60,014 nucleotides of DNA from an uncultured Opitutia bacterium (lineage in GTDB: Bacteria > Verrucomicrobiota > Verrucomicrobiia > Opitutales > Opitutaceae): positions 1 to 60,014 of the forward strand of contig CAIRCN010000051.1 in the NCBI GenBank assembly GCA_903877135.1. The letters run 5' to 3'. The notes below the pieces were generated by a model. That model did no database searches and had not been told where the DNA came from. It saw only the letters and a list, made by a program, of their open reading frames with translations. Position 1 is the stretch's first letter. Each line of letters starts with the position of its first letter. This document shows positions 1-60,014 of the stretch, one piece after another. A program made the position numbers and the translations under genes.

Positions 1-490
1 CATTTCGACGTTTCTCGCTCTGACGGAAGGCACGGTGCACGAGGTCAATCTGCTCGACGATATTCCCATCGAACCGGGTTCGATTTACGTCATGGACCGC
101 GGCTATTTGGATTTCGCGCGACTGGCACGTTTTACCCAGGCCGGAGCCTTCTTTGTCATCCGCGCCAAATCGAACCTGCATTCCTACGTGAGCGCCAGTC
201 GCCCGGTGGACCGCGCCACCGGCTTGTGTTGCGATCAGTCGATCCGGCTGCGCGGATTCTATTCCCGCCAAGGTTATCCCGAGGCCTTGCGCCGTTTTCG
301 TTACCTGGATCCGGAGCACGAACGCTCGCTCGTTTTCCTGACCAATCACTTCGCGTTGCCAGCATTCAAGAACACCGAGATCTTCAAGGCTCGCTGGCAG
401 ATCGAACTGTTCTTCCGTTGGATCAAACAGCATCTGCGGATCCGCTCCTTCATGGGCACTTCGGACAACGCCGTGCGCATCCAAATCTAG
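1..490 (+). pseudogene. IS4-type DDE transposase, partial and truncated
   Basis: The reading frame is open from the left edge, so the start lies outside the window. The protein matches the C-terminal catalytic half of IS4-group transposases: a DRGYLDF block with the second catalytic Asp, FFVIRAKSN, a CDQSI..GFYS stretch, LVFLTNHF, and the YREK-like region RWQIELFFRWIKQHLRI with the catalytic Glu. Translation stops at TAG (488-490) right after NAVRIQI, where relatives have a Trp followed by a hydrophobic tail. The codons after the stop (S-A-I-G) still look like the family for a few residues and then diverge. I read it as a dead, 3'-truncated insertion sequence. No terminal repeat is visible in the 110 bases before the next gene. 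Confidence 0.85.
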
Positions 491-600
491 TCGGCGATCG
501 GGAGAGCGCCTCCGATGTGGGTGGGATTCTAACAAAAACATTGCGCGCCACCATTAGGCGAACACCCCATTATGAGGCCACCTGTCAACAATACGTTCGA

Positions 601-3600
601 TTACAGTGCCGATTTATCTATTTCCGCCCGTCCGACCTCTATCATCACGGCCGTCCTGAGCGCCGCAAACTGCTCGCTGAGGTTGGCTAAGCTGGTCCGG
701 GCATCAGCCAAGTCGCCGGCCTTGCCCGCTTGCTCGATTTTGGCGGCCGACTCTCGCAGGCGCTCTCCTCCTACGTTGGAAGCTGCTCCCTTGATGGTGT
801 GAGCCTTGAGTTCGATCCCAGCGGCATCTCCGGATTCCAAGTAAACTTGAAGTGCGGCGATCTGTCGCGGAATATCTTCCAAAAAACCATTGAGCACGAC
901 GCGGACTAGTTCCTCGTCATCCATCAGCCGCTCCATCATGCCCGCGTGGTCGAATACCGGGACGGCCGTTTTCTGGGAGGAAACAGGCGCGGTCGTATTG
1001 GCCACGGGTTGCGATGCGGTCCCGGTCTCCTCGGTCAGCCACAGTCTCAGCACATCCGCCAGCGCTTGGGGCGACACTGGTTTCGTGACGTAGTCGTTCA
1101 TCCCGGAAGCCAGGCAACGCTCGCGATCGCCCTGCATGGCATGGGCCGTCATGGCGATGACGGGAACCTGATGATTTAAGACCGCCGATTTACTATCTCG
1201 GATCAGTCGGGTGGCTTCGTATCCGCCCATCACCGGCATTTGCACATCCATCAACACGAGATTGTAGGGAATGGTTTCCAGCGCTGTGAGCGCTTCTGCG
1301 CCGTTGGCCACGGCATCGGCGCGCAGTCCCATTTTTTTCAAAATGCCCAACGCCACCTGCTGATTGGTGATATTGTCTTCGGCAAGCAGGATGCGCGCCT
1401 TGCAACCGGCGAATGGTTGCGGTTTCACGGAGTTCGCAGCCGGTGATTGGTTGGTCGATCCCGTATCGGTCCGCTTTGCGAGCACTTGGGCTAGGGTAAG
1501 TCTGAGTTCCTGCTGCCGGATCGGCTTGGTTGCGCAGGCCGAGAAGCCAATCTGCTCGAAAGAGGCGGCCCCGCCCCGCGATCCCAATGATGTCAGCATC
1601 ACCATCGGTATGCCGCGCAGTCGTGGGTCAGCCTTGATGGTGCGGCCCAGCTCCTCGCCGTCCATTCCCGGCATCTGCATGTCGATCACAGCTACCTGAT
1701 AGGGATCATTTTCATCGAGCGCACGGTTAAGAGCCATGAGCGCACCAGGACCATCTGGCGCTTCGGACAGGCGCATGCCCCACGAAACCATGCGGGTAGT
1801 CAGGATTTCACGGTTGGTGTCGTTGTCATCTACAACCAGCGCGCGCACTCCACTCAATTCGGCGGGCGGGCGAATCATCACCTCGTTGCCTGCCGTTTCC
1901 GTGTTCAGACGAACGGTGAACCAGAACTCCGAACCACGGCCCGGCTCACTGTTCACGCCAATATCGCCGCCCATCAATCCGGCGAGTTGCTTGGAGATGG
2001 CCAGACCCAGGCCGGTCCCGCCGTATTGCCGTGTGGTGGAAGCGTCCACCTGGCTGAATTTTTCAAAAAGCAGACCGATCTTGTCTTGCGGGATGCCAAT
2101 GCCGGTGTCGCGGATCGAGAAGCGCAGGAGGACGTCGTTTCCCTTCTGTTCAACCAGAGCTACTCGGATCACCACCTCGCCAGCCGTAGTGAACTTGATT
2201 GCGTTGCCAGTTAGGTTGGTGAGGATCTGGCGCAGTCGGCCGGGATCGCCGCGCAGCAGCGCAGGCACATCGAGGTCGGCGGCACATAGCAATTCGGTCC
2301 CTTTCTCCTGAGCGCGCACCGCCAGAGTGGCGGCGAAATCCTCCAGCAGGCTCGGCAAATCGAAATTCAGCGTCTCCAAGCTGAGCTTATTTGCTTCGAT
2401 TTTCGAGTAATCGAGGATATCGTTGAGCAGGCTGAGCAGGGTTTCGCCGCTCGTGCGCACGATGTCGGCATAGCGGCGTTGATCGTTGTTCAGCTCGGTA
2501 TCCAACAGCAGGCCGGTCATGCCGATGATTCCGTTCATCGGTGTCCGGATTTCGTGACTCATGTTCGCCAGGAATTCACTCTTGGCGATGCTGGCCGCCG
2601 TCGCCTGCACCGCCATGTCATTCGCCCGGACGATGGCTGCTTCGAGTTGCAGGTTGGTCTCCTGAAGGTGAACCTTGGTTTGCACGCTCTCAGTGATGTC
2701 GCGAACTACCGCTTGGACAACTCGGCGCCCATCGAGCTGCAGGGAGTTGAGTAGAACTTCGGTGGGGAACTCCGCTCCGGTGTCGGCTCGCCGATGCACC
2801 CACTCAAAACGCTGGCTCCCGTTGGACATCGCCGCGCCGATCCGCTGCTGCGCCAGCGTCATGGAATCCGTGCCGCACGGCTGCTGTGGCGGGGAAAGAT
2901 CTGCAGGGTGTTTCACGCAGAAATCCTCGCGACTTGAACAGCCAAAGACGCGCAGTGTCGCCGGATTGCAGTCAAAGAAACCTTTCTCATCCAGTAGCAT
3001 CACCGCATCGTCGGTTGAGTCAAAGAGCGTGCGGAACTTCGTCTCCGATCGGCTCAACGCATCGTCGATCCGTTTGCGCTCGGTGATATCCTCCTTGACT
3101 GCCAGATAATGCGTGATGTTTCCCGCGCTGTCTCTGAATGGCGAGATCGTGGCCGACTCCCAGAAGAACGTGCCATCCTTCCGGCGATTCTGAAGGTCTC
3201 CGCGCCAAGTCTCGCCGGCCTTTAGTTTACGCCACAACTCGCGGTAGGTCTCCGCAGGCATCAGACCCGACTTGATGACCCGCGGGTTCTGGCCCAGCGC
3301 CTCAGCCGACGTATAACCGCTCAATTCAGTAAAGGCCGGATTCACGTATTGGATGGTGCCCGCCAGATCGGTGATCACTACCGACGCAGGTGTTTGCTCC
3401 ACTACCGCCGACAACTTGCGCACCTCCGCTTCGGCCCGCTTTCGATCGGTGATATCTTGAATGATGGAGTGATGCAGCGCGCGCCCGCCAATGTGGATAC
3501 GGCTCACCGAAACCTCGACCTCGCGCAACGCCCCGCTTGCCAGGCGATGTTGAAACTCAAACCGCGCCCCTTGTTCTGGCGTCACATTCGCCAGGACCTT

Positions 3601-4962
3601 GCGGCGAGCTGCCTCAGGCATGGTGTTGATATTGGCTGTCCGCATGGCCAGAAATTGCTCCCGCGGATAACCGTAGAACTTAATGGCGGCAGCATTGGCA
3701 TCAATGATTGCGCCATCACTCGGCTCGACGAGCAGCATCACTGATGAATTGCGCTCGAATTGATCGCGGTAAGATCGCTCGCTGTCGCGCAGTGCCGCCT
3801 GCTGGGTGCGGATGCCAGAATCAGTGCGACGGAGCAGGACGTAAACAACGCCGAGCAGGAACACCAGCAGCGCCCCAATGGCGGTTCCGCCAAGCGCACA
3901 CAACCGCTTGAAGGCGGCATTGGCGTCGGTAACGTCGCGGATCGTCAACAAGTCGGCAACCTCAGTTCCAGAAACTTCACGCAGCGGTGACGCACCGACG
4001 CTCCAGTCCTTCCCGGCAAATTTGATTTCCTGGTCAAATTCGCCCAAGCCCCCGCCTTTCAACGTCCTTTCAGCCCAGGCAAAAACGGGGTCAGGCAGCT
4101 GGCCTTGCGATGCATAGATCACCAAGAGGCTAGGTAGCCGATCCCAATCGGCCTTACGCCCAATGCGCCGCATGCTTTCTTCCCACCACTGTCGGTTCAA
4201 ATGCTCCTTGTGGACGATCACCGCAAGTTCGTGCCCAAACCGGTTTTGAATCGACCGCAGCAAGCCGCCAATTTCCTTTCCTAGCTCCACATAACCAAGC
4301 AGCACGCCGCCTGCATAAATCGGTTGCACTGCTCGCAGGGTGAATGCGATGTTGCCTCCGAAATTTCCGATCTGCCCCAACTCGATGCCAGTAGCAACGC
4401 GACCTGTGCGTTCGGACTTCAAGGTCGTAAGATAGTCGTCCCGGTCCCCATGCACGGCCGGATTGTGGACTCGCAGCAGGCAGATCCGGTCCGCGGTTAG
4501 AAACTTCAGATGCGAGACGTTTTGTTCCCGTTGCAGGGCTTCGAAGACAGGCCGCCATGCGATCAGGAGACGATTCGCGTCGTTCTCCCGCAGGGCCTTT
4601 TGCACGCTGAGATCGTTGGCGATGGGTTGAGTTGCAGTGACTAGGCCGTTGGCCTCCTGCTCCAGTGCGAGTTGCAAATCGCGAGAAATATCGGCCACGT
4701 CGTCCGCATTATTCGCGGCCATTTGCAGTCGATGCTGTTCATAGAGCAGCCACCCTGCACCAACTGTCCCGATGATCACGATGAACGCCAGAGGTATCAG
4801 CAGCCGCCGCGTGACTGGCCGAGACTTCGCATTATTCAGCCGAATAGCCACCCATTCGTCGAGGAACGACAGCACGCTGAACTGAGCCCGCAGCAATCGG
4901 TAGAATGAGGGCTTGGTCATTACTTCGTTGGTGCGATGGCCTATGTCTGGGTTACCACTCAT
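601..4962 (-). CDS. Hybrid sensor histidine kinase (sensor-PAS3-HisKA-HATPase-REC2-Hpt)
   Basis: A 1,453-residue multistep phosphorelay kinase. In order: a TM at about 52-74; a periplasmic double-Cache-like sensor; a second TM near 360-380; three PAS domains, two of them ending in DIT(D/E)RKR linkers; a HisKA box with SHEIRTPMNG; an HATPase with N, GIGIP and GTGLGL boxes; two receiver domains (phospho-Asp in VIDMQMPGMDG and LMDVQMPVMGG); and a C-terminal Hpt with AHTIKGAASN. Its start lies 3 bases after the cheR stop, with an AAGGGTG ribosome-site-like stretch in the end of cheR. It is therefore the last gene of the chemosensory operon and is probably translated with it. An internal ATG 14 codons downstream is an alternative start. 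The likely role is a membrane sensor feeding or receiving phosphate in parallel with CheA; its input and output are unknown. Confidence 0.93.
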   Translation of the reverse strand: MSGNPDIGHRTNEVMTKPSFYRLLRAQFSVLSFLDEWVAIRLNNAKSRPVTRRLLIPLAFIVIIGTVGAGWLLYEQHRLQMAANNADDVADISRDLQLALEQEANGLVTATQPIANDLSVQKALRENDANRLLIAWRPVFEALQREQNVSHLKFLTADRICLLRVHNPAVHGDRDDYLTTLKSERTGRVATGIELGQIGNFGGNIAFTLRAVQPIYAGGVLLGYVELGKEIGGLLRSIQNRFGHELAVIVHKEHLNRQWWEESMRRIGRKADWDRLPSLLVIYASQGQLPDPVFAWAERTLKGGGLGEFDQEIKFAGKDWSVGASPLREVSGTEVADLLTIRDVTDANAAFKRLCALGGTAIGALLVFLLGVVYVLLRRTDSGIRTQQAALRDSERSYRDQFERNSSVMLLVEPSDGAIIDANAAAIKFYGYPREQFLAMRTANINTMPEAARRKVLANVTPEQGARFEFQHRLASGALREVEVSVSRIHIGGRALHHSIIQDITDRKRAEAEVRKLSAVVEQTPASVVITDLAGTIQYVNPAFTELSGYTSAEALGQNPRVIKSGLMPAETYRELWRKLKAGETWRGDLQNRRKDGTFFWESATISPFRDSAGNITHYLAVKEDITERKRIDDALSRSETKFRTLFDSTDDAVMLLDEKGFFDCNPATLRVFGCSSREDFCVKHPADLSPPQQPCGTDSMTLAQQRIGAAMSNGSQRFEWVHRRADTGAEFPTEVLLNSLQLDGRRVVQAVVRDITESVQTKVHLQETNLQLEAAIVRANDMAVQATAASIAKSEFLANMSHEIRTPMNGIIGMTGLLLDTELNNDQRRYADIVRTSGETLLSLLNDILDYSKIEANKLSLETLNFDLPSLLEDFAATLAVRAQEKGTELLCAADLDVPALLRGDPGRLRQILTNLTGNAIKFTTAGEVVIRVALVEQKGNDVLLRFSIRDTGIGIPQDKIGLLFEKFSQVDASTTRQYGGTGLGLAISKQLAGLMGGDIGVNSEPGRGSEFWFTVRLNTETAGNEVMIRPPAELSGVRALVVDDNDTNREILTTRMVSWGMRLSEAPDGPGALMALNRALDENDPYQVAVIDMQMPGMDGEELGRTIKADPRLRGIPMVMLTSLGSRGGAASFEQIGFSACATKPIRQQELRLTLAQVLAKRTDTGSTNQSPAANSVKPQPFAGCKARILLAEDNITNQQVALGILKKMGLRADAVANGAEALTALETIPYNLVLMDVQMPVMGGYEATRLIRDSKSAVLNHQVPVIAMTAHAMQGDRERCLASGMNDYVTKPVSPQALADVLRLWLTEETGTASQPVANTTAPVSSQKTAVPVFDHAGMMERLMDDEELVRVVLNGFLEDIPRQIAALQVYLESGDAAGIELKAHTIKGAASNVGGERLRESAAKIEQAGKAGDLADARTSLANLSEQFAALRTAVMIEVGRAEIDKSAL

Positions 4963-4965
4963 CCG

Positions 4966-5808
4966 TCACCCTTCTTTTTTCTGGTAGAACACGGAACGCA
5001 GGTGCCGCTTCGGCTCAAACTCCGGGCACAAGCCGGTGAGCGACTCGGTGGAGCCGATGATCAACGCACCGTCGCGGGCGAGACAGCGGCCGAGACTCTG
5101 GAAAAGTCGGATCTTGTCCGGCTCGGTGAAATAGATCGCAACGTTCCGGCAGAAAATGATGTCAAATGGCGCCGGAAAGGAGAATGCCTGCAGCAGGTTC
5201 ATCGTGCGAAACGTGGCCATGCCCCGGATGTCGTCCCGAACTTTCCAGCGTTCACCGTTCCGCAAGAAGTAGCGGTCGATTTTCTCGCCGGGCATGCCGC
5301 GCTCAAGTTCCAGTCGCGAATAGTGACCGTAGCTCGCCTGAGCTACGGCTTTGTCGGAGATGTCCGTGCCGATGATGCGGACATCGTAGCTGTTGGCGTC
5401 GACCAGCAGTTCCTTGAGGACGATCCCGGTGCTGTAGGCTTCCTGTCCGGTGGAGCAAGCCGCGCTCCAGATGCGGATCGGCACAAGCCGCAGGCCGGCC
5501 TTCTTGCGGCGGTCGATGAGCTCAGGGATTAACTTGTGCCGCAGCAGATCGAACGGAGCGCTGTCCCGGAAAAACGAGGTCTCGTTCGTCGTGATGGCAT
5601 CGACGATTTTGCGGCGTAGCGCGTTGGTCAGATCAGATTTTGCCTTGTAATAGAGTTCTGAAAAGCCCGCCACGCCGACCTCGCGCATCAGACCGCTCAG
5701 CCGGGTCTCAACCAGGTAACCCTTGGAATCGTCGAGGAAAATCCCGCAAATCTCGTAGATGTAACGAGACCACACGGTGAATTCGTCGCGGGTGATGGTG
5801 GCGCTCAT
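4966..5808 (-). CDS. cheR: Chemotaxis protein methyltransferase CheR
   Basis: A SAM-dependent methyltransferase that methylates glutamates on chemoreceptors, opposing CheB. The 280-residue protein has the helical CheR N-domain (about 1-75) and the catalytic Rossmann domain with the SAM-binding WSAACSTGQEAYS stretch, TDIS, and FDIIFCRNVAIYF. The open frame extends much further upstream, but that part is antisense-like Arg-rich shadow of cheB. The chosen ATG at 5808 overlaps the cheB stop in an ATGA and gives the normal family start. It sits between cheB and the hybrid kinase in one operon. Confidence 0.95.
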   Translation of the reverse strand: MSATITRDEFTVWSRYIYEICGIFLDDSKGYLVETRLSGLMREVGVAGFSELYYKAKSDLTNALRRKIVDAITTNETSFFRDSAPFDLLRHKLIPELIDRRKKAGLRLVPIRIWSAACSTGQEAYSTGIVLKELLVDANSYDVRIIGTDISDKAVAQASYGHYSRLELERGMPGEKIDRYFLRNGERWKVRDDIRGMATFRTMNLLQAFSFPAPFDIIFCRNVAIYFTEPDKIRLFQSLGRCLARDGALIIGSTESLTGLCPEFEPKRHLRSVFYQKKEG

Positions 5809-6935
5809 AAATGAGCTCCGCGCACGGTAGCGGTGATACGGGCCGCGATGGCTTCGAGCGGTAAAATCACGTCCGTGACCTTGGCATCCACCGCCGCCTT
5901 GGGCATGCCGTAAACCACGCAACTGGCCTCGTCCTGCGCGATCACAAAAGCATTGTGTCGTTTGAGCAGCCGCAAGCCGGTCGTGCCGTCGCTGCCCATG
6001 CCGGTGAGAATCACCGCCATGGCGCGGCCCGGAGAATGGGTGGCAACCGAGCGAAATAGATAATCCACTGCCGGGCGGCAGTTGTTTTCGGGCGGATCGT
6101 CGGTGATCTGGATGACACGACTGCCGTCGGGGCCGGGTGCCACCCGCATCTGGCGACCGCCTGGGGCGATGTAGGCGATGTTGGCCGCGAGAACGTCGCC
6201 GTGAGCGGCCTCGCGCACTTTCACCGCGCATTTCGTGGCGAGACTTTCGGCGAGTGATAGCGTGAAAACCGGCGGCATGTGCTGCACGATCAGGATCGGC
6301 ACGCCGAGGTCCTTCGGCAGTTGTGGCAGCAGCCGGGCTAAAGCATTGGGCCCGCCGGTGGACACTCCGATGAGCACCATTTCCGGTCGTTGCGAGGACG
6401 CCAGCCGGTTCATCCGATCGGCGATGCCGCTCAAATTTGCACTAGGTGTTTTTTGCTCTGATGGCGGCGGAGCAGCTGCCGTAGTCGCCGGAGTTGCCGC
6501 TTGGGGCCGGTGCAGGAGATTGCGCACGGCAAGCCGAGTGGCGAGAGCGCGCAAGCGGGGGGCCAGTTCGCGTCGGATTGCTTCGCGGCTTTCGTCGGCA
6601 CCGGCGGTGTCGGGCTTGGTGATGAAATCGAACGCGCCCTTTTCCAAGGCGCGCAGCGTCATATCGCCGCCACGGCGGGTCAGCGCACTGACGACGATCA
6701 CGCTCATCTTGCTGCCGCTCTGGCGGAGCGCGTCGAGCACGGCCAGCCCATCCATCTCAGGCATCTCGAGATCGAGGGTCAGCAGATCAGGTTTGAGTTC
6801 GCGCACTTTCTGCAGCGCCAGTTTGCCGTTGGACGCGCTCCCGACTACTTCCACGTCGGGCAACGCGACCAGCGCATCGCTGATCGCCCGGCGAAACAAA
6901 ACCGAATCATCGGCTACGACGACGCGCAGGCTCAT
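5805..6935 (-). CDS. cheB: Chemotaxis response regulator protein-glutamate methylesterase CheB
   Basis: A receptor methylesterase/deamidase controlled by phosphorylation. Residues 1-120 are a receiver domain (VVADDS, phospho-Asp D55 in LTLDLEMPEMDG, conserved Lys in FITKPD). An Ala/Pro-rich linker at about 150-175 leads to the methylesterase domain, with the catalytic Ser in IGVSTGGPNAL, the His in VQHMPPVF and the Asp in GMGSDGTTGL. The length of 376 residues is typical. It overlaps cheW upstream and cheR downstream by 4 bases each (ATGA junctions), so translational coupling is likely. It is probably phosphorylated by the CheA in the same operon. Confidence 0.96.
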   Translation of the reverse strand: MSLRVVVADDSVLFRRAISDALVALPDVEVVGSASNGKLALQKVRELKPDLLTLDLEMPEMDGLAVLDALRQSGSKMSVIVVSALTRRGGDMTLRALEKGAFDFITKPDTAGADESREAIRRELAPRLRALATRLAVRNLLHRPQAATPATTAAAPPPSEQKTPSANLSGIADRMNRLASSQRPEMVLIGVSTGGPNALARLLPQLPKDLGVPILIVQHMPPVFTLSLAESLATKCAVKVREAAHGDVLAANIAYIAPGGRQMRVAPGPDGSRVIQITDDPPENNCRPAVDYLFRSVATHSPGRAMAVILTGMGSDGTTGLRLLKRHNAFVIAQDEASCVVYGMPKAAVDAKVTDVILPLEAIAARITATVRGAHL

Positions 6936-7417
6936 GCGTTGAGTTTTTCCTGAGTCACGCCCTGGCCCAGATCGGAATGGAGCACCGTGGCGAGATTTAG
7001 CACAGCGACGAGGCGTTTGCCGCCGCGAAACACGCCACGCAGGTTGCGATTCTGCACGCCATTCACGTTGGGCGGAGCGGGCATGATGTCTTTGGGCTTA
7101 ACCGCGATCATGTCGTCGACGCGGTCGACCAGCAGGCCGACAGGTTCGCCCTCGCCTTCGACAATGAGCACGCGGCTGTCGTGGCCGATCTGCACCGAGC
7201 CCAGTTCGAGTCGGATGCGCAGATCCAACACGGTGATGACGCGGCCGCGCAGGTTGCGAATGCCGATCACGCAGGCAGGGGCATGGCGCACGGGGGTGAT
7301 TTCGCCCACTTTCGCCACTTCCTGAATCTGCTGGGCATCGATGCCGAAGACGGCGTCACCGAGGGCGAAACTCGCCAGCAGCAGGGCGTCGTCCGAGGTG
7401 TGTGATTCACCGTTCAT
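6932..7417 (-). CDS. cheW: Chemotaxis coupling protein CheW
   Basis: A 161-residue CheW-fold scaffold that links receptors to CheA. Visible family features are [32 protein letters not shown], the VLDLR strand, and [18 protein letters not shown]. It contains no other domain. Its start lies inside the end of the receptor gene upstream (11-base overlap), and its stop overlaps the cheB start by 4 bases. It is the only single-domain CheW in the operon; the CheA carries two more CheW-like domains. Confidence 0.94.
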
Positions 7418-9599
7418 GGGTGGAGGTGGGTTCGTTGGCGGTGTCGAGGGCGATTTCGTCGAGGAGCGTGAAGAGGCGCGTAGTCATCGGAATCAACTTG
7501 TCGAAGCGCTGGCGCGCCTCGGTCTGCCGTCCACCGTTCCACATCTGCACGATCTCGGCGACGAGCGCGTGGAACGCTGCGTGGTCAGTGCCCAATTGCT
7601 GGAACTTGGGCATCTGTTGAAATTTTTCTTGGCCGCCGTGGTCATACCACTTGCCGAGCGCACAAGCATGGTGATCGACAACGTCCGTCGAAGTGAGATT
7701 TTGCCGGCCCTCAAACATGTCGATCAGCCGGTTGCGCCACTGAAGGTGGCCCTTCTTGATGGCGGCGAAATCGGTCTGCTGGCCGAGTTGGAACCGTGCG
7801 GTGAGCTGCTTGAGCCGTTCAGAAACGCCGCGCAGCATGTCGGCATCTTCCTGCAGCCGAGTGCTGTCGTTGTTGATCGCCCGGCCTTGACTGCTGACCT
7901 GGGCGATGTCGGCGGCGATAGATTTCGAGACGGTGGCGGTTTCCGCGACGCGCTCGTTCGCTTCGTGAATTCCGGCCGAGGCCTGCGAGATGTTCAAGGC
8001 CACGTCCTTGGTGACGACGGTCTGCTCCTCGATCGCCGTGGCGATGCTGGCCACCAATTGGCCCACTTCCTGGATGACACCGGAGATTTTTTCGATGTCG
8101 GTGATCGCGCTGGCGGTGGACATCTGGACGCCGGAGACTTTGGACTTGATGTCTTCGGTCGCCGCGGCCGTTTGCCGCGCCAACTCCTTGATCTCGTGAG
8201 CGACCACGGCGAAACCTTTGCCGGCGGCACCGGCGCGGGCCGCTTCGATGGTGGCATTCAGCGCGAGGAGGTTGGTCTGGGCGGAGATCTTGGTGATCGT
8301 TTCCGTGACCTTTCCGATGGCTTGGGCGGCTTGGCCCAACTCCTGGACGACGGCCGCCACGGCTTGCGCCTGCGCGCCGGCTTGTTCGCCGACGAGGCGG
8401 GCGCGGGCGGAATTGCCGGCGATCTCGGAGACGGTGGCGCTGAGTTCCTCGGTGGCGGCGGCCACGGATGAAAGATTGGCCGAAGCCTGCTCCATGCCCG
8501 TCGCGACGGAGGCGGTGTTGGCACTGGATTCCTCGGCGGCGGCGGCGACGGTATCGGCGCGCTCGGAGGTGCTGCGGGCGCTGGTGGTCAGGCGTTGCGA
8601 TGTCGTGTGCAGGCCATCGGACAGGACGCCGAGGGTGCCGGTGCTGCTGAGCACTTCGAGCAGCGAAGTGCGGAGCGCGGTGCTCAAATCGCGCAGCGAT
8701 CGGGACAAGTCGCCGATTTCGTCGCCGCGCGTCAACAGGTTGCCGGAAATTTCATGCTTCAGATCGCCGTGGGCGATGGCAGTCGTGCTGTCCTTGAGCG
8801 CCTTAACCGGTCGCCCGATCGACACCGTGATCAGGTAAACAAAAAGGGCTATGACGATCACCAGCAGCGGGACCGTCCAGGCCAATCCGCTCAGCAGAAA
8901 AGCCGTCACCTGCTCGCTCACAGGTGCGAGAGGCATCACGACGTGGTAGCTGCCATGCATGTCGCCGGCCTTCCAATTTTCCATGACGTGGCCGGTCAAA
9001 TCCTTGCCGTCGTGGTTCAAGTCCCACTTGCTGCCGGGGGCACCATGGCACATGAGGCAGTTTTCGGTGAGTTTCACGGCGCGCATCACATGCAGCGTGT
9101 TGTCGGCCGGATTGACGGCTTGGATAATCTCACCCTGATTCGCGGCCACTTGGTCCGTGAGTCGACGCAGCAACTGTTCGTCGAACGAACCCGGTGCCGG
9201 CTCGTGGTCCTTGTTGCGCGAGTTGAAGGACGTGATGCGGAACTCGATGTTCTCGCGTTTCGCCGCTTCCTGCGCCGCCGTCCAACCGGCGACCACCGGG
9301 ATGGTGGCGAAAAACTTGGTGTCCTTGACGGCCTTGCCAGCGGCGAGGTCGGCCTTGAATTCTGCGGCGAGGACTTTGTCGTCAATCGCACCGGTGCGGT
9401 GCAGCAGGCTGACGTGGTTCTTGGCCTCGTCGGCTACCGCGCTGAAGGCTTTTGCCTTCTCGACCATGGCGGTCTGGGCGCTCGCGCGGTAGCTGCGAAC
9501 GAAGATCGCGTAGTTCACCGCGACAACGCCGATCACGATCAGCAGCGTGATCGCGACGATGCGGGTGGCCAGTTTCAGGTTGTTCAGTGATTTAAGCAT
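7407..9599 (-). CDS. Chemoreceptor with heme-type (DUF3365/Tll0287-like) sensor and C-terminal CZB zinc domain
   Basis: A 730-residue methyl-accepting protein. TM1 spans about 12-34. The periplasmic sensor resembles the DUF3365 (Tll0287-like) family and contains a c-type heme motif, C181-L-M-C184-H185. TM2 spans about 235-258, followed by HAMP and a cytoplasmic signalling hairpin with the conserved tip [17 protein letters not shown]. The last 110 residues form a CZB domain: His in [12 protein letters not shown]646 in [10 protein letters not shown], and H673 and H677 in TDHAAFH. CZB domains bind zinc and, in known receptors, respond to zinc or oxidants such as HOCl. A heme sensor outside and a zinc-thiolate sensor inside suggest redox or gas sensing. 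The ligands are inferred. Confidence 0.92.
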
Positions 9600-9623
9600 A
9601 GGGATATCTCCGGTAAAAGGGTT

Positions 9624-11855
9624 TCAGTGATGGGTCGCGTGGGCGTTGGCGCGGGCTTTGGCCACTTCGCAGACCGTGGACATACAGGCCTTGTCCTTCC
9701 GCTGGATGTGGTTCACCAGCCAGTCGCGAAGCATATTGAGCACCTCGACGCCCAGACCCTGTTGACCGCTGGCAAACTGCTGACGTAGTGCGGTGACTTT
9801 CTCGACTAAGCCGGTGTGAGCCGCGATTTGGTCGGCCAGCCCTGAACAATGGTGCTGCTTCATGAGCTTCTCTTCAGCTGCGAAGTGATAATTCACATAA
9901 TTCGCCAACTCCTCCAGTGCCACACCGAGCGCTTCGCGGCTCTTGCCGGCGCGCATGGCGCCGTGGAGATTGTTGATTAGGTCAAACAGCTTCTTGTGGT
10001 GCTGGTCCATCGCCGGCACCCCGACGGAGTAACTCGCGGACCACTCAACGAACGGGCGATGCGCCCGCTCGGCCGGCGGTGGGGATACCCGATCGGCGGA
10101 TGCCGGGCTGCTCGTGCCGTTCACGTGGGCATGCTGGCGGACAGTCCTCGGTGCGCTCGGCTGAACAGTGGTTGTCTGGTTGATCCGGAATTGTCCCACC
10201 ATCTGCCGCAGATCGTCGGCGAGCTTGCTGAGTTCAGCGGCGCTTGCTTCCACCTGTTCACCACCGGAGCGAATGTCGCTCACCGCGGTGCTGATGCCGG
10301 CCACATCTTGGGCAATGGTTTTCGAGACGGTGGCGGTCTGCGCGACGCGCTCGTTGGAGTCTTTCACTCCGGCGGTGGCCTGGGCGATATTGCCAGCCAC
10401 ATCCTTCGTCACCGTCGCCTGCTCCTCGATCGCGGCAGCGATGTTGGAGACGATGGCGCCAACTTCCTTGATCACACTGGCGATCTTGTCGATGTCGGCG
10501 ATGGCGCTGCCAGCGGATGACTGCACACCGCCGATCTTTGCCTTGATGTCCTCTGTGGCGGCCGCGGTCTGGCGGGCGAGTTCCTTGATTTCGTTCGCCA
10601 CGACCGCGAAGCCTTTGCCCGCGGCACCGGCCCGGGCGGCTTCGATGGTGGCGTTGAGCGCCAGCAAATTGGTCTGGGAGGAAATTTCGGTGATGGTCTC
10701 GGTGACCTTGCCGATGTCGCGGGCGGACTGCCCGAGTTGCTGCATGAGGCCCGAGATGCTCTCGGCCTGCACGGTGGCCTGCTCGCTGATGTTGCGGGCT
10801 TTTTCCGAGTTGGCCGCAATTTCGCCGACGGTGGCGCTCATTTCCTCCGTGGCGCTGGCGACCGAGGAGAGGTTCGTGGCCGCCTGTTCCATGCCGGCGG
10901 CGACCGACATAGTGTTGGCACTCGCCTCTTCGGCGGCGGCCGCGACGGTGGTCGTCTTGTCCGACACTGTCTTCACACCGTTGGCCGTTTGACTGGAGAC
11001 GGTCGAGAGCTCCGTAGCCGATGAGGCCAGCGTTTCCACGCCGCCTGATACATCGCGCACCAGTTTGCGCAGGCTGTCTGTCATGGACTGCAAGGATTGC
11101 GCGAGTTCGCCCACTTCGTCCTTTCTGGCAAGCAACGCGCTCGGCACATCCTCGGTCAGATTGCCGCGACTTACTTCATTCAAGAGGCTAACACCGACCG
11201 AGAGGGGGCGGACAATGCCGCGGGTGATGTAGATCGCGAAAGCAATGCCCAAGGCCATGCCGATGAAGATACCAATACACAGCACCCTGTAGAATACCGG
11301 CAACAGATCGACGGCGAGTTTCTCCGACGCGTTAACCGACTCGACCTCGTAAGCAGCGAAGGCGTTGAACGATTCGTCGATGCTGCGCCTCTTCTGGTCG
11401 CCTTCCCCCAACATCAACGGGATAGCCTGGTCCTCCCGGCCGTCAAAGGCCATGGGGAGAATCTTTCTGTTGATTTCCCTGGCGGGGGCGAGGGCTGCCT
11501 CCAGTTTCTCGATCAGGCGCAATTCCTTTTCATTCAGGTTGGACGCTTTGAGATCCTGGATGCACTTCATGTAACCGGTGCGAGCCTTATCGATACCCTG
11601 CTTCAGTATTTCCTTCTGCGCCGGGTCTTTCTCAAGGAGAGAGTACCAGAGGTCGAGGTAGAGGTCGTTCAGGTTGCCCCGAATCATGCGGACTTGGTCC
11701 AATTTCCGAGAATCGACAATGGCTTTATCCATTGAGTCTCCGGTCGCTTTCACGGCGAAGACCGCGAGTCCGGTGCCGACACACATCATGGCCACCATGG
11801 CTCCGAAGCTGAGTCCGAGCCGGCGGCCGATTTTCATGTTATTTAAGTTAATCAT
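9624..11855 (-). CDS. Chemoreceptor with C-terminal hemerythrin domain (copy A)
   Basis: A 743-residue methyl-accepting protein: TM1 near residues 8-32, a four-helix-type periplasmic domain, TM2 at about 190-212, HAMP, a signalling hairpin with [17 protein letters not shown], an Ala/Ser/Pro linker, then a bacteriohemerythrin domain from about residue 600. Its diiron ligands are recognisable: His in MDQHHKKLF, His and Glu in YHFAAEEKL, His in AAHTGL, and His and Asp in NHIQRKDKA. Hemerythrin domains bind O2 or NO, so the protein likely senses them inside the cell. I start at 11855 because M-x-N-L-N-N-x-K-I-G then matches the paralogue next door; an ATG at 11861 is also in frame. The signalling and hemerythrin parts are almost the same as in copy B, while the sensor part differs. 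Confidence 0.92.
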
Positions 11856-11880
11856 GAGCATGTTTTTTTACTGAATTGCC

Positions 11881-14106
11881 TTAGTGAGTGGTGGCGCGGG
11901 CGCGGGCCATTTCGCAGAGGACGGACATGCAGGCCTTGTCCTTCCGCTGGATGTGGTTCACCAGCCAGTCGCGAAGCATATTGAGCACCTCGACGCCCAG
12001 GCCCTGTTGACCGCTGGCAAACTGCTGGCGTAGGGCGGTGACTTTCTCGACCAAGCCGGTGTGAGCCGCGATTTGGTCGGCCAGTCCTGAGCACTTGTGC
12101 TGCTTCATGAGCTTCTCTTCAGCCGCGAAGTGATAATTCACGTAATTCGCCAACTCCTCCAACGTTGCGCCTAAGGCGGTGCGGCTTTGACCAGTTCGCA
12201 TGGCGGCGTGGAGGCTGTTGATCAAATCAAACAGCTTTTTGTGATGTTGATCCATCGCGGGCACACCCACGGAATAACTCTCGGACCACTCGATGAACGG
12301 GCGATGCGCCCGTTCGGCCGGCGGTGCTGACATCCGATCGACGGATGCCGCGCTGCTACTACTGTCAGCGCCATTGGAATGAGAGTGCGAACGCGCGGTG
12401 TTGGCGGCGCCTGCGCCCGTATCGTTGGTTCGGAAGCGGCTCACCAACTGCCGCAGATTGTCGGAAAGTTGGGAGAGTTCGGCGGCACTGGCCTCGACTT
12501 GCTCGCCGCCGGAGCGGATGTCGCTCACGGCAGCGCTGATGCCGGCGACATCCTGCGCGATGGATTTCGAGACCGTGGCCGTCTGCGCCACGCGCTCGTT
12601 GGAATCCTTCACGCCGGCGGTGGCCTGGGCGATGTTGCCCGCGACATCCTTCGTGACCTTGGCCTGTTCGTCGATGGCAGCAGCGATATTGGAAACGATG
12701 GAGCCCACCTCCTTGATCACGCTGGCGATCTTGTCGATGTCGGCGATGGCGCTGCCGGCGGAAGTCTGCACACCGGAAATCTTGGCCTTGATGTCTTCGG
12801 TCGCGGCGGCGGTTTGCCGGGCGAGTTCCTTGATTTCATTCGCCACGACGGCGAAGCCTTTGCCGGCGGCACCGGCGCGAGCGGCTTCAATGGTGGCGTT
12901 GAGCGCCAGCAAATTGGTCTGCGAGGAAATTTCCGTGATGGTCTCGGTTACTTTTCCGATGTCGCGGGCGGACTGCCCGAGTTGCTGCATCATGCTTGAG
13001 ATGCTCTCAGTCTGGGCCGTGGCCTGCTCGCTGATGTTACGGGCTTTTTCCGAGTTGGCGGCGATTTCGCCGACCGTGGCGCTCATCTCCTCTGTCGCGC
13101 TGGCGACCGAGGAGAGGTTCGTGGCGGCCTGTTCCATGCCGGCCGCGACGGACATCGTGTTGGCGCTTGCTTCCTCGGCGGCGGCCGCGACCGTGGCGGT
13201 CTTGTCAGACATCGATTTCACGCCGACAGCCGTTTGCCCGGACACGCTGGAGAGTTCGGTGGCAGATGCGGCGAGGGTTTCCACCCCGCTGTTGATTTCG
13301 TGTAATAGCTTGCGCAAATTGTCTGTCATTGCGTCGAAAGCGCGCGCCAGATCGCCCATCTCGTCGCCGCGCGAACGGAGTGTCTCCGGCACTGCTTTGG
13401 AAAAATCACCACAGGCCAGCTGCCCGGTGAATCCGACGTAGTCTCTGATCGGGATCACGATGCTGCGGGTGATGATGACGCCGAAGAATATCACCAGTGC
13501 CAGTGCGACTACACCGCCGATGATCAGAGTCCAGCACGCCTGCCTGTAAGCTATGTTTGCATCGTTTACCACTCCCTGAATGCGCGTCTGCCGGTAGCTG
13601 ATCAGCGCCTCGATCGCTGGATCAATTTTCTCGAACATCGCTTTCGCGCCTTCGACTTGAAACAGCTCCAGCGCCTTGGCGTCTTGGCCATCACCTTGGA
13701 ACGCAAGATCGATGACGCGCTGATTGAGACCCTCTACCGAGGCGATTGCCGTTTCCAGCGCGGCCAGCAGATCCTTATCCTGCTGGTGTTTCGCCGAAGA
13801 TTTTAGTTCGCCTAGTATGCGCTGAAATTCTTCCCGCTCCTTGGCAATCGCAGCCTTGTGCGACTGTTTTGCCGCTGGATCATTGGCAGTTACGAGACTC
13901 CAGATTTCCAAATTGATGGTGTTTGTCAGGCTGTCGATTTCCTTGGTCATCGACATCTTGTTTGCCTGTGCCACTGCAGTGTCCAAGCCATCGTCGAGGG
14001 CGGTCATCTGCCGCCACGAGTTAGCGGAGAGCAACAGGAGGAGCGCGATCACAATGCCGAAACCTAGCGTGAGTCTATTTCCAATCTTGAAGTTGTTGAG
14101 ATTCAT
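11881..14106 (-). CDS. Chemoreceptor with C-terminal hemerythrin domain (copy B)
   Basis: A 741-residue paralogue of the neighbouring receptor with the same plan: TM1 at about 10-30, a helical periplasmic sensor (about 31-185), TM2 near 190-212, HAMP, a methyl-accepting signalling hairpin, a Ser-rich linker and a hemerythrin domain with all diiron ligands kept ([27 protein letters not shown]). From the HAMP end onward the two proteins are nearly identical, whereas the periplasmic halves share little. This fits tandem duplication followed by sensor divergence or ongoing gene conversion of the cytoplasmic half. It lies between cheA and copy A. The periplasmic ligand is unknown; O2 or NO is the likely cytoplasmic input. 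Confidence 0.92.
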
Positions 14107-14146
14107 GATTTCGAGACGTTAATTTGTTTGTTCAGTAAGGGGCTGA

Positions 14147-17100
14147 TCAGTTGGAGAGCAGGGCGGTTTCGGAGGCGGAGAGCTGACCGGAGTGGATTCG
14201 CACCCAGGCGAGCAGTTGGTCGCGGTCGAGTTTCACTTGATAATCGTCGAATCCGGCGGCCTTGCCTCGGGCTATATCTTCCTCTCCCGCGAGGGAGCTG
14301 AGGCCGACAATCGGTAGTTTGGCGGTGCGGCTGTCGGCACGGATTCGCTGGGCGAGGCCCAACCCGGTGAGCCGAGGCATCTCGATGTCGGTGACGACGG
14401 CTTGCACTTCGTCGAGATGCTCGAGCAGCAATTCCCAAGCGCTTTCGCCGTCGGGCGCGTCGAGCACGGCGTCGCCATCTTCCTCGAGGTAACGTTTCAC
14501 CTGCGCGCGGAAGAAATCCGAATCCTCCGCGAGCAACACCACGAATTTCTTCCCGGCGGTGCTGGCCTCGGGCAACGCCGGCGGCAAGATGCCCCAGTCT
14601 GCGCAGGCGCCGTCCACCAACTCAAACATGTCGGTGACCATGGCGATGCGGTTGCCGATGATGGCCGACCCCGCGACACCCTTCTGCCGGTGCGTCGTGA
14701 GATCGATGGCCGCCTGGGTTTCGACGACATCCACCGGCATCGCGCCGAGCAGACCGACTTCGCGGCCGCGGACGTTGGTCACGATGACGACCAAGTCGGA
14801 GTCATCGCTGATGGCTTTCACCTGGGCGACATCGGCGAGCGTCACCAGCGGCAACAGGGTGCCGCGATACTGCATCGTGCGGCGGCCGGCCACAGTTTCC
14901 ACCTGCTTCGGTTTGATCCGCTCGATGCGCAGGACCGAAGCCAGCGACGTCGCGCAAAGTTCGTCGGGGGCGTTGTGGAAGAGCAGCAGCGACTGCAATT
15001 CCTCGGTGCGAGTAGTTTGGCTTTCCTCGATCGTGGTGTGCGTGGCGAGCGACTTGGCCACCGCCACCAACTCCGCTTTGTTGGCGACGCCGCCGATGTC
15101 CAAAATCAGCGCCACGGCGCCATCGCCGAGAATGGTGGCACCGGCATACTCGTGGAGACCCTTGAGATGACGGCCGAGCGGTTTGACAACGATTTCCTCG
15201 GTGTCGTGAAACGCGTCCACCACTAGGCCGTAAGTCAGCGTGCCCGTGGTGACGACGGCGACTTCGAGTTCGCTGTTGGGTGGGCGATCCGAGGCGAGGC
15301 CCAGCAGCTTGCCGAAGCGCAACAGAGGCAAAATGCGATCGCGCAGGAGCAGCACTTCCGCATCGCCAATCACATCGATCCGCTTGGCTATGTCCTCGAC
15401 GTTGATGTGGAGCAACTCTTCGACGTTGACCTGCGGAATCGCGAACCGCTCGCGGCCCACCGACACGATCAACGACGGCATGATCGCCAGCGTGAGCGGC
15501 AGTTTGATGCGGAATAGCGCGCCCTTGCCGATGACGGAATGGATTTCCACTTTGCCGCCGAGGCGGTCGAGGTTGGTCTTGACGACATCCATGCCGACGC
15601 CGCGGCCGGAAATATCGGTGACCTGTTCCGCGGTAGAAAACCCGGGTAAAAAGATGAGGGCGAAAAGATCCTGCTCCGAGAGCTCCGCCATTTTCTCGGC
15701 GGTCATCAGGCCCTTCTTGACGGCGGACTTGCCGAGCTTGCGCGGGTCGAGGCCTTTGCCGTCGTCGGCGATCTCGATGACGATCTGGCCTGCTTCATGG
15801 CGCGCTTCGAGGCGGACGGTGCCTTGGCTTTTCTTGCCGGCGCGCGTCCGCTCCTCGGGCGTCTCAATGCCGTGATCGACGGCGTTGCGCACCATGTGGG
15901 TGAGCGGATCGGAGAGCCCTTCAATCAAACTCTTGTCGAGCGCTACGTCGCGACCGTGGATGTCGAGTTGGACATCCTTGCCGAGGGCGTTGGCGATGTC
16001 GCGCACGACGCGGGGAAACTTGCCGAACACCGTGCCGATGGGCTGCAGTCGCGTCTGCATGATCGCGTCCTGCAATTCCGAGGTGACCTGGTTGATCCGC
16101 TGATCGGCTTCGGTGAGCGAGCGGTCGTCGTCCTGCGCAATGGCGGCGCGGAGTTGGTTGCGGCTCAGGACGAGTTCGCCCGCGAGATTCATCAGGCTCT
16201 CGAGCAGGGTGACGTTGACGCGAAGCGTCCGATCGCCGGCCGCGGCGGCCGTGCGGGTGTCTGTGGAGAGCTGCGTCTCCGAGACGGCCTGTTTGGTCGA
16301 GGTCGCTGGTCCGGGTGCAGTAGGCGGCGGGGCGAGCGCAACGGAGAGCGGCACCGGCGGGGGCGGCGCGGCAAAATTCTGCGCGGGTGCGACCGGGGTA
16401 ATGATTGGTTGCGGCGGGTTTGTCGTCTGGCCCGGATCAAAGAGGACCTTGAGTTTTTCTTCGCTGACCTCGATGAGCACACCGATGTCGGCCGGGGCGA
16501 CGATGGTGGCGAAAACGAGTCGCAGCGGCAGTTGATTGCCGAGCTGCGAATTCAGATCGCCGACGGCCACATAGTTTACCGCGCAGTCCAGAATTTCACC
16601 AGATTCCCAAATGTCGCGGAAGACGGACAGGACGGTTCGGCCTTTGCGCTCGATGTCGTGGATGAGGTCCAGGTCCACGCAATACACGTGCTGGCCACTG
16701 CGGCGCGCGCGGTCGAAATCCACCTGCGGGACAGTGACGGTGGTTTGCCCGTCGCCCGGCGGATGGAGCGCCACGCTCTGCGTGAGCGAAGCTTTTTGAT
16801 CGGCCGGCAGGTAGGACGAGGCGAGTCCGGAGAGGGCGACCAGCAGATCGGCAATGTCGGCCTGCTCCTGATTGGCGACGTTGTTGACCATCTCCCGGAG
16901 CTTGTCGAACGCGGCGAGGAGGACGTTGGTGATTTCAGCGTTGGGAACCATTTTCCCGGAGCGGAGCATGTCGAGGACAGTCTCGGCCTTGTGCGCGAGT
17001 TCCTTGACCTTCGTCAGGCCGAAGAAGCCGCTGCCGCCCTTGATGGAGTGGGCGGCGCGAAACACTTTGTTGACGAGATCCTCGTCCACATTGGCGGCGC

Positions 17101-17188
17101 CTTCCTCGATCGTCAGCAGATCGGTTTCGATCGTCGCGAGATGTTCGCGGGACTCGTTGAGAAACTCGTTGAGCAGTTCGTCTTCCAT
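14147..17188 (-). CDS. cheA: Chemotaxis histidine kinase CheA fused to a receiver domain
   Basis: The 1,013-residue central kinase of the chemosensory array. Order: Hpt (phospho-His H47 in AAHSIKGGSGFFG); an intermediate domain (about 160-255); a Pro/Ala linker; the dimerisation domain (NLAGELVLSRNQLR); the HATPase (HMVRNAVDHGIE, DDGKGLD, GRGVGMDVV); a CheW-like domain with FAIPQVNVEEL; a second, more divergent CheW-like domain (about 740-880); and a C-terminal receiver (LLAEDSDFF, phospho-Asp in VVTDIEMPRLTG). There is no stand-alone CheY in the operon, so the fused receiver may act as output or phosphate sink, as in FrzE-type kinases. The start lies 14 bases after the STAS stop. Confidence 0.95.
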   Translation of the reverse strand: MEDELLNEFLNESREHLATIETDLLTIEEGAANVDEDLVNKVFRAAHSIKGGSGFFGLTKVKELAHKAETVLDMLRSGKMVPNAEITNVLLAAFDKLREMVNNVANQEQADIADLLVALSGLASSYLPADQKASLTQSVALHPPGDGQTTVTVPQVDFDRARRSGQHVYCVDLDLIHDIERKGRTVLSVFRDIWESGEILDCAVNYVAVGDLNSQLGNQLPLRLVFATIVAPADIGVLIEVSEEKLKVLFDPGQTTNPPQPIITPVAPAQNFAAPPPPVPLSVALAPPPTAPGPATSTKQAVSETQLSTDTRTAAAAGDRTLRVNVTLLESLMNLAGELVLSRNQLRAAIAQDDDRSLTEADQRINQVTSELQDAIMQTRLQPIGTVFGKFPRVVRDIANALGKDVQLDIHGRDVALDKSLIEGLSDPLTHMVRNAVDHGIETPEERTRAGKKSQGTVRLEARHEAGQIVIEIADDGKGLDPRKLGKSAVKKGLMTAEKMAELSEQDLFALIFLPGFSTAEQVTDISGRGVGMDVVKTNLDRLGGKVEIHSVIGKGALFRIKLPLTLAIMPSLIVSVGRERFAIPQVNVEELLHINVEDIAKRIDVIGDAEVLLLRDRILPLLRFGKLLGLASDRPPNSELEVAVVTTGTLTYGLVVDAFHDTEEIVVKPLGRHLKGLHEYAGATILGDGAVALILDIGGVANKAELVAVAKSLATHTTIEESQTTRTEELQSLLLFHNAPDELCATSLASVLRIERIKPKQVETVAGRRTMQYRGTLLPLVTLADVAQVKAISDDSDLVVIVTNVRGREVGLLGAMPVDVVETQAAIDLTTHRQKGVAGSAIIGNRIAMVTDMFELVDGACADWGILPPALPEASTAGKKFVVLLAEDSDFFRAQVKRYLEEDGDAVLDAPDGESAWELLLEHLDEVQAVVTDIEMPRLTGLGLAQRIRADSRTAKLPIVGLSSLAGEEDIARGKAAGFDDYQVKLDRDQLLAWVRIHSGQLSASETALLSN

Positions 17189-17202
17189 GGTGGTGCCGGG
17201 GT

Positions 17203-17514
17203 TTAGCGACCGCTGGTGTTGAGCCGCGCCGTCAGCCGCATGCTTTGCAGCAATTGCAGGATGTCGGGGGCGACGTTGACGACGCGGATGCGACCGCCGC
17301 GCTTCGCAAGGGCGTTGCTCGTGGCAATGAGCAGGCCGATGCCGCTCGAGTCCAGCATCGCAGTGTGCAACAAGTCGGCCACGACTTCTGTCACGTCGGC
17401 GCCGAGGGCGGCGCGCAGGGCGGCTTGCAGTCCGGGCACGACGCTTGCCGTCAGGTCGGCCGTCAGGGTCAGATGGAGAACGTGGTCCCGTTTTTCGATG
17501 GTATATTCAGACAT
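17203..17514 (-). CDS. STAS-domain anti-sigma-factor antagonist
   Basis: A small single STAS domain (103 residues) of the SpoIIAA/RsbV type. These proteins bind and release an anti-sigma ATPase depending on Ser phosphorylation. The phosphorylation-site region MLDSSGIGLLIATSNAL is clear, with the conserved D-S-S-G-I-G. I chose the ATG at 17514 because an AGGAG sits 8 bases upstream; an ATG at 17520 overlapping the preceding stop (ATGA) is too close to it. The genes upstream encode its probable kinase (HATPase) and phosphatase (PP2C), and cheA follows directly, so partner switching seems to feed the chemosensory system. Confidence 0.9.
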   Translation of the reverse strand: MSEYTIEKRDHVLHLTLTADLTASVVPGLQAALRAALGADVTEVVADLLHTAMLDSSGIGLLIATSNALAKRGGRIRVVNVAPDILQLLQSMRLTARLNTSGR

Positions 17515-17516
17515 AG

Positions 17517-17948
17517 TCATTGCTCCTTTTTCGATTTCGCTAACCAAAGGGTGATGCGGTTGCCGCGCTGGTTGAACGCGACGCGCTGGGCGTAGAGGGT
17601 GCAGATGGCGAGGCCGCGGCCGGATGTCTTCGTGCCTTCCGACAACGTGGCGGCCCGCGCGCGGCGCCAGTCATAGCCGCGCCCCTGATCCGTGACTTGC
17701 AGGCGAATCCATTTCCGACCAATGCGGAAATCGAGGCCGATGCGCTTGGTCGCCAAGCGGCGGTTACCGTGCAGCGCGGCGTTGTTCAGGCACTCACGTG
17801 CGGACAACTCCACCGGGAAGGCGACCGCCGCGAGACCGTGCTGCTGAAGCAGCGCGCGAATCACGCGACAGAGGGATTCCACCGCTGGAAGGCGCGAGGG
17901 GATTTCGCGGCGCAAAACCCGCGCGGGAATCGGGGGGCGAGTTTTCAT
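17517..17948 (-). CDS. Anti-sigma-type ATP-binding protein (RsbW/SpoIIAB-like HATPase)
   Basis: A 143-residue stand-alone GHKL ATPase. Visible boxes are N (ARECLNNAALHGN), G1 (VTDQGRGYDW) and a G2-like SGRGLAICTLYAQRV. Such proteins phosphorylate a STAS partner and bind it or a target. The open frame extends 37 codons upstream, but the ATG at 17948 overlaps the phosphatase stop in an ATGA and gives MKTRPPIPARVL. The neighbours (PP2C upstream, STAS downstream) form the classical partner-switching trio. No sigma factor is in the operon, so the final target is unknown. Confidence 0.87.
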   Translation of the reverse strand: MKTRPPIPARVLRREIPSRLPAVESLCRVIRALLQQHGLAAVAFPVELSARECLNNAALHGNRRLATKRIGLDFRIGRKWIRLQVTDQGRGYDWRRARAATLSEGTKTSGRGLAICTLYAQRVAFNQRGNRITLWLAKSKKEQ

Positions 17949-19069
17949 GCGTCCACTCCCAGCAGCACCACATCGTCCGAGGCATCGTGACCGGCGCTTA
18001 TGTCGTTTACGAGCGACGGCACCAACTCGGCGAGCGGGCCGGCGGAGCCGGCTCGGCACGCGTCCGCCAGACGCCGCACGCCGGCAGCGGCCGAACCATC
18101 CGTCTCCACTAGCCCGTCAGAATAAAGGAACAGTCGGTCACCCTGATTCAACTTTACTTCCGTGACCCCGAAAACGGCGTCGGCAAAAGCGCCGATCACA
18201 TCACCCTCCTGCTGAACGACGACCACCTCGTTGCTGCGCCCAAGCGTGACGATCGCGGGCGGATGTCCGGCGTTGGCGATGCTAAGGCGTCGGCTCCGGC
18301 GATTCAGCCGGGCATAGATGACAGTGAAAAATGCGCCCGCCGGCAGGATGCGCAGCAGCGCGTTGTTGAGCGCGCGCAGCACATCGGCCGGAGAGTTGAG
18401 CGGGTTGGCGTATTCCGACACCAGGGCCTTGAGCGCCGCGGTCCAGTAGGAAGCACCCAAGTCGTGGCCGCTGGCATCCGCCACCAGATAGTCCACGCTA
18501 TTGTCACCGGAAGGGATGACGTCGTAAAAATCGCCGCCCGCCTGAAGTTTCTGCCGGATCGCGACCGTGAACATGGCCTCCGGCAGATCCGCGGGCTGCG
18601 GCATGGTGTTTTTTTGGGCGCTCGCCAGCCGTTCCATGCGCTCCGCCTGCAATTCTACGAGCGCCTCGTAAGCGCGCTTGACCCGCAGGTGCGTGCGAAC
18701 GCGAGCGAGCACTTCGGCGCCGGCGAGCGGCTTGGAAATGTAATCGACGCCCCCGACTTCGAAGCCTCGCACTTTCGCCGCCAACTCGTCGTTGGCGGAA
18801 ATAAACAGAACCGGGATCTGCCCCAGCCCAGGTTCCTTTTGCAACTTCTGGCAAATCTCGAAGCCATTCCCGTCCGGAAGATTTACATCCAACAGCATGA
18901 GGTCCGGACGATGCGCCCGAATCTCGGGCCAGGCACCGGCTTGAGTTTCTGCCGTCGAAGTCCGAAATCCCGCGCCCGCAAGCAGACCCTGCAACGTCCG
19001 CCGCGTAGTCGGATCATCTTCCACCACGAGCACCATTGGGGGCAATTGCCGCTCGCCGTTCGTCGTCAC
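17945..19069 (-). CDS. Response-regulator serine phosphatase (REC-PP2C, RsbU/SpoIIE type)
   Basis: 374 residues. The N-terminal receiver (about 12-130) has VVEDDP, the phospho-Asp in LLDVNLPDGNG and the Lys in YISKPL. A short coiled linker leads to a PP2C/SpoIIE phosphatase with metal-binding Asp residues in GGDFYD and VADASGHD, and in LFLYSDGLVE. The start is GTG at 19069, overlapping the HTH gene's stop as GTGA, so it is probably coupled. Function: phosphorylation of the receiver, possibly by CheA or the hybrid kinase, would switch dephosphorylation of the STAS protein encoded two genes downstream. Confidence 0.92.
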   Translation of the reverse strand: MTTNGERQLPPMVLVVEDDPTTRRTLQGLLAGAGFRTSTAETQAGAWPEIRAHRPDLMLLDVNLPDGNGFEICQKLQKEPGLGQIPVLFISANDELAAKVRGFEVGGVDYISKPLAGAEVLARVRTHLRVKRAYEALVELQAERMERLASAQKNTMPQPADLPEAMFTVAIRQKLQAGGDFYDVIPSGDNSVDYLVADASGHDLGASYWTAALKALVSEYANPLNSPADVLRALNNALLRILPAGAFFTVIYARLNRRSRRLSIANAGHPPAIVTLGRSNEVVVVQQEGDVIGAFADAVFGVTEVKLNQGDRLFLYSDGLVETDGSAAAGVRRLADACRAGSAGPLAELVPSLVNDISAGHDASDDVVLLGVDA

Positions 19070-19359
19070 GTCCGCGATTCCTTGGTCAAGATGAGCTTAC
19101 CCTGCGCGATCATCCGATCGCAGAAGGCGCTGAGTTGGGCGACGGCGAGTTTCGAGGGCCGGGAGTGCCCGTTCTCCCAGCGGTTGACCGTCGCGTAGCT
19201 GACCCCGAGTTGCCGCGCCAAGTCTTCTTGGCTCATAGCCAGTTGTTGGCGCACACTGGCCAGCATCGGCAAGAGATTCTGTTGTTGTAAGTTCATGAGA
19301 TGTTCCGGTAGCGCTTCAATCTGCGCAGCAATATGCCCAGATGCTGATGCACATGTCAT
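19066..19359 (-). CDS. XRE-family HTH transcriptional regulator
   Basis: A 97-residue protein with a Cro/CI helix-turn-helix: RQQLAMSQEDLARQLGVSYATVNRWENGHSRPS matches the family core, followed by a short helical tail. It is the first gene of the chemosensory operon and overlaps the next gene by 4 bases. The start at 19359 is preceded at 8 bases by GGGAGGGAG, a strong ribosome-binding site; a later ATG at 19296 (MNLQQQ) would give 76 residues. It may autoregulate the operon. Target sites are not recognised. Confidence 0.85.
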   Translation of the reverse strand: MTCASASGHIAAQIEALPEHLMNLQQQNLLPMLASVRQQLAMSQEDLARQLGVSYATVNRWENGHSRPSKLAVAQLSAFCDRMIAQGKLILTKESRT

Positions 19360-20150
19360 AACATCGGCTCCCTCCCGGACTCACTTTAGCGCAATTTCTT
19401 GGTGTGGAATTGCTGGGAGGTTAGCCCGGAAATTCCATGAACGCGATTTCATCGGGGCTGATAGATTCCCCCGGGTGAATTCCGCGGATTATATACGAAG
19501 CGCAATCGTATCGTGCGCATGCGCCAGCGCGTCAGGCGCAGGCCGATGAGTCGACGGCTCGACCGAAGCTACCTATTTTTTCGCGGCTCTGGCGCATGTC
19601 GTTATTCTGATCAAGGACATCAGTTGTCGGACTAGAATGATCGACTGCTAGCAGAACTTACGGACCTTTGGGTTTGTTAAAGTCGCCGGTTCCTTCAGAC
19701 CAGTTGACCAATTCGGTGGCCAATCCCTAGCCGCCATCATTCGTCTCCATTGTGACCTCCACGACCTCATTGAGGGGGAGTGGGACTACTGGGCAGTGGC
19801 AGCATAGGCATGTATGGATTAGTATGCCTTAGTATTTTTTCTGAAAGAACCGGCGACACCGCACAACTACGGCACCGCCCCCGGTTTCTTTAGCCCGATT
19901 ATTTCTCGCGCCTGCGGTCGCGAAAGCACGATGCGCTCACGCTCCTAGCTGCATCGGGGCGATTTTGGCGCGCAGCGCCCGACACCGATGCCTGCGCCGC
20001 ATATGCAACGCGCTGTGCGCTCTCGGCGCAGACCCGCAGCAACCGGAATTTGAAAAACCGCCATGTCAGCGCTTCCTTAGCTTCATTGCTTTACCTTGTG
20101 TCTGAGGAAACGGTGGCAATACCGGACCTCTGCGTTCAACTTTGCCCACG
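19360..20150. other. Long intergenic region (about 790 bases)
   Basis: No convincing gene on either strand. It must contain the promoter of the minus-strand chemosensory operon and possibly that of the methyltransferase gene on the plus strand. I see weak dyads only: AGGCAT with ATGCCT followed by a T-run near 19805-19835, and an AAAGAACCGG / CCGGTTTCTTT pair near 19846-19891. Neither is strong enough to call as a terminator. Short frames here have no family resemblance. Confidence 0.5.
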
Positions 20151-20891
20151 ATGAAACCAAGCGACCTCGTTGCGAAAAACAGCGAGTTTTATAATGCTCT
20201 TTGGGCCAAGACATATCTGACGTCTCCGAAGCGCTTCAACACGTGGCAGTTGATTTCCGCCCTACTACCCTCGGCCGCCATGCGATTGGAAGTTGGCCCT
20301 GGCCTGCGACCGCGCCTACCGGTCGGGGGCACGCATTTTCTGGATCTCAGTGCGCCGGCGGTCACGCGGTTGCAAGCCGGCGGAGGGCTGGCTCGGATCG
20401 GCCAACTTACCGAACTCCCCTTTGCTGATGGCAGCTTCGATCTCGTGGTCGCCTGCGATGTGATCGAGCATGTCGAGGACGATTCGCGGGCTTTTGCCGA
20501 ATTGAGCCGAGTGCTGAAAGAAGGCGGCCGCCTGATTTTTTCGGTGCCGTTGCATCCTGCGCGTTGGACTGAATTTGATGCCGTTGTCGGTCACGCGCGC
20601 CGCTATGTCCCCGCCGAATTATTAGGGACGATCACCGAGAATGGATTGGTGGTCGAGAAAAGCGCGGTTTTTGGGATGCAGTCCAACAATCCCCGCCTGT
20701 TGCGATTCGCGGTCAAAGGGCTCACCGAACATCGGTCGGCCGCCATTCGTTGGTATAACTGGCTGTTCCTGCCGGTCGGAATGTTGCTGCAGCAACGGCT
20801 GAAGTTGACGGACGGTTTGATCGACCTGGCCGGCGTGCACGAGGTTCTGTTGGTCTGCCGCCGTCAAAAACTGACCATGACGGCGCTCTGA
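20151..20891 (+). CDS. Class I SAM-dependent methyltransferase
   Basis: A 246-residue methyltransferase of the Methyltransf_11 type. SAM-binding motif I is LEVGPGLRPR, followed by HFLDLS, the LPFADGSFDLVVACDVIEHV core, ELSRVLKEGGRLIFSVP, and a C-terminal hydrophobic segment. The substrate cannot be told; similar proteins act on small molecules, lipids or glycans. A TTG at 20142 is in frame, but the ATG at 20151 is preferred. No strong ribosome site is visible. It converges on sucD, 39 bases away, and stands alone. Confidence 0.85.
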   Translation: MKPSDLVAKNSEFYNALWAKTYLTSPKRFNTWQLISALLPSAAMRLEVGPGLRPRLPVGGTHFLDLSAPAVTRLQAGGGLARIGQLTELPFADGSFDLVVACDVIEHVEDDSRAFAELSRVLKEGGRLIFSVPLHPARWTEFDAVVGHARRYVPAELLGTITENGLVVEKSAVFGMQSNNPRLLRFAVKGLTEHRSAAIRWYNWLFLPVGMLLQQRLKLTDGLIDLAGVHEVLLVCRRQKLTMTAL

Positions 20892-20930
20892 GCAGGCCCA
20901 GTCGTGGCGTTTGCGGTTGCCCGCCTTAAA

Positions 20931-21854
20931 TCACGTCAATGTCACGCTCTTCGCCTTCGCCGCGCGGAGGAGGGCATCGGCCATGTCGCTCGGGGTGACG
21001 GCGACTTCGATGCCACATTCTTTGAAAACGGCGATTTTCGCGGCGGCGGTATCCTCGGCGCCGCCAACGATCGCGCCGGCGTGGCCCATGCGACGGCCGG
21101 CGGGCGCGGTCGCACCGGCGATGAAGCCGGCGACTGGTTTCTTGCAGTTGGCCTTGATCCAGCGCGCGGCTTCGACTTCGGCGTTGCCGCCGATTTCGCC
21201 GATGAGAATGATGCCGTGGGTGTCGGGGTCAGCGGCGAAGAGCTTGATGACGTCGAGGTGCGAAGTGCCGTTGACGGGGTCGCCGCCGATGCCGACGGTC
21301 GTGCTCTGGCCGATGCCCTTGGTGGTGAGTTGGAAGACGGCCTCGTAGGTGAGTGTGCCGGAGCGCGAGACGACGCCGACATGGCCCTGCTTGTTGATGT
21401 AACCGGGGGCGATGCCGATGCGACAGCCACCGTGGGAATCCTGGCCTGCGCCGGGGCTGACCATGCCGGGGCAGTTGGGGCCGACGAGGCGCGTCTTGCG
21501 GCCTTCCATGGCGCGCTTCACGCGGACCATGTCCTTGATCGGAATGCCCTCGGTGATCGCGACTGCGAGGTCGAGGTTGGCATCGACGCATTCGAGAATC
21601 GCGTCGGCGGCGAACGGCGGCGGCACGAAGATCGCGGAAACGGTGGCGCCGGTGGCCTTGGCGGCGTCGGCGACGGAGTTGAAGATCGGGACGCGGTGCG
21701 CGCCGTGTTCGAAGAACTGGCCGCCCTTGCCAGGCGTGACGCCGGCGACGACCTGTGTGCCGTAATCGAGCGAGAGCCGGGTGTGGCGCGCGCCGAATTC
21801 GCCGGTGATGCCTTGGATGAGAATCTTCGTTGCGGGAGTGATGAGAATGGCCAT
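20931..21854 (-). CDS. sucD: Succinyl-CoA ligase (ADP/GDP-forming), alpha subunit
   Basis: A TCA-cycle enzyme converting succinyl-CoA to succinate with NTP formation. The 307-residue subunit carries the CoA-binding Rossmann domain (ILIQGITGEFGARHT, VTPGKGG), AITEGIP, LVGPNCPG, GYINKQGHVGVVSRSGTLTYE, and the phosphohistidine loop GRRMGHAGAI. It lies 48 bases downstream of sucC in the same orientation. The gap holds two copies of GATTTTCGATTT. Full length and ordinary. Confidence 0.97.
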   Translation of the reverse strand: MAILITPATKILIQGITGEFGARHTRLSLDYGTQVVAGVTPGKGGQFFEHGAHRVPIFNSVADAAKATGATVSAIFVPPPFAADAILECVDANLDLAVAITEGIPIKDMVRVKRAMEGRKTRLVGPNCPGMVSPGAGQDSHGGCRIGIAPGYINKQGHVGVVSRSGTLTYEAVFQLTTKGIGQSTTVGIGGDPVNGTSHLDVIKLFAADPDTHGIILIGEIGGNAEVEAARWIKANCKKPVAGFIAGATAPAGRRMGHAGAIVGGAEDTAAAKIAVFKECGIEVAVTPSDMADALLRAAKAKSVTLT

Positions 21855-21902
21855 CGGGATTTTCGATTTGAGATTTTGGATTTTCGATTTCGCTCCGACC
21901 GC

Positions 21903-23084
21903 TTAGGCGACGAGCTTCACAATTTTCTGGGCGGCGTCGGCCATGGTGTCACCGGAGACGAGCTTGAGTCCGGATGCGGCGAGGGTGGCTTTGCCGGAGG
22001 TGACGTTGTTGCCCTCGAGGCGGACGACGAGCGGGAGCTTGAGGCCGACTTCCTTGACGGCCTCGACGATGCCTTGGGCAATCACGTTACAGTCCATGAT
22101 GCCGCCGAAGATGTTCACGAGGATGCCCTTCACGTTGGCGTCGCCAAGGATGATCTTGAACGCGGCCACGACCTGCTCCTTCGTCGCGCCGCCGCCGACG
22201 TCGAGGAAGTTGGCGGGCGTGCCACCGAAGTGCTTGATGATGTCCATCGTGCTCATCGCGAGGCCGGCGCCGTTGACGAGGCAGGCGATGTTGCCGTCGA
22301 GCGCGATGTAGTTCAGCGAGTGCTTGGAGGCCTCGATTTCCTTGGAGTCTTCCTCGTTGAGATCGCGGAGGGAGACGATTTCGGGGTGGCGGAAGAGGGC
22401 GTTGTCGTCGAAGGAGACTTTGGCGTCGAGGGCGAGGACTTCGCCGGTGGGCGTGGTGATGAGCGGGTTGACCTCCACCATGGCGGCGTCGGTTTCCCAG
22501 AAGCAGGTGTAGAGATTGCGGATGAGTTTGGCGGCGTTCTTAGCCTCGGTGCCGGCGAGACCGAGCTTGAAGATGAGTTCGCGCACTTGGAAATCGGCGA
22601 GGCCGTAGGCGGGGTCGACGAACACCTTGGTGATTTTCTCGGGCGTCTCGTGTGCGACTTTTTCAATTTCAACGCCGCCCTCGGTCGAGGCGACGATCAC
22701 GGGACGCGATGTCGTGCGGTCGAGGAGGATGGCGAGGTAGTATTCCTTTTTGATGTCGCTCGCGACAGTGAAGTAAACCGTCTGGACCTTGCGGCCGGCG
22801 GGGCCGGTCTGGAGTGTGACGAGGGTGTTGCCGAGCATCTTGCCGGCGATTTCACGGGCGTCGGCCTTGGTCTTGCAGAATTTCACGCCGCCCTTGTAGC
22901 CGTCGGTGAAGGTGCCCTTGCCGCGGCCGCCAGCGTGGATCTGGGATTTTACCATGGTCGGGCCGTCCGGGAGGTCGGAGAGCGCGTTGATAAAATCCTC
23001 GGGAGTCTTGGCGGGGGCGCCCTTAGGCACCGGAACGCCGAATTTCTCGAAGAGAGCCTTGGCCTGATACTCGTGGATATTCAT
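21903..23084 (-). CDS. sucC: Succinyl-CoA ligase, beta subunit
   Basis: The nucleotide-binding (ATP-grasp) partner of SucD. The 393-residue protein begins [20 protein letters not shown], the standard family start; the open frame continues 24 codons upstream without homology. Family blocks: [14 protein letters not shown], the EVNPLITTP metal-binding segment, [34 protein letters not shown] and [12 protein letters not shown]. It is the first gene of the sucCD pair. A terminator-like hairpin lies 52 bases upstream of its start on the same strand. Confidence 0.97.
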
Positions 23085-23135
23085 AGAAAAGAGGAAAGGC
23101 AGGCAGTAAGTCAGAACCTGGTGGCCGGACGCACG

Positions 23136-23168
23136 AAAAAAAACAGGCCGGAACACGAAGTTCCGGCC
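23136..23168 (-). terminator. Intrinsic terminator-like hairpin in the sucC leader
   Basis: Read on the minus strand, a perfect 9-bp stem GGCCGGAAC / GTTCCGGCC (positions 23146-23154 and 23160-23168) with a 5-base loop is followed, after TG, by eight T (23136-23143). On the plus strand it would have no T-run. It can stop transcripts arriving from the right (past the end of the hybrid kinase gene, antisense to the CII-like gene), or act as an attenuator in the sucC 5' leader. Confidence 0.75.
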
Positions 23169-23316
23169 CTGATTTCGGCGGGGAAGTTCCGCTAATGGCG
23201 CGTGGGCTCAGGGTTCCCGCTTTTCCATGGTGTTTTTGAGGGCCGGCACCAAGGAGGGGTTTGCAACCGCGCACCCGGCTTGCCAAGCGGCGTGGCCTCC
23301 GCACGCTGAAGGCACC

Positions 23317-23778
23317 ATGGATTCGCACGAGGTCATGAGGGAGGTGTTGAAGAAAACGAGCGCCAAGCTGATTGCCGCCGAAATGGGGCTGTCGCTTTCC
23401 TTGATCTACAAATGGGCGGAGCCGCCTGTGGACGAGAGCGGCAGCGGGGCGGGCAGTCCGCTCGACCGTGTGGGCGAGCTCATCCGGATCACGGGCGAGG
23501 TGCGCGTGGCGCAGTGGGTGTGCGAACAGGCGGGTGGTTTTTTCATCCGCAACCCGAAAAACCTCCCGCGTTCGCAGGCGCTCATCCCGGTCACAAATGA
23601 CATCGTGCACGAGTTTGCCGACATGCTGGCCACGATCGCGACGTCGTCGGCCGACAGCGTCATCACCAAGGACGAGGCGAAAAATATCCGGGCGCGGTGG
23701 GAGGAACTGAAAACCGTGACCGAGGGATTTGTCGCCGCGTGCGAGGGTGGAAATTTCGGGACTGTCAGCCGTGGGTGA
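23317..23778 (+). CDS. Putative CII-like DNA-binding regulator
   Basis: A 153-residue protein resembling phage CII/CP76-type regulators: an N-terminal helical DNA-binding segment (DSHEVMREVLKKTSAKLIAAEMGLSLSLIYKWAE), a middle part with DRVGELIRITGEVRVAQWVCEQAGGFF, and a C-terminal helix pair (about 115-145). The chosen ATG at 23317 has GAAGG four bases upstream; an earlier in-frame ATG at 23227 would add 30 unlike residues. It sits alone, convergent with the hybrid kinase. No phage structural gene is adjacent, so it is probably a domesticated host regulator. The function is inferred. Confidence 0.7.
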   Translation: MDSHEVMREVLKKTSAKLIAAEMGLSLSLIYKWAEPPVDESGSGAGSPLDRVGELIRITGEVRVAQWVCEQAGGFFIRNPKNLPRSQALIPVTNDIVHEFADMLATIATSSADSVITKDEAKNIRARWEELKTVTEGFVAACEGGNFGTVSRG

Positions 23779-23793
23779 TGCCGTCCCGGCCGG

Positions 23794-26469
23794 CTATCCG
23801 ACCACGGTCTTGATCACCTTGCCCAGATCGGACTCGCGGTAGGGTTTGGTGAGATAACCAAGAAATCCCAATTCGTCGAAACGGCGCACCGTGTCGTCGT
23901 CGTCGTAGCCACTGGAAACGACGGCGCGGACATCGGGATCGAGTTGGCGCAGGATCTTGAAGCATTCTTCGCCGCCCATGCCGCCGATCACCGTGATATC
24001 TAGGAAGACGACATCGTAGGGCCGGCCGATGTTGAGGTAGCGCTTGTAGAACCGGATGGCTTCGTCGCCGTCTTTCGCAAGGTCGAACGAATAGCCGAGG
24101 TTCTTGAGCATTGTTGCCGTGAGCGTGGAAATCTTCGGATCGTCGTCCATGAGAAGCACGCGACCGGTGAAATTGCGCAGCGCCATGGTGCGGCGGGCCT
24201 TGACCTCGACAGGCTTGTCGGCCTTGGGCAGCAAAACTGTGAATGTTGTGCCGACACCGACAGTCGAATCAACGCCGATCACGCCGCTATGCTTGCGCAC
24301 AAGGGAGAGCACGGTGGCCAATCCGAGGCCAGTGCCGTGTTTCTTCGTGGTGAAGAAGGCGTCGAAGATTTTTTCGAGATGCTCAGGTTTGATGCCGCTG
24401 CCGTTATCGGCGACCTCGATTTGCACGTAATCACCGGCGGGGAGTGGGGGCACCTCGTCGGCGCCCAGGGTAGTGTTGGCGGCGCGCAGGTGCACCACGG
24501 GCCGGTGCGGTTCGGGCGGCATGGCCTGGAGGGCGTTGACAATGAGGTTTTGGAAAACCTGCAATATCTGGGAGCGCTCGACGTTGACCGGATCAATACA
24601 GTCGGGAACCTCCACCGTGACCGTGGCGGTGGAGGCGGCGGCGGCAATTTGCTTCGCGTCGTTGAGAATTGCTTTGACGGCGCAAGGCACGCGGACACCG
24701 GTGCCGCCCTTGGCGAAGGCGAGGAGTTGCTTAGTCAGGCCTTTGGCTGTGTCGCAAGCCGTCTCGGCGTCGACCAGCATGGGATTCTCGCCGTTGGCGC
24801 GCGCCAGCGACACGGAGCCGAGGATGGTGGTGAGGAGGTTGTTGAAATCGTGAGCGATGCCGCCGGCGAGCAGGCCCAGCGACTCGAAGCGGCTGGCTTT
24901 GACGAGTTCCTCAGGCGTGAGGCTCATTTCCTCGGGATCACGGAAGATGATAACGACGCCGGACGGCCTGCTGGCGGCATCGTAGGCGGCGCGGGCGGTC
25001 CACACGATCGGGCGCGGCGCGGCACCTTCGGCCGCTGGAGCGAGGGCGTCGTCGCTGATGAGCGGCAGCGGCTGGTTCGTAGTGAGGGCGCGCTCGCAGG
25101 GATCGTCGCTGATGCGGCCACTCAAGCGGTTGACCAGACGAAATACATCGCTGACGGGCAGGCCTGGCACGGTTTCACGCGTGAGCTTAAGGATGCGCGC
25201 TGCGGCGGGATTGACCGAGAGGAGTTTCCCGTGCGGATCGACCAAGAGCACGCCTTCGGAGACGGCGGCAAACATTTCGGCTGCAAGCGCGGCGGGCAGG
25301 CCCGGATCGGCCGTGGTCGTAACCGTGCCGCCGGGCATCGTTGGAAGCGCGCAGATGAAGCCAGTCACCCGTGCGAGGTCGCGCCGGCGGGTGAGGGTGC
25401 GATTGGCGCCGAACAGGGCCGGGATGATGCGACCCTCCTTGCCATGGAATGAGTGGACTTCGACGAAGGTGGACTGTCCGGGCGCGCGTGCCAGCAGCCA
25501 GGTTTGCGCGCCATCGCGGGCCTCGCCCGGCGGAAGCACCTCCGTGAAGGCGCCGAGCACATCGGGCAGCTCTTCGCTGCCGTAGCCAAGAATTTCCTTC
25601 CACGTCGGCGAGATCCAGAATTTGTGGCCGCTGAAATCGAGATCAAAGGCGCCGAGCGGGCCCGGCGCGCTGAGCAACTGCATCCGCTCATCGTTGGCGA
25701 GGCTCGCCTCCTCGATTTCCTTTCTCTCGGTGATGTCTAGGTGCAAGCCAACGATACGCTCGAGTTCGCCCCCGGCGTTGAGCACCTGCACGCCGAGGCA
25801 CTGGATCCACACCCAGTGGCCGAGCCGGTGTTTCATGCGAAATTCCACGCTGAACGGACGCGCGCCGATGGTGAGCTTGCGGCCCACCTGGTCGGGCGCC
25901 GCAGCAGAGTCGTCGGGGTGGATCAGCTGGCGCCACATGTCGAGCGTGTCGGGCAGCTCAGCGTCGACGTAGCCGAGGATTTTTTTCCACGCCGGGGAAT
26001 AGACCGCGCGGCCGGTCTTCAGATTGAGGTCGAAAAACCCGGCCGCCCCTTTTTCTGCTAGCAGGGCGAAGTTGGCGCCAGCAGCCGCCGAAGGAAGCAG
26101 AGGTGGCGGGGGTGGCTGCACGGTCGCGAGATAAGTGCCCGCGGGGAGACGCTCGAGGTGCACGAGCACGTCGCGCGGCGCGCCTTCGCGTGGCTGGGCG
26201 CTCAGGGCTGCGGTGCGATCAAGCGCGATGCCGAGCAAGCTCTCCCACTGGGCCTCCAGCCAGTCAGGCGCGTCGGAAACGACGTCGAAACAGAACAGTT
26301 TGGAAAATGCCGTGCCGACGATTTCGGACTCACCCATGTGCCACAACGCGAGGGCAGCCACACTAGCGGTTGTGACACACCCGGTGTCGTCGAGCATGAG
26401 CACGGCTGCGAGCTCGGCAGTGGCGGAGCGCGGCGGGGGGGAAGAGGAGTTTGACGAGGCTTCGTTCAA
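23794..26469 (-). CDS. Soluble hybrid sensor histidine kinase (PAS-HisKA-HATPase-REC)
   Basis: 891 residues with no membrane segment. After an N-terminal PAS-like part (1-120) come PAS domains at about 135-245 (ending in GLHLDITERKE), 255-370 and 385-515. They are followed by a HisKA box, LLAGGIAHDFNNLLTTILG, of the HisKA-4/NtrB-like kind. The HATPase has NLIVNALQAMP, VADNGSGI and GTGLGLATV, and a C-terminal receiver (about 770-888) has LLMDDDPK, the phospho-Asp in VVFLDITVIGG and the Lys in GYLTKPY. Its start overlaps the hemH stop by 4 bases (ATGA), suggesting co-translation with ferrochelatase. The PAS ligands and target are unknown. Confidence 0.92.
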   Translation of the reverse strand: MNEASSNSSSPPPRSATAELAAVLMLDDTGCVTTASVAALALWHMGESEIVGTAFSKLFCFDVVSDAPDWLEAQWESLLGIALDRTAALSAQPREGAPRDVLVHLERLPAGTYLATVQPPPPPLLPSAAAGANFALLAEKGAAGFFDLNLKTGRAVYSPAWKKILGYVDAELPDTLDMWRQLIHPDDSAAAPDQVGRKLTIGARPFSVEFRMKHRLGHWVWIQCLGVQVLNAGGELERIVGLHLDITERKEIEEASLANDERMQLLSAPGPLGAFDLDFSGHKFWISPTWKEILGYGSEELPDVLGAFTEVLPPGEARDGAQTWLLARAPGQSTFVEVHSFHGKEGRIIPALFGANRTLTRRRDLARVTGFICALPTMPGGTVTTTADPGLPAALAAEMFAAVSEGVLLVDPHGKLLSVNPAAARILKLTRETVPGLPVSDVFRLVNRLSGRISDDPCERALTTNQPLPLISDDALAPAAEGAAPRPIVWTARAAYDAASRPSGVVIIFRDPEEMSLTPEELVKASRFESLGLLAGGIAHDFNNLLTTILGSVSLARANGENPMLVDAETACDTAKGLTKQLLAFAKGGTGVRVPCAVKAILNDAKQIAAAASTATVTVEVPDCIDPVNVERSQILQVFQNLIVNALQAMPPEPHRPVVHLRAANTTLGADEVPPLPAGDYVQIEVADNGSGIKPEHLEKIFDAFFTTKKHGTGLGLATVLSLVRKHSGVIGVDSTVGVGTTFTVLLPKADKPVEVKARRTMALRNFTGRVLLMDDDPKISTLTATMLKNLGYSFDLAKDGDEAIRFYKRYLNIGRPYDVVFLDITVIGGMGGEECFKILRQLDPDVRAVVSSGYDDDDTVRRFDELGFLGYLTKPYRESDLGKVIKTVVG

Positions 26470-27503
26470 CTGGGGGCATTCGTTAGCCAGCTTCGCGCGC
26501 GGTTGGCGAGAAAATCAATGTAGGGCGGCTGGTCATTCAGGCAGGGGATTTGCAGAAAAGTTTCCCCGCCTGCCGCAAGGAACGTCCTTTTCCCCTCGCC
26601 ACGAATCTCCTCAAGCGTCTCCAGGCAGTCGGCGACGAAGGCCGGGCAGAGGACCAGCAAGCGACGTTTGCCCTCGCGCGGCAGGCGCACCAGTTCGTGG
26701 TCGGTGAACGGCGTGAGCCAGGGCTCGCCTGCGAGCCGGGACTGAAAGGAGACGGAGTATTGGTCGGCGGAAAGACCGGCGCGGGCGACCAGTGCGCGGG
26801 TGGTAGCGAGAATCTGCGCCTTGTAACAGGTGGCGTGCAACGGCGAGGCGGTGGCGCAGCAGTCGGCGACCAAGGTGCAGTGGGCGTGCGACGAATCGGC
26901 CCGGCGCAGGTGTCGCTCCGGGATGCCGTGGTAGCTGAAGAGCACATGGTCGTGCGGCTGGGCGAGGAACGGCGCGGTGACGGCGTAAAGCGCCGCGATG
27001 TAGTCGGCGTCCTGGAAAAACGGTTGCACGCAGGTCATGCGCAGCGCCGGCGCCAGGCGCGCGGCTTCCTCGTAAACTTTCGCCACCACGGTTTCCCACG
27101 AGGACATCGCGTAATGCGGGTATTGCGGAAAGAGCAGCACCTCGCTGACGCCATCCGCCACGAGTTGCCCGAGGACAGAGGCGATGGACGGATTGCCGTA
27201 GCGCATCGCGAGGTAAACCGGCGTGGCGGGGCCGAGGGCGGCGGCGAGCTTGTCCCGCACGCTCCGCGAGGTAAGGACGAGCGGGGAGCCGCCCGGCTGC
27301 CAAATCTGCGCGTAGGCATGGGCGGACTTCGGCGCACGAAAGGTTGTGATAAGGCCGTTGACGAGCAGCCACGCCGCCCAGCGCGGCTTGAGGTCGATCA
27401 CGCGTTCGTCGCCGAGGAACTCGCGCAGGTAACGCCGGACATCGGCGACCGACGTGGAGTCGGGCGAGCCGAGATTGACGAGGAGGACGGCGCGTTTGGG
27501 CAT
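26466..27503 (-). CDS. hemH: Ferrochelatase
   Basis: The last step of protoheme synthesis, inserting Fe2+ into protoporphyrin IX. The 345-residue protein has VLLVNLGSPDS at the start, GGSPL, the LLFPQYPHYAMSSWETV stretch, LFSYHGIPERH with the catalytic His, CHATCYK-like HATCYKAQILATTRAL, SFQSRLAGEPWLTP, and LVLCPAFVADCLETLEEI with the metal-site Glu. It is upstream of, and overlaps by 4 bases, a soluble hybrid kinase. The upstream 380 bases contain only a repeat element and presumably the promoter. Confidence 0.95.
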   Translation of the reverse strand: MPKRAVLLVNLGSPDSTSVADVRRYLREFLGDERVIDLKPRWAAWLLVNGLITTFRAPKSAHAYAQIWQPGGSPLVLTSRSVRDKLAAALGPATPVYLAMRYGNPSIASVLGQLVADGVSEVLLFPQYPHYAMSSWETVVAKVYEEAARLAPALRMTCVQPFFQDADYIAALYAVTAPFLAQPHDHVLFSYHGIPERHLRRADSSHAHCTLVADCCATASPLHATCYKAQILATTRALVARAGLSADQYSVSFQSRLAGEPWLTPFTDHELVRLPREGKRRLLVLCPAFVADCLETLEEIRGEGKRTFLAAGGETFLQIPCLNDQPPYIDFLANRARSWLTNAPS

Positions 27504-27885
27504 GCTGCCGGAATTCGGAAGAATTTCCCGGCGAAGTCAAACGGGGCCAACGCATTCGTCCCCGCCCACGGGGCGCGCTGCGCGCTCCTGCTAACCAATT
27601 CATGCCGTTTGTCATTGCGAGCCCGGGCCGCCGGGCGCGGCAATCCCGCGGGAATTTCTGATGGATGGCTGCGTCGCTTCGCTCCTCGCCATGACCGGGG
27701 GAAAAGTTCATGGCCCGTTTCACGCAAGTCGCTTTGGGCTTGGTTGGGTTCTCGCAATGACAAAGTCAAGAAGCTGCCGGCCGAAGGAATTAGGCACAAG
27801 GGAGTTGGTGGCAATTTTCACGCTCCGATGAAAAAATCCTGCAATCGGTGGCCCAATTAGCCGTAATACATGTTTGGTGAAAGTT
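27504..27885. other. Intergenic region between hemH and the pilin-like gene
   Basis: A divergent intergenic region that must hold the hemH promoter on the minus strand and that of the pilin-like gene on the plus strand. No gene is seen. Its middle is taken up by a palindromic repeat element annotated separately. Confidence 0.5.
27611..27761. repeat. REP/MITE-like palindromic repeat (GTCATTGCGAG type)
   Basis: The sequence starts GTCATTGCGAG at 27611 and ends CTCGCCATGAC at 27695, its near-perfect reverse complement. A further CTCGCAATGAC lies at 27751-27761. The interior includes GGCAATCC and GCTGCGTCGCTTCGCTCCTC. This composition is typical of a dispersed intergenic palindromic element found in many bacterial genomes; no copy elsewhere in this window was noticed. 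Confidence 0.7.
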
Positions 27886-28383
27886 ATGTTTCTACGCTCT
27901 GCTCCAAACTATGCAGTGGGATCGCTGCGTGAGCGTCCGATCCCGCGCCGCCACGGTTATACGCTGGTCGAAATCATGGTCGTGGTCGTGATCATCGGTT
28001 TGCTGGCGGCCATTGCGATTCCCGCCTTCAAGCGGGTCCAGGAACGCTCGGCGGCTTCACGGATTGCCAACGACCTGCGCCAGTATGCCGAGGCCATTCA
28101 GCGCTACAATCTGGAGAACGGCCAATGGCCGCCCAGTGGTGCTGTGGGGACGATCCCCGTCGGATTGGAGAGCTACTTGCCCGCTGGCTTCACCAACCCC
28201 TCTCCGATTGGCGGACAGTATTCGTGGTCCGGGTTGCCCACACTCGCGATTCGCCTGACCGGCGCCACGCCCAACCCGGCGGTTATGACACGGGTCGATG
28301 CCATACTGGACGATGGAAACCTGTCGATGGGCGACTTTCAGCAGATGATGACGCCGGGCAGCTACCACCTGCTGCTGCATTAG
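27886..28383 (+). CDS. Type IV pilin-like / pseudopilin protein
   Basis: A 165-residue protein with a class III signal: a 23-residue basic leader ending in RRHG, then YTLVEIMVVVVIIGLLAAIA, the N-methylated hydrophobic helix with Glu at +5. After prepilin peptidase cleavage it would be a minor pilin or type II secretion pseudopilin. The C-terminal half is a small globular domain (NDLRQYAEAIQRYNLENGQWP). The mature first residue is Tyr rather than the usual Phe or Met. The ATG at 27886 is preferred over TTG at 27874 or GTG at 27877. No other pilus gene is close. Confidence 0.87.
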   Translation: MFLRSAPNYAVGSLRERPIPRRHGYTLVEIMVVVVIIGLLAAIAIPAFKRVQERSAASRIANDLRQYAEAIQRYNLENGQWPPSGAVGTIPVGLESYLPAGFTNPSPIGGQYSWSGLPTLAIRLTGATPNPAVMTRVDAILDDGNLSMGDFQQMMTPGSYHLLLH

Positions 28384-28529
28384 CCCGGCTGCCGTGTGCC
28401 GTGAGCTTCCGTCTGCCTTAGAGACAGGACGGATCGGGGCGGGGGAGTGGATACGCAGAGCATTGACCGTTACGAAAAAATTGCTACATCGTGCCGGTCG
28501 TCAGTAACTCCCAACCCCAACAGAATTCC

Positions 28530-29105
28530 ATGCAAACATTCGGAAAATTTATCCTCCTCGCCTGTGCCCTGCTGGTCTTTTCCCGCGCGGCGTCCACCGC
28601 CTCCGGCGCCGATTCCAAATACAAGGTCCTCAACAAGGACGGTTCCGGCAACATCATCTTTGCGAGCACGAACATCGTGAAAGGCGAAGAGGACAAGGCC
28701 GAGCTCAAGACCTCCTTCCAGGAAGGGGAGACCATTTATGCCCGCGCGTATTTCTCCGCCCCGATGGTCAAGCTCAGCGGCGAGGAGGAGGGCTTCATGG
28801 ACCTGTGGATCGACGGCAAGCACGCGAAACGGCTGAGTTTCACCAATGACGATATCGCCCCCGGCAAGGACCAGACGCTGATCTACGTTTACAAGACCAC
28901 CGACTATGCGCCGGATTTCAGCGACAGCCTCTTCAGCGACCTCGACGCCGGCGCCCACAAGCTGCGGCTCATCGTCGGCGTGACCAAGTTCGTGCGCGAG
29001 GGCGCCTCGCTCCGGGATCAGGGGGACAAGATCGCCATCGTGAAGGACGACGTGCACAAGGCGGTCTATCTGTCGGACTCCACCTTTACCTTCCTGAAGA
29101 AATGA
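28530..29105 (+). CDS. Secreted protein of unknown function
   Basis: A 191-residue protein. The start at 28530 gives a normal signal peptide, MQTFGKFILLACALLVFSRA, cleaved around residues 22-26; the open frame begins 13 codons earlier without benefit. The mature part is rich in charged residues and beta-strand pattern (SGNIIFASTNIVKGEEDKAE, FMDLWIDGKHAKRLSF), and I cannot name its family. Its stop overlaps the start of the next gene by 4 bases (ATGA), so the two are likely made together in the envelope or outside the cell. Confidence 0.8.
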   Translation: MQTFGKFILLACALLVFSRAASTASGADSKYKVLNKDGSGNIIFASTNIVKGEEDKAELKTSFQEGETIYARAYFSAPMVKLSGEEEGFMDLWIDGKHAKRLSFTNDDIAPGKDQTLIYVYKTTDYAPDFSDSLFSDLDAGAHKLRLIVGVTKFVREGASLRDQGDKIAIVKDDVHKAVYLSDSTFTFLKK

Positions 29106-29650
29106 TGGTCGCCCTGACTCCGCTGCGCCACGGTCTGGCGGCGCTGGCGCTCATTTCGGGCGCCACGGCTTTTTCCGCCAGCTCTTCCGCGCCCCGCCCC
29201 CCGGCTTCGGACCGGCCCGCCCAGCTCCTGCCGGCGGCCCCCGCCCGCACGCTGACCGGCAGCTTCTCGATGGAAATCGACGGCGTCAACGTGGCGGGAG
29301 TTCACACCATCGAGATCAAGTCGCTGGGGAACCTGCCCACCGACGGCCCCACGCTGGCCGCCGTGCGGGATTGCCAGAGCCACTCGCGCAGCGAGCTGAA
29401 CCGCATCGTGATCGTCAAGGATTGGAGCAATACCCTCGAGTGGTATACTTGGCGGAGGAAAACCATCGACGGGATTCTGGACGAAAGATCCGTCAGTGTC
29501 ATTTTTCATGATCAGAAAGGGGCGGAGACGGGCCGGCAGAATTTTTACCGGTGTGTCCCGGTGAAACACACGCTCCCGTCGTTCAACGCCAAGAATTCGG
29601 GCCATGCGACCGAGACGATCGAGCTGGTAGGCGCGGTCAGTTCCACCTAA
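29102..29650 (+). CDS. Exported protein with a tail-tube (gp19/Hcp)-like domain
   Basis: A 182-residue protein with an N-terminal signal-like segment (MMVALTPLRHGLAALALISG, then Ala/Ser) and a Pro-rich spacer to about residue 50. The remainder follows the T4 gp19 tail-tube pattern: SFSMEIDGVNVAGVHTIEI near the start, IVIVKDWSNTLEWYTWRR in the middle, SVSVIFHDQKGAETGRQNFY, and a closing ATETIELVG strand. Classical gp19/Hcp proteins are cytoplasmic, so an export signal is odd. It is translationally coupled to the secreted protein upstream. Domain assignment is by pattern only; the role is unknown. Confidence 0.65.
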   Translation: MMVALTPLRHGLAALALISGATAFSASSSAPRPPASDRPAQLLPAAPARTLTGSFSMEIDGVNVAGVHTIEIKSLGNLPTDGPTLAAVRDCQSHSRSELNRIVIVKDWSNTLEWYTWRRKTIDGILDERSVSVIFHDQKGAETGRQNFYRCVPVKHTLPSFNAKNSGHATETIELVGAVSST

Positions 29651-29858
29651 AGCGGCGGCCTGAAAGCGGTCGGGCTGGCGCCGTTGCCGCGCATGCCCCG
29701 CTCGACCGCACGCCACTGGGATAAGCCACCGCGAGAAACGCCTTGGGAGAGGCGGCTTTCGCTTGAAAATCCAAGCAGTCGAGGGCTGAACTTTTCGGCT
29801 TCCGCGCCGGGTGGTGTGGGAATCGGTAGCCAAATCTCACCGGCTACCTGATTGGGCA

Positions 29859-30344
29859 TTACATTCGACGAGTTTCCGCAATCCTCCTGGAAGCAAAGTC
29901 GACCACCTCATCAGTGTTGAGACCGAGGCGTGTGGCATTCACATGGAAATCGCCGCAACCTGCGGTGCACAAAACCTCCGATAGCTTTCGCTCGACTGCA
30001 TTGAGTCGTCTCCGATACGAATCCTGATCCCGGAGCAAAAAACAAATGAGCTCTCGATTGCCTTCGCGCCGAGCAAAAACATCTTTCATGTCCGCCCACC
30101 GCACAGTGCCAATATCTCGCTGCAAATCGAGAATTCCGTCGTGATCGATGATCAACTGGACGCGTCCTCGAGCAAGGAAACCAGCAGATGCTGACGCCCA
30201 CACGAAGAAGACAACCAGCGCGACCCAAGCTATCAATGAATCGCGCTTCCCTAGGATGAGAATGCAAACGAACACGATCACCAGAGATCCGATTAGTGGA
30301 ATACCGTAGCGCCAGAATGAATAGCGAACAACTATCGGTTGCAT
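29859..30344 (-). CDS. Small membrane protein of unknown function
   Basis: 161 residues with two predicted TM helices, about 12-31 (YGIPLIGSLVIVFVCILILG) and 37-57 (LIAWVALVVFFVWASASAGF). A cytoplasmic PH-like domain follows (GRVQLIIDHDGILDLQRDIGTVRWADMKDVFARREG). This layout resembles the STM3941-type family of small bacterial membrane proteins, but the resemblance is general. Base composition is lower in GC than its neighbours. It is a single gene with no operon partner; 208 bases before it and 213 after it hold no recognised feature. Confidence 0.65.
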   Translation of the reverse strand: MQPIVVRYSFWRYGIPLIGSLVIVFVCILILGKRDSLIAWVALVVFFVWASASAGFLARGRVQLIIDHDGILDLQRDIGTVRWADMKDVFARREGNRELICFLLRDQDSYRRRLNAVERKLSEVLCTAGCGDFHVNATRLGLNTDEVVDFASRRIAETRRM

Positions 30345-30557
30345 TCGTCTTTTGCCAAAAAGTTATTCGGCCTCAGTCGATTGCCTTACCACGCGGGAGT
30401 TCATGGGCGCCTGTCAGGCTTGCAACGTGCGTCGGGGCAAGGCTCTGGTTCCAGAGGCAAGTTTTCTGACGGTGTCGATTCGTCTGTGGAAAGCCCTACC
30501 CGGCGCCGACATGTCGCCAGCCCCGGGGGGGCCGACGACGCCGAACATTTTCATGGT

Positions 30558-33263
30558 TCACGCCGCAGGCGCGGGTTTCCAGCGGGCGGTGAATTTGTAA
30601 CGGCCGGGGGCGAGGGTGCAGGTGATGGCGTGGTCGGCGCGCTTCACGGCGCTCACGCCGCTCGTGCGGGCGAGGGAGGTCTTGCCTTCGGTGACGACGG
30701 CGTCGGCGGGGACGGGGAAGCGCGCGGTTGCGGTCGTGTTGGGCGGGACGGTGACTTCCCAATCGAACCGGCCGGCGGCGAGTTTCCACGCGCTGACGAT
30801 CTCGCCGTGAAGCGAGGCGAGGGTGCCGCGCGCCGAGGTGAGTTCGCCGCCGGGCTGCGGAGCGAGGCGGATGTGCTTGTAGGCGGGCTGTGCGGGGTCG
30901 AGGTCGATGCCGGCGACGACGGCGTAGAGCCACGAGCCGATCGCGCCGTAGGCATAGTGGTTGAAGGAATTCATGCCCTTGTCCTGGAAACCGTTTTCCT
31001 TGGTCCAGCCGTCCCAGCGTTCCCAGATGGTGGTGGCGCCCTGCGTGACGGCGTAGAGCCACGAGGGCCAGGCTTTCTGGTGGAGGAGCTTGTAGGCGAT
31101 GTCGGTGCGGCCGAAGCGCGAGAGCACGAGTGGCAGGTAGGAGGCGCCGACGAAGCCGGTGGTGAGCTTGTGGCCGCGCGCCTCGATGTCGCGCACGAGT
31201 TCGTGGAGGAGCTTCGGGCGCAGGGCCTCGGGTGCGAGGTTGAACTGGAGCGTGAGCACGTAGCTCGTCTGCGTGAGGCCGGTGGCGAGGCCGTCGTCGG
31301 TGAGGAAACGTTTCTGGTAGGCGCGGCGCACGCGTTCGAGGAGCTGCTCGTAGCGGACGGCGTCCTTCTCGCGGCCGAGCACGCGGGCCATTTTCGCGAC
31401 GAGGCTGGTGCTGTAGGCGAACAGGGAGGTGCCGATGAGGTCCTTCGGGGTGTTGCCAAAGACGTTGCCGCTGCCGTCGAGGGCGAGCCAGTCGCCGTAG
31501 CCGTGCCAGACCTTGGTGTCGGGGTGCGAGCGGATGAGGTCTTTGGCCTTCACCTCCATGTAAGCGATGAAGCGCTGGAGCGACTGGAAGTGGCGGGCGA
31601 GCAGGGCGCGGTCACCGTAGCAGAGATACATCGTCCAGGGGCAGATGACGGCGGCGTCGGCCCAGGCGGGGCCGCCGTCGTCGCCCACGCCGTCGATGTG
31701 CGGGGCGACGGAGGGCATCTGGCCCTCCTTGCCTTGGGCGTCGGCGATGTCGCGCTGCCATTTGTTGAAGAAGGCGGCGACGTCGCGGTTCCAAGCGGCG
31801 GTGCGGCAGAAGACCTGGGCGTCGCCCATCCAGCCGAGGCGCTCGTTGCGCTGGGGGCAGTCGGTGGGGACTTCGAGGAAGTTGCCGCGCTGACCCCAAT
31901 CGATGTTGCTCTGGAGCTGGTTCACGAGCGGGTCGGAGCAGGAGAACGTGCCGGTGCGGGGCGTGTCGCTGTGGAGGACGATGCCGGTGATGGCGTCGGG
32001 CAGCGGCTGGTCCTCGTGGCCGAAGAGCTCGACGTAGCGGAAGCCGTGGAAGGTGAAGCGCGACTCCCAGGTCTCGCCGGCCGGGTCGCCGCGCAGGATG
32101 TAGAAATCGGTCTGGCGGGCCTGGCGCAGGTTGTCGGTGTAGAACGAGCCGTCCTTGGGGTTGAGCATCTCGGCAAAGCGCAGGCGGAGTATTTTTCCGG
32201 CGGGGCCTTTCACGTGGACGCGGACGCGGCCGACGAGGTTCTGGCCGAGGTCGAAGAGCCACGCTGGGGCGGGCCACGAGTCTACCTTGACGGGTGCGGC
32301 GACGGGTTTGAGTTCCTGCGCCGCGCGCACCGGCAGGCCGAGCGGAGGAGAAAGTTCGATGCCGGGATCGGGCGCCACGGTGACGGCCGGCCACGCGCGG
32401 TCGTCGAATTCGGCGGTGGCCCAGCCGGGCAGCTCGCGGCGGGCGTCGTGCGTCTCGCCCATGATGAGGTCGTTTTCGACGACGGGGCCGAAGGCGGTCT
32501 TCCACGCGCCGTCGGTGGCGACGGTTTGGGTGGAGCCGTCGGAATAATGCAGCACGAGCTGCGCGCGGAGCAGGGGGCGCTCGCCATAGTAGCCGCGAGT
32601 GCGCCAGCCGAGGTGGCCGCAATACCAGCCGTCGCCGAGGAGGGCGCCGGCGGCATTGGCACCGGGGCGGAGGAGCGCGGTGACGTCGTAGGTTTGGTAT
32701 TGGACGCGCTGCTTGTATTCCGTCCAGCCGGGCGTGAACACGTCCTTGCCGACGCGCGCGCCGTTGAGATGAAACTCGTAGAGGCCGAGGGCTGTGACGT
32801 AGAGGCGGGCGCGGGCGAGGCGGGGCTCGACGTTGAAAATGGTGCGCAGCAACGGGCTGGGGATGGCCGTCTCGGGCCCGCCGGCGAGCGCGGCGCCGAT
32901 CCACGCGGCCCGCCAGTCGGCGGCGGCGAGCAGACCCATTTCCCAGAACGCGGCGGTGCTGGTGGCGGCGCGGTTGCGCTCGTCCCAGATCGCGACCGTC
33001 CACCAGGCGCGCTGGCCGGAGGCGAGCGGCGGGCCGGCGTAGGCGAGGTTGTTGGTGGCGTCGGAGCGGACGCGGCCGCTGTCCCAGAGGTCGGCGGGGC
33101 CGTGCTGCGCGGACGCGACGCGGATTTGATAAGCGGTCTGCCGCGCGCCGCGGTGGCCATCAGAGGCAAGACGCCAGCTGAGGCGCGGGGCCTGATCATG
33201 CTGGCCGAGCGGGTTTTTGAGGAAATTGCAGCGCAGTTCGGTGGGGCGGGTCGTGGAGGGCAT
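30558..33263 (-). CDS. Alpha-L-rhamnosidase (GH78)
   Basis: Hydrolyses terminal alpha-L-rhamnose from plant glycans or polysaccharides. The 901-residue protein has the family order. An N-terminal Ig-like domain starts TELRCNFLKNPLGQ and RLSWRLAS. A rhamnosidase N-domain follows (ALGLYEFHLNGARVGKDVFTPGWTEY). The (alpha/alpha)6 catalytic barrel includes the acidic motif VPTDCPQRNERLGWMGDAQ and the later EVKAKDLIRSHP...WHGYGDWLALDG, TTIWERWDGWT and FNHYAYGAIGSWLY. A beta C-domain ends it. No signal peptide is evident from the chosen start at 33263; the frame continues 32 codons upstream. It may act on imported rhamnosides. The gene is divergent from the guanylyltransferase gene. Confidence 0.94.
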   Translation of the reverse strand: MPSTTRPTELRCNFLKNPLGQHDQAPRLSWRLASDGHRGARQTAYQIRVASAQHGPADLWDSGRVRSDATNNLAYAGPPLASGQRAWWTVAIWDERNRAATSTAAFWEMGLLAAADWRAAWIGAALAGGPETAIPSPLLRTIFNVEPRLARARLYVTALGLYEFHLNGARVGKDVFTPGWTEYKQRVQYQTYDVTALLRPGANAAGALLGDGWYCGHLGWRTRGYYGERPLLRAQLVLHYSDGSTQTVATDGAWKTAFGPVVENDLIMGETHDARRELPGWATAEFDDRAWPAVTVAPDPGIELSPPLGLPVRAAQELKPVAAPVKVDSWPAPAWLFDLGQNLVGRVRVHVKGPAGKILRLRFAEMLNPKDGSFYTDNLRQARQTDFYILRGDPAGETWESRFTFHGFRYVELFGHEDQPLPDAITGIVLHSDTPRTGTFSCSDPLVNQLQSNIDWGQRGNFLEVPTDCPQRNERLGWMGDAQVFCRTAAWNRDVAAFFNKWQRDIADAQGKEGQMPSVAPHIDGVGDDGGPAWADAAVICPWTMYLCYGDRALLARHFQSLQRFIAYMEVKAKDLIRSHPDTKVWHGYGDWLALDGSGNVFGNTPKDLIGTSLFAYSTSLVAKMARVLGREKDAVRYEQLLERVRRAYQKRFLTDDGLATGLTQTSYVLTLQFNLAPEALRPKLLHELVRDIEARGHKLTTGFVGASYLPLVLSRFGRTDIAYKLLHQKAWPSWLYAVTQGATTIWERWDGWTKENGFQDKGMNSFNHYAYGAIGSWLYAVVAGIDLDPAQPAYKHIRLAPQPGGELTSARGTLASLHGEIVSAWKLAAGRFDWEVTVPPNTTATARFPVPADAVVTEGKTSLARTSGVSAVKRADHAITCTLAPGRYKFTARWKPAPAA

Positions 33264-33367
33264 GGGAGAAGTGCGGCCAACAAAGCGGAATCGCCCCGGC
33301 AAAACAAGGGCGGGGTGGTTGAATGTTCGGGCTTGGCGTCGGCGCGGCGGGCGCAACACACTGGGTC

Positions 33368-34429
33368 ATGAGTTTGCAGGAAAATCCCCACGCCTACGTT
33401 TGCATCATGGCCGGCGGCAGCGGCGAGCGCTTTTGGCCGATGAGCCGCCAGCGCACGCCGAAGCACCTGCTGAAACTGTTTTCCGAGCGCACGCTGGTCG
33501 AGGACACGGTGCGGCGGCTCGATGGCGTGGTGCCGCGGGCGAACATCTTTGTGCTGACCAACGAGGTGCAGCTCGCCGGAACGCGGGCCGTGCTGGCGGG
33601 CGTGCTGGCCGAGGCGAATATCATCGCCGAGCCGGCGAAGCGCGATAGCGCGCCGGCCGCCGCGCTGGCGACCGCGCTGGTGCGGGTGCGCCGGCGTGGG
33701 GCCGTGATGGCACTGTTGCCGGTCGACACATTGATCAAGGACCATGCGACGTTCGCCACGCAGCTCGCCGGGGCCCTGGCGCATGCCAAGGACTCGGCGA
33801 CACTGCTGACGTTTGCTATCAAGCCGAGCCACGCTGCGACTGGTTTTGGCTATCTCGAAATGGGCGCGGAGACCGGTGACGGTTTCCGGCGCGTGAACCG
33901 TTTTGTGGAAAAGCCTGATGCCGCCACCGCGGCGCGCTATGTGGCGAGCGGCAACTACGCGTGGAACGCCGGCATGTTCATCTGGAACACAGAGGCGTTT
34001 CTGGCCGAAGCGGACCGGCACGCGCCGGAGCTGGCGGCGTTTATCCGCGACTTTCCGGCCGGCGATCCGGCGGCATATCTCGCAGCGCGTTTCCCGACTC
34101 TGCCGAAAATCTCGGTCGACTATGCGATCATGGAAAAAGCCGCCGCGGTCGAGACCAGCATCGCTGACTACGACTGGGACGATGTCGGGCTGTGGACGGC
34201 GCTGCCCACCCACCTGCCCTCCGACACGGCGGGGAACACCGTGCGCGGCGCGGTGGTGGCGGTGAACGCGGCGAACAACATCGCGATCAGCAACGGCCGC
34301 ATGATCGCGCTGGTCGGGGTGAAGGACCTCGTCGTGGTCGAGACGGCGGACGGCGTGCTCGTCTGCCACCGCGACGCGGTGCAGGACATCAAGAAGCTGA
34401 TGCCGCTGTTACCGAAAGAACTGCTGTAG
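33368..34429 (+). CDS. manC: Mannose-1-phosphate guanylyltransferase
   Basis: Makes GDP-mannose for surface glycans. The 353-residue protein has the nucleotidyltransferase signature AGGSGERFWPMSRQRTPKHLL, the VLTNE and IIAEPAKRDSAPAAALA blocks, a VDTLIKDH variant of the usual LPADH motif, GFGYLE, FVEKPD, YAWNAGMFIW, and a C-terminal WDDVGLW followed by a left-handed-helix-like tail. It lacks the isomerase domain of long bifunctional ManC/AlgA, so it is the short monofunctional type. The start at 33368 (MSLQENPHAY) is chosen because the family begins there; 15 upstream codons look noncoding. Confidence 0.92.
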   Translation: MSLQENPHAYVCIMAGGSGERFWPMSRQRTPKHLLKLFSERTLVEDTVRRLDGVVPRANIFVLTNEVQLAGTRAVLAGVLAEANIIAEPAKRDSAPAAALATALVRVRRRGAVMALLPVDTLIKDHATFATQLAGALAHAKDSATLLTFAIKPSHAATGFGYLEMGAETGDGFRRVNRFVEKPDAATAARYVASGNYAWNAGMFIWNTEAFLAEADRHAPELAAFIRDFPAGDPAAYLAARFPTLPKISVDYAIMEKAAAVETSIADYDWDDVGLWTALPTHLPSDTAGNTVRGAVVAVNAANNIAISNGRMIALVGVKDLVVVETADGVLVCHRDAVQDIKKLMPLLPKELL

Positions 34430-34438
34430 AAGGGAGCC

Positions 34439-34510
34439 GTAGCTGCGTTTGAGGCCAGGAGGCCGAAAACGTGGCATGGCCACGCTGTCGCTCAGCTCCA
34501 ACGCGGCTAC
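34439..34510. repeat. Imperfect palindrome between convergent genes
   Basis: GTAGCTGCGTTTGAG at 34439 pairs with CTCCAACGCGGCTAC ending at 34510 (13 of 15). Inside it sits a second perfect dyad, CGTGGC-ATG-GCCACG. It occupies almost the whole gap between two convergent stop codons. It may serve as a bidirectional terminator or be a dispersed REP-like element. Confidence 0.6.
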
Positions 34511-34511
34511 T

Positions 34512-35159
34512 TTACCGTGCGGCCCAGAGCATGCCGCGGAGGGTGATTTCGAGTTGCTCGGGGTGGGCGGCGAACTCGGCGCACACGTGGCCCATCGCGG
34601 AGTAGAAGACGCGGCCCGAGCCGTGCATTTTCTTCCAGACGAAGGGCATGACGACACCGTTGGTCCACGGCGCGCTGACTGACTGGTGCGTGGTCGTGGC
34701 GAGCACCTCGTTGCGCGGATCGACGAGCATATAGTATTGCTCGCTGCGCACCTGAAAATCGGTGATGCCCGCAGTGATCGGGTCGGTGTGGTTCACGATG
34801 TGGATCGTGTAGTCCTTGAGGTTGTCGGGGTGAGCGAGGAACTGGCCGCCGGTCATCCACTGCCAGTCGATGTTGCTGCGGAAGGCGTCGCACATGCCGC
34901 CGTGAAAGCCTGCGAGACCGACGCCGGAAGAGACGGCAGCGACGACGTTCTTCGTCTGGTCGGCGGTGAGCGTGCCGCCGGTCCAGATGGGCACGATCAG
35001 CGAGAGCGACGCGAGCTTGGCGGCGTCGTTGAACGCGTCGAGCGTGGCGGAAACCTCGACGGCGAAGCCGCGTGCGGTGAGCTGGGCGGCGAAGAGGTCG
35101 GCGCATTCCTTGGGTTGGTGGCCATCCCAGCCACCCTGGACGATGAGGGCATTTTTCAT
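34512..35159 (-). CDS. ThuA-domain protein
   Basis: A 215-residue ThuA-like (type 1 glutamine amidotransferase fold) protein: ALIVQGGWDGHQPKECADLF at the N-terminus, LIVPIWTGG, GVGLAGFHGGMCDAF, WMTGGQFLAHPDN, VNHTDPITAGITDF, and VFYSAMGHVCAEF. ThuA proteins accompany sugar-utilisation oxidoreductases, but their exact reaction is poorly defined. It is the last gene of a four-gene sugar operon, 7 bases after the Gfo/Idh/MocA gene. Confidence 0.9.
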   Translation of the reverse strand: MKNALIVQGGWDGHQPKECADLFAAQLTARGFAVEVSATLDAFNDAAKLASLSLIVPIWTGGTLTADQTKNVVAAVSSGVGLAGFHGGMCDAFRSNIDWQWMTGGQFLAHPDNLKDYTIHIVNHTDPITAGITDFQVRSEQYYMLVDPRNEVLATTTHQSVSAPWTNGVVMPFVWKKMHGSGRVFYSAMGHVCAEFAAHPEQLEITLRGMLWAAR

Positions 35160-35166
35160 GGGAAAA

Positions 35167-36270
35167 TCAGGCGTCGAGTTGCGTGGGGCTCAGGCCGAGG
35201 GGGAGCGCAGCGGGGCGGGTGCAGGTGCTCTTGAGGAGGACGTGGCGATTGGTGGTGGAGGATTTTTCGAAGGACTCCATCACCTCGACGACGTGCTGGG
35301 CGAGCCGGCCGCTGGCGCGGTGCGCGCGGCGGCGGCGCAAGATCGAGTAGGCCATGTCGGCAACGCCGGCGCCACGGCCGCGTTCGGTGGTGTGCGTGTG
35401 CGGAATCTCGTCGTAGGTTTTGCCGTCCTTGCTGCGGAGGCGCACCGGTCCGCCGAAGCTGTTGGGGTCGGGGACCTCCATCGTGCCCTCCGTGCCGAAG
35501 ACGACGATGCAGGGGAGGGGGTAGGGCCACGTGTCGAAGCTGGTGACGATGGTCGCGGTGGGGCCGCTGACGAAATCCATCGTGCCGGTGATGTGAGTGG
35601 GCGTTTCGACCGGGATTTTGGTGCCGGCAAACGGCTGGCTGGTGATGAGCCGCTTGGAGAAGGCGGACTGCGTGGAGCCGCCGACGCGCCGGACGGGACC
35701 GAGGAGGTTGACGAGCGCGGTGACGTAGTAGGGGCCCATGTCGAACATCGGGCCGCCGCCTTTTTCGTAGTAGAACTGCGGGCTCGGGTGCCAGCTCTCG
35801 TGGCCGCGGCACATCATGAACGCGAGCGCGGCGATGGGTTGGCCGATGGCGCCACGGTCGAGGGCGTTGCGGGCGGTCTGCTGGCCGCCGCCGAGGAAGG
35901 TGTCGGGCGCGCAGCCGACGAGGAGTTTTTTGCGCTGGGCGAGGGCGAGGACGGCGCGGCCCTCGCGGGAGTTGAGGGCGAAGGGTTTTTCGCTATAGGC
36001 GTGCTTGCCGGCCTTGAGGGCGGCGAGGTTCACCGCGGCGTGGGCCTTCGGCACGGTGAGGTTGAGGACGAGTTCGACCTCTGGGTCGTGCAGCAACTCG
36101 TCCACCGAGCAGGCGCGGATGCCGTGCTCCGCGGCGCGGGTCTGAGCGCGGGCGGGATCGAGATCGGCACAGGCGACGATCTTGATGATTTCGGAGTTTT
36201 TGCTGCCGGCAAAGTAGGCGTGGCTGATATTGCCGCAGCCGATGAGGCCGACGTTGATGATGCGGGACAT
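35167..36270 (-). CDS. Gfo/Idh/MocA-family oxidoreductase
   Basis: A 367-residue NAD(P)-dependent sugar dehydrogenase type. The Rossmann start is INVGLIGCGNISHAYF, followed by the CADLDP strand, the KHAYSEKPFALN segment with the family EKP motif, a GCAPDTFLGGGQQTARNALD region characteristic of substrate binding, and a C-terminal beta-sheet domain (GGGPMFDMGPYYVTALVNLLGP). The start at 36270 gives a proper N-terminal beta strand; 15 upstream codons are excluded. Placed between a sugar ABC permease and ThuA, it probably oxidises the imported sugar. The substrate is not determinable. Confidence 0.92.
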   Translation of the reverse strand: MSRIINVGLIGCGNISHAYFAGSKNSEIIKIVACADLDPARAQTRAAEHGIRACSVDELLHDPEVELVLNLTVPKAHAAVNLAALKAGKHAYSEKPFALNSREGRAVLALAQRKKLLVGCAPDTFLGGGQQTARNALDRGAIGQPIAALAFMMCRGHESWHPSPQFYYEKGGGPMFDMGPYYVTALVNLLGPVRRVGGSTQSAFSKRLITSQPFAGTKIPVETPTHITGTMDFVSGPTATIVTSFDTWPYPLPCIVVFGTEGTMEVPDPNSFGGPVRLRSKDGKTYDEIPHTHTTERGRGAGVADMAYSILRRRRAHRASGRLAQHVVEVMESFEKSSTTNRHVLLKSTCTRPAALPLGLSPTQLDA

Positions 36271-36363
36271 TTTTGTGGGAAAACTACGCGTGAACCGGAC
36301 GCGCGGACGGGTCAAGCGAGGCGTGGCGCGCGGCGTGAATAATAGCGGCGCTTCGCGTGGCGT

Positions 36364-37326
36364 TTAGCTGGCGGCGCGGCCCTGGCGGAGGCGGTCGAGG
36401 AAGACGGCGACGATGATGACGAGGCCGATGATGATTTCCTGAAAATAGGTGGGCCAGCCCATCTGCTGCGAGCCGTTGCGGAGGACGGACATGATGAGCG
36501 CGCCGATCATCGAGCCGAGGATGCTGCCGGCGCCGCCCGAGAGGCTCGCGCCGCCGATGATGACGGCGGCGATGATGTCGAGTTCGAGGCCGATGGCGAC
36601 GGTTGGGTCGCCCTGGCGGAGGCGCGAGAGCTGGAAGAGGCCGGCGAGGCCGAAGAAACAGCCGGCGAGCGCGTAGGTGGCGATCTTGATGCGGGCGGTG
36701 GGGACGCCGCAGAGGCGCGCGGCGGACTCGTTGGAGCCGAGGGCGAAGATGTAGCGGCCGAAAACGGTCTGCCGCAGCATGACGGCGGTGAGCGCCGCGA
36801 GGGCGAGGGCGATCCAGACACCGGTGGGCAGCGTGCGGTCGAAGGCGTTGGCGGTGGTCATCCAACCGTTGATGGCCGAGGTGTCGTAGTTGACGGTCTG
36901 GTTGTCGGCGAGCCACTTGGCGCCGCCGCGGGCGACACCGAGGGAGCCAAGGGTGATGATGAAGGGCGTGAGGCGCAGGCCGGCGATGGCGGCGCCGTTG
37001 AGGAGGCCGATGAGGCCGCCCGAGGCGACGACCGTGGCGAGGACGGCGGCGGTGGCCCAGCCGCGCTGGATCAGCAGCGCACCGACGACGCTCGTGAGGG
37101 CGATGGTGGAGCCGACGGAGAGGTCGATGCCGCCGCTGACGATGATGAGTGTCATGCCGAGCGCGCCGATGGCGACGATCACGGTCTGTGTGAAGATGAT
37201 TTTGAAATTGTGGAAGGTGAGGAAGAACTCACGCGTCTCGGCGGGGAGCGAAAAGAGCACGATGACGACGGCGAGGCCGAGGAAGGGGCCGGCCTGGGCG
37301 ATGAGTTTTTTCACGACGGGGTGCAT
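36364..37326 (-). CDS. Sugar ABC transporter permease (RbsC-type)
   Basis: A 320-residue inner-membrane permease of the ribose/xylose class with roughly ten hydrophobic helices. Signatures: MTLIIVSGGIDLSVGS, TPFIITLGSLGVARG, LGSNESAARLCGVPTARIK, and EIIIGLVIIVAVFLDRLR at the end. The start at 37326 (MHPVVKKLIAQAGP) lies 8 bases after the ATPase gene stop. It pairs with the double-ABC ATPase upstream. No periplasmic binding-protein gene is present in the operon or elsewhere in the window. Confidence 0.93.
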   Translation of the reverse strand: MHPVVKKLIAQAGPFLGLAVVIVLFSLPAETREFFLTFHNFKIIFTQTVIVAIGALGMTLIIVSGGIDLSVGSTIALTSVVGALLIQRGWATAAVLATVVASGGLIGLLNGAAIAGLRLTPFIITLGSLGVARGGAKWLADNQTVNYDTSAINGWMTTANAFDRTLPTGVWIALALAALTAVMLRQTVFGRYIFALGSNESAARLCGVPTARIKIATYALAGCFFGLAGLFQLSRLRQGDPTVAIGLELDIIAAVIIGGASLSGGAGSILGSMIGALIMSVLRNGSQQMGWPTYFQEIIIGLVIIVAVFLDRLRQGRAAS

Positions 37327-37334
37327 GGAAAGTT

Positions 37335-38825
37335 TCAACCGCTGCCGGTGGCGACGCGCATGAGCTCGGGCTCGGTCCAGTCGGCGCAGGGGCGGACGGC
37401 AGAGAGTTCGCCGCGGCACATGACAGCGATGGTGTCGCAGAGGCCGAGGAGTTCGGGGAGATAGGAGCTGACGAGGAGCACGGCTTTGCCGGAGGTCGCG
37501 AGGTCGCCGATGAGGCAGTAAATCTGGGCCTTGCTGCCGACGTCGATGCCGCGGGTGGGCTCGTCGAGGAGCAAAATGCGCGCGGGGTGTTCGAGGAGAC
37601 GGGCGAGGGCGATTTTCTGCTGGTTGCCGCCGGACATTTCCGCGACGGGCTGGGCGGCGTCGCGGCATTTGACCTTGAGCGCGCCGATCCAGCGCTCGGC
37701 GGCGGTGTGTTGGCGGCGGCGCGAGACCCAGCCGTAGCGGCCGAAGCTGCGGAGCTTGGTGAACGTGAGGTTGTCGGCGAGCGGTAGGCCGAGCATGAGG
37801 CCTTCCTCTTTGCGGTTCTCGCTGAGGAAGCCGACGCCGGCCCGCCAGCGGTTGCGCGGAGTGGTGCGGGCGGCAGTGGAGCCGACGACGAGGACTTCGC
37901 CGGCGTCGAGGGCGTCAAGACCGAACACCGTGCGGACGAGATCGGTGCGGCCGGCGCCGATTAGGCCGGCGACGCCGAGGATTTCGCCGGCGCGGAGCGA
38001 GAAGCTGGCGGTGCGCAGGCGCGGGACGCGGGCGGCGGCGCGGACGGAGAGGACAATGGCGCCGGGCGTGCGGGCGCGGCGCGGATAGAGGTCCTTCACC
38101 TCGCGCCCGGTCATTAGGTTGACGAGGAGGTCGATGGTGGCGTCGCGCATCGCGCCAGAGCCGGCGGTTTCGCCGTCTTTCAGGACGGTGTAGCGGTCGG
38201 CGATGCGGCGGCATTCTTCCAGAAAATGGCTGATGTAGATGATGCTCACGCCCTGGGCGCGGAGGCGGGCGATGACGGTGAAGAGTTTCTCGACGTCGGG
38301 CGGTGTGAGGCTGCTGGTGGGCTCGTCCATGATGAGGACGCGGGGCGGCGTGAGGAGGGCGCGGGCGATTTCGATGATCTGCCGCTCGGCGATGGAGAAC
38401 GCGGCGACGGGGCGGGCGAGGTCAAGGTGTTCGTGGCCGAGTTGGGCAAGGGCGGCGCGGGCCCGCGAGCGCGATTCGGCGGAGTCGATCCAGCCGAGGC
38501 GCGCGGACTCGGCGCCGAGGAGGATGTTCTCCTGCGCGGAGAGGTGCGGGGCGAGCGTGAGCTCCTGGTAGATCATGGCGACGCCCAGGAGGCGGGCGGC
38601 GTGCGGGCTGGCGGGAGCGTAGGGCCTGCCATCGAGCGCGAGCGTGCCCGCGTCGGGGGCGTGGGCGCCGCTGAGGATTTTCATCAGCGTGCTCTTGCCG
38701 GCGCCGTTTTCACCGATGAGCGCGTGCACCTCGCCGGACGCGACCTCCAGCGAGACCGACCGAAGCGCGCGCGTGGCCCCGAAGGCTTTGGCGACACCGG
38801 TCAGGTGAAGGCGGGGGGCAGGCAT
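37335..38825 (-). CDS. Sugar ABC transporter ATPase with two ABC domains (RbsA-type)
   Basis: 496 residues. ABC domain 1 (about 5-240) has Walker A GENGAGKST, the variant signature FSIAERQIIEIARAL and Walker B VLIMDEPTSSL. ABC domain 2 (about 255-490) has the degenerate Walker A GLIGAGRTDL usual for this class, the signature MSGGNQQKIALARLL and Walker B ILLLDEPTRGIDVGSK. It is the first gene of the operon ABC-permease-oxidoreductase-ThuA. Directly upstream of the ATG, positions 38827-38837 read GAAACGCTTTC on the coding strand, a weak LacI-family-like dyad. Confidence 0.94.
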   Translation of the reverse strand: MPAPRLHLTGVAKAFGATRALRSVSLEVASGEVHALIGENGAGKSTLMKILSGAHAPDAGTLALDGRPYAPASPHAARLLGVAMIYQELTLAPHLSAQENILLGAESARLGWIDSAESRSRARAALAQLGHEHLDLARPVAAFSIAERQIIEIARALLTPPRVLIMDEPTSSLTPPDVEKLFTVIARLRAQGVSIIYISHFLEECRRIADRYTVLKDGETAGSGAMRDATIDLLVNLMTGREVKDLYPRRARTPGAIVLSVRAAARVPRLRTASFSLRAGEILGVAGLIGAGRTDLVRTVFGLDALDAGEVLVVGSTAARTTPRNRWRAGVGFLSENRKEEGLMLGLPLADNLTFTKLRSFGRYGWVSRRRQHTAAERWIGALKVKCRDAAQPVAEMSGGNQQKIALARLLEHPARILLLDEPTRGIDVGSKAQIYCLIGDLATSGKAVLLVSSYLPELLGLCDTIAVMCRGELSAVRPCADWTEPELMRVATGSG

Positions 38826-38931
38826 GCGGAAAGCGTTTCTCCGCGGATTCCAAGCATGGCAAGACTAAGAACGCGACGCCAGTGAAGTGAAACCGTCGCA
38901 AAGCTGCCGCGCATCAAGATCCGAGTCTGCG

Positions 38932-39474
38932 TCAGATCAGGCCGAGCTTCATTTTTCCCTCTTCGGAAATCATCTGCTGGTTCCACGGCGGGTCCCAGGT
39001 GATGCGCACGTCGGCGTCACTGACGCCGGGGACGAGGAGAATCTTGCCCTTGGCATCCTCGGCGATGGCCGGCCCCATGCCGCAACCGGGGGCGGTGAGT
39101 GTCATGGCGACGTCGACCAGATAACCGCCATCGTCCTTTTTCGACACGTCCATCGAGTAAACGAGGCCGAGGTCCACGATATTCACGGGAATCTCGGGGT
39201 CGTAGACTTTCCGGAGCTGTTCCCAGACCGCGGTGGGGTCGGGGGCGCCGTCGGAGAGCGTCGCCGTCGTGACGGCGTGGTCGATGACTTGCTCCCCGAT
39301 CGCATCGCCGTCCCGGCCGTCGAGGCGGAAGAGGCCGAAGTCGGTCTGCACGGTGTAGCTGCCGCCGAGCGTCTGATGGATCATGACCTGCGTGGCGGCG
39401 GGAAGCAGCGTCTTTTCGCCCGAGGGGATCTGCGTGGCGGTGACGTCGCGGGTGAGGGTGCGGTCGCGGTTCAT
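38932..39474 (-). CDS. sufT: Fe-S assembly protein SufT (DUF59 domain)
   Basis: 180 residues. The N-terminal part (1-90) is typical of SufT-type proteins (LPAATQVMIHQTLGGSYTV and GLFRLDGRDGDAIG). The C-terminal DUF59/MIP18-like domain has VWEQLRKVYDPEIPVNIVDLGLVY, LTAPGCGMGPAIAEDAK with the conserved Cys, and VRITWDPPWNQQMISEEGK. It works in maturation or trafficking of iron-sulfur clusters. It is the last gene of the suf operon, 7 bases after sufD. Confidence 0.93.
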   Translation of the reverse strand: MNRDRTLTRDVTATQIPSGEKTLLPAATQVMIHQTLGGSYTVQTDFGLFRLDGRDGDAIGEQVIDHAVTTATLSDGAPDPTAVWEQLRKVYDPEIPVNIVDLGLVYSMDVSKKDDGGYLVDVAMTLTAPGCGMGPAIAEDAKGKILLVPGVSDADVRITWDPPWNQQMISEEGKMKLGLI

Positions 39475-39481
39475 GGGAGCG

Positions 39482-40792
39482 TCAGTTCTTGAACTTGATC
39501 TTGATCATCTCGCGGAGGGCGGCGCGCAAGCCCTCATGTTCGAGCTTGAGCAGGACTTCCTCGAAGAAACCGAAGACGAGCAGTTCGTCGGCCTGGGCTT
39601 TCGGAATACCGCGGGACCGGAGATAGAACTCCAACTCCGGATCGATGCGCGAGGTCGTGGCGCCGTGGCTGCAGCGCACGTCGTTGGCCTGGATTTCGAG
39701 GCCGGGGAGCGAGTTGGCCTCGGCGTCGTCGGAGAGCATGAGGTTGCGGTTGCTCTGATAGGCGTCGGTTTTCTGAGCATCGGGATCGACGACAATGAGG
39801 CCGGAGAAGATGGTCTTCGCATGGCCGAGGAGGGCGTTTTTGTAGAGCAGATTTGAACTCGTGTTCGGGGCCTGATGGGTCTGTAGCGTGCGCTGGTCGA
39901 ACTCCTGCGTGCCGTGGGCGACGGTGAGGGCGAGCATCTCGCTGTGGGCCCCCGGAGCCTGAAGCTGGCTGTGGCTCTCGTGGCGGGCCTGGCGCGCGCC
40001 GAGATGGACGTTGAGCGAGAGAACTTTCGCGTCGCGGCGAGCGATGGTGGAATTGAACTGGAAGGAAAGTGTGCAGCGGCTCCAATTCTGCGCAGCGACA
40101 TAGGTGACCTGCGCGCCGTGCGAGGCGTAGATGTCGTTTTGGCCGCAGGCGAACTGCGCGCTGGCATCGGTGGAGCGGAAAAAATCTACGACGGTGGCCT
40201 TGGTGTTCTCCTCGGCGATGACGAGTGTGTGCGGGAAAACCGCGGCCTCGGCGCCCGCGGTGCCGTGGAAGACCGCTAGCGGATCGGCGAGGGTGACGCC
40301 GCGGGGGACATAAACGAACGCGCCGTCGGCGAGAAACGCGGTGTGCAGGGCGGAAAATTTCTCCGAGCCCTGCTTGACGGACTGGGTGAGGAGGTGGGCC
40401 TTTACCTGCGCGCCGTGGGTGAGGAGTGCGTTTTGCAGAGTGTCGAAAATGACGCCACGGGCCGCAAGTTCGGCGGTGAGGGGTTCGCGGGCGACGAAGC
40501 GGTTGTTGGAAAACACCAGGGTGCCGGCCGTGGCGATGCCGAGGGGCGGGAGCGGAGCGGCGGGGGCGGGGGCGGGCAAGGCAAAGCCGTCGAGGGTGAG
40601 CGAGCCGAGGTTGCTGAAGCGCCACGATTCGTCGGTGCGCGCGGGCATGGGCAGGGTGGTGTAGCGCGCGAAGGCCGCGCGCTTGCGCTCCAGCCACCAG
40701 GCGGGGAGATGGGCGAGGGATGCGAGGTGCGCCTCGAACATTTCGGCGGTGAAACAGCCGACGAGGGACTTTGTTTCGGTAAGAGTGGACAT
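39482..40792 (-). CDS. sufD: Fe-S cluster assembly scaffold subunit SufD
   Basis: 436 residues. SufD partners SufB and the ATPase SufC in the SufBC2D scaffold for iron-sulfur cluster building. Family marks: LPAWWLERKRAAFARYTTLP, DESWRFSNLGSL near the start, FVYVPRGVTLADP, the beta-helix core (VTYVAAQNWSRCTLSFQ), TNLLYKNALLGHAKTIFSG-like text, the LEIQANDVRCSHGATTSRID block with the conserved Cys-His, and LEFYLRSRGIPKAQADELLVFGFF. It starts 75 bases after sufB and is normal in length. Confidence 0.95.
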   Translation of the reverse strand: MSTLTETKSLVGCFTAEMFEAHLASLAHLPAWWLERKRAAFARYTTLPMPARTDESWRFSNLGSLTLDGFALPAPAPAAPLPPLGIATAGTLVFSNNRFVAREPLTAELAARGVIFDTLQNALLTHGAQVKAHLLTQSVKQGSEKFSALHTAFLADGAFVYVPRGVTLADPLAVFHGTAGAEAAVFPHTLVIAEENTKATVVDFFRSTDASAQFACGQNDIYASHGAQVTYVAAQNWSRCTLSFQFNSTIARRDAKVLSLNVHLGARQARHESHSQLQAPGAHSEMLALTVAHGTQEFDQRTLQTHQAPNTSSNLLYKNALLGHAKTIFSGLIVVDPDAQKTDAYQSNRNLMLSDDAEANSLPGLEIQANDVRCSHGATTSRIDPELEFYLRSRGIPKAQADELLVFGFFEEVLLKLEHEGLRAALREMIKIKFKN

Positions 40793-40867
40793 GGTTTTAT
40801 GTCGTGGTGTGGGAGCGGGTTTACCCCGCGACCCGTCAGGGCATAAAGCCCCCCACAGTTTCTCAGC

Positions 40868-42319
<1,452 letters not shown>

Positions 42320-42348
42320 GAGGAAAGGTAAGGGACAGAGAGGCGGTG

Positions 42349-43104
42349 TCAGGCGTGGACGAGTTCGGTTTTCACCCAATCGTAGCCCTTGGACTCGAGT
42401 TCGAGGGCGAGGGACTTGTCGCCGCTCTTGACGATGCGGCCATCCCACATGACGTGGACCTGGTCGGGCACGATATAGTCGAGCAGGCGCTGATAGTGCG
42501 TGATCAACAGAATGCCGAGCTTGGGTCCGCGCATGGCGTTGACGCCATCGGCCACGATACGGAGGGCGTCGATGTCGAGGCCGGAGTCGGTCTCGTCCAT
42601 CAGGGAGAAGAGGGGCTCCAGCATGGCCATCTGGAGGATTTCGCAGCGCTTTTTTTCGCCGCCGGAGAAGCCGTCGTTCACCGACCGGGAAGTAAATTTA
42701 CGGTCGATCTTGAGGAGATCCATCTTCGAGTAGAGCCGCTTGTAATAGGCGGTGGCGTCGAGTTCATCGCCTTCGGCCAGGCGGGCCTGGACGGCACCGC
42801 GGAGGAAGTTCGCGATGCTCACGCCGGGAATCTCGCTGGGATACTGGAAAGCAAGGAAGATGCCGGCGCGGGCGCGCTCGTCGGGCTCCAACGCGAGGAT
42901 CGAGCGGCCGTCGATCAGCACATCGCCGGAGGTGATGGTGTAGTCCGGGTGACCAGCGATCGCCTTTGCGAGGGTGGACTTGCCGGTGCCGTTCGGGCCC
43001 ATGATGGCGTGAACCTCACCTTGCCGGATGGTGAGGTTGAAGCCTTTGACGATTTCCTTTTCGCCGATGGCGATGTGAAGGTCTTTGATTTCGAGCTGGG
43101 ACAT
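42349..43104 (-). CDS. sufC: Fe-S cluster assembly ATPase SufC
   Basis: A 251-residue soluble ABC ATPase that drives the SufBC2D complex. Walker A is [10 protein letters not shown], followed by [32 protein letters not shown], the signature [15 protein letters not shown], Walker [18 protein letters not shown], and the switch His in [13 protein letters not shown]. It is the first gene of the suf operon. The 240 bases upstream, up to the IS1595-type element, must hold the suf promoter; no regulator site was recognised there. Confidence 0.96.
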
Positions 43105-43346
43105 TTTTAGAAAAATCGTGAGGGCAGTGAGGTGATGGCGAGTTTGGCAGGAAGCGCTCCGTAGAGCGGGATTGACCCCAGTAACAAATAGGAATGGTTC
43201 TCAGTAGCAAGTGAGGATTGGAACTATTCCAATGATATCTGCCTCCAAAACACGATCTCTCCACGCCCACCGGCCGCAGACATTTCAGGTGCCTATTCCC
43301 AAAGCGCGAATTCGTGGCAACCACAGCCGACAGCCAAAGATGCCAA

Positions 43347-43354
43347 TAACTCAA
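43347..43354 (+). repeat. Target-site duplication, left copy
   Basis: TAACTCAA immediately outside the left inverted repeat. It is identical to the 8 bases outside the right end, the duplication length expected for the IS1595 family. Confidence 0.9.
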
Positions 43355-43377
43355 ACTGGGTATCCATTTGACTCAAG
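43355..43377 (+). repeat. Left terminal inverted repeat of the IS1595-type element
   Basis: 23 bases beginning ACTGGGTATCC and ending GACTCAAG. They match exactly the reverse complement of 46066-46088, and one further base pair would match if the duplication is ignored. Confidence 0.95.
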
Positions 43378-43403
43378 TGGATTAGCCGGGTTAATTCTGG
43401 CCG

Positions 43404-44318
43404 ATGGCCGCATCGCTCTATCCCGCCAACCGCCGCGAGTTCGATGTGATGTTCGAGACCGAGGAAAACTGTCTGCGCTACCTGGCTGAGATACGTTGGC
43501 CTGCTGGGTTCGAGTGCGTCAAATGCAAGGGCAAGGTGGCGTATCTCACCGCCCGGCATCTCCTGCACTGCAGGGAGTGCGGCCGGCAGCAAAGCGTCAC
43601 CGAAGGCACGCTCCTCCATCGCACGAGGTATCCTCTGAAGAACTGGCTGGAGGTGGCGTGGCACATCTTCGAGCAAAAGCACGGTCTGAGCGCCTTGGGG
43701 TTGCAGCGTGCCATGGGCTTCGGCAGCTATCACACTGCCTGGGAGTGGCTACACCGGATGAGGCGCGCCATGGTCCTGCCTGGCCGGAACCTCCTGACGG
43801 GTGAGATCGAGGTAGACGAGACGTTCGTCGGCGGAATAAAGAAAGGCGGAAAGCGCGGGCGCGGCGCCCCAGAAAAGGTGCTTGTCATGATCGCCGCTGA
43901 GATCCGCGGCACCCGCATCGGCCGGATTCGACTCCAGCTAATCCCTGACGCCACCGGCCAGACCCTGCTTGATACCATCGAGGACTTGGCTGAGCGTGGC
44001 AGCGACATCGTAACGGACGGATGGATGGGTTACTCGGGTCTGTCGAAGCGCAGTTTTAATCATACAGTGTCCAGGTATGATCCAGCCGTTGGCGATAATC
44101 TGCTACCGCACGTCGACCTGGTGGCCTCACTTCTCAAGCGATGGCTTTTGGGCACGCATCACGGGGCAGTCGGGCATCACCTACTGCAGTTCTATCTCGA
44201 CGAATTTGTCTTCCGATTCAACCGCCGCGCGTCCGGCAGTCGAGGGCTGCTGTTTTATCGATTACTTCAGCAGGCCGTGACTCATCCACCGGTGCCGGTT
44301 GCCGATTTGAATCCGTGA
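43404..44318 (+). CDS. IS1595-family transposase
   Basis: A 304-residue transposase that moves the surrounding element. The N-terminal zinc ribbon has CVKC (near residue 40) and CREC (near 56), followed by a helical segment (LKNWLEVAWHIFEQKHGLS). The DDE catalytic domain (ISXO2-like) has the first Asp in GEIEVDETFVGG, the second in DIVTDGWMGY, and the acidic third residue in YLDEFVFRFNRR. All key residues are present and the frame is unbroken, so it may be active. Its start lies 27 bases inside the left terminal repeat. Confidence 0.95.
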   Translation: MAASLYPANRREFDVMFETEENCLRYLAEIRWPAGFECVKCKGKVAYLTARHLLHCRECGRQQSVTEGTLLHRTRYPLKNWLEVAWHIFEQKHGLSALGLQRAMGFGSYHTAWEWLHRMRRAMVLPGRNLLTGEIEVDETFVGGIKKGGKRGRGAPEKVLVMIAAEIRGTRIGRIRLQLIPDATGQTLLDTIEDLAERGSDIVTDGWMGYSGLSKRSFNHTVSRYDPAVGDNLLPHVDLVASLLKRWLLGTHHGAVGHHLLQFYLDEFVFRFNRRASGSRGLLFYRLLQQAVTHPPVPVADLNP

Positions 44319-44507
44319 GGCGCCAATAATAGGCGCCAAAGAATTCGTGGTTAAATTTGGCGCCTAATTGAGAAAATAACGATTAGGCGCCAACGAATCG
44401 TATCGATATTTTGGCGGCTAATTTGAATGTTGACATTTAGCCGCCCAATTAAATAATAAATTCATTGGCGCCTAATCTCATTAACAACGATTAGGCGCCC
44501 AAAACAC
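44303..44507 (+). repeat. Array of palindromic hairpin units with 54-bp period
   Basis: Between the transposase stop and the ATPase start, arms TTGGCGCCTAAT at 44357, 44411 and 44465 (exactly 54 bases apart) each pair with a downstream ATTAGGCGCCAA-like arm (44382, about 44435, 44490) across AT-rich 12-13-base loops. The middle unit has GGCGGC in one arm and GCCGCC in the other, a compensating change. A further right arm at 44328 fits the same period, although its left partner is lost in the transposase gene end, and an extra AGGCGCCAA lies at 44318. It may be an operator set, an RNA leader or a single-strand DNA recognition array. Confidence 0.88.
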
Positions 44508-45941
44508 ATGGCCAAATTGTTTATTGGACGAGAATCCGAGGAGGCGGAATTTAAGCGCCTCACAGCCAAGTCGACCGCTTCGTTGATTGTTTGCCAAGGG
44601 CGTCGGCGTATCGGAAAGAGCACCTTTTTCCGGCACTGTGCTCAAGATGCAGACCTCTTTCTGTCATTCGAGGGGCTGGCGCCACGCGATAAAATTGACA
44701 AGAATGCACAGCTCGAAGCGTTTGCTATAGCTCTCAATCTTCAAACCAAAGCGCCGAAGGTTACCCTCGATTCCTGGCCACAAGCATTCGATCTTTTGGA
44801 CAGCGTCCTGCCGGCAACGGGCACGATTGTCATTCTCTTTGATGAAATCTCATGGATGGCGATCGGTGATCCTGATTTCCCTGGGTATGTGAAGTCAGCT
44901 TGGGATGCCCGTTTCTCGCAGCGTCCCAAGCTGATTCTTGTCCTCTGCGGTTCCGTTTCGTCTTGGATTGAGGAAAACATTCTCAAAAACACCGGCTTCG
45001 CCGGCAGACCATCCTGGCATCTAAAGCTGCCACCGCTCGCGCTGCCTGCTTGCAATCAGTTTTGGCGCGGGAAAGCCGTCGGCGCGGCCGAAAAATTGAA
45101 GGCTCTGGCGGTCACCGGCGGCGTTCCGCGCTACTTGGAGGAAATTGATCCTGCCCAAACCACCGAGCAAAACATTGAGAGACTGTGCTTCAATGCCAGC
45201 GGGCTGCTGTTCAATGAATTCAATCTGATCTTCCACGATATCTTTACCAGAAGGGCGGATACCTGCCGGGACATCATGGCAACCCTGACTGATGGGGCAA
45301 AGACCTTGGCCGAAATTGGCGCAGCCTTGGGGAAGAAGAATACGGGCGGTTCGTTAAGTGCCATCCTTGAGGATTTAGAATCGGCAGGATTCCTCCATAG
45401 AGACGGCTCCTTCAGTCCGGACACAGCGAAGACAATGCCGCGTAAGGTGCGCTACCGCATTCTGGATAATTATATCCGGTTCTACCTAAAATTCATCGAA
45501 CCGGCAGCGGAGCAGATCAAGAAAGGCATCTATCAGGTGTCCCCCTTGGAGACCCTCCAGGCCTGGGACACGATCATGGGGCTGCAGTTCGAGAACCTGA
45601 TACTCAGCAACCAGAGTCTACTTATTGAGCGGATCAACCTCGGCAACGTGCCAGTGCTCAATGCTGGACCTTATTTCCAGCCCGCTACAGGCAAGGTTCT
45701 CGGCTGCCAAATCGATCTGATGCTGCGCACAAAAAGCTCGGTCTACGTTTTCGAGATAAAGTTTCGGAAGTCGATCGGCACTTCTGTGATGGATGACGTT
45801 CGAGAGAAGGTGAAACGCCTGAACGTGGATTCATCTCTATCTGTCCGCACTGGGCTGATCTACCAGGGAGAACTGGATCCGAAAATCGCCGAAGCCGACT
45901 ATTTCGATCATCTGGTTAAATTCGCAGACCTTCTGAAATAG
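44508..45941 (+). CDS. Passenger P-loop ATPase with DUF234/PD-(D/E)XK-like C-terminus
   Basis: 477 residues, of the COG1672-like predicted ATPase group. Walker A is GRRRIGKST (31-39) and Walker B ILFDEISWM (about 109-117). A sensor-like LVLCGSVSSWIEENI follows, and a winged-helix-like region (about 260-320, RADTCRDIMATLTDGAKTLAEIGAALG). The C-terminal domain has the PD-(D/E)XK-type arrangement D403 (GCQIDLML) then E416-x-K418 (VYVFEIKFRK). No membrane segment. It lies wholly inside the IS1595-type element, directly after the hairpin array, on the same strand as the transposase, and its GC content looks lower than the host genes. The function is unknown; nuclease activity is inferred only from the motif. 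Confidence 0.88.
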   Translation: MAKLFIGRESEEAEFKRLTAKSTASLIVCQGRRRIGKSTFFRHCAQDADLFLSFEGLAPRDKIDKNAQLEAFAIALNLQTKAPKVTLDSWPQAFDLLDSVLPATGTIVILFDEISWMAIGDPDFPGYVKSAWDARFSQRPKLILVLCGSVSSWIEENILKNTGFAGRPSWHLKLPPLALPACNQFWRGKAVGAAEKLKALAVTGGVPRYLEEIDPAQTTEQNIERLCFNASGLLFNEFNLIFHDIFTRRADTCRDIMATLTDGAKTLAEIGAALGKKNTGGSLSAILEDLESAGFLHRDGSFSPDTAKTMPRKVRYRILDNYIRFYLKFIEPAAEQIKKGIYQVSPLETLQAWDTIMGLQFENLILSNQSLLIERINLGNVPVLNAGPYFQPATGKVLGCQIDLMLRTKSSVYVFEIKFRKSIGTSVMDDVREKVKRLNVDSSLSVRTGLIYQGELDPKIAEADYFDHLVKFADLLK

Positions 45942-46065
45942 CGTCGTTCGCCGCGAACTGTCATCTGCGGCCGAGACCTCCTCCGCTGCGGCGTTCCGGT
46001 AGGACGCCTGACGACAAGCCGACAATCTGCCTGCTGCTAATGGCCCATTCCCCGAAGTTGGACTG

Positions 46066-46088
46066 CTTGAGTCAAATGGATACCCAGT
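46066..46088 (-). repeat. Right terminal inverted repeat of the IS1595-type element
   Basis: 23 bases that are the exact reverse complement of 43355-43377; on the plus strand they begin CTTGAGTC and end ACCCAGT. Confidence 0.95.
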
Positions 46089-46096
46089 TAACTCAA
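46089..46096 (+). repeat. Target-site duplication, right copy
   Basis: TAACTCAA, identical to 43347-43354. It contains the stop codon (TGA on the minus strand, 46093-46095) of the Ig-repeat protein gene, so the target was that gene's last codon. Confidence 0.9.
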
Positions 46097-49000
46097 TTTA
46101 CATCATAAACTTCGAGGAGGGCAATGCCAGCGGAACCGTTGACCCCAACGACCTGCGCCGTATAGACGCCGGGCTCCAAGGTGACCAGTAACTCCGAGTC
46201 TTTGCTGGCCGGATTTATCAAGGTGAAGGCACCGACACTGGCGCTTACACTGGCAAGTTGTGCATCGCCACCCCAGTTGTCGTTGGAAAGGATCAGTGTG
46301 CTGACGCCGTTATGGGCAGAATAAACAACCAGGCTCGGATCGCTGAGGTTTGCGTTGCCAACGGCGGCCGCGAAGGCCGCATCGGCACCGATGCCGCGGA
46401 TCAGCACGGTCTTAGCGGTCTGCCCCGAGATGACGAAGCCGGCGGTGAGCGTGTCGGTGGGGCCGACGTAGGCGCGTGCCGAGACGTTGATCAAACGGGG
46501 TGTGGTGGCGCTGAACCCCGAGGGGTTGGTGTCGTAAATCTCGGCAAGCACTGAGCCAGTGGTGCTGTTGTTGCCGCTCACAATCACCGAATAGACATTG
46601 CGCGGGAAATTGCCCAAAAGGGCAGCGTCCAAGCTGGTGTTGCTGGCCAGAGGGAACGCGCCCGTCGCAAGGGCGGCGGCCTTCAGCGCCGCGGTGCCGC
46701 CCCAATTGTCGTTGCTCGCAATCGCCGTGGCGCTGCCGGCTGGAATCACCGATATGGCAGGATCGAGCATAGCATCGGTTACATTGAAAGGTGCCGGAAT
46801 GAGCGTGGGGCCGACGCCGCGAATCAGCAACGGGACGGATCCGCTCGTGCCGGCACCGCCGGCGACGAAGCCCATGATCAGAACCTTGGGGTCGATGCCC
46901 GATGTCCCCCGGATGGACCAATTGATGACTCGGCCGGGATTTGAAGTCGTGATCACAATGAGTGAGGCGCTGTTGCTGGTGATGGAGCCGCCGCTGGAGT
47001 TACCCACCATGACGGTGTAGTTAGCCGCGTCGGCTGCCTGGACATTGGACAGAATCAGGCGCGAGAACGTGGCACCCGCGATGGGCTTGCTGTCTTTTTG
47101 CCACTGGTAGGTCAGTCCGCTGCCGGTCGCCTCGACGGCAAAGATCATTGTCGCCCCGATCGTGCCCGTATGAGACTGGGGTTGGGTCACGATGGACGGC
47201 GGGACCGAGCTGACCGTGAGCACAGCCCCGCTGCTAGTGAGGCTGCCAAGCGAGTTGGTGGCGATGGCGGTGTAGGTGCCAGCATCGGTGAGCTGGACGT
47301 TGTTCAGGATGAAGGTGGTGCTCGTGGCGCCGGCGATGGCAGCACCGTTTTTCTTCCACTGATAGGTGGGTGCCGGCGAGCCACTGGCCGCCACGGTGAA
47401 GGTGACGGTGTCGCCTGCAAACGCGGACTGACCCAGCGGCTGTGCCGTGAACGCTGGGGCCACCGGCGTGGAATTGACGGTAAGGACTGCAGCGCTGCTG
47501 GTGGCGCTGCCAGCGGAGTTGGTGGCGATGACCGCGTATGTGGCGGCATCAGTGAGTTGGGCGTTGCTCACGGTGAGCGAGGCGTTGGTCGCAGCGACGA
47601 TGGCGGCACCGTCTTTGGTCCACTGGTAGGTGGGAGTGGGCGTGCCGTTGGCCGCCGCAGTGAAGGTGACCGAGGCTCCGACGAGGATGGTCTGGCTCGC
47701 AGGCTGGGTAGTGAAGGTCGGGGGAACGGTGACGGTGAGGACGGCGCCGGTGCTGGTGGCGCTGCCCGCGGAGTTAGTGGCGGTGATGGCGTAGGTGGCT
47801 CCGTCGGTGAGTTGGATGTTGCTCAGGGTGAGCGTGGCGCTGGTGGCGCCGGCGATGGCGGCAGTGCCCTTCATCCATTGGTAGGTTGGCGTGGGCGAGC
47901 CGCTCGCGGTGACTGTGAAGGTGACGGTGCCACCAACCACGGCAGTCTGGCTTTGCGGCTGAGTCGTGAAACTGGGAATAGCGGTAGCCGCGTTGACGGT
48001 GAGTGTGGCGGCGGTGGAGGTTGCGGAACCGGCGCTGTTGTTGGCTACGGCAGTGTAAGTGCCAGCATCACTGGCTGCGGCACTGGCGATGGAGTAGGTG
48101 GCGCTGGTTGCGCCGGCGATGTTCACGCCGGCTTTCAGCCATTGATAGGTCGGTGTGGGGGTTCCGCTCGCGGTCACGGTGAATGAGGCCGAGCCGCCCG
48201 CCGTCACTGTCACGCTGGCTGGCTGAGTCGTGATGGCCGGAGCGACCGTCGCCGCGTTGACGGTGAGTATGGCGGCAGCGGAGGTTGCGGAGCCGGCGCT
48301 GTTAGTCGCGACGGCAGTGTAAGTGCCGGCATCGCTGGCTGCAGCACTGGCGATGGAGTAGGTGGCGCTGGTTGCGCCGGCGATGTTCACGCCGGCTTTC
48401 AACCATTGATAGGTCGGTGTGGGGGTTCCGCTCGCGGTCACGGCGAATGAGGCCGCGCCGCCCGCCGTCACTGTCACGCTGGCTGGCTGAGTCGTGATGG
48501 CCGGAGCGACCGTCGCCGCGTTGACGGTGAGTGTGGCGGCGGTGGAGGTTGCGGAACCGGCGCTGTTGTTGGCTACGGCAGTGTAAGTGCCAGCATCACT
48601 GGCTGCGGCACTAGCGATGGAGTAGGTGGCGCTGGTTGCGCCGGCGATGTTCACGCCGGCTTTCAGCCATTGATAGGTCGGTGTGGGGGTTCCGCTCGCA
48701 GTCACGGTGAATGAGGCCGAGCCGCCCGCCGTCACTGTCACGCTGGCTGGCTGAGTCGTGATGGCCGGAGCGACCGTCGCCGCGTTGACGGTGAGTATGG
48801 CGGCGGTGGAAGTTGCGGAGCCGGCGCTGTTGGTCGCGATGGCGGTGTAAGTGCCGGCATCGCTGGCTGCGGCACTGGCGATAGAGTAGGTGGCGCTGGT
48901 TGCGCCGGCGATATTCACGCTGCCAAGCTGCCATTGATAGGTCGGTGTGGGGCTCCCGCTTGTCGCCACAGTGAATGAGGCCGAGTTGCCCGCCGTCACT

Positions 49001-49602
49001 GTCAGACTGGTTGGCTGGGTCGTGAAACTGGGAGCCGTAGCTGACCCGCCGGTGATAGAGAAAGTGACCGTAATTCTAGCACTATTGCCGCCCGACCCGC
49101 CTGTTCCATCCCAAGCAGTGATCGTGACCGGAAAGCTGCCTGCGGCACTGGGCGTGCCTGTGATTGTCATCTTGTAAGGCGCAGCTACATTGACCCAAGT
49201 ATTCACCCCTGCGCCGGTGAGGCTCAGCCCGGTTGGAAGCGTGCCCGTGACACTAAACGATTTTGGATTGCCAGGTGCGCCACTCACCGAAACACCCACG
49301 CTCATGGCTGTGCCAGAAGTGCCAGCGATTGTGAATTTGGTGTTGGCGGCTCCACTGGTCGGGCTGGCGGCCACTGGAGTCGCAGTGACGTTAAAAACCG
49401 TGGCACCGGCCAGCGAATTGTAAGCCCCCAGCGCCACGACCCCGAAAGCGGAGCGTAGAATCGCCGGCGCGTTTTCGGCGAGTCCGCCCTCGAACTGAAC
49501 CACCACCACCCGCAGCATTGGTGTGCGCTGAAGCAACAGCACCAAGAGGCCTGTTGGCATTTGCAACCAACGGAAACGGTGAGCAAGGGCGGTAATGTTC
49601 AT
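46093..49602 (-). CDS. Large exported Ig-like repeat protein
   Basis: A 1,169-residue surface or secreted protein. The N-terminus (1-70) is hydrophobic with LQRTPMLRVVV and ends SLAGATVF, an export-like segment I associate with Opitutaceae proteins. Residues about 75-190 form a putative-Ig/cadherin-like domain (AGSFPVTITAWDG). Then come eight Ig-like domains of about 88 residues, each starting like TTQPASVTVTAGGSASF and containing YQW and AGTYTA. The C-terminus has two related modules with SNDNWGG and ending in LAEIYD or LLEVYD. No cell-wall anchor is seen. The role may be adhesion or envelope structure. The IS1595-type element abuts its stop codon. Confidence 0.9.
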   Translation of the reverse strand: MNITALAHRFRWLQMPTGLLVLLLQRTPMLRVVVVQFEGGLAENAPAILRSAFGVVALGAYNSLAGATVFNVTATPVAASPTSGAANTKFTIAGTSGTAMSVGVSVSGAPGNPKSFSVTGTLPTGLSLTGAGVNTWVNVAAPYKMTITGTPSAAGSFPVTITAWDGTGGSGGNSARITVTFSITGGSATAPSFTTQPTSLTVTAGNSASFTVATSGSPTPTYQWQLGSVNIAGATSATYSIASAAASDAGTYTAIATNSAGSATSTAAILTVNAATVAPAITTQPASVTVTAGGSASFTVTASGTPTPTYQWLKAGVNIAGATSATYSIASAAASDAGTYTAVANNSAGSATSTAATLTVNAATVAPAITTQPASVTVTAGGAASFAVTASGTPTPTYQWLKAGVNIAGATSATYSIASAAASDAGTYTAVATNSAGSATSAAAILTVNAATVAPAITTQPASVTVTAGGSASFTVTASGTPTPTYQWLKAGVNIAGATSATYSIASAAASDAGTYTAVANNSAGSATSTAATLTVNAATAIPSFTTQPQSQTAVVGGTVTFTVTASGSPTPTYQWMKGTAAIAGATSATLTLSNIQLTDGATYAITATNSAGSATSTGAVLTVTVPPTFTTQPASQTILVGASVTFTAAANGTPTPTYQWTKDGAAIVAATNASLTVSNAQLTDAATYAVIATNSAGSATSSAAVLTVNSTPVAPAFTAQPLGQSAFAGDTVTFTVAASGSPAPTYQWKKNGAAIAGATSTTFILNNVQLTDAGTYTAIATNSLGSLTSSGAVLTVSSVPPSIVTQPQSHTGTIGATMIFAVEATGSGLTYQWQKDSKPIAGATFSRLILSNVQAADAANYTVMVGNSSGGSITSNSASLIVITTSNPGRVINWSIRGTSGIDPKVLIMGFVAGGAGTSGSVPLLIRGVGPTLIPAPFNVTDAMLDPAISVIPAGSATAIASNDNWGGTAALKAAALATGAFPLASNTSLDAALLGNFPRNVYSVIVSGNNSTTGSVLAEIYDTNPSGFSATTPRLINVSARAYVGPTDTLTAGFVISGQTAKTVLIRGIGADAAFAAAVGNANLSDPSLVVYSAHNGVSTLILSNDNWGGDAQLASVSASVGAFTLINPASKDSELLVTLEPGVYTAQVVGVNGSAGIALLEVYDVN
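47987..48778 (-). repeat. 264-bp near-identical tandem repeats encoding Ig domains
   Basis: The marker GCCGCGTTGACGGT recurs at 47987, 48251, 48515 and 48779, exactly 264 bases (88 codons) apart. The units between them differ at only a few positions. They encode the second to fourth Ig domains of the exported protein, while outer domains are more diverged. Such identity suggests recent unit duplication and copy-number variability. Confidence 0.9.
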
Positions 49603-49655
49603 GAGGGGGCGAAGAATGAATGCTTAGATCCAAACGCTAGGTTCAGGCGGGCGAC

Positions 49656-49877
49656 TCAGTTGCAGCCGCAACCGCTGCCACCGACACCGCGGCCACCGGA
49701 GGAGGCTTCGCGGGAAAAATAGATGTGCTCCATCATGGTGTTTTGCACGGAGTCGCGGTCCGGACGCATGGAGTAGTCGGCGAGGGTTGCGCGCTCCCAA
49801 GGTTGCACGGTGGTGCAACCGGAGAGGAACGCGGCAAGGCAGACGAGCAACAGGAGAAGGCCGTGATTTTTTTTCAT
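49656..49877 (-). CDS. DUF4266 lipoprotein
   Basis: A 73-residue lipoprotein. The signal peptide ends in the lipobox LSG-C21. The mature protein (VQPWERATLADYSMRP, HIYFSREASSGG, and a Gly-rich Cys-containing tail GVGGSGCGCN) matches DUF4266. It is the last gene of a three-gene operon: its ATG overlaps the TlpA-like gene's stop by 4 bases. In known genomes this family travels with a thioredoxin-like protein, a DUF3570 outer-membrane protein and often an ApbE flavin transferase, which is consistent with this region. The molecular function is unknown. Confidence 0.9.
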   Translation of the reverse strand: MKKNHGLLLLLVCLAAFLSGCTTVQPWERATLADYSMRPDRDSVQNTMMEHIYFSREASSGGRGVGGSGCGCN

Positions 49878-50374
49878 GATTTTTCCTCCAGCAAACGCGT
49901 GATTTCCTCGCGCAGACTCTTTATGGTCGCAGCGTCGTGAAAGCCGCTGTGCACGCTGCGCAAGACGCCTTTGCGGTCGATCAAGTATGACGTTGGCATC
50001 GCCGGCACCCGCACTTCGGAGACGAGCTTCTGGGTGCCGTCCCGCACGGTTGGAAAGGCTGGGGCGTAGCGCTTGAGGAATTCGGCATAGGGGCCGCTGG
50101 TCTTATCGATGCTGACAGCGAGGAGGACGAAGCCGCGGCCGGCCAATTCGCGCTGAAGTTCGGAATAAGCCGGGAAAGAGGCTTTGCACGGGGCGCACCA
50201 AGTGGCCCAGAAATCGACAAGGACTACTTGGCCTTCGCGGACCGGCAGCGTGCCCTCAAGGGAATAGTTGGCGAGGTTGGGGAAGGGTTGACCGACCTTG
50301 ACCTCAGCCAGCGCCGAGCCGGCGAGGGCCAGGGCGCAGGTCAGCCCGGTGATGATTTTGGTTGATCGTGTCAT
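49874..50374 (-). CDS. TlpA-like periplasmic thioredoxin
   Basis: 166 residues with a signal peptide (cut after SALA, about residue 23) and a redoxin fold. The active site is WATWC60-A-P-C63, followed by SFPAYSELQRELAGRGFVLLAVSID, the cis-Pro region VPAMPTSYLIDRKG, and a short helical end. It likely reduces or shuffles disulfides of envelope partners, perhaps the Cys-tailed DUF4266 lipoprotein encoded next. It is the middle gene of the operon; its start lies 39 bases after the DUF3570 gene stop. Confidence 0.92.
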   Translation of the reverse strand: MTRSTKIITGLTCALALAGSALAEVKVGQPFPNLANYSLEGTLPVREGQVVLVDFWATWCAPCKASFPAYSELQRELAGRGFVLLAVSIDKTSGPYAEFLKRYAPAFPTVRDGTQKLVSEVRVPAMPTSYLIDRKGVLRSVHSGFHDAATIKSLREEITRLLEEKS

Positions 50375-50413
50375 GATGGGGAAAATTAAGGTTGGTGGTA
50401 CGCCGGCGGCGGC

Positions 50414-51604
50414 TCAGTGGGTGAACTTCACGCCGAAGGTGAAGGTGTTGGCCTTGCAGAAGGCGCCGGAGGGCGTGAGGCTGTCGAGCCCCCGCGAGGT
50501 GTAGCGGTCATACGCCACGTCCACCGAAACCCACGGCTTGATCTTCCAGATCAGCTTCAGGCCCAAATCGATGGTCTCCATGTGCGACAGCCGGTAGTCG
50601 GAGGAATAGAAAGGGGCCTTGCCGGTGCCGGTCTGAAAGAGCACCGGGTCGTAGCTGGTGACAATCTTTGCCGCGTCGAGACTGGGGTAATAGAAATCAG
50701 CCGCCGACTGTTCGTAGAGCCGGACCGAGGGCTGCACGATGAACTTGTCGCCGACCTTCTGAATCCAGAGCAACGAGAGGGTGTGGCTGCTGATGCCGAA
50801 GGTGTCGTGGTAGTAGCGGTAGGAGGCATCGAGCGCGCCGTTGAGTTTCTCGAAGTTGTGGTTGGCCGCCAGAAATACGCTCACCTTGTTTTTCTCCGTC
50901 GGCCGGTTCTCCGGCACCGTGTAATAAAATCCCGGATCCAAGTTGAGCATGGTTGTGGAGACGATCTTGTAGGGATCGCTTAGGAAGCCATGCGACTGGC
51001 CGTAGGAGACATTGGCCGAGACCGAAGTGTTCGGATCGAGTAACTGTCCAAGGCCGATCATGAAATCGTTGCCGGTCTTCGGGCGCTTGATCGTCCAGCC
51101 GATCTTCTCTTCATTGATCATGTCATCGGTCCGACCGTAGCCCAGCATCAGATTGGTGTTCTTCTCATTGAAATCGGTGACGGTGTTCAGCGACCAGCCG
51201 TTCGAGACGTAGTCGCTCTCCCGACTGTTGGCGAAACCGGCGGTGACGCTGATCCGGTCAAACTGGTGGGAAAGCTCCGAGTCCCAGGCTTTGCGGCGAT
51301 CGTGCATGGGGGCAATCGGGACCGGGCCGCCCGGCGTGAGGGGGGCTTCTCCAGTTGGGGTCGCGCCCGCGATGGAGTCGATCAGCCCCATCAGTTTGAG
51401 GTGCGTGCTGGTGGTAAGATCGGACTCCAATTGCGCGTATTGGGAGTCGACCCGGATGCGCTGGTTATCCTCCTGCCAGGATTGTGCCTTGAAGGTCAAG
51501 GTGTCTTCGCCGCGACTGCTCTTCAGCAAGCCGAGCGAGAGGAGCAAACCAAGAAAAATATCGCGGACCGAATTTGTGAGGCGAGTGGTAGGATGAGGAT
51601 GCAT
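50414..51604 (-). CDS. DUF3570 outer-membrane beta-barrel protein
   Basis: 396 residues with a signal peptide (LGLLLSLGLLKSSRG, cut about residue 32) and alternating beta strands throughout. It has the family's HDRRKAWDSELSHQFDRISVTAGFANSRESDYVS and WSLNTVTDFNEKNT, a long run of barrel strands, SRYRYYHDT-like ASYRYYHDTFGISSHTLSL, and an aromatic-ended C-terminus (FTFGVKFTH). The length fits DUF3570. It is the first gene of the DUF3570-TlpA-DUF4266 operon. The shared bipartite motif at 51816-51852 lies about 210 bases upstream. Confidence 0.9.
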   Translation of the reverse strand: MHPHPTTRLTNSVRDIFLGLLLSLGLLKSSRGEDTLTFKAQSWQEDNQRIRVDSQYAQLESDLTTSTHLKLMGLIDSIAGATPTGEAPLTPGGPVPIAPMHDRRKAWDSELSHQFDRISVTAGFANSRESDYVSNGWSLNTVTDFNEKNTNLMLGYGRTDDMINEEKIGWTIKRPKTGNDFMIGLGQLLDPNTSVSANVSYGQSHGFLSDPYKIVSTTMLNLDPGFYYTVPENRPTEKNKVSVFLAANHNFEKLNGALDASYRYYHDTFGISSHTLSLLWIQKVGDKFIVQPSVRLYEQSAADFYYPSLDAAKIVTSYDPVLFQTGTGKAPFYSSDYRLSHMETIDLGLKLIWKIKPWVSVDVAYDRYTSRGLDSLTPSGAFCKANTFTFGVKFTH

Positions 51605-51951
51605 AGAAAACCGTGTGAACAGTTATTTTGTCTCGGACTGTCGGTGGCGAACTTTGTTTCGCCATTTCCCGTCAAAAAGGCGTGAAGTTTTCGAGGTGCG
51701 TGGGCCGTGACAGCACGCTCCTTGAGACGTTGAAAATAATTTTCCCTCGCTAGAAGCGGCGGCAAGAGGAGCCATGGATCGTGTTTTCACGCATGGTGAG
51801 AATACCTCATGGGGCGTTAGAAACCGTCCAGAGAATAATTAGATTTCTCTAATTACGAAAACGACCAGCTGTGCGCGTGACTTCCTGGGGCGGAATTGAG
51901 TGGTCCGACCTGGTGGAAGTTTTTCCGACTGTGGCGGAGTTGGTGCGGGAT
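51605..51951. other. Intergenic region upstream of the DUF3570 operon
   Basis: 347 bases between the histidine kinase stop and the DUF3570 start. No gene is seen. It must contain the promoter of the DUF3570 operon, and it holds the bipartite motif and the AT-rich palindrome annotated at 51816-51855. Confidence 0.55.
51816..51852 (-). promoter_or_regulatory. Bipartite operator-like motif, copy 1
   Basis: On the plus strand, GTTAGAAACCG is followed after 11 bases by ATTAGATTTCTCTAA. The second half is part of a perfect 8-bp dyad, TAATTAGA / TCTAATTA around TTTC (51836-51855). The same two blocks with the same 11-base spacer occur at 56210-56246. It lies upstream of the minus-strand DUF3570 operon. 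The candidate binder is the OmpR-type regulator encoded at 52974-53651; this is inference. Confidence 0.6.
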
Positions 51952-52977
51952 TCAGCGCCAGCGGAGTTCGGCCACATGTTGTGTGCCTGACCGCTGTGCG
52001 GTGAAAGCCAACTGGGGTTGCAGCGCGACGATTGCGCGCACGATCCGCAGCCCAAGGCCGGTCCCTTTGTCCGCAGAGACCGGCCGTGCTGCGATCGTGT
52101 TTTCGATCCGGCAGACAGTCTCGGCCCCCTCGCGGGCGACGGTTACTGTCAACGGACCGGTACCGTGGCGCAGGGCGTTGGTGAGCAGGTTGTGCAAAAT
52201 CTGCCGGAGGGTGCGCACATCCGTCGGCACGATGACTTCTTCAACCGCGACGACATGGAGCTCGCGATTCCCGGCGCGCGCCAGCAACTCGTAGATCTCG
52301 ATCATCTCCGTCACCAGCGCGCGCAGCGGCACAGGTTTGATATCCAAAGTCAGGCGACCTTGCTCGGCCGTCGCGAGCAGCAGGCACTGGTCCACATATT
52401 CGGAGAGGCGGCTTAGCTCATCCTGCAGGGACTCCGCGAGCGCAGGTTCAATGCGGCCGGCGGCCTCCTCGACTTGCAGGCGGAGGAGCGTGAGGGGCAT
52501 GCGCAATTCATGGGCAACCCGTGCGGAAAATTCCGTCAACTGGCGGAAGCTGGCGTCGAGCCGGGCGAGCAGCGCGTTGACGTTGTTTTCGATCGCACGG
52601 AACTCCTCGTCGGCCTGTTTCAGATCCACCCGCTGATCGAGACTGTGCGCCCCGATCGCCTGCAACTGCCGGTTCATTTCCACGACGGGTTGAAACGACC
52701 GTTTGGCGAGATAGTAGCCCGCGCCCAACGCCAGCGCGATGACCGGCGCCGCGTAGAGCAACGCCAGGTGCCAGAGCTCCTCCGTGATGTCATCGACCTC
52801 CGACTTGTCGTAGCTGCCGTGGAGCCGCCAGCGCTCGTGCCCCGGCTGCAAACGCTCCATGCCCTCGTCCCGCAGCTCGTAAAGCAGGTGGGTGTAGGTG
52901 ACGCCGACAAAGGTGAACATCACCGCCAGTAGGCTGACGGTGAACCAGACGGCAACGCGCCAGCGGAGCGATTTCAT
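51952..52977 (-). CDS. Membrane sensor histidine kinase (HAMP-HisKA-HATPase)
   Basis: 341 residues. TM1 is at about 7-30 (VWFTVSLLAVMFTFVGVTYT), a short periplasmic loop follows to about 70, and TM2 is at about 73-95 (LLYAAPVIALALGAGYYLA). HAMP begins SFQPVVEMNRQL, the HisKA box is ARVAHELRMPLTLLRL, and the HATPase has the N box LLTNALRHGTG, a weakened G1 and GTGLGLRIV. The small periplasmic part suggests sensing in or near the membrane. The start overlaps the response-regulator stop by 4 bases. It is the last gene of the operon with the P-type-ATPase-like and DUF2231 genes. Confidence 0.94.
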   Translation of the reverse strand: MKSLRWRVAVWFTVSLLAVMFTFVGVTYTHLLYELRDEGMERLQPGHERWRLHGSYDKSEVDDITEELWHLALLYAAPVIALALGAGYYLAKRSFQPVVEMNRQLQAIGAHSLDQRVDLKQADEEFRAIENNVNALLARLDASFRQLTEFSARVAHELRMPLTLLRLQVEEAAGRIEPALAESLQDELSRLSEYVDQCLLLATAEQGRLTLDIKPVPLRALVTEMIEIYELLARAGNRELHVVAVEEVIVPTDVRTLRQILHNLLTNALRHGTGPLTVTVAREGAETVCRIENTIAARPVSADKGTGLGLRIVRAIVALQPQLAFTAQRSGTQHVAELRWR

Positions 52978-53651
52978 GGCGCGGCCTCCCGTAGCGCATA
53001 GCCGACCCCGCGGACCGTCTGAATCAAGGGGGGGAGCCCGGCGCGGTCGATCTTAGTCCGGAGGTAGTTGACGTAAACGTTCACGACATTGGTGCCCGAG
53101 TCGAAGTGCTGGTCCCAGACGTGCTCGATGATCGCGGTCTTGCTCACGGGTTTGGGCGACGAGGTCATCAGGATTTCCAACAGCGCAAACTCCCGGTTGG
53201 TGAGCGGAATCTCCGCTCCGGCCCGTCGGGCGGTGCGTGCGAGCAGGTCAAGTTCGAGGTCGGCGACGCGCAACTGGTCGACCGCATCGGGCCGCTGCCG
53301 GCGCAGCAGGGCGCGCATGCGGGCGAGCAGTTCGCTCATCGAAAACGGCTTGGCGAGATAGTCGTCCGCGCCGGCGTCGAGCCCGGCGACGCGATCCTCG
53401 AGTTCATGGCGCGCAGTGAGGAAAATCACCGGTGTGCGCACGCCCTTGCGGCGCAGTTGCCGGACCACCGTCATGCCGTCCTGCCCCGGCATCATCACGT
53501 CGCACACCATTGCATCGTAGGTGTGGTTTCCCCCCAACCAGAGCGCCTCTGCTCCATCGGCGGCGACGTCGACGGCGTAGCCCGCTTCCTGCAACCCGCG
53601 GCGGATGTGGGCAGCGACCTTCTGCTCATCTTCGGCAACCAGTATGCGCAT
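52974..53651 (-). CDS. OmpR/PhoB-family response regulator
   Basis: 225 residues. The receiver (1-118) has VAEDEQK, the phospho-Asp in AMVCDVMMPGQDG, FLTARHE and the Lys in DYLAKPFSMSELLAR. The winged-helix DNA-binding domain (about 130-225) has REFALLEILMTSSPKPVSK, HVWDQHFDSGTNVVNVYV and IQTVRGVGYALR. The start at 53651 (MRILVAEDEQ) is preferred over a frame start 8 codons upstream. It is cotranscribed with its kinase (4-base overlap) and follows the P-type-ATPase-like gene by 46 bases. It is a plausible binder of the bipartite motif found before both nearby operons. Confidence 0.95.
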   Translation of the reverse strand: MRILVAEDEQKVAAHIRRGLQEAGYAVDVAADGAEALWLGGNHTYDAMVCDVMMPGQDGMTVVRQLRRKGVRTPVIFLTARHELEDRVAGLDAGADDYLAKPFSMSELLARMRALLRRQRPDAVDQLRVADLELDLLARTARRAGAEIPLTNREFALLEILMTSSPKPVSKTAIIEHVWDQHFDSGTNVVNVYVNYLRTKIDRAGLPPLIQTVRGVGYALREAAP

Positions 53652-53697
53652 GGCCAAGGTGTAGCATTCCCGCACCGGAGTGCGAGACTGGATGCGT

Positions 53698-55407
53698 TCA
53701 GGTGGCGGCGGGCGCTGCGGAGTGACGCAGGAGGCGCAAACCGTTCAGACAGACCAGCGCCGTGCTGCCCACGAGCGCTAGCATGCCGAGGGGCAGAGTC
53801 ACGTGACCCGTCAGCGCGGCAACGACCAGCCCGACCGTCACGCCCAGGGCAAATGTGAAATTTTGCGCGACCACGCGGTGGGCCCGCCGGCTGATTTCGA
53901 TGGCGAAAGGTATGCTCCTCAACTCGCCGTTCAGCATGGCGACGCCGGCCGTCTCCCTAGCACCATCGGTGCCGTCAGCGCCAAGCGCAAGGCCGAGATC
54001 GGCGGCAGCAAGCGCCGGTGCATCAAGGCCGCCGTTTCCCACCATGGCCACCGGGCCGAGGGCCAGGAGGGCGCGGATCACACGAACCTTGTCCTCGGGC
54101 ATCAACTGCGCGTGCACTTCGTCAACGCCGGTTTCGCGCGCGATTACCTCGGCGACCCGATGATGATCCCCAGTGAGGAGCACGGTGCGTTTCACGCCCA
54201 ACTGGCGGAGACGCGTGATCACGGCTGCCGCTCCTGGGCGCAAACCGTCGGCCAAGGCGATTACGCCGAGCATGCGGGCCTGATCCCCGCCCGCGGTGAT
54301 CTCGCCCACAAGCACACAGGTCTTGCCGGCATCCTGCAGCGCCGCCAGCCAGCCCTCGGTTTCGGCCAGACCGCAGCAGTGGAGCAGTTTAAAATAGGCG
54401 ATGCTTCCCACGGCAATGCGCCGATGGTTCACGGTCGCTGCGACACTCTTCCCGGAAACCGATTGAAACTCGGTACACTCCAACTGGCCGAGCCGGCGCT
54501 CCCGGGCCGCTTTGGCAATGGCGCGGGCCAGCGGATGCCCTGAGGGTGCCTCGACAGCCGCCGCCACGCGCAACAGGTCGAGTGACTCGCCGGTCGGCTG
54601 CCACAGAAAGGCGCTGTGCCCGCCGGAGGCGATGATGTCTGTGACCTGCGGCTCACCACGGGTGAGCGTGCCGGTCTGGTTGAAGGCCAGCACCTGGACC
54701 GTGGTCAAGCGCTCAAGTTGAGCGCCGCCCTTGATGAGAATCCCGCGCCGGGCTGCGCCGCCGAGCGCCGCGAGATTCGCGACGGTCGTGCCGAGGATGA
54801 CTGCGCAGGGCGACGCGACCACCATCACGGTTATGGCGCGGTAGAAAACTTCGTGTAACGCTTGGTGAAGGCCGAGCCATGGCACGAAAATCAACGCCGC
54901 CGTGAGTATGAGGACAGCAAAGATGTAAGGTTGCTCTGACTTTTCCAACAGGCGCTGGATGTCGGTCTTTTCGCCGTGCGCCGGCTGCGACTTTCCGAGC
55001 GGGCCGATGGCCCTGTGGGCGCGGTTGATCGCCCAGTCCTGCAGAACGTTGGAGAGCGAGAGCAAAAACAGGCCCCATGCGCCCTCGAAAGGCACGCCGA
55101 CAAAAGCGGCGCCGATCGCCGCCAGCACGACGAGCAAGTCCACATTGACCGTGCGTTGGCGCAGCGACCGCCAGCTCGCACGCACGCCGAAGTAACCGCC
55201 GGTCAGGTAGGCCAGAAAGCAACTGGTGGCACTGATTGCCGGCAGCGGGGGCAGGGCATGCGCCGCGCCCCAGCCCAGCACCAGGAAAACCAGCGTCGCG
55301 CTGGCGCATACGACTTCGGTCTGTTTGTGCAGCAGCCAATCATGCCAGTCCGCGGGAATGGCCGTGCGGTCGGCCGCAAATGGGGTTTCTGGCTCACCGA
55401 TGGTCAT
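53698..55407 (-). CDS. P1B-type ATPase-like protein with catalytic residues lost
   Basis: 569 residues. Overall architecture follows heavy-metal P-type ATPases: TMs at about 34-75 and 90-120, the ion-site SPC motif (199-201, as in P1B-4 pumps), a nucleotide-binding SGHPLARAIA (H291-P292), LLTGDHH (412-414) and two final TMs. However, the phosphorylation motif DKTGT is N243-Q-T-G-T, GDGxND is G-N458-G-G-L-D462, and the actuator domain with its TGE loop (normally about 100 residues after TM4) is reduced to a short linker at 131-160. The frame is intact. By family knowledge it cannot form the phospho-Asp intermediate. It may be a sensor, scaffold or passive channel in the two-component operon. 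Confidence 0.88.
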   Translation of the reverse strand: MTIGEPETPFAADRTAIPADWHDWLLHKQTEVVCASATLVFLVLGWGAAHALPPLPAISATSCFLAYLTGGYFGVRASWRSLRQRTVNVDLLVVLAAIGAAFVGVPFEGAWGLFLLSLSNVLQDWAINRAHRAIGPLGKSQPAHGEKTDIQRLLEKSEQPYIFAVLILTAALIFVPWLGLHQALHEVFYRAITVMVVASPCAVILGTTVANLAALGGAARRGILIKGGAQLERLTTVQVLAFNQTGTLTRGEPQVTDIIASGGHSAFLWQPTGESLDLLRVAAAVEAPSGHPLARAIAKAARERRLGQLECTEFQSVSGKSVAATVNHRRIAVGSIAYFKLLHCCGLAETEGWLAALQDAGKTCVLVGEITAGGDQARMLGVIALADGLRPGAAAVITRLRQLGVKRTVLLTGDHHRVAEVIARETGVDEVHAQLMPEDKVRVIRALLALGPVAMVGNGGLDAPALAAADLGLALGADGTDGARETAGVAMLNGELRSIPFAIEISRRAHRVVAQNFTFALGVTVGLVVAALTGHVTLPLGMLALVGSTALVCLNGLRLLRHSAAPAAT

Positions 55408-55498
55408 CAGCTTTTTTGGATTCGGAAGGCGCCGAAGGCGGGGAGGCGGAGGAGGGAACTCGGCGAAGGCAGTCGCACTTCTACCGAACCACCGCGGG

Positions 55499-56035
55499 CT
55501 AATCGTTGTCGTCTTTGCGTTGCTTCTTGGGTTCAGGAGAAGCCGCTCCGCTGGATGAGTCAGTGTTATTGGCCGCTGAAATTATCGCCCCTGCACCTTG
55601 GCCGTAAACGAGCTGACCGCCGTTGTGCCCGGTCTCAATCACACACCAGGAGGCCGCGAGCGCCCCGGCCGCCGCCGCGATGCCGAGAGCGCGCGCCGCG
55701 GCCGGCCGGCGCGAGGCGACGACGGTGCCGGAGGCGAGCAGGGCCGCAAAGACGGCGGCGATTTGGGTGCGCTCGGCCCAGCCCTCATGGCGTTCGAGTA
55801 GCTGTGCGATGGCTGGTGTCGCCTTGAATCGACTGTTGCCGCTCTCGCCGCTCTGTGCCGCCACGGCTGCGCCGAAGGCGCCCAGCACAAGAAGCGCGGC
55901 GGCGATGCCGGGCAGCCCCCAGCGCGGTCGGCAGGCCGCAATCATGGCGACGACAGCACCGAGCAAGAGCAGCACGATAGGAAAATGCACCACCGCGGGA
56001 TGCAGGGGTTTGGGCAGGGAAAAGAGCGCGAGCAT
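55499..56035 (-). CDS. DUF2231-like membrane protein
   Basis: 178 residues. It starts MLALFSLPKPLHPAVVHFPIVLLLLG, the hallmark HPxxVHFP of DUF2231. About four TM helices follow (12-32, 42-60, 88-106 and 113-132), with ETGHNGGQLVYGQGAG after the last and a charged C-terminal tail (KKQRKDDND). Conserved His residues in membrane positions are reminiscent of heme- or metal-binding membrane proteins, but the function is unknown. It is the first gene of the operon with the P-type-ATPase-like protein (91 bases downstream) and the two-component pair. A copy of the bipartite motif lies about 175 bases upstream. Confidence 0.82.
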   Translation of the reverse strand: MLALFSLPKPLHPAVVHFPIVLLLLGAVVAMIAACRPRWGLPGIAAALLVLGAFGAAVAAQSGESGNSRFKATPAIAQLLERHEGWAERTQIAAVFAALLASGTVVASRRPAAARALGIAAAAGALAASWCVIETGHNGGQLVYGQGAGAIISAANNTDSSSGAASPEPKKQRKDDND

Positions 56036-56209
56036 GGGACGGCGGCTGCGAAGCAGGACGGGCGCGGGGCGAATTCCGGTCAGGCCACCGGCGCGGCTGA
56101 AGGCCGAAAGGCAACGTGGTGCCGGAGGCAGGGGATAAACCGCCCGGCGGCGGTCAGGACGCCGTCGATAATGTGGAATGCCATACGCCGGCAGACTAGA
56201 ACTTCCCGG

Positions 56210-56246
56210 GTTAGAAACCGACCTGCGCCAGATTAGATTTTTCTAA
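56210..56246 (-). promoter_or_regulatory. Bipartite operator-like motif, copy 2
   Basis: GTTAGAAACCG (56210-56220), an 11-base spacer, then ATTAGATTTTTCTAA (56232-56246). It differs from copy 1 at a single position within the two blocks, with the same orientation and spacing. It lies upstream of the minus-strand operon DUF2231 / P-type-ATPase-like / regulator / kinase. Shared presence before two neighbouring operons suggests a common regulator. Confidence 0.6.
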
Positions 56247-56319
56247 GGAAACGCTGATTAAGTCCCACGGTCTTCGATTAATTGCAGACGGCGAGCAGGG
56301 ATTAGCCAAACAGCCTGGC

Positions 56320-56565
56320 ATGAACCAGCAGACCAGTTATGCCCAGGCCGAGTTTGCGGGGCAGAAGAAGCGCACCCGGCGCGAGCAGTTTCCCGCGCGC
56401 ATGGCGGCAGTCCTCCCGTGGGCCAAGCTGCTGACCGTCATCGTGCCGTATTAGCCCAAGGGGGCGCGCGGCCGCCCGCCCCTTGGGCGGGAGCGGAGGC
56501 GGCGGGCCTATGGCCTCCAGCAATGGGAGGGCCTGGCCGACGAAGCCCTCGCAGATGCCCTCTAA
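56320..56565 (+). pseudogene. IS5-type transposase N-terminal remnant
   Basis: Conceptual translation from the ATG gives MNQQTSYAQAEFAGQKKRTR and a segment ending LLTVIVPY, then an in-frame TAG (56452-56454), then PKGARGRPPLG, LQQWEGLADEALADAL and TAA. This is the N-terminal domain of IS5-group transposases (relatives read EPHYPKGGRGR and FLQQWYGLSDEA). The nonsense codon, the loss of part of the segment after RPPLG and the missing catalytic half make it a dead fragment. No terminal repeats of the original IS are identifiable. Confidence 0.85.
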
Positions 56566-56626
56566 GATGACATGAAGCCGACAGGTTGGTGGTTTTCCGC
56601 CGCCTGTCGGCTTCATGTCATCTTAG
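56562..56626. repeat. Perfect 24-bp-stem palindrome
   Basis: Positions 56562-56585 are the exact reverse complement of 56603-56626 (the arm begins CTAAGATGACATG). The 17-base loop contains a further GGTGG / CCGCC pairing around TTTT. It begins inside the last codons of the IS5-type remnant. Possible origins are a folded insertion-sequence end, a foldback from an inverted duplication, or a terminator-like hairpin. Confidence 0.9.
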
Positions 56627-56661
56627 GTGCCTTTCCGCGCTACAGAACATTTCAAAATAGC

Positions 56662-56911
56662 CTATGGGTCAAGCCTGCCGGTGGGCAGATAGCCCTCACG
56701 CAAGACGAGAGGTTGGTCGAGCATCGCTTGCACAAAAAAGTCAACACTTGGCGCCGACCAGCAAGTTGGTGGTGCAGGTGTCGAATGGCAGCCCGCGAAA
56801 GAGCGGTTCGCAAGTCTGCGGTCCGGTAACGAAATTCTGATCGAACCGGCCGGTGGGCAGCTTGAGCCCAAACTGCAGGCTGAAATTTTGGTAGTGGGCG
56901 ATCAACCGCAT
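56662..56911 (-). pseudogene. Frameshifted fragment of a porin-like beta-barrel protein
   Basis: Read on the minus strand, the first part gives HYQNFSLQFGLKLPTGRF then DQNFVTGPQ and CTTNLLVGAK, ending in TGA. One base later in another frame it continues VDFFVQAMLDQPLVLREGYL then PTGRLDP and stops. Together this reads like the GLKLPTG strand repeats of a predicted outer-membrane transporter family common in Gram-negative bacteria with large genomes. The start, most of the barrel and the frame are lost. It probably decayed alongside the adjacent insertion-sequence remnant. Confidence 0.6.
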
Positions 56912-57022
56912 ATGGCGGAGTCTGCTAGCGCGGGAAGTGGAGAGGTCTGTGTCGCCCGAGGCGATGGTGGTGTGGAATCGGGTTCCCTTGCCCGCGGTGG
57001 TGTGCTCAGTGGTGGTGATCGC

Positions 57023-58516
57023 ATGAGTGCCCTTTCGCCCGAGCCGTCTGTTAGTCTCGCCGAGCTTTTCGCTCGCGCCAATGCGCTGCGGGAGCAGGGC
57101 CGTTGGGATGAGGCGGTGGCGGCGTTCCGGGCGGTGCTGGCCCGCGCCCCGGCGCAGGCGGAGGCGCTTCTGAACCTCGGATTGGTGCTCGAAAAGCTGG
57201 GACAGTTCGAGGAGGCGGAGGCGACGTACCGGAGTGCGCTGGCTGCGCAGCCGGAACGGCCGGAGGCGTATTTCAACCTAAGCAACGTGCTGCTCCGGCG
57301 CGGCCGCCCGGCCGAGTCGGTGGCGGCACTCGAGCGTGCCCTTGCTCTGCGGCCCGATTTTCCTGAGGCGCTCGTCAATCTCGGCAATTTCCTGCGCGTG
57401 AGCCAGCAGCTCGATGCATCCGAGGCCGCCTATGCGCGGGCACTGGCGTTGCGACCCGACTATGCCGAGGCGTGGGTCAACCTCGGCAACGTGTTTCGGG
57501 CGCGCAACGACATGCCGCGTGCCTTTGCCGCCTACGAGCGCGCACTGGCGTTGCATCCCACCCTGGCCCAGGCGCACCTGAACCAGGGGCTGGCGTATCT
57601 CGTCACGGGCGAGCTGCTGCGCGGCTGGCAGAAGGCGGAGTATCGCGGCGACGTGCCGGGCACCACGCCCACGCGCCGGCTGCCTGCGCCGCGTTGGCGG
57701 GGCGACGAACCGTTCGCGGGCCGGACGATTTTGCTGCACGCCGAACAGGGGCTGGGCGACACGCTGCAATTCGTCCGCTACGTGCCGATGGTGGCGGCGC
57801 TCGGGGCGACGGTGCTGCTGGAGGTGCAGCCGGCGCTGCGCACGCTGCTAGCGGGATATCCGGGTGCCGCGGCGGTGTTGGCGCACGGGGAGGCGCTGCC
57901 GGCGTTCGACTACGAGTGCCCGTTGCTCAGTCTTCCGCTGGCGTTCGGCACCGAGCTGGCGACCGCGCCGGCGGCGACGCCCTACGTTCACCCACCGGCG
58001 GCGCATGCCTCCCGCTGGCGGGATTGGGCGGCGCGCATTCTGCCGCCGCGCGTCGGCGTAGTCTGGGCCGGCAATCCGGGTCATCCCAACGACGCGAACC
58101 GTTCGATTCCGCTGGAACTGTTTCGGACGGTGCTGGCCGATTTCGCGGCGGCGCGGTTTGTGTGCCTGCAAAAGGAGATTGCCGAGCGCGACGCTGCGGC
58201 GATGCGCGCGTGCCAAAACCTTCTCCTGCGAGCGCCGGAGTTGGTGGACTTCGCCGACACCGCCGGGTTGGTGGCACAACTGGATTTGGTGATTGCGGTG
58301 GACTCGGCGGTCGCGCATCTCGCCGGGGCGATGGGCCGGCCAGTGTGGTTGCTGGTGCCGTTTTCGCCTGACTGGCGCTGGCTGCTGGGGCGCACGGACT
58401 CACCGTGGTATTCGGCGACGCGGTTGTTCCGCCAGCCGCGTTTGGGCGACTGGCAGACGGTGCTGACGAATGTGCGCAGCGAGCTACAGCAACGTTACGG
58501 TCCGGTGTTGGGCTGA
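57023..58516 (+). CDS. TPR protein with C-terminal glycosyltransferase-9-like domain
   Basis: 497 residues. Residues about 10-245 contain six or so tetratricopeptide repeats (for example EALLNLGLVLEKLGQFEEAE, PEAYFNLSNVLLRRGRPAES and AEAWVNLGNVFRARND). The C-terminal part (about 260-490) is heptosyltransferase-like: RTILLHAEQGLGDTLQFVRY, VGVVWAGNPGHPNDANRSIPL, FADTAGLVAQLDLVIAVDSAVAHLAGAMG and VWLLVPFSPDWRWLLGR. Such fusions occur in glycoprotein or flagellin glycosylation and surface glycan synthesis. The acceptor here is unknown. The start at 57023 follows GGTGGTGA; the frame extends 45 codons upstream without homology. Confidence 0.9.
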   Translation: MSALSPEPSVSLAELFARANALREQGRWDEAVAAFRAVLARAPAQAEALLNLGLVLEKLGQFEEAEATYRSALAAQPERPEAYFNLSNVLLRRGRPAESVAALERALALRPDFPEALVNLGNFLRVSQQLDASEAAYARALALRPDYAEAWVNLGNVFRARNDMPRAFAAYERALALHPTLAQAHLNQGLAYLVTGELLRGWQKAEYRGDVPGTTPTRRLPAPRWRGDEPFAGRTILLHAEQGLGDTLQFVRYVPMVAALGATVLLEVQPALRTLLAGYPGAAAVLAHGEALPAFDYECPLLSLPLAFGTELATAPAATPYVHPPAAHASRWRDWAARILPPRVGVVWAGNPGHPNDANRSIPLELFRTVLADFAAARFVCLQKEIAERDAAAMRACQNLLLRAPELVDFADTAGLVAQLDLVIAVDSAVAHLAGAMGRPVWLLVPFSPDWRWLLGRTDSPWYSATRLFRQPRLGDWQTVLTNVRSELQQRYGPVLG

Positions 58517-58590
58517 GTCGGCATAAAGTTAATCCTGTCAGGTTAAGAAATTTCGTCGTACTTTCGAGTGTCGCAGCCATCTTACCTTCG

Positions 58591-59475
58591 ATGTCTGGAC
58601 CGTCACGCTTTGCCTTCACCGCGATGGGCTCGGAGTGCGTGCTCTATCTCCATGACACGGACGCTATGACGGCGCAAGCAGCCGAGGAAGAGGTTCTCCG
58701 GATTGAACACCGCTATTCCCGCTACCTTGAGGAAAGCGTGCTCACGCAGATTAATCGTGCCGCAGCCGAGGGCCAGCCAATTGAGGTCGACGCCGAAACC
58801 GCCGCGCTTATCGACTATGCCTTTGCGTGCTATCGCAAGAGCAACGGATTGTTCGATATTACCACGGGTATCATGCGCCGCGCGTGGGATTTCTCTTCTG
58901 GGCGCGCACCCGCTCCAACAGCGATCGAGCGGTGGCTGCCATTTGTCGGACTCGACAAGATACGTTGGGAGCCGCCGCGACTTTCATTTCCACTTGCGGG
59001 AGTCGAAATTGATTTGGGCGGGATTGGCAAAGAATATGCCGCGGACCGAGCGGCGGCGGTCTGCGTCGAAGCGGGTGTGGTCCACGGGCTGGTGGATCTC
59101 GGGGGGGATATTCGTGCCATTGGTCCGCGACCCGATGGCACGGCCTGGCCCGTCCATATCCGTGATCCACGGGCGGCTGGACAGGCAATTGCGGTCATTC
59201 CGCTCGATAGTGGTGGGCTGGCGACAAGCGGCGATTATGAACGCTGTGTTTTCATCGACGGCCAGCGCCACAGTCACATCTTGGATCCACACACCGGTCG
59301 GTCGGTGCGAGGTCTTGCCGGCGTCAGCGTCGTGGGTGAGACGTGCCTTCTCGCCGGGAGTATTTCGACGATCGCCATGCTCAAGGGCCCAGCCGGTGCG
59401 GCGTGGCTAGCCGCACTCGGAGTGGGCTGCGTGTGGGTTGATTCCGACGGCCGTAAGGGCGGTTCACTGCTCTGA
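58591..59475 (+). CDS. apbE: FAD:protein FMN transferase (ApbE family)
   Basis: 294 residues. ApbE enzymes attach FMN to a Thr or Ser of periplasmic or membrane redox proteins. The family blocks are present: FTAMGSECVLYL at the start, RIEHRYSRYLEESVLTQIN, the FDITTGIMRRAWDF segment, EIDLGGIGKEYAADRAA, HGLVDLGGDIRAIG, GLATSGDYER and HSHILDPHTGR, with the metal-site Asp in the GSIST-containing C-terminal part. No lipobox is visible from the chosen start. An ApbE commonly accompanies DUF4266/TlpA/DUF3570 genes, which here lie 7 kb away. Its flavinylated target is not seen in the window. Confidence 0.93.
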   Translation: MSGPSRFAFTAMGSECVLYLHDTDAMTAQAAEEEVLRIEHRYSRYLEESVLTQINRAAAEGQPIEVDAETAALIDYAFACYRKSNGLFDITTGIMRRAWDFSSGRAPAPTAIERWLPFVGLDKIRWEPPRLSFPLAGVEIDLGGIGKEYAADRAAAVCVEAGVVHGLVDLGGDIRAIGPRPDGTAWPVHIRDPRAAGQAIAVIPLDSGGLATSGDYERCVFIDGQRHSHILDPHTGRSVRGLAGVSVVGETCLLAGSISTIAMLKGPAGAAWLAALGVGCVWVDSDGRKGGSLL

Positions 59476-59490
59476 CCGGCCGGGGTTTTC

Positions 59491-59940
59491 CTAAGCGAGC
59501 AAATCGAGAATCGACCCGGCACTGCTTGTGTTGGATGCAGTTGGGCTTGAGGAGCCAGTTGAACTATCCAGCGCTGCCAGCAAGTTGCTGGTCTGCGTCA
59601 CCGATTGTGCACCAGCGACGCTGCCGCCATGATGATGGCCCCGCAGCTGTTTCATCATCGTAGTCATGCCGTTCACAAAATCCTGTTTGGACACGCTTCC
59701 CGTGCCGTTCGGATCTAGTTTGCTCCAGACGGCGTCGGCACCTGCGGCCTGAAAGGAGCCGGGCGGATTCATGTTCTGAAACGCCTGCTCGAACTGACTC
59801 TTGGTTATCGTGCCCGATCCGGTCGTGTCGATCTGGTCAAACAGGTTCGACATCTTTGTGGATGGTGACATCGGCGGACTTGCACTCGACCAAATTTGGG
59901 CAGCATTGGCTGAGCCTGAATTTGAAATGGGTATGCTCAT
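59491..59940 (-). CDS. EF-hand calcium-binding protein
   Basis: 149 residues with two EF-hand loops, FDQIDTTGSGTITKSQFEQAF (about 35-55) and WSKLDPNGTGSVSKQDFVNG (about 70-90), both with acidic first and last positions. The flanking N- and C-terminal parts are Ser/Thr/Ala-rich and low complexity; a GHHHGG cluster follows the second hand. No signal peptide is seen. The chosen ATG at 59940 gives MSIPISNSG; an ORF start further upstream adds 14 weak residues. It is convergent with the ApbE gene, 15 bases apart. It probably binds Ca2+; the role is unknown. Confidence 0.83.
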   Translation of the reverse strand: MSIPISNSGSANAAQIWSSASPPMSPSTKMSNLFDQIDTTGSGTITKSQFEQAFQNMNPPGSFQAAGADAVWSKLDPNGTGSVSKQDFVNGMTTMMKQLRGHHHGGSVAGAQSVTQTSNLLAALDSSTGSSSPTASNTSSAGSILDLLA

Positions 59941-60014
59941 ATTGTTGGGGTTGAATATGACCGCGCAATTGCTTATCGGCACCCAGTTGATAATCTTAAG
60001 AAAATAGTCATCAA

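Follow-up and report, generated by a model that had tools for sequence, protein, structure and literature searches.

The locus described here raises a plain question: whether a P-type ATPase-like gene that has lost the residues of the pump cycle and still holds a full open reading frame is kept by selection as a pseudo-enzyme, or is what remains of a pump that its lineage could do without. The former was proposed in an earlier note on the same DNA, where the gene was also taken for the metal- or nucleotide-sensing partner of a sensor kinase encoded nearby. The window, i.e., the whole stretch of DNA analysed, is one entire contig (60014 bp) out of the 87 that make up a draft genome, and the gene is an open reading frame of 569 codons on its minus strand, with zero stops in the translation; the plus strand of 53698-55407 contains stops in the frame tried.

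Descent of the Gene and Its Lesions

On the 569-aa protein, Pfam recognises a HAD hydrolase part and only the C-terminal portion of E1-E2_ATPase, the PF00122 match being confined to profile positions 104-181 of 181. The solved relative closest by sequence is sCoaT (PDB 7qbz, "Cadmium translocating P-type ATPase", E 5.1e-85), and the NCBIfam profile of heavy-metal ATPases, TIGR01525, gives 369 bits against a cut-off of 346, so that automatic annotation would name the gene a working pump; if the protein is not used by the cell, this dead gene is a warning for annotation. By the homology of its membrane, P and N segments (TIGR01525, and 7qbz as the top match by both sequence and structure) the protein is a P-type ATPase by descent and, judged from its sequence, the gene is derived from a P1B-4 efflux ATPase. 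With sCoaT it shares SPC in M4 and the order of membrane, P and N segments, but it differs in lacking the actuator domain with its TGE, in the exchange of Asp for Asn at the phosphorylation site, in a broken hinge and in the loss of His and Glu from HEGxT.

In an alignment with ten intact relatives (553 gap-free codon columns), the substitutions are D243N and K244Q in DKTGT, D458N and N461L in GDGxND, E290G and G321S in the nucleotide domain, and H545L and E546V in HEGxT, whose H and E are present in all ten intact sequences of this core alignment. The actuator cut amounts to 99 aa whichever of the five measured relatives is taken for comparison. Also missing is the metal-binding region that the nearest orthologues carry at the N terminus, where Pfam HMA was found in both orthologues scanned. 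Three features mark a functional P-type ATPase, namely DKTGT, the actuator with TGE and the GDGxND hinge, and none of them is present; of the two P1B-4 features, SPC in M4 (S199 P200 C201) is kept and HEGxT in M6 has become LVGST. Residues T245-G246-T247, K440, G459 and D462 are also kept. A PTGES string at residues 271-275 sits past NQTGT, in the N domain, and so is not the TGE loop. Table 1 collects the coordinates.

Table 1. Position of the ATPase-like gene, its motifs and its neighbours in the window.
Feature	Coordinates	Strand	Remarks
Degenerate P1B-4-type heavy-metal ATPase, 569 aa (class judged by sequence)	53698..55407	-	Without actuator domain and without N-terminal HMA region
NQTGT, residues 243-247	54667..54681	-	Replaces DKTGT
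GNGGLD, residues 457-462	54022..54039	-	Replaces the GDGxND hinge
LVGST, residues 545-549	53761..53775	-	Replaces HEGST; metal-site and counter-ion residues lost (roles from PMC8880997)
Junction of the in-frame 297-bp (99 aa) actuator-domain deletion, P142/A143	54981..54982	-	Alignment to G478, G579, G489, G506 and G007
SPC metal motif, residues 199-201	54805..54813	-	Kept
HP of the nucleotide-binding domain, residues 291-292	54532..54537	-	Kept; E290 before HP changed to G
TGD, residues 412-414	54166..54174	-	Kept
OmpR-type response regulator	52974..53675	-	Best NCBIfam is heavy-metal CzcR/SilR/CopR, below model cut-off; 75-87% identity to the regulators of eight relatives
Sensor kinase, short loop near N terminus (by eye)	51952..52977	-	Best NCBIfam is CzcS/SilS/CopS, below cut-off
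DUF2231 membrane protein	55499..56035	-	Upstream; common to relatives' operons
DUF3570, TlpA-like and DUF4266 neighbour genes	49656..51604	-	

The replaced motifs, the missing actuator, the kept SPC, HP and TGD and the open frame are all as the earlier note had described them. Its wording that all catalytic hallmarks were replaced is right for DKTGT, the hinge and the actuator and too broad for TGT, HP, TGD, K440, G459, D462 and SPC, which remain; the loss of His and Glu from HEGxT and the absent N-terminal HMA region had escaped it.

HP, GxG, TGD and the lysine of PEDK have known roles in P-type ATPases. In PMC8880997, SPC together with HEGxT is the proposed high-affinity metal site, H657 is the internal counter-ion and TGE serves dephosphorylation; PMC10654040 identifies the conserved aspartate as the residue that is phosphorylated and reports that bacterial P1B-4 pumps export Fe2+. 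A protein with these lesions is unable to run the P-type pump cycle.

As to how the domains were lost, no clear repeat was definable at the deletion junction at such divergence that would speak for slippage between short repeats. A remnant HMA domain between DUF2231 and the start codon was also considered and rejected, as by eye no frame there resembles one.

Relatives and Spread of the Altered Form

Homologues were searched for in four overlapping sets: 57 relatives and, by rank, 252 family, 384 class and 387 phylum genomes. Among the matches listed, the best of the family come from G478 (66% identity), G579 (64%), G506, G500 and G285 (62-63%), G489 and G491 (59%) and G007 (57%), with frames of 691-863 aa; the nearest intact orthologue (L117:3625-6039, in G478) is 63% identical overall and 66% over residues 141-569. 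In the homologous loci extracted from the matches listed, DKTGT is found in 57/57, the TGE[SAPT] string in 55/57 and the strict hinge pattern in 49/57. The intact operon orthologues of G478, G579, G506, G500 and G007 share with the window's gene the slot upstream of the same regulator-kinase pair and 55-66% identity, but they possess the N-terminal HMA-like region, and in G478, G579, G506 and G007 DKTGT, TGE, GDGIND and HEGST are kept.

The earlier note had asked whether N243, N458 and the missing actuator are conserved in homologues, and no second dead version was found among them, the 57 extracted loci all carrying the ordinary phosphorylation motif. A DNA pattern for NQTGT, searched in the 252 family genomes, fell inside a P-type ATPase in only one of them, the window's own; the other three matches lie in unrelated proteins, so that the idea of NQTGT pumps being more widespread in the family was dismissed, and a reversed pattern, used as control, also gave 3 matches. 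The spread over more than one species that a conserved pseudo-enzyme should have was thus not seen, in a pattern search that covered the NQTGT replacement only, and this counts against a dedicated pseudo-enzyme. G001, the only other genome of the same genus searched, lacks both the ATPase and the kinase at the thresholds applied, and a scan of genome contigs gave three distant relatives only, 30-31% identical.

Substitution Rates and Changes at Invariant Positions

The window's ATPase sits on an amino-acid branch of 0.504 substitutions per site, 5-6-fold longer than those of G478 (0.086) and G579 (0.101), while the branch of the regulator and kinase (0.159 in the window, 0.155 in G478, 0.140 in G579) is ordinary; the acceleration is therefore confined to the ATPase. 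With a codon model written for this analysis, dN/dS of the ATPase was 0.120 on the window branch and 0.044 elsewhere (LRT 16.2), and neutrality (dN/dS = 1), tested on the window branch only, was rejected (LRT 79.8), whereas the regulator and kinase together gave an ordinary 0.067 on the window branch against 0.053 elsewhere (LRT 0.9). A departure from the background was present on other terminal branches too, namely G506 (0.001, LRT 18.7), G278 (0.005, LRT 14.5), G285 (0.104, LRT 12.6), G309 (0.003, LRT 9.2), G007 (0.020, LRT 6.4) and G489 (0.119, LRT 4.4), with ten others tested in all. Since six other branches depart, the departure of the window branch is not special, and since synonymous change is near saturation, the dN/dS value itself is rough; branch length and the count of changed invariant positions carry more weight. 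The trees disagree on the window's neighbour, which is G478/G489/G491 for the ATPase and G579 for the regulator-kinase pair.

The same comparisons bear on the thought that the gene is a product of chimeric or erroneous draft assembly, which the window invites by being a whole contig of such a draft. We hold this to be very improbable, as the regulator and kinase of the same contig group normally with those of relatives, GC at the dead ATPase (0.623) is like that of five ATPase loci that the genome has on other contigs (0.611-0.682), and the substitutions are scattered along a frame that is itself clean.

In the earlier note, the two Asp-to-Asn exchanges were read as a coordinated loss of catalytic residues. 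Of the 287 columns invariant in the ten relatives, 70 are changed in the window, and leaving out each of the ten relatives in turn gives 0-27 such changes for each, so that the window's protein lies outside the range of functional relatives. Motif residues are changed in 8/27 cases and other invariant residues in 62/260 (Fisher P=0.49), which does not bear out a coordinated loss, and the regional differences, from 5/39 in the N domain, the lowest, to 14/42 in M5-M6 and 19/58 in M3-M4, the highest, are not significant (P=0.19). With no enrichment in motifs and no regional difference, the pattern is one of general relaxation and not of a selective removal of catalysis.

Neutral Decay or Constraint

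Plain neutral decay of a pseudogene that has met no stop or frameshift yet has to be weighed. Such decay would agree with the loss of invariant positions regardless of function, with the intact orthologues in the same slot, with the second pump described below, and with the occurrence of the same regulator pair without an adjacent ATPase at 11/17 loci. The missing stops are weak evidence against neutrality: for 131 neutral missense changes (23% of 569, the estimated excess) only 1.4-3.9 stops are expected, and the probability of none is 0.02-0.24 across eight mutation settings, falling to <=0.02 when neutrality is assumed for all 202 differences from the ancestor proxy.

However, the substitutions have been filtered. 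At invariant hydrophobic positions that changed, the new residue is still hydrophobic in 38/45 cases against about 27 under the null (P<0.001 in all eight mutation settings), in a test that counts glycine and cysteine as hydrophobic and whose null allows single-base steps only; intact controls kept hydrophobicity at 25/33. The filter holds in the membrane and soluble parts separately (P 0.004-0.009), although the BLOSUM62 measure for the soluble part under unbiased mutation was not significant (P=0.064). Indels are common in bacterial pseudogenes, and here, relative to most of seven relatives, there are no gaps besides the 99-residue cut and one of 4 residues near the N terminus, which G478 shares. 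Stops, frameshifts and unfiltered substitutions, by which a pseudogene would be recognised, were not found. The hydrophobic filter, dN/dS below 1 and the few gaps together disfavour purely neutral drift over the whole accelerated period, and we consider a plain pseudogene rather unlikely. There could also have been a relaxed but active phase followed by a recent death, and in that case the conservative substitutions could date from the active phase.

These results divide two of the earlier suggestions. Selection on the open frame, which had been argued for from the lack of stops and frameshifts, fits the hydrophobic filter and dN/dS below 1; selection as a pseudo-enzyme is not supported by a dead form known from one genome. 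The note had also held that close homologues with DKTGT and an actuator would mark this copy as merely decaying: they exist, at 55-66% identity and with all motifs retained, but mere decay is itself disfavoured.

The Operon and the Regulator-Kinase Pair

For the adjacent kinase and regulator, the best NCBIfam families are those of CzcRS/CopRS/SilRS (TIGR01386, TIGR01387), from which the window's pair differs in scoring below the curated cut-offs and in a kinase whose loop is short and whose ATP domain is compact. The kinase is found at E<=1e-50 in nineteen other genomes of the family, and the loci of 17 of these, G007 included and G218 and G492 left out, were examined, with neighbours recognised through homology to the window's own proteins. 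Going upstream from the regulator, the first gene recognised is an intact ATPase at 6/17 (G007, G579, G478, G506, G500, G556), DUF2231 at another 6/17 (G430, G127, G021, G232, G034, G499), an Ig-domain gene at 4/17 (G491, G494, G489, G477) and TlpA at 1/17 (G456); the regulator-kinase pair is thus without an adjacent ATPase at 11/17 family loci. In G489 and G491 an intact ATPase lies several kilobases away, beside another regulator. G478 has the gene order of the window (DUF2231, ATPase, regulator, kinase) with an intact pump, and outside the family the order ATPase-regulator-kinase is present in G278 too.

Since an intact ATPase occupies the same slot in relatives, the gene owes its place beside the kinase to descent from an ordinary efflux operon. 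The partnership of ATPase and kinase, which had been suggested from their adjacency and the tiny sensor loop, may exist, but nothing specific supports it. To speak of a coordinated, selected sensor is to claim more than the data bear.

The idea of a dedicated pseudo-enzyme, binding nucleotide or metal and acting as a sensing or regulatory partner of the CzcS-like kinase or of the second pump, draws on the open frame, the hydrophobic filter, the kept HP, TGD and SPC, P and N domains that are confidently modelled (see below), and an operon that includes a regulator and a kinase; there is also a general precedent for pump-dependent signalling, as CadA is reported to be needed for timely CzcCBA expression (PMC7242495). 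Nevertheless, we judge it unlikely: the kinase and its short loop exist without an adjacent ATPase at most of the loci examined, no second genome has the dead form, the nucleotide pocket is partly altered (E290G, G321S), and invariant loss shows no significant regional difference, though it is lowest in the N domain.

Second Pump, Structure Model and Preferred Explanation

A second P1B-4 pump is encoded in the genome (G000:C73:41102-42952), with DKTGT, TGE, GDGVNDAP, MSPCA and HEGST all present, and we infer that redundancy through this pump allowed the loss. The AlphaFold2 model of the window's protein, built on a four-sequence alignment, has a mean pLDDT of 65.8; values are mostly 80-93 at residues ~230-480, with a dip at 261-280, 29-63 by ten-residue blocks in the first 200 residues and 58-84 in the last helices. 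In Foldseek, 7qbz leads the matches, together with other P1B pumps. The model supports no more than a P/N unit able to fold and is no evidence for an intact membrane domain.

On balance we lean, with some reserve, towards an inactive, redundant P1B-4 pump of a single lineage, eroded, probably still translated and weakly constrained. The ancestral operon would have consisted of DUF2231, the P1B-4 ATPase, the CzcR-like regulator and the CzcS-like kinase and was presumably metal-responsive. In the lineage of the window the pump would then have lost its function, with the metal-site His and Glu, the phosphorylation site, the hinge, the actuator and the N-terminal metal-binding region gone, a loss that the second, motif-complete pump probably made tolerable. 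Constraint appears to have relaxed over the entire protein and not at the catalytic sites in particular. The remaining membrane helices and P/N domains keep the frame and the hydrophobic pattern, for which reason the protein is probably still translated and folded at least partly, as a weakly constrained relic.

Several points weigh against an eroded but still constrained pump. A weakly constrained gene should have a purpose and none is demonstrated; the dead form is known from one genome only; and the conservative changes may predate the death of a relaxed, active pump. Furthermore, dN/dS is rough and other branches also depart from the background, the ATPase and regulator-kinase trees give the window different neighbours, the BLOSUM62 result for the soluble part falls short of significance under unbiased mutation, and confidence in the structure model is limited to the P and N domains.

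To hypothesize further, a P1B-4 pump might have been converted in one lineage to a non-transporting membrane receptor, with P and N domains but no actuator and SPC but no HEGxT, which reports nucleotide or metal state to the kinase or modulates the second pump; we regard this as doubtful. Like known pseudoenzymes (pseudokinases, pseudophosphatases), the window's protein has lost catalytic residues and partly kept its fold, but it differs from them in having no conserved lineage and no demonstrated function. Among the papers listed by our searches there was no case of a P-type ATPase pseudoenzyme, an absence that carries little weight. Should the cell make and use the protein, it would be a P-type ATPase turned pseudo-enzyme, a kind absent from those papers, and would offer a natural test of what P and N domains do outside the pump cycle.

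Other Observations on the Neighbourhood

The ATP-binding domain of the kinase family is compact: the ten rows shown have no evident F-box or DxGxG G1 box and a G2-like box only, which in the window's kinase is GTGLGL.

In G478 and G232, DUF2231 is preceded by a rubrerythrin gene (PF02915; L117:2383-2994, L128:6310-6915), which hints that the operon may serve in iron or redox stress; inspection of the ORFs listed upstream of DUF2231 in the window brought no such gene to light. In G579 the intact ATPase is preceded by a cytochrome b561-like gene (PF01292; L116:4980-5747), and genes whose start resembles it stand at the same place in G506, G500, G007 and G556.

At 46093-49602 (-) the window encodes a 1169-aa protein with many Ig-like domains, and the Ig genes recognised nearest to the regulator in G489, G491, G494 and G477 are related to it. 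The genes at 49656-51604 (-) and 58405-59475 (+), i.e., DUF4266, TlpA-like, DUF3570 and ApbE, form a flavinylation/thioredoxin cluster; a cluster with such genes is described in PMC8238504. The window's DUF3570 protein has AGAT (and SGAF) and not the published [S/T]GA[S/T] motif, and AGAT is found also in three relatives. In G127, G456 and G499 the same regulator-kinase pair has DUF3570 homologues nearby, and the DUF4266 protein of the window ends at its C terminus in GCGCN, a CxC.
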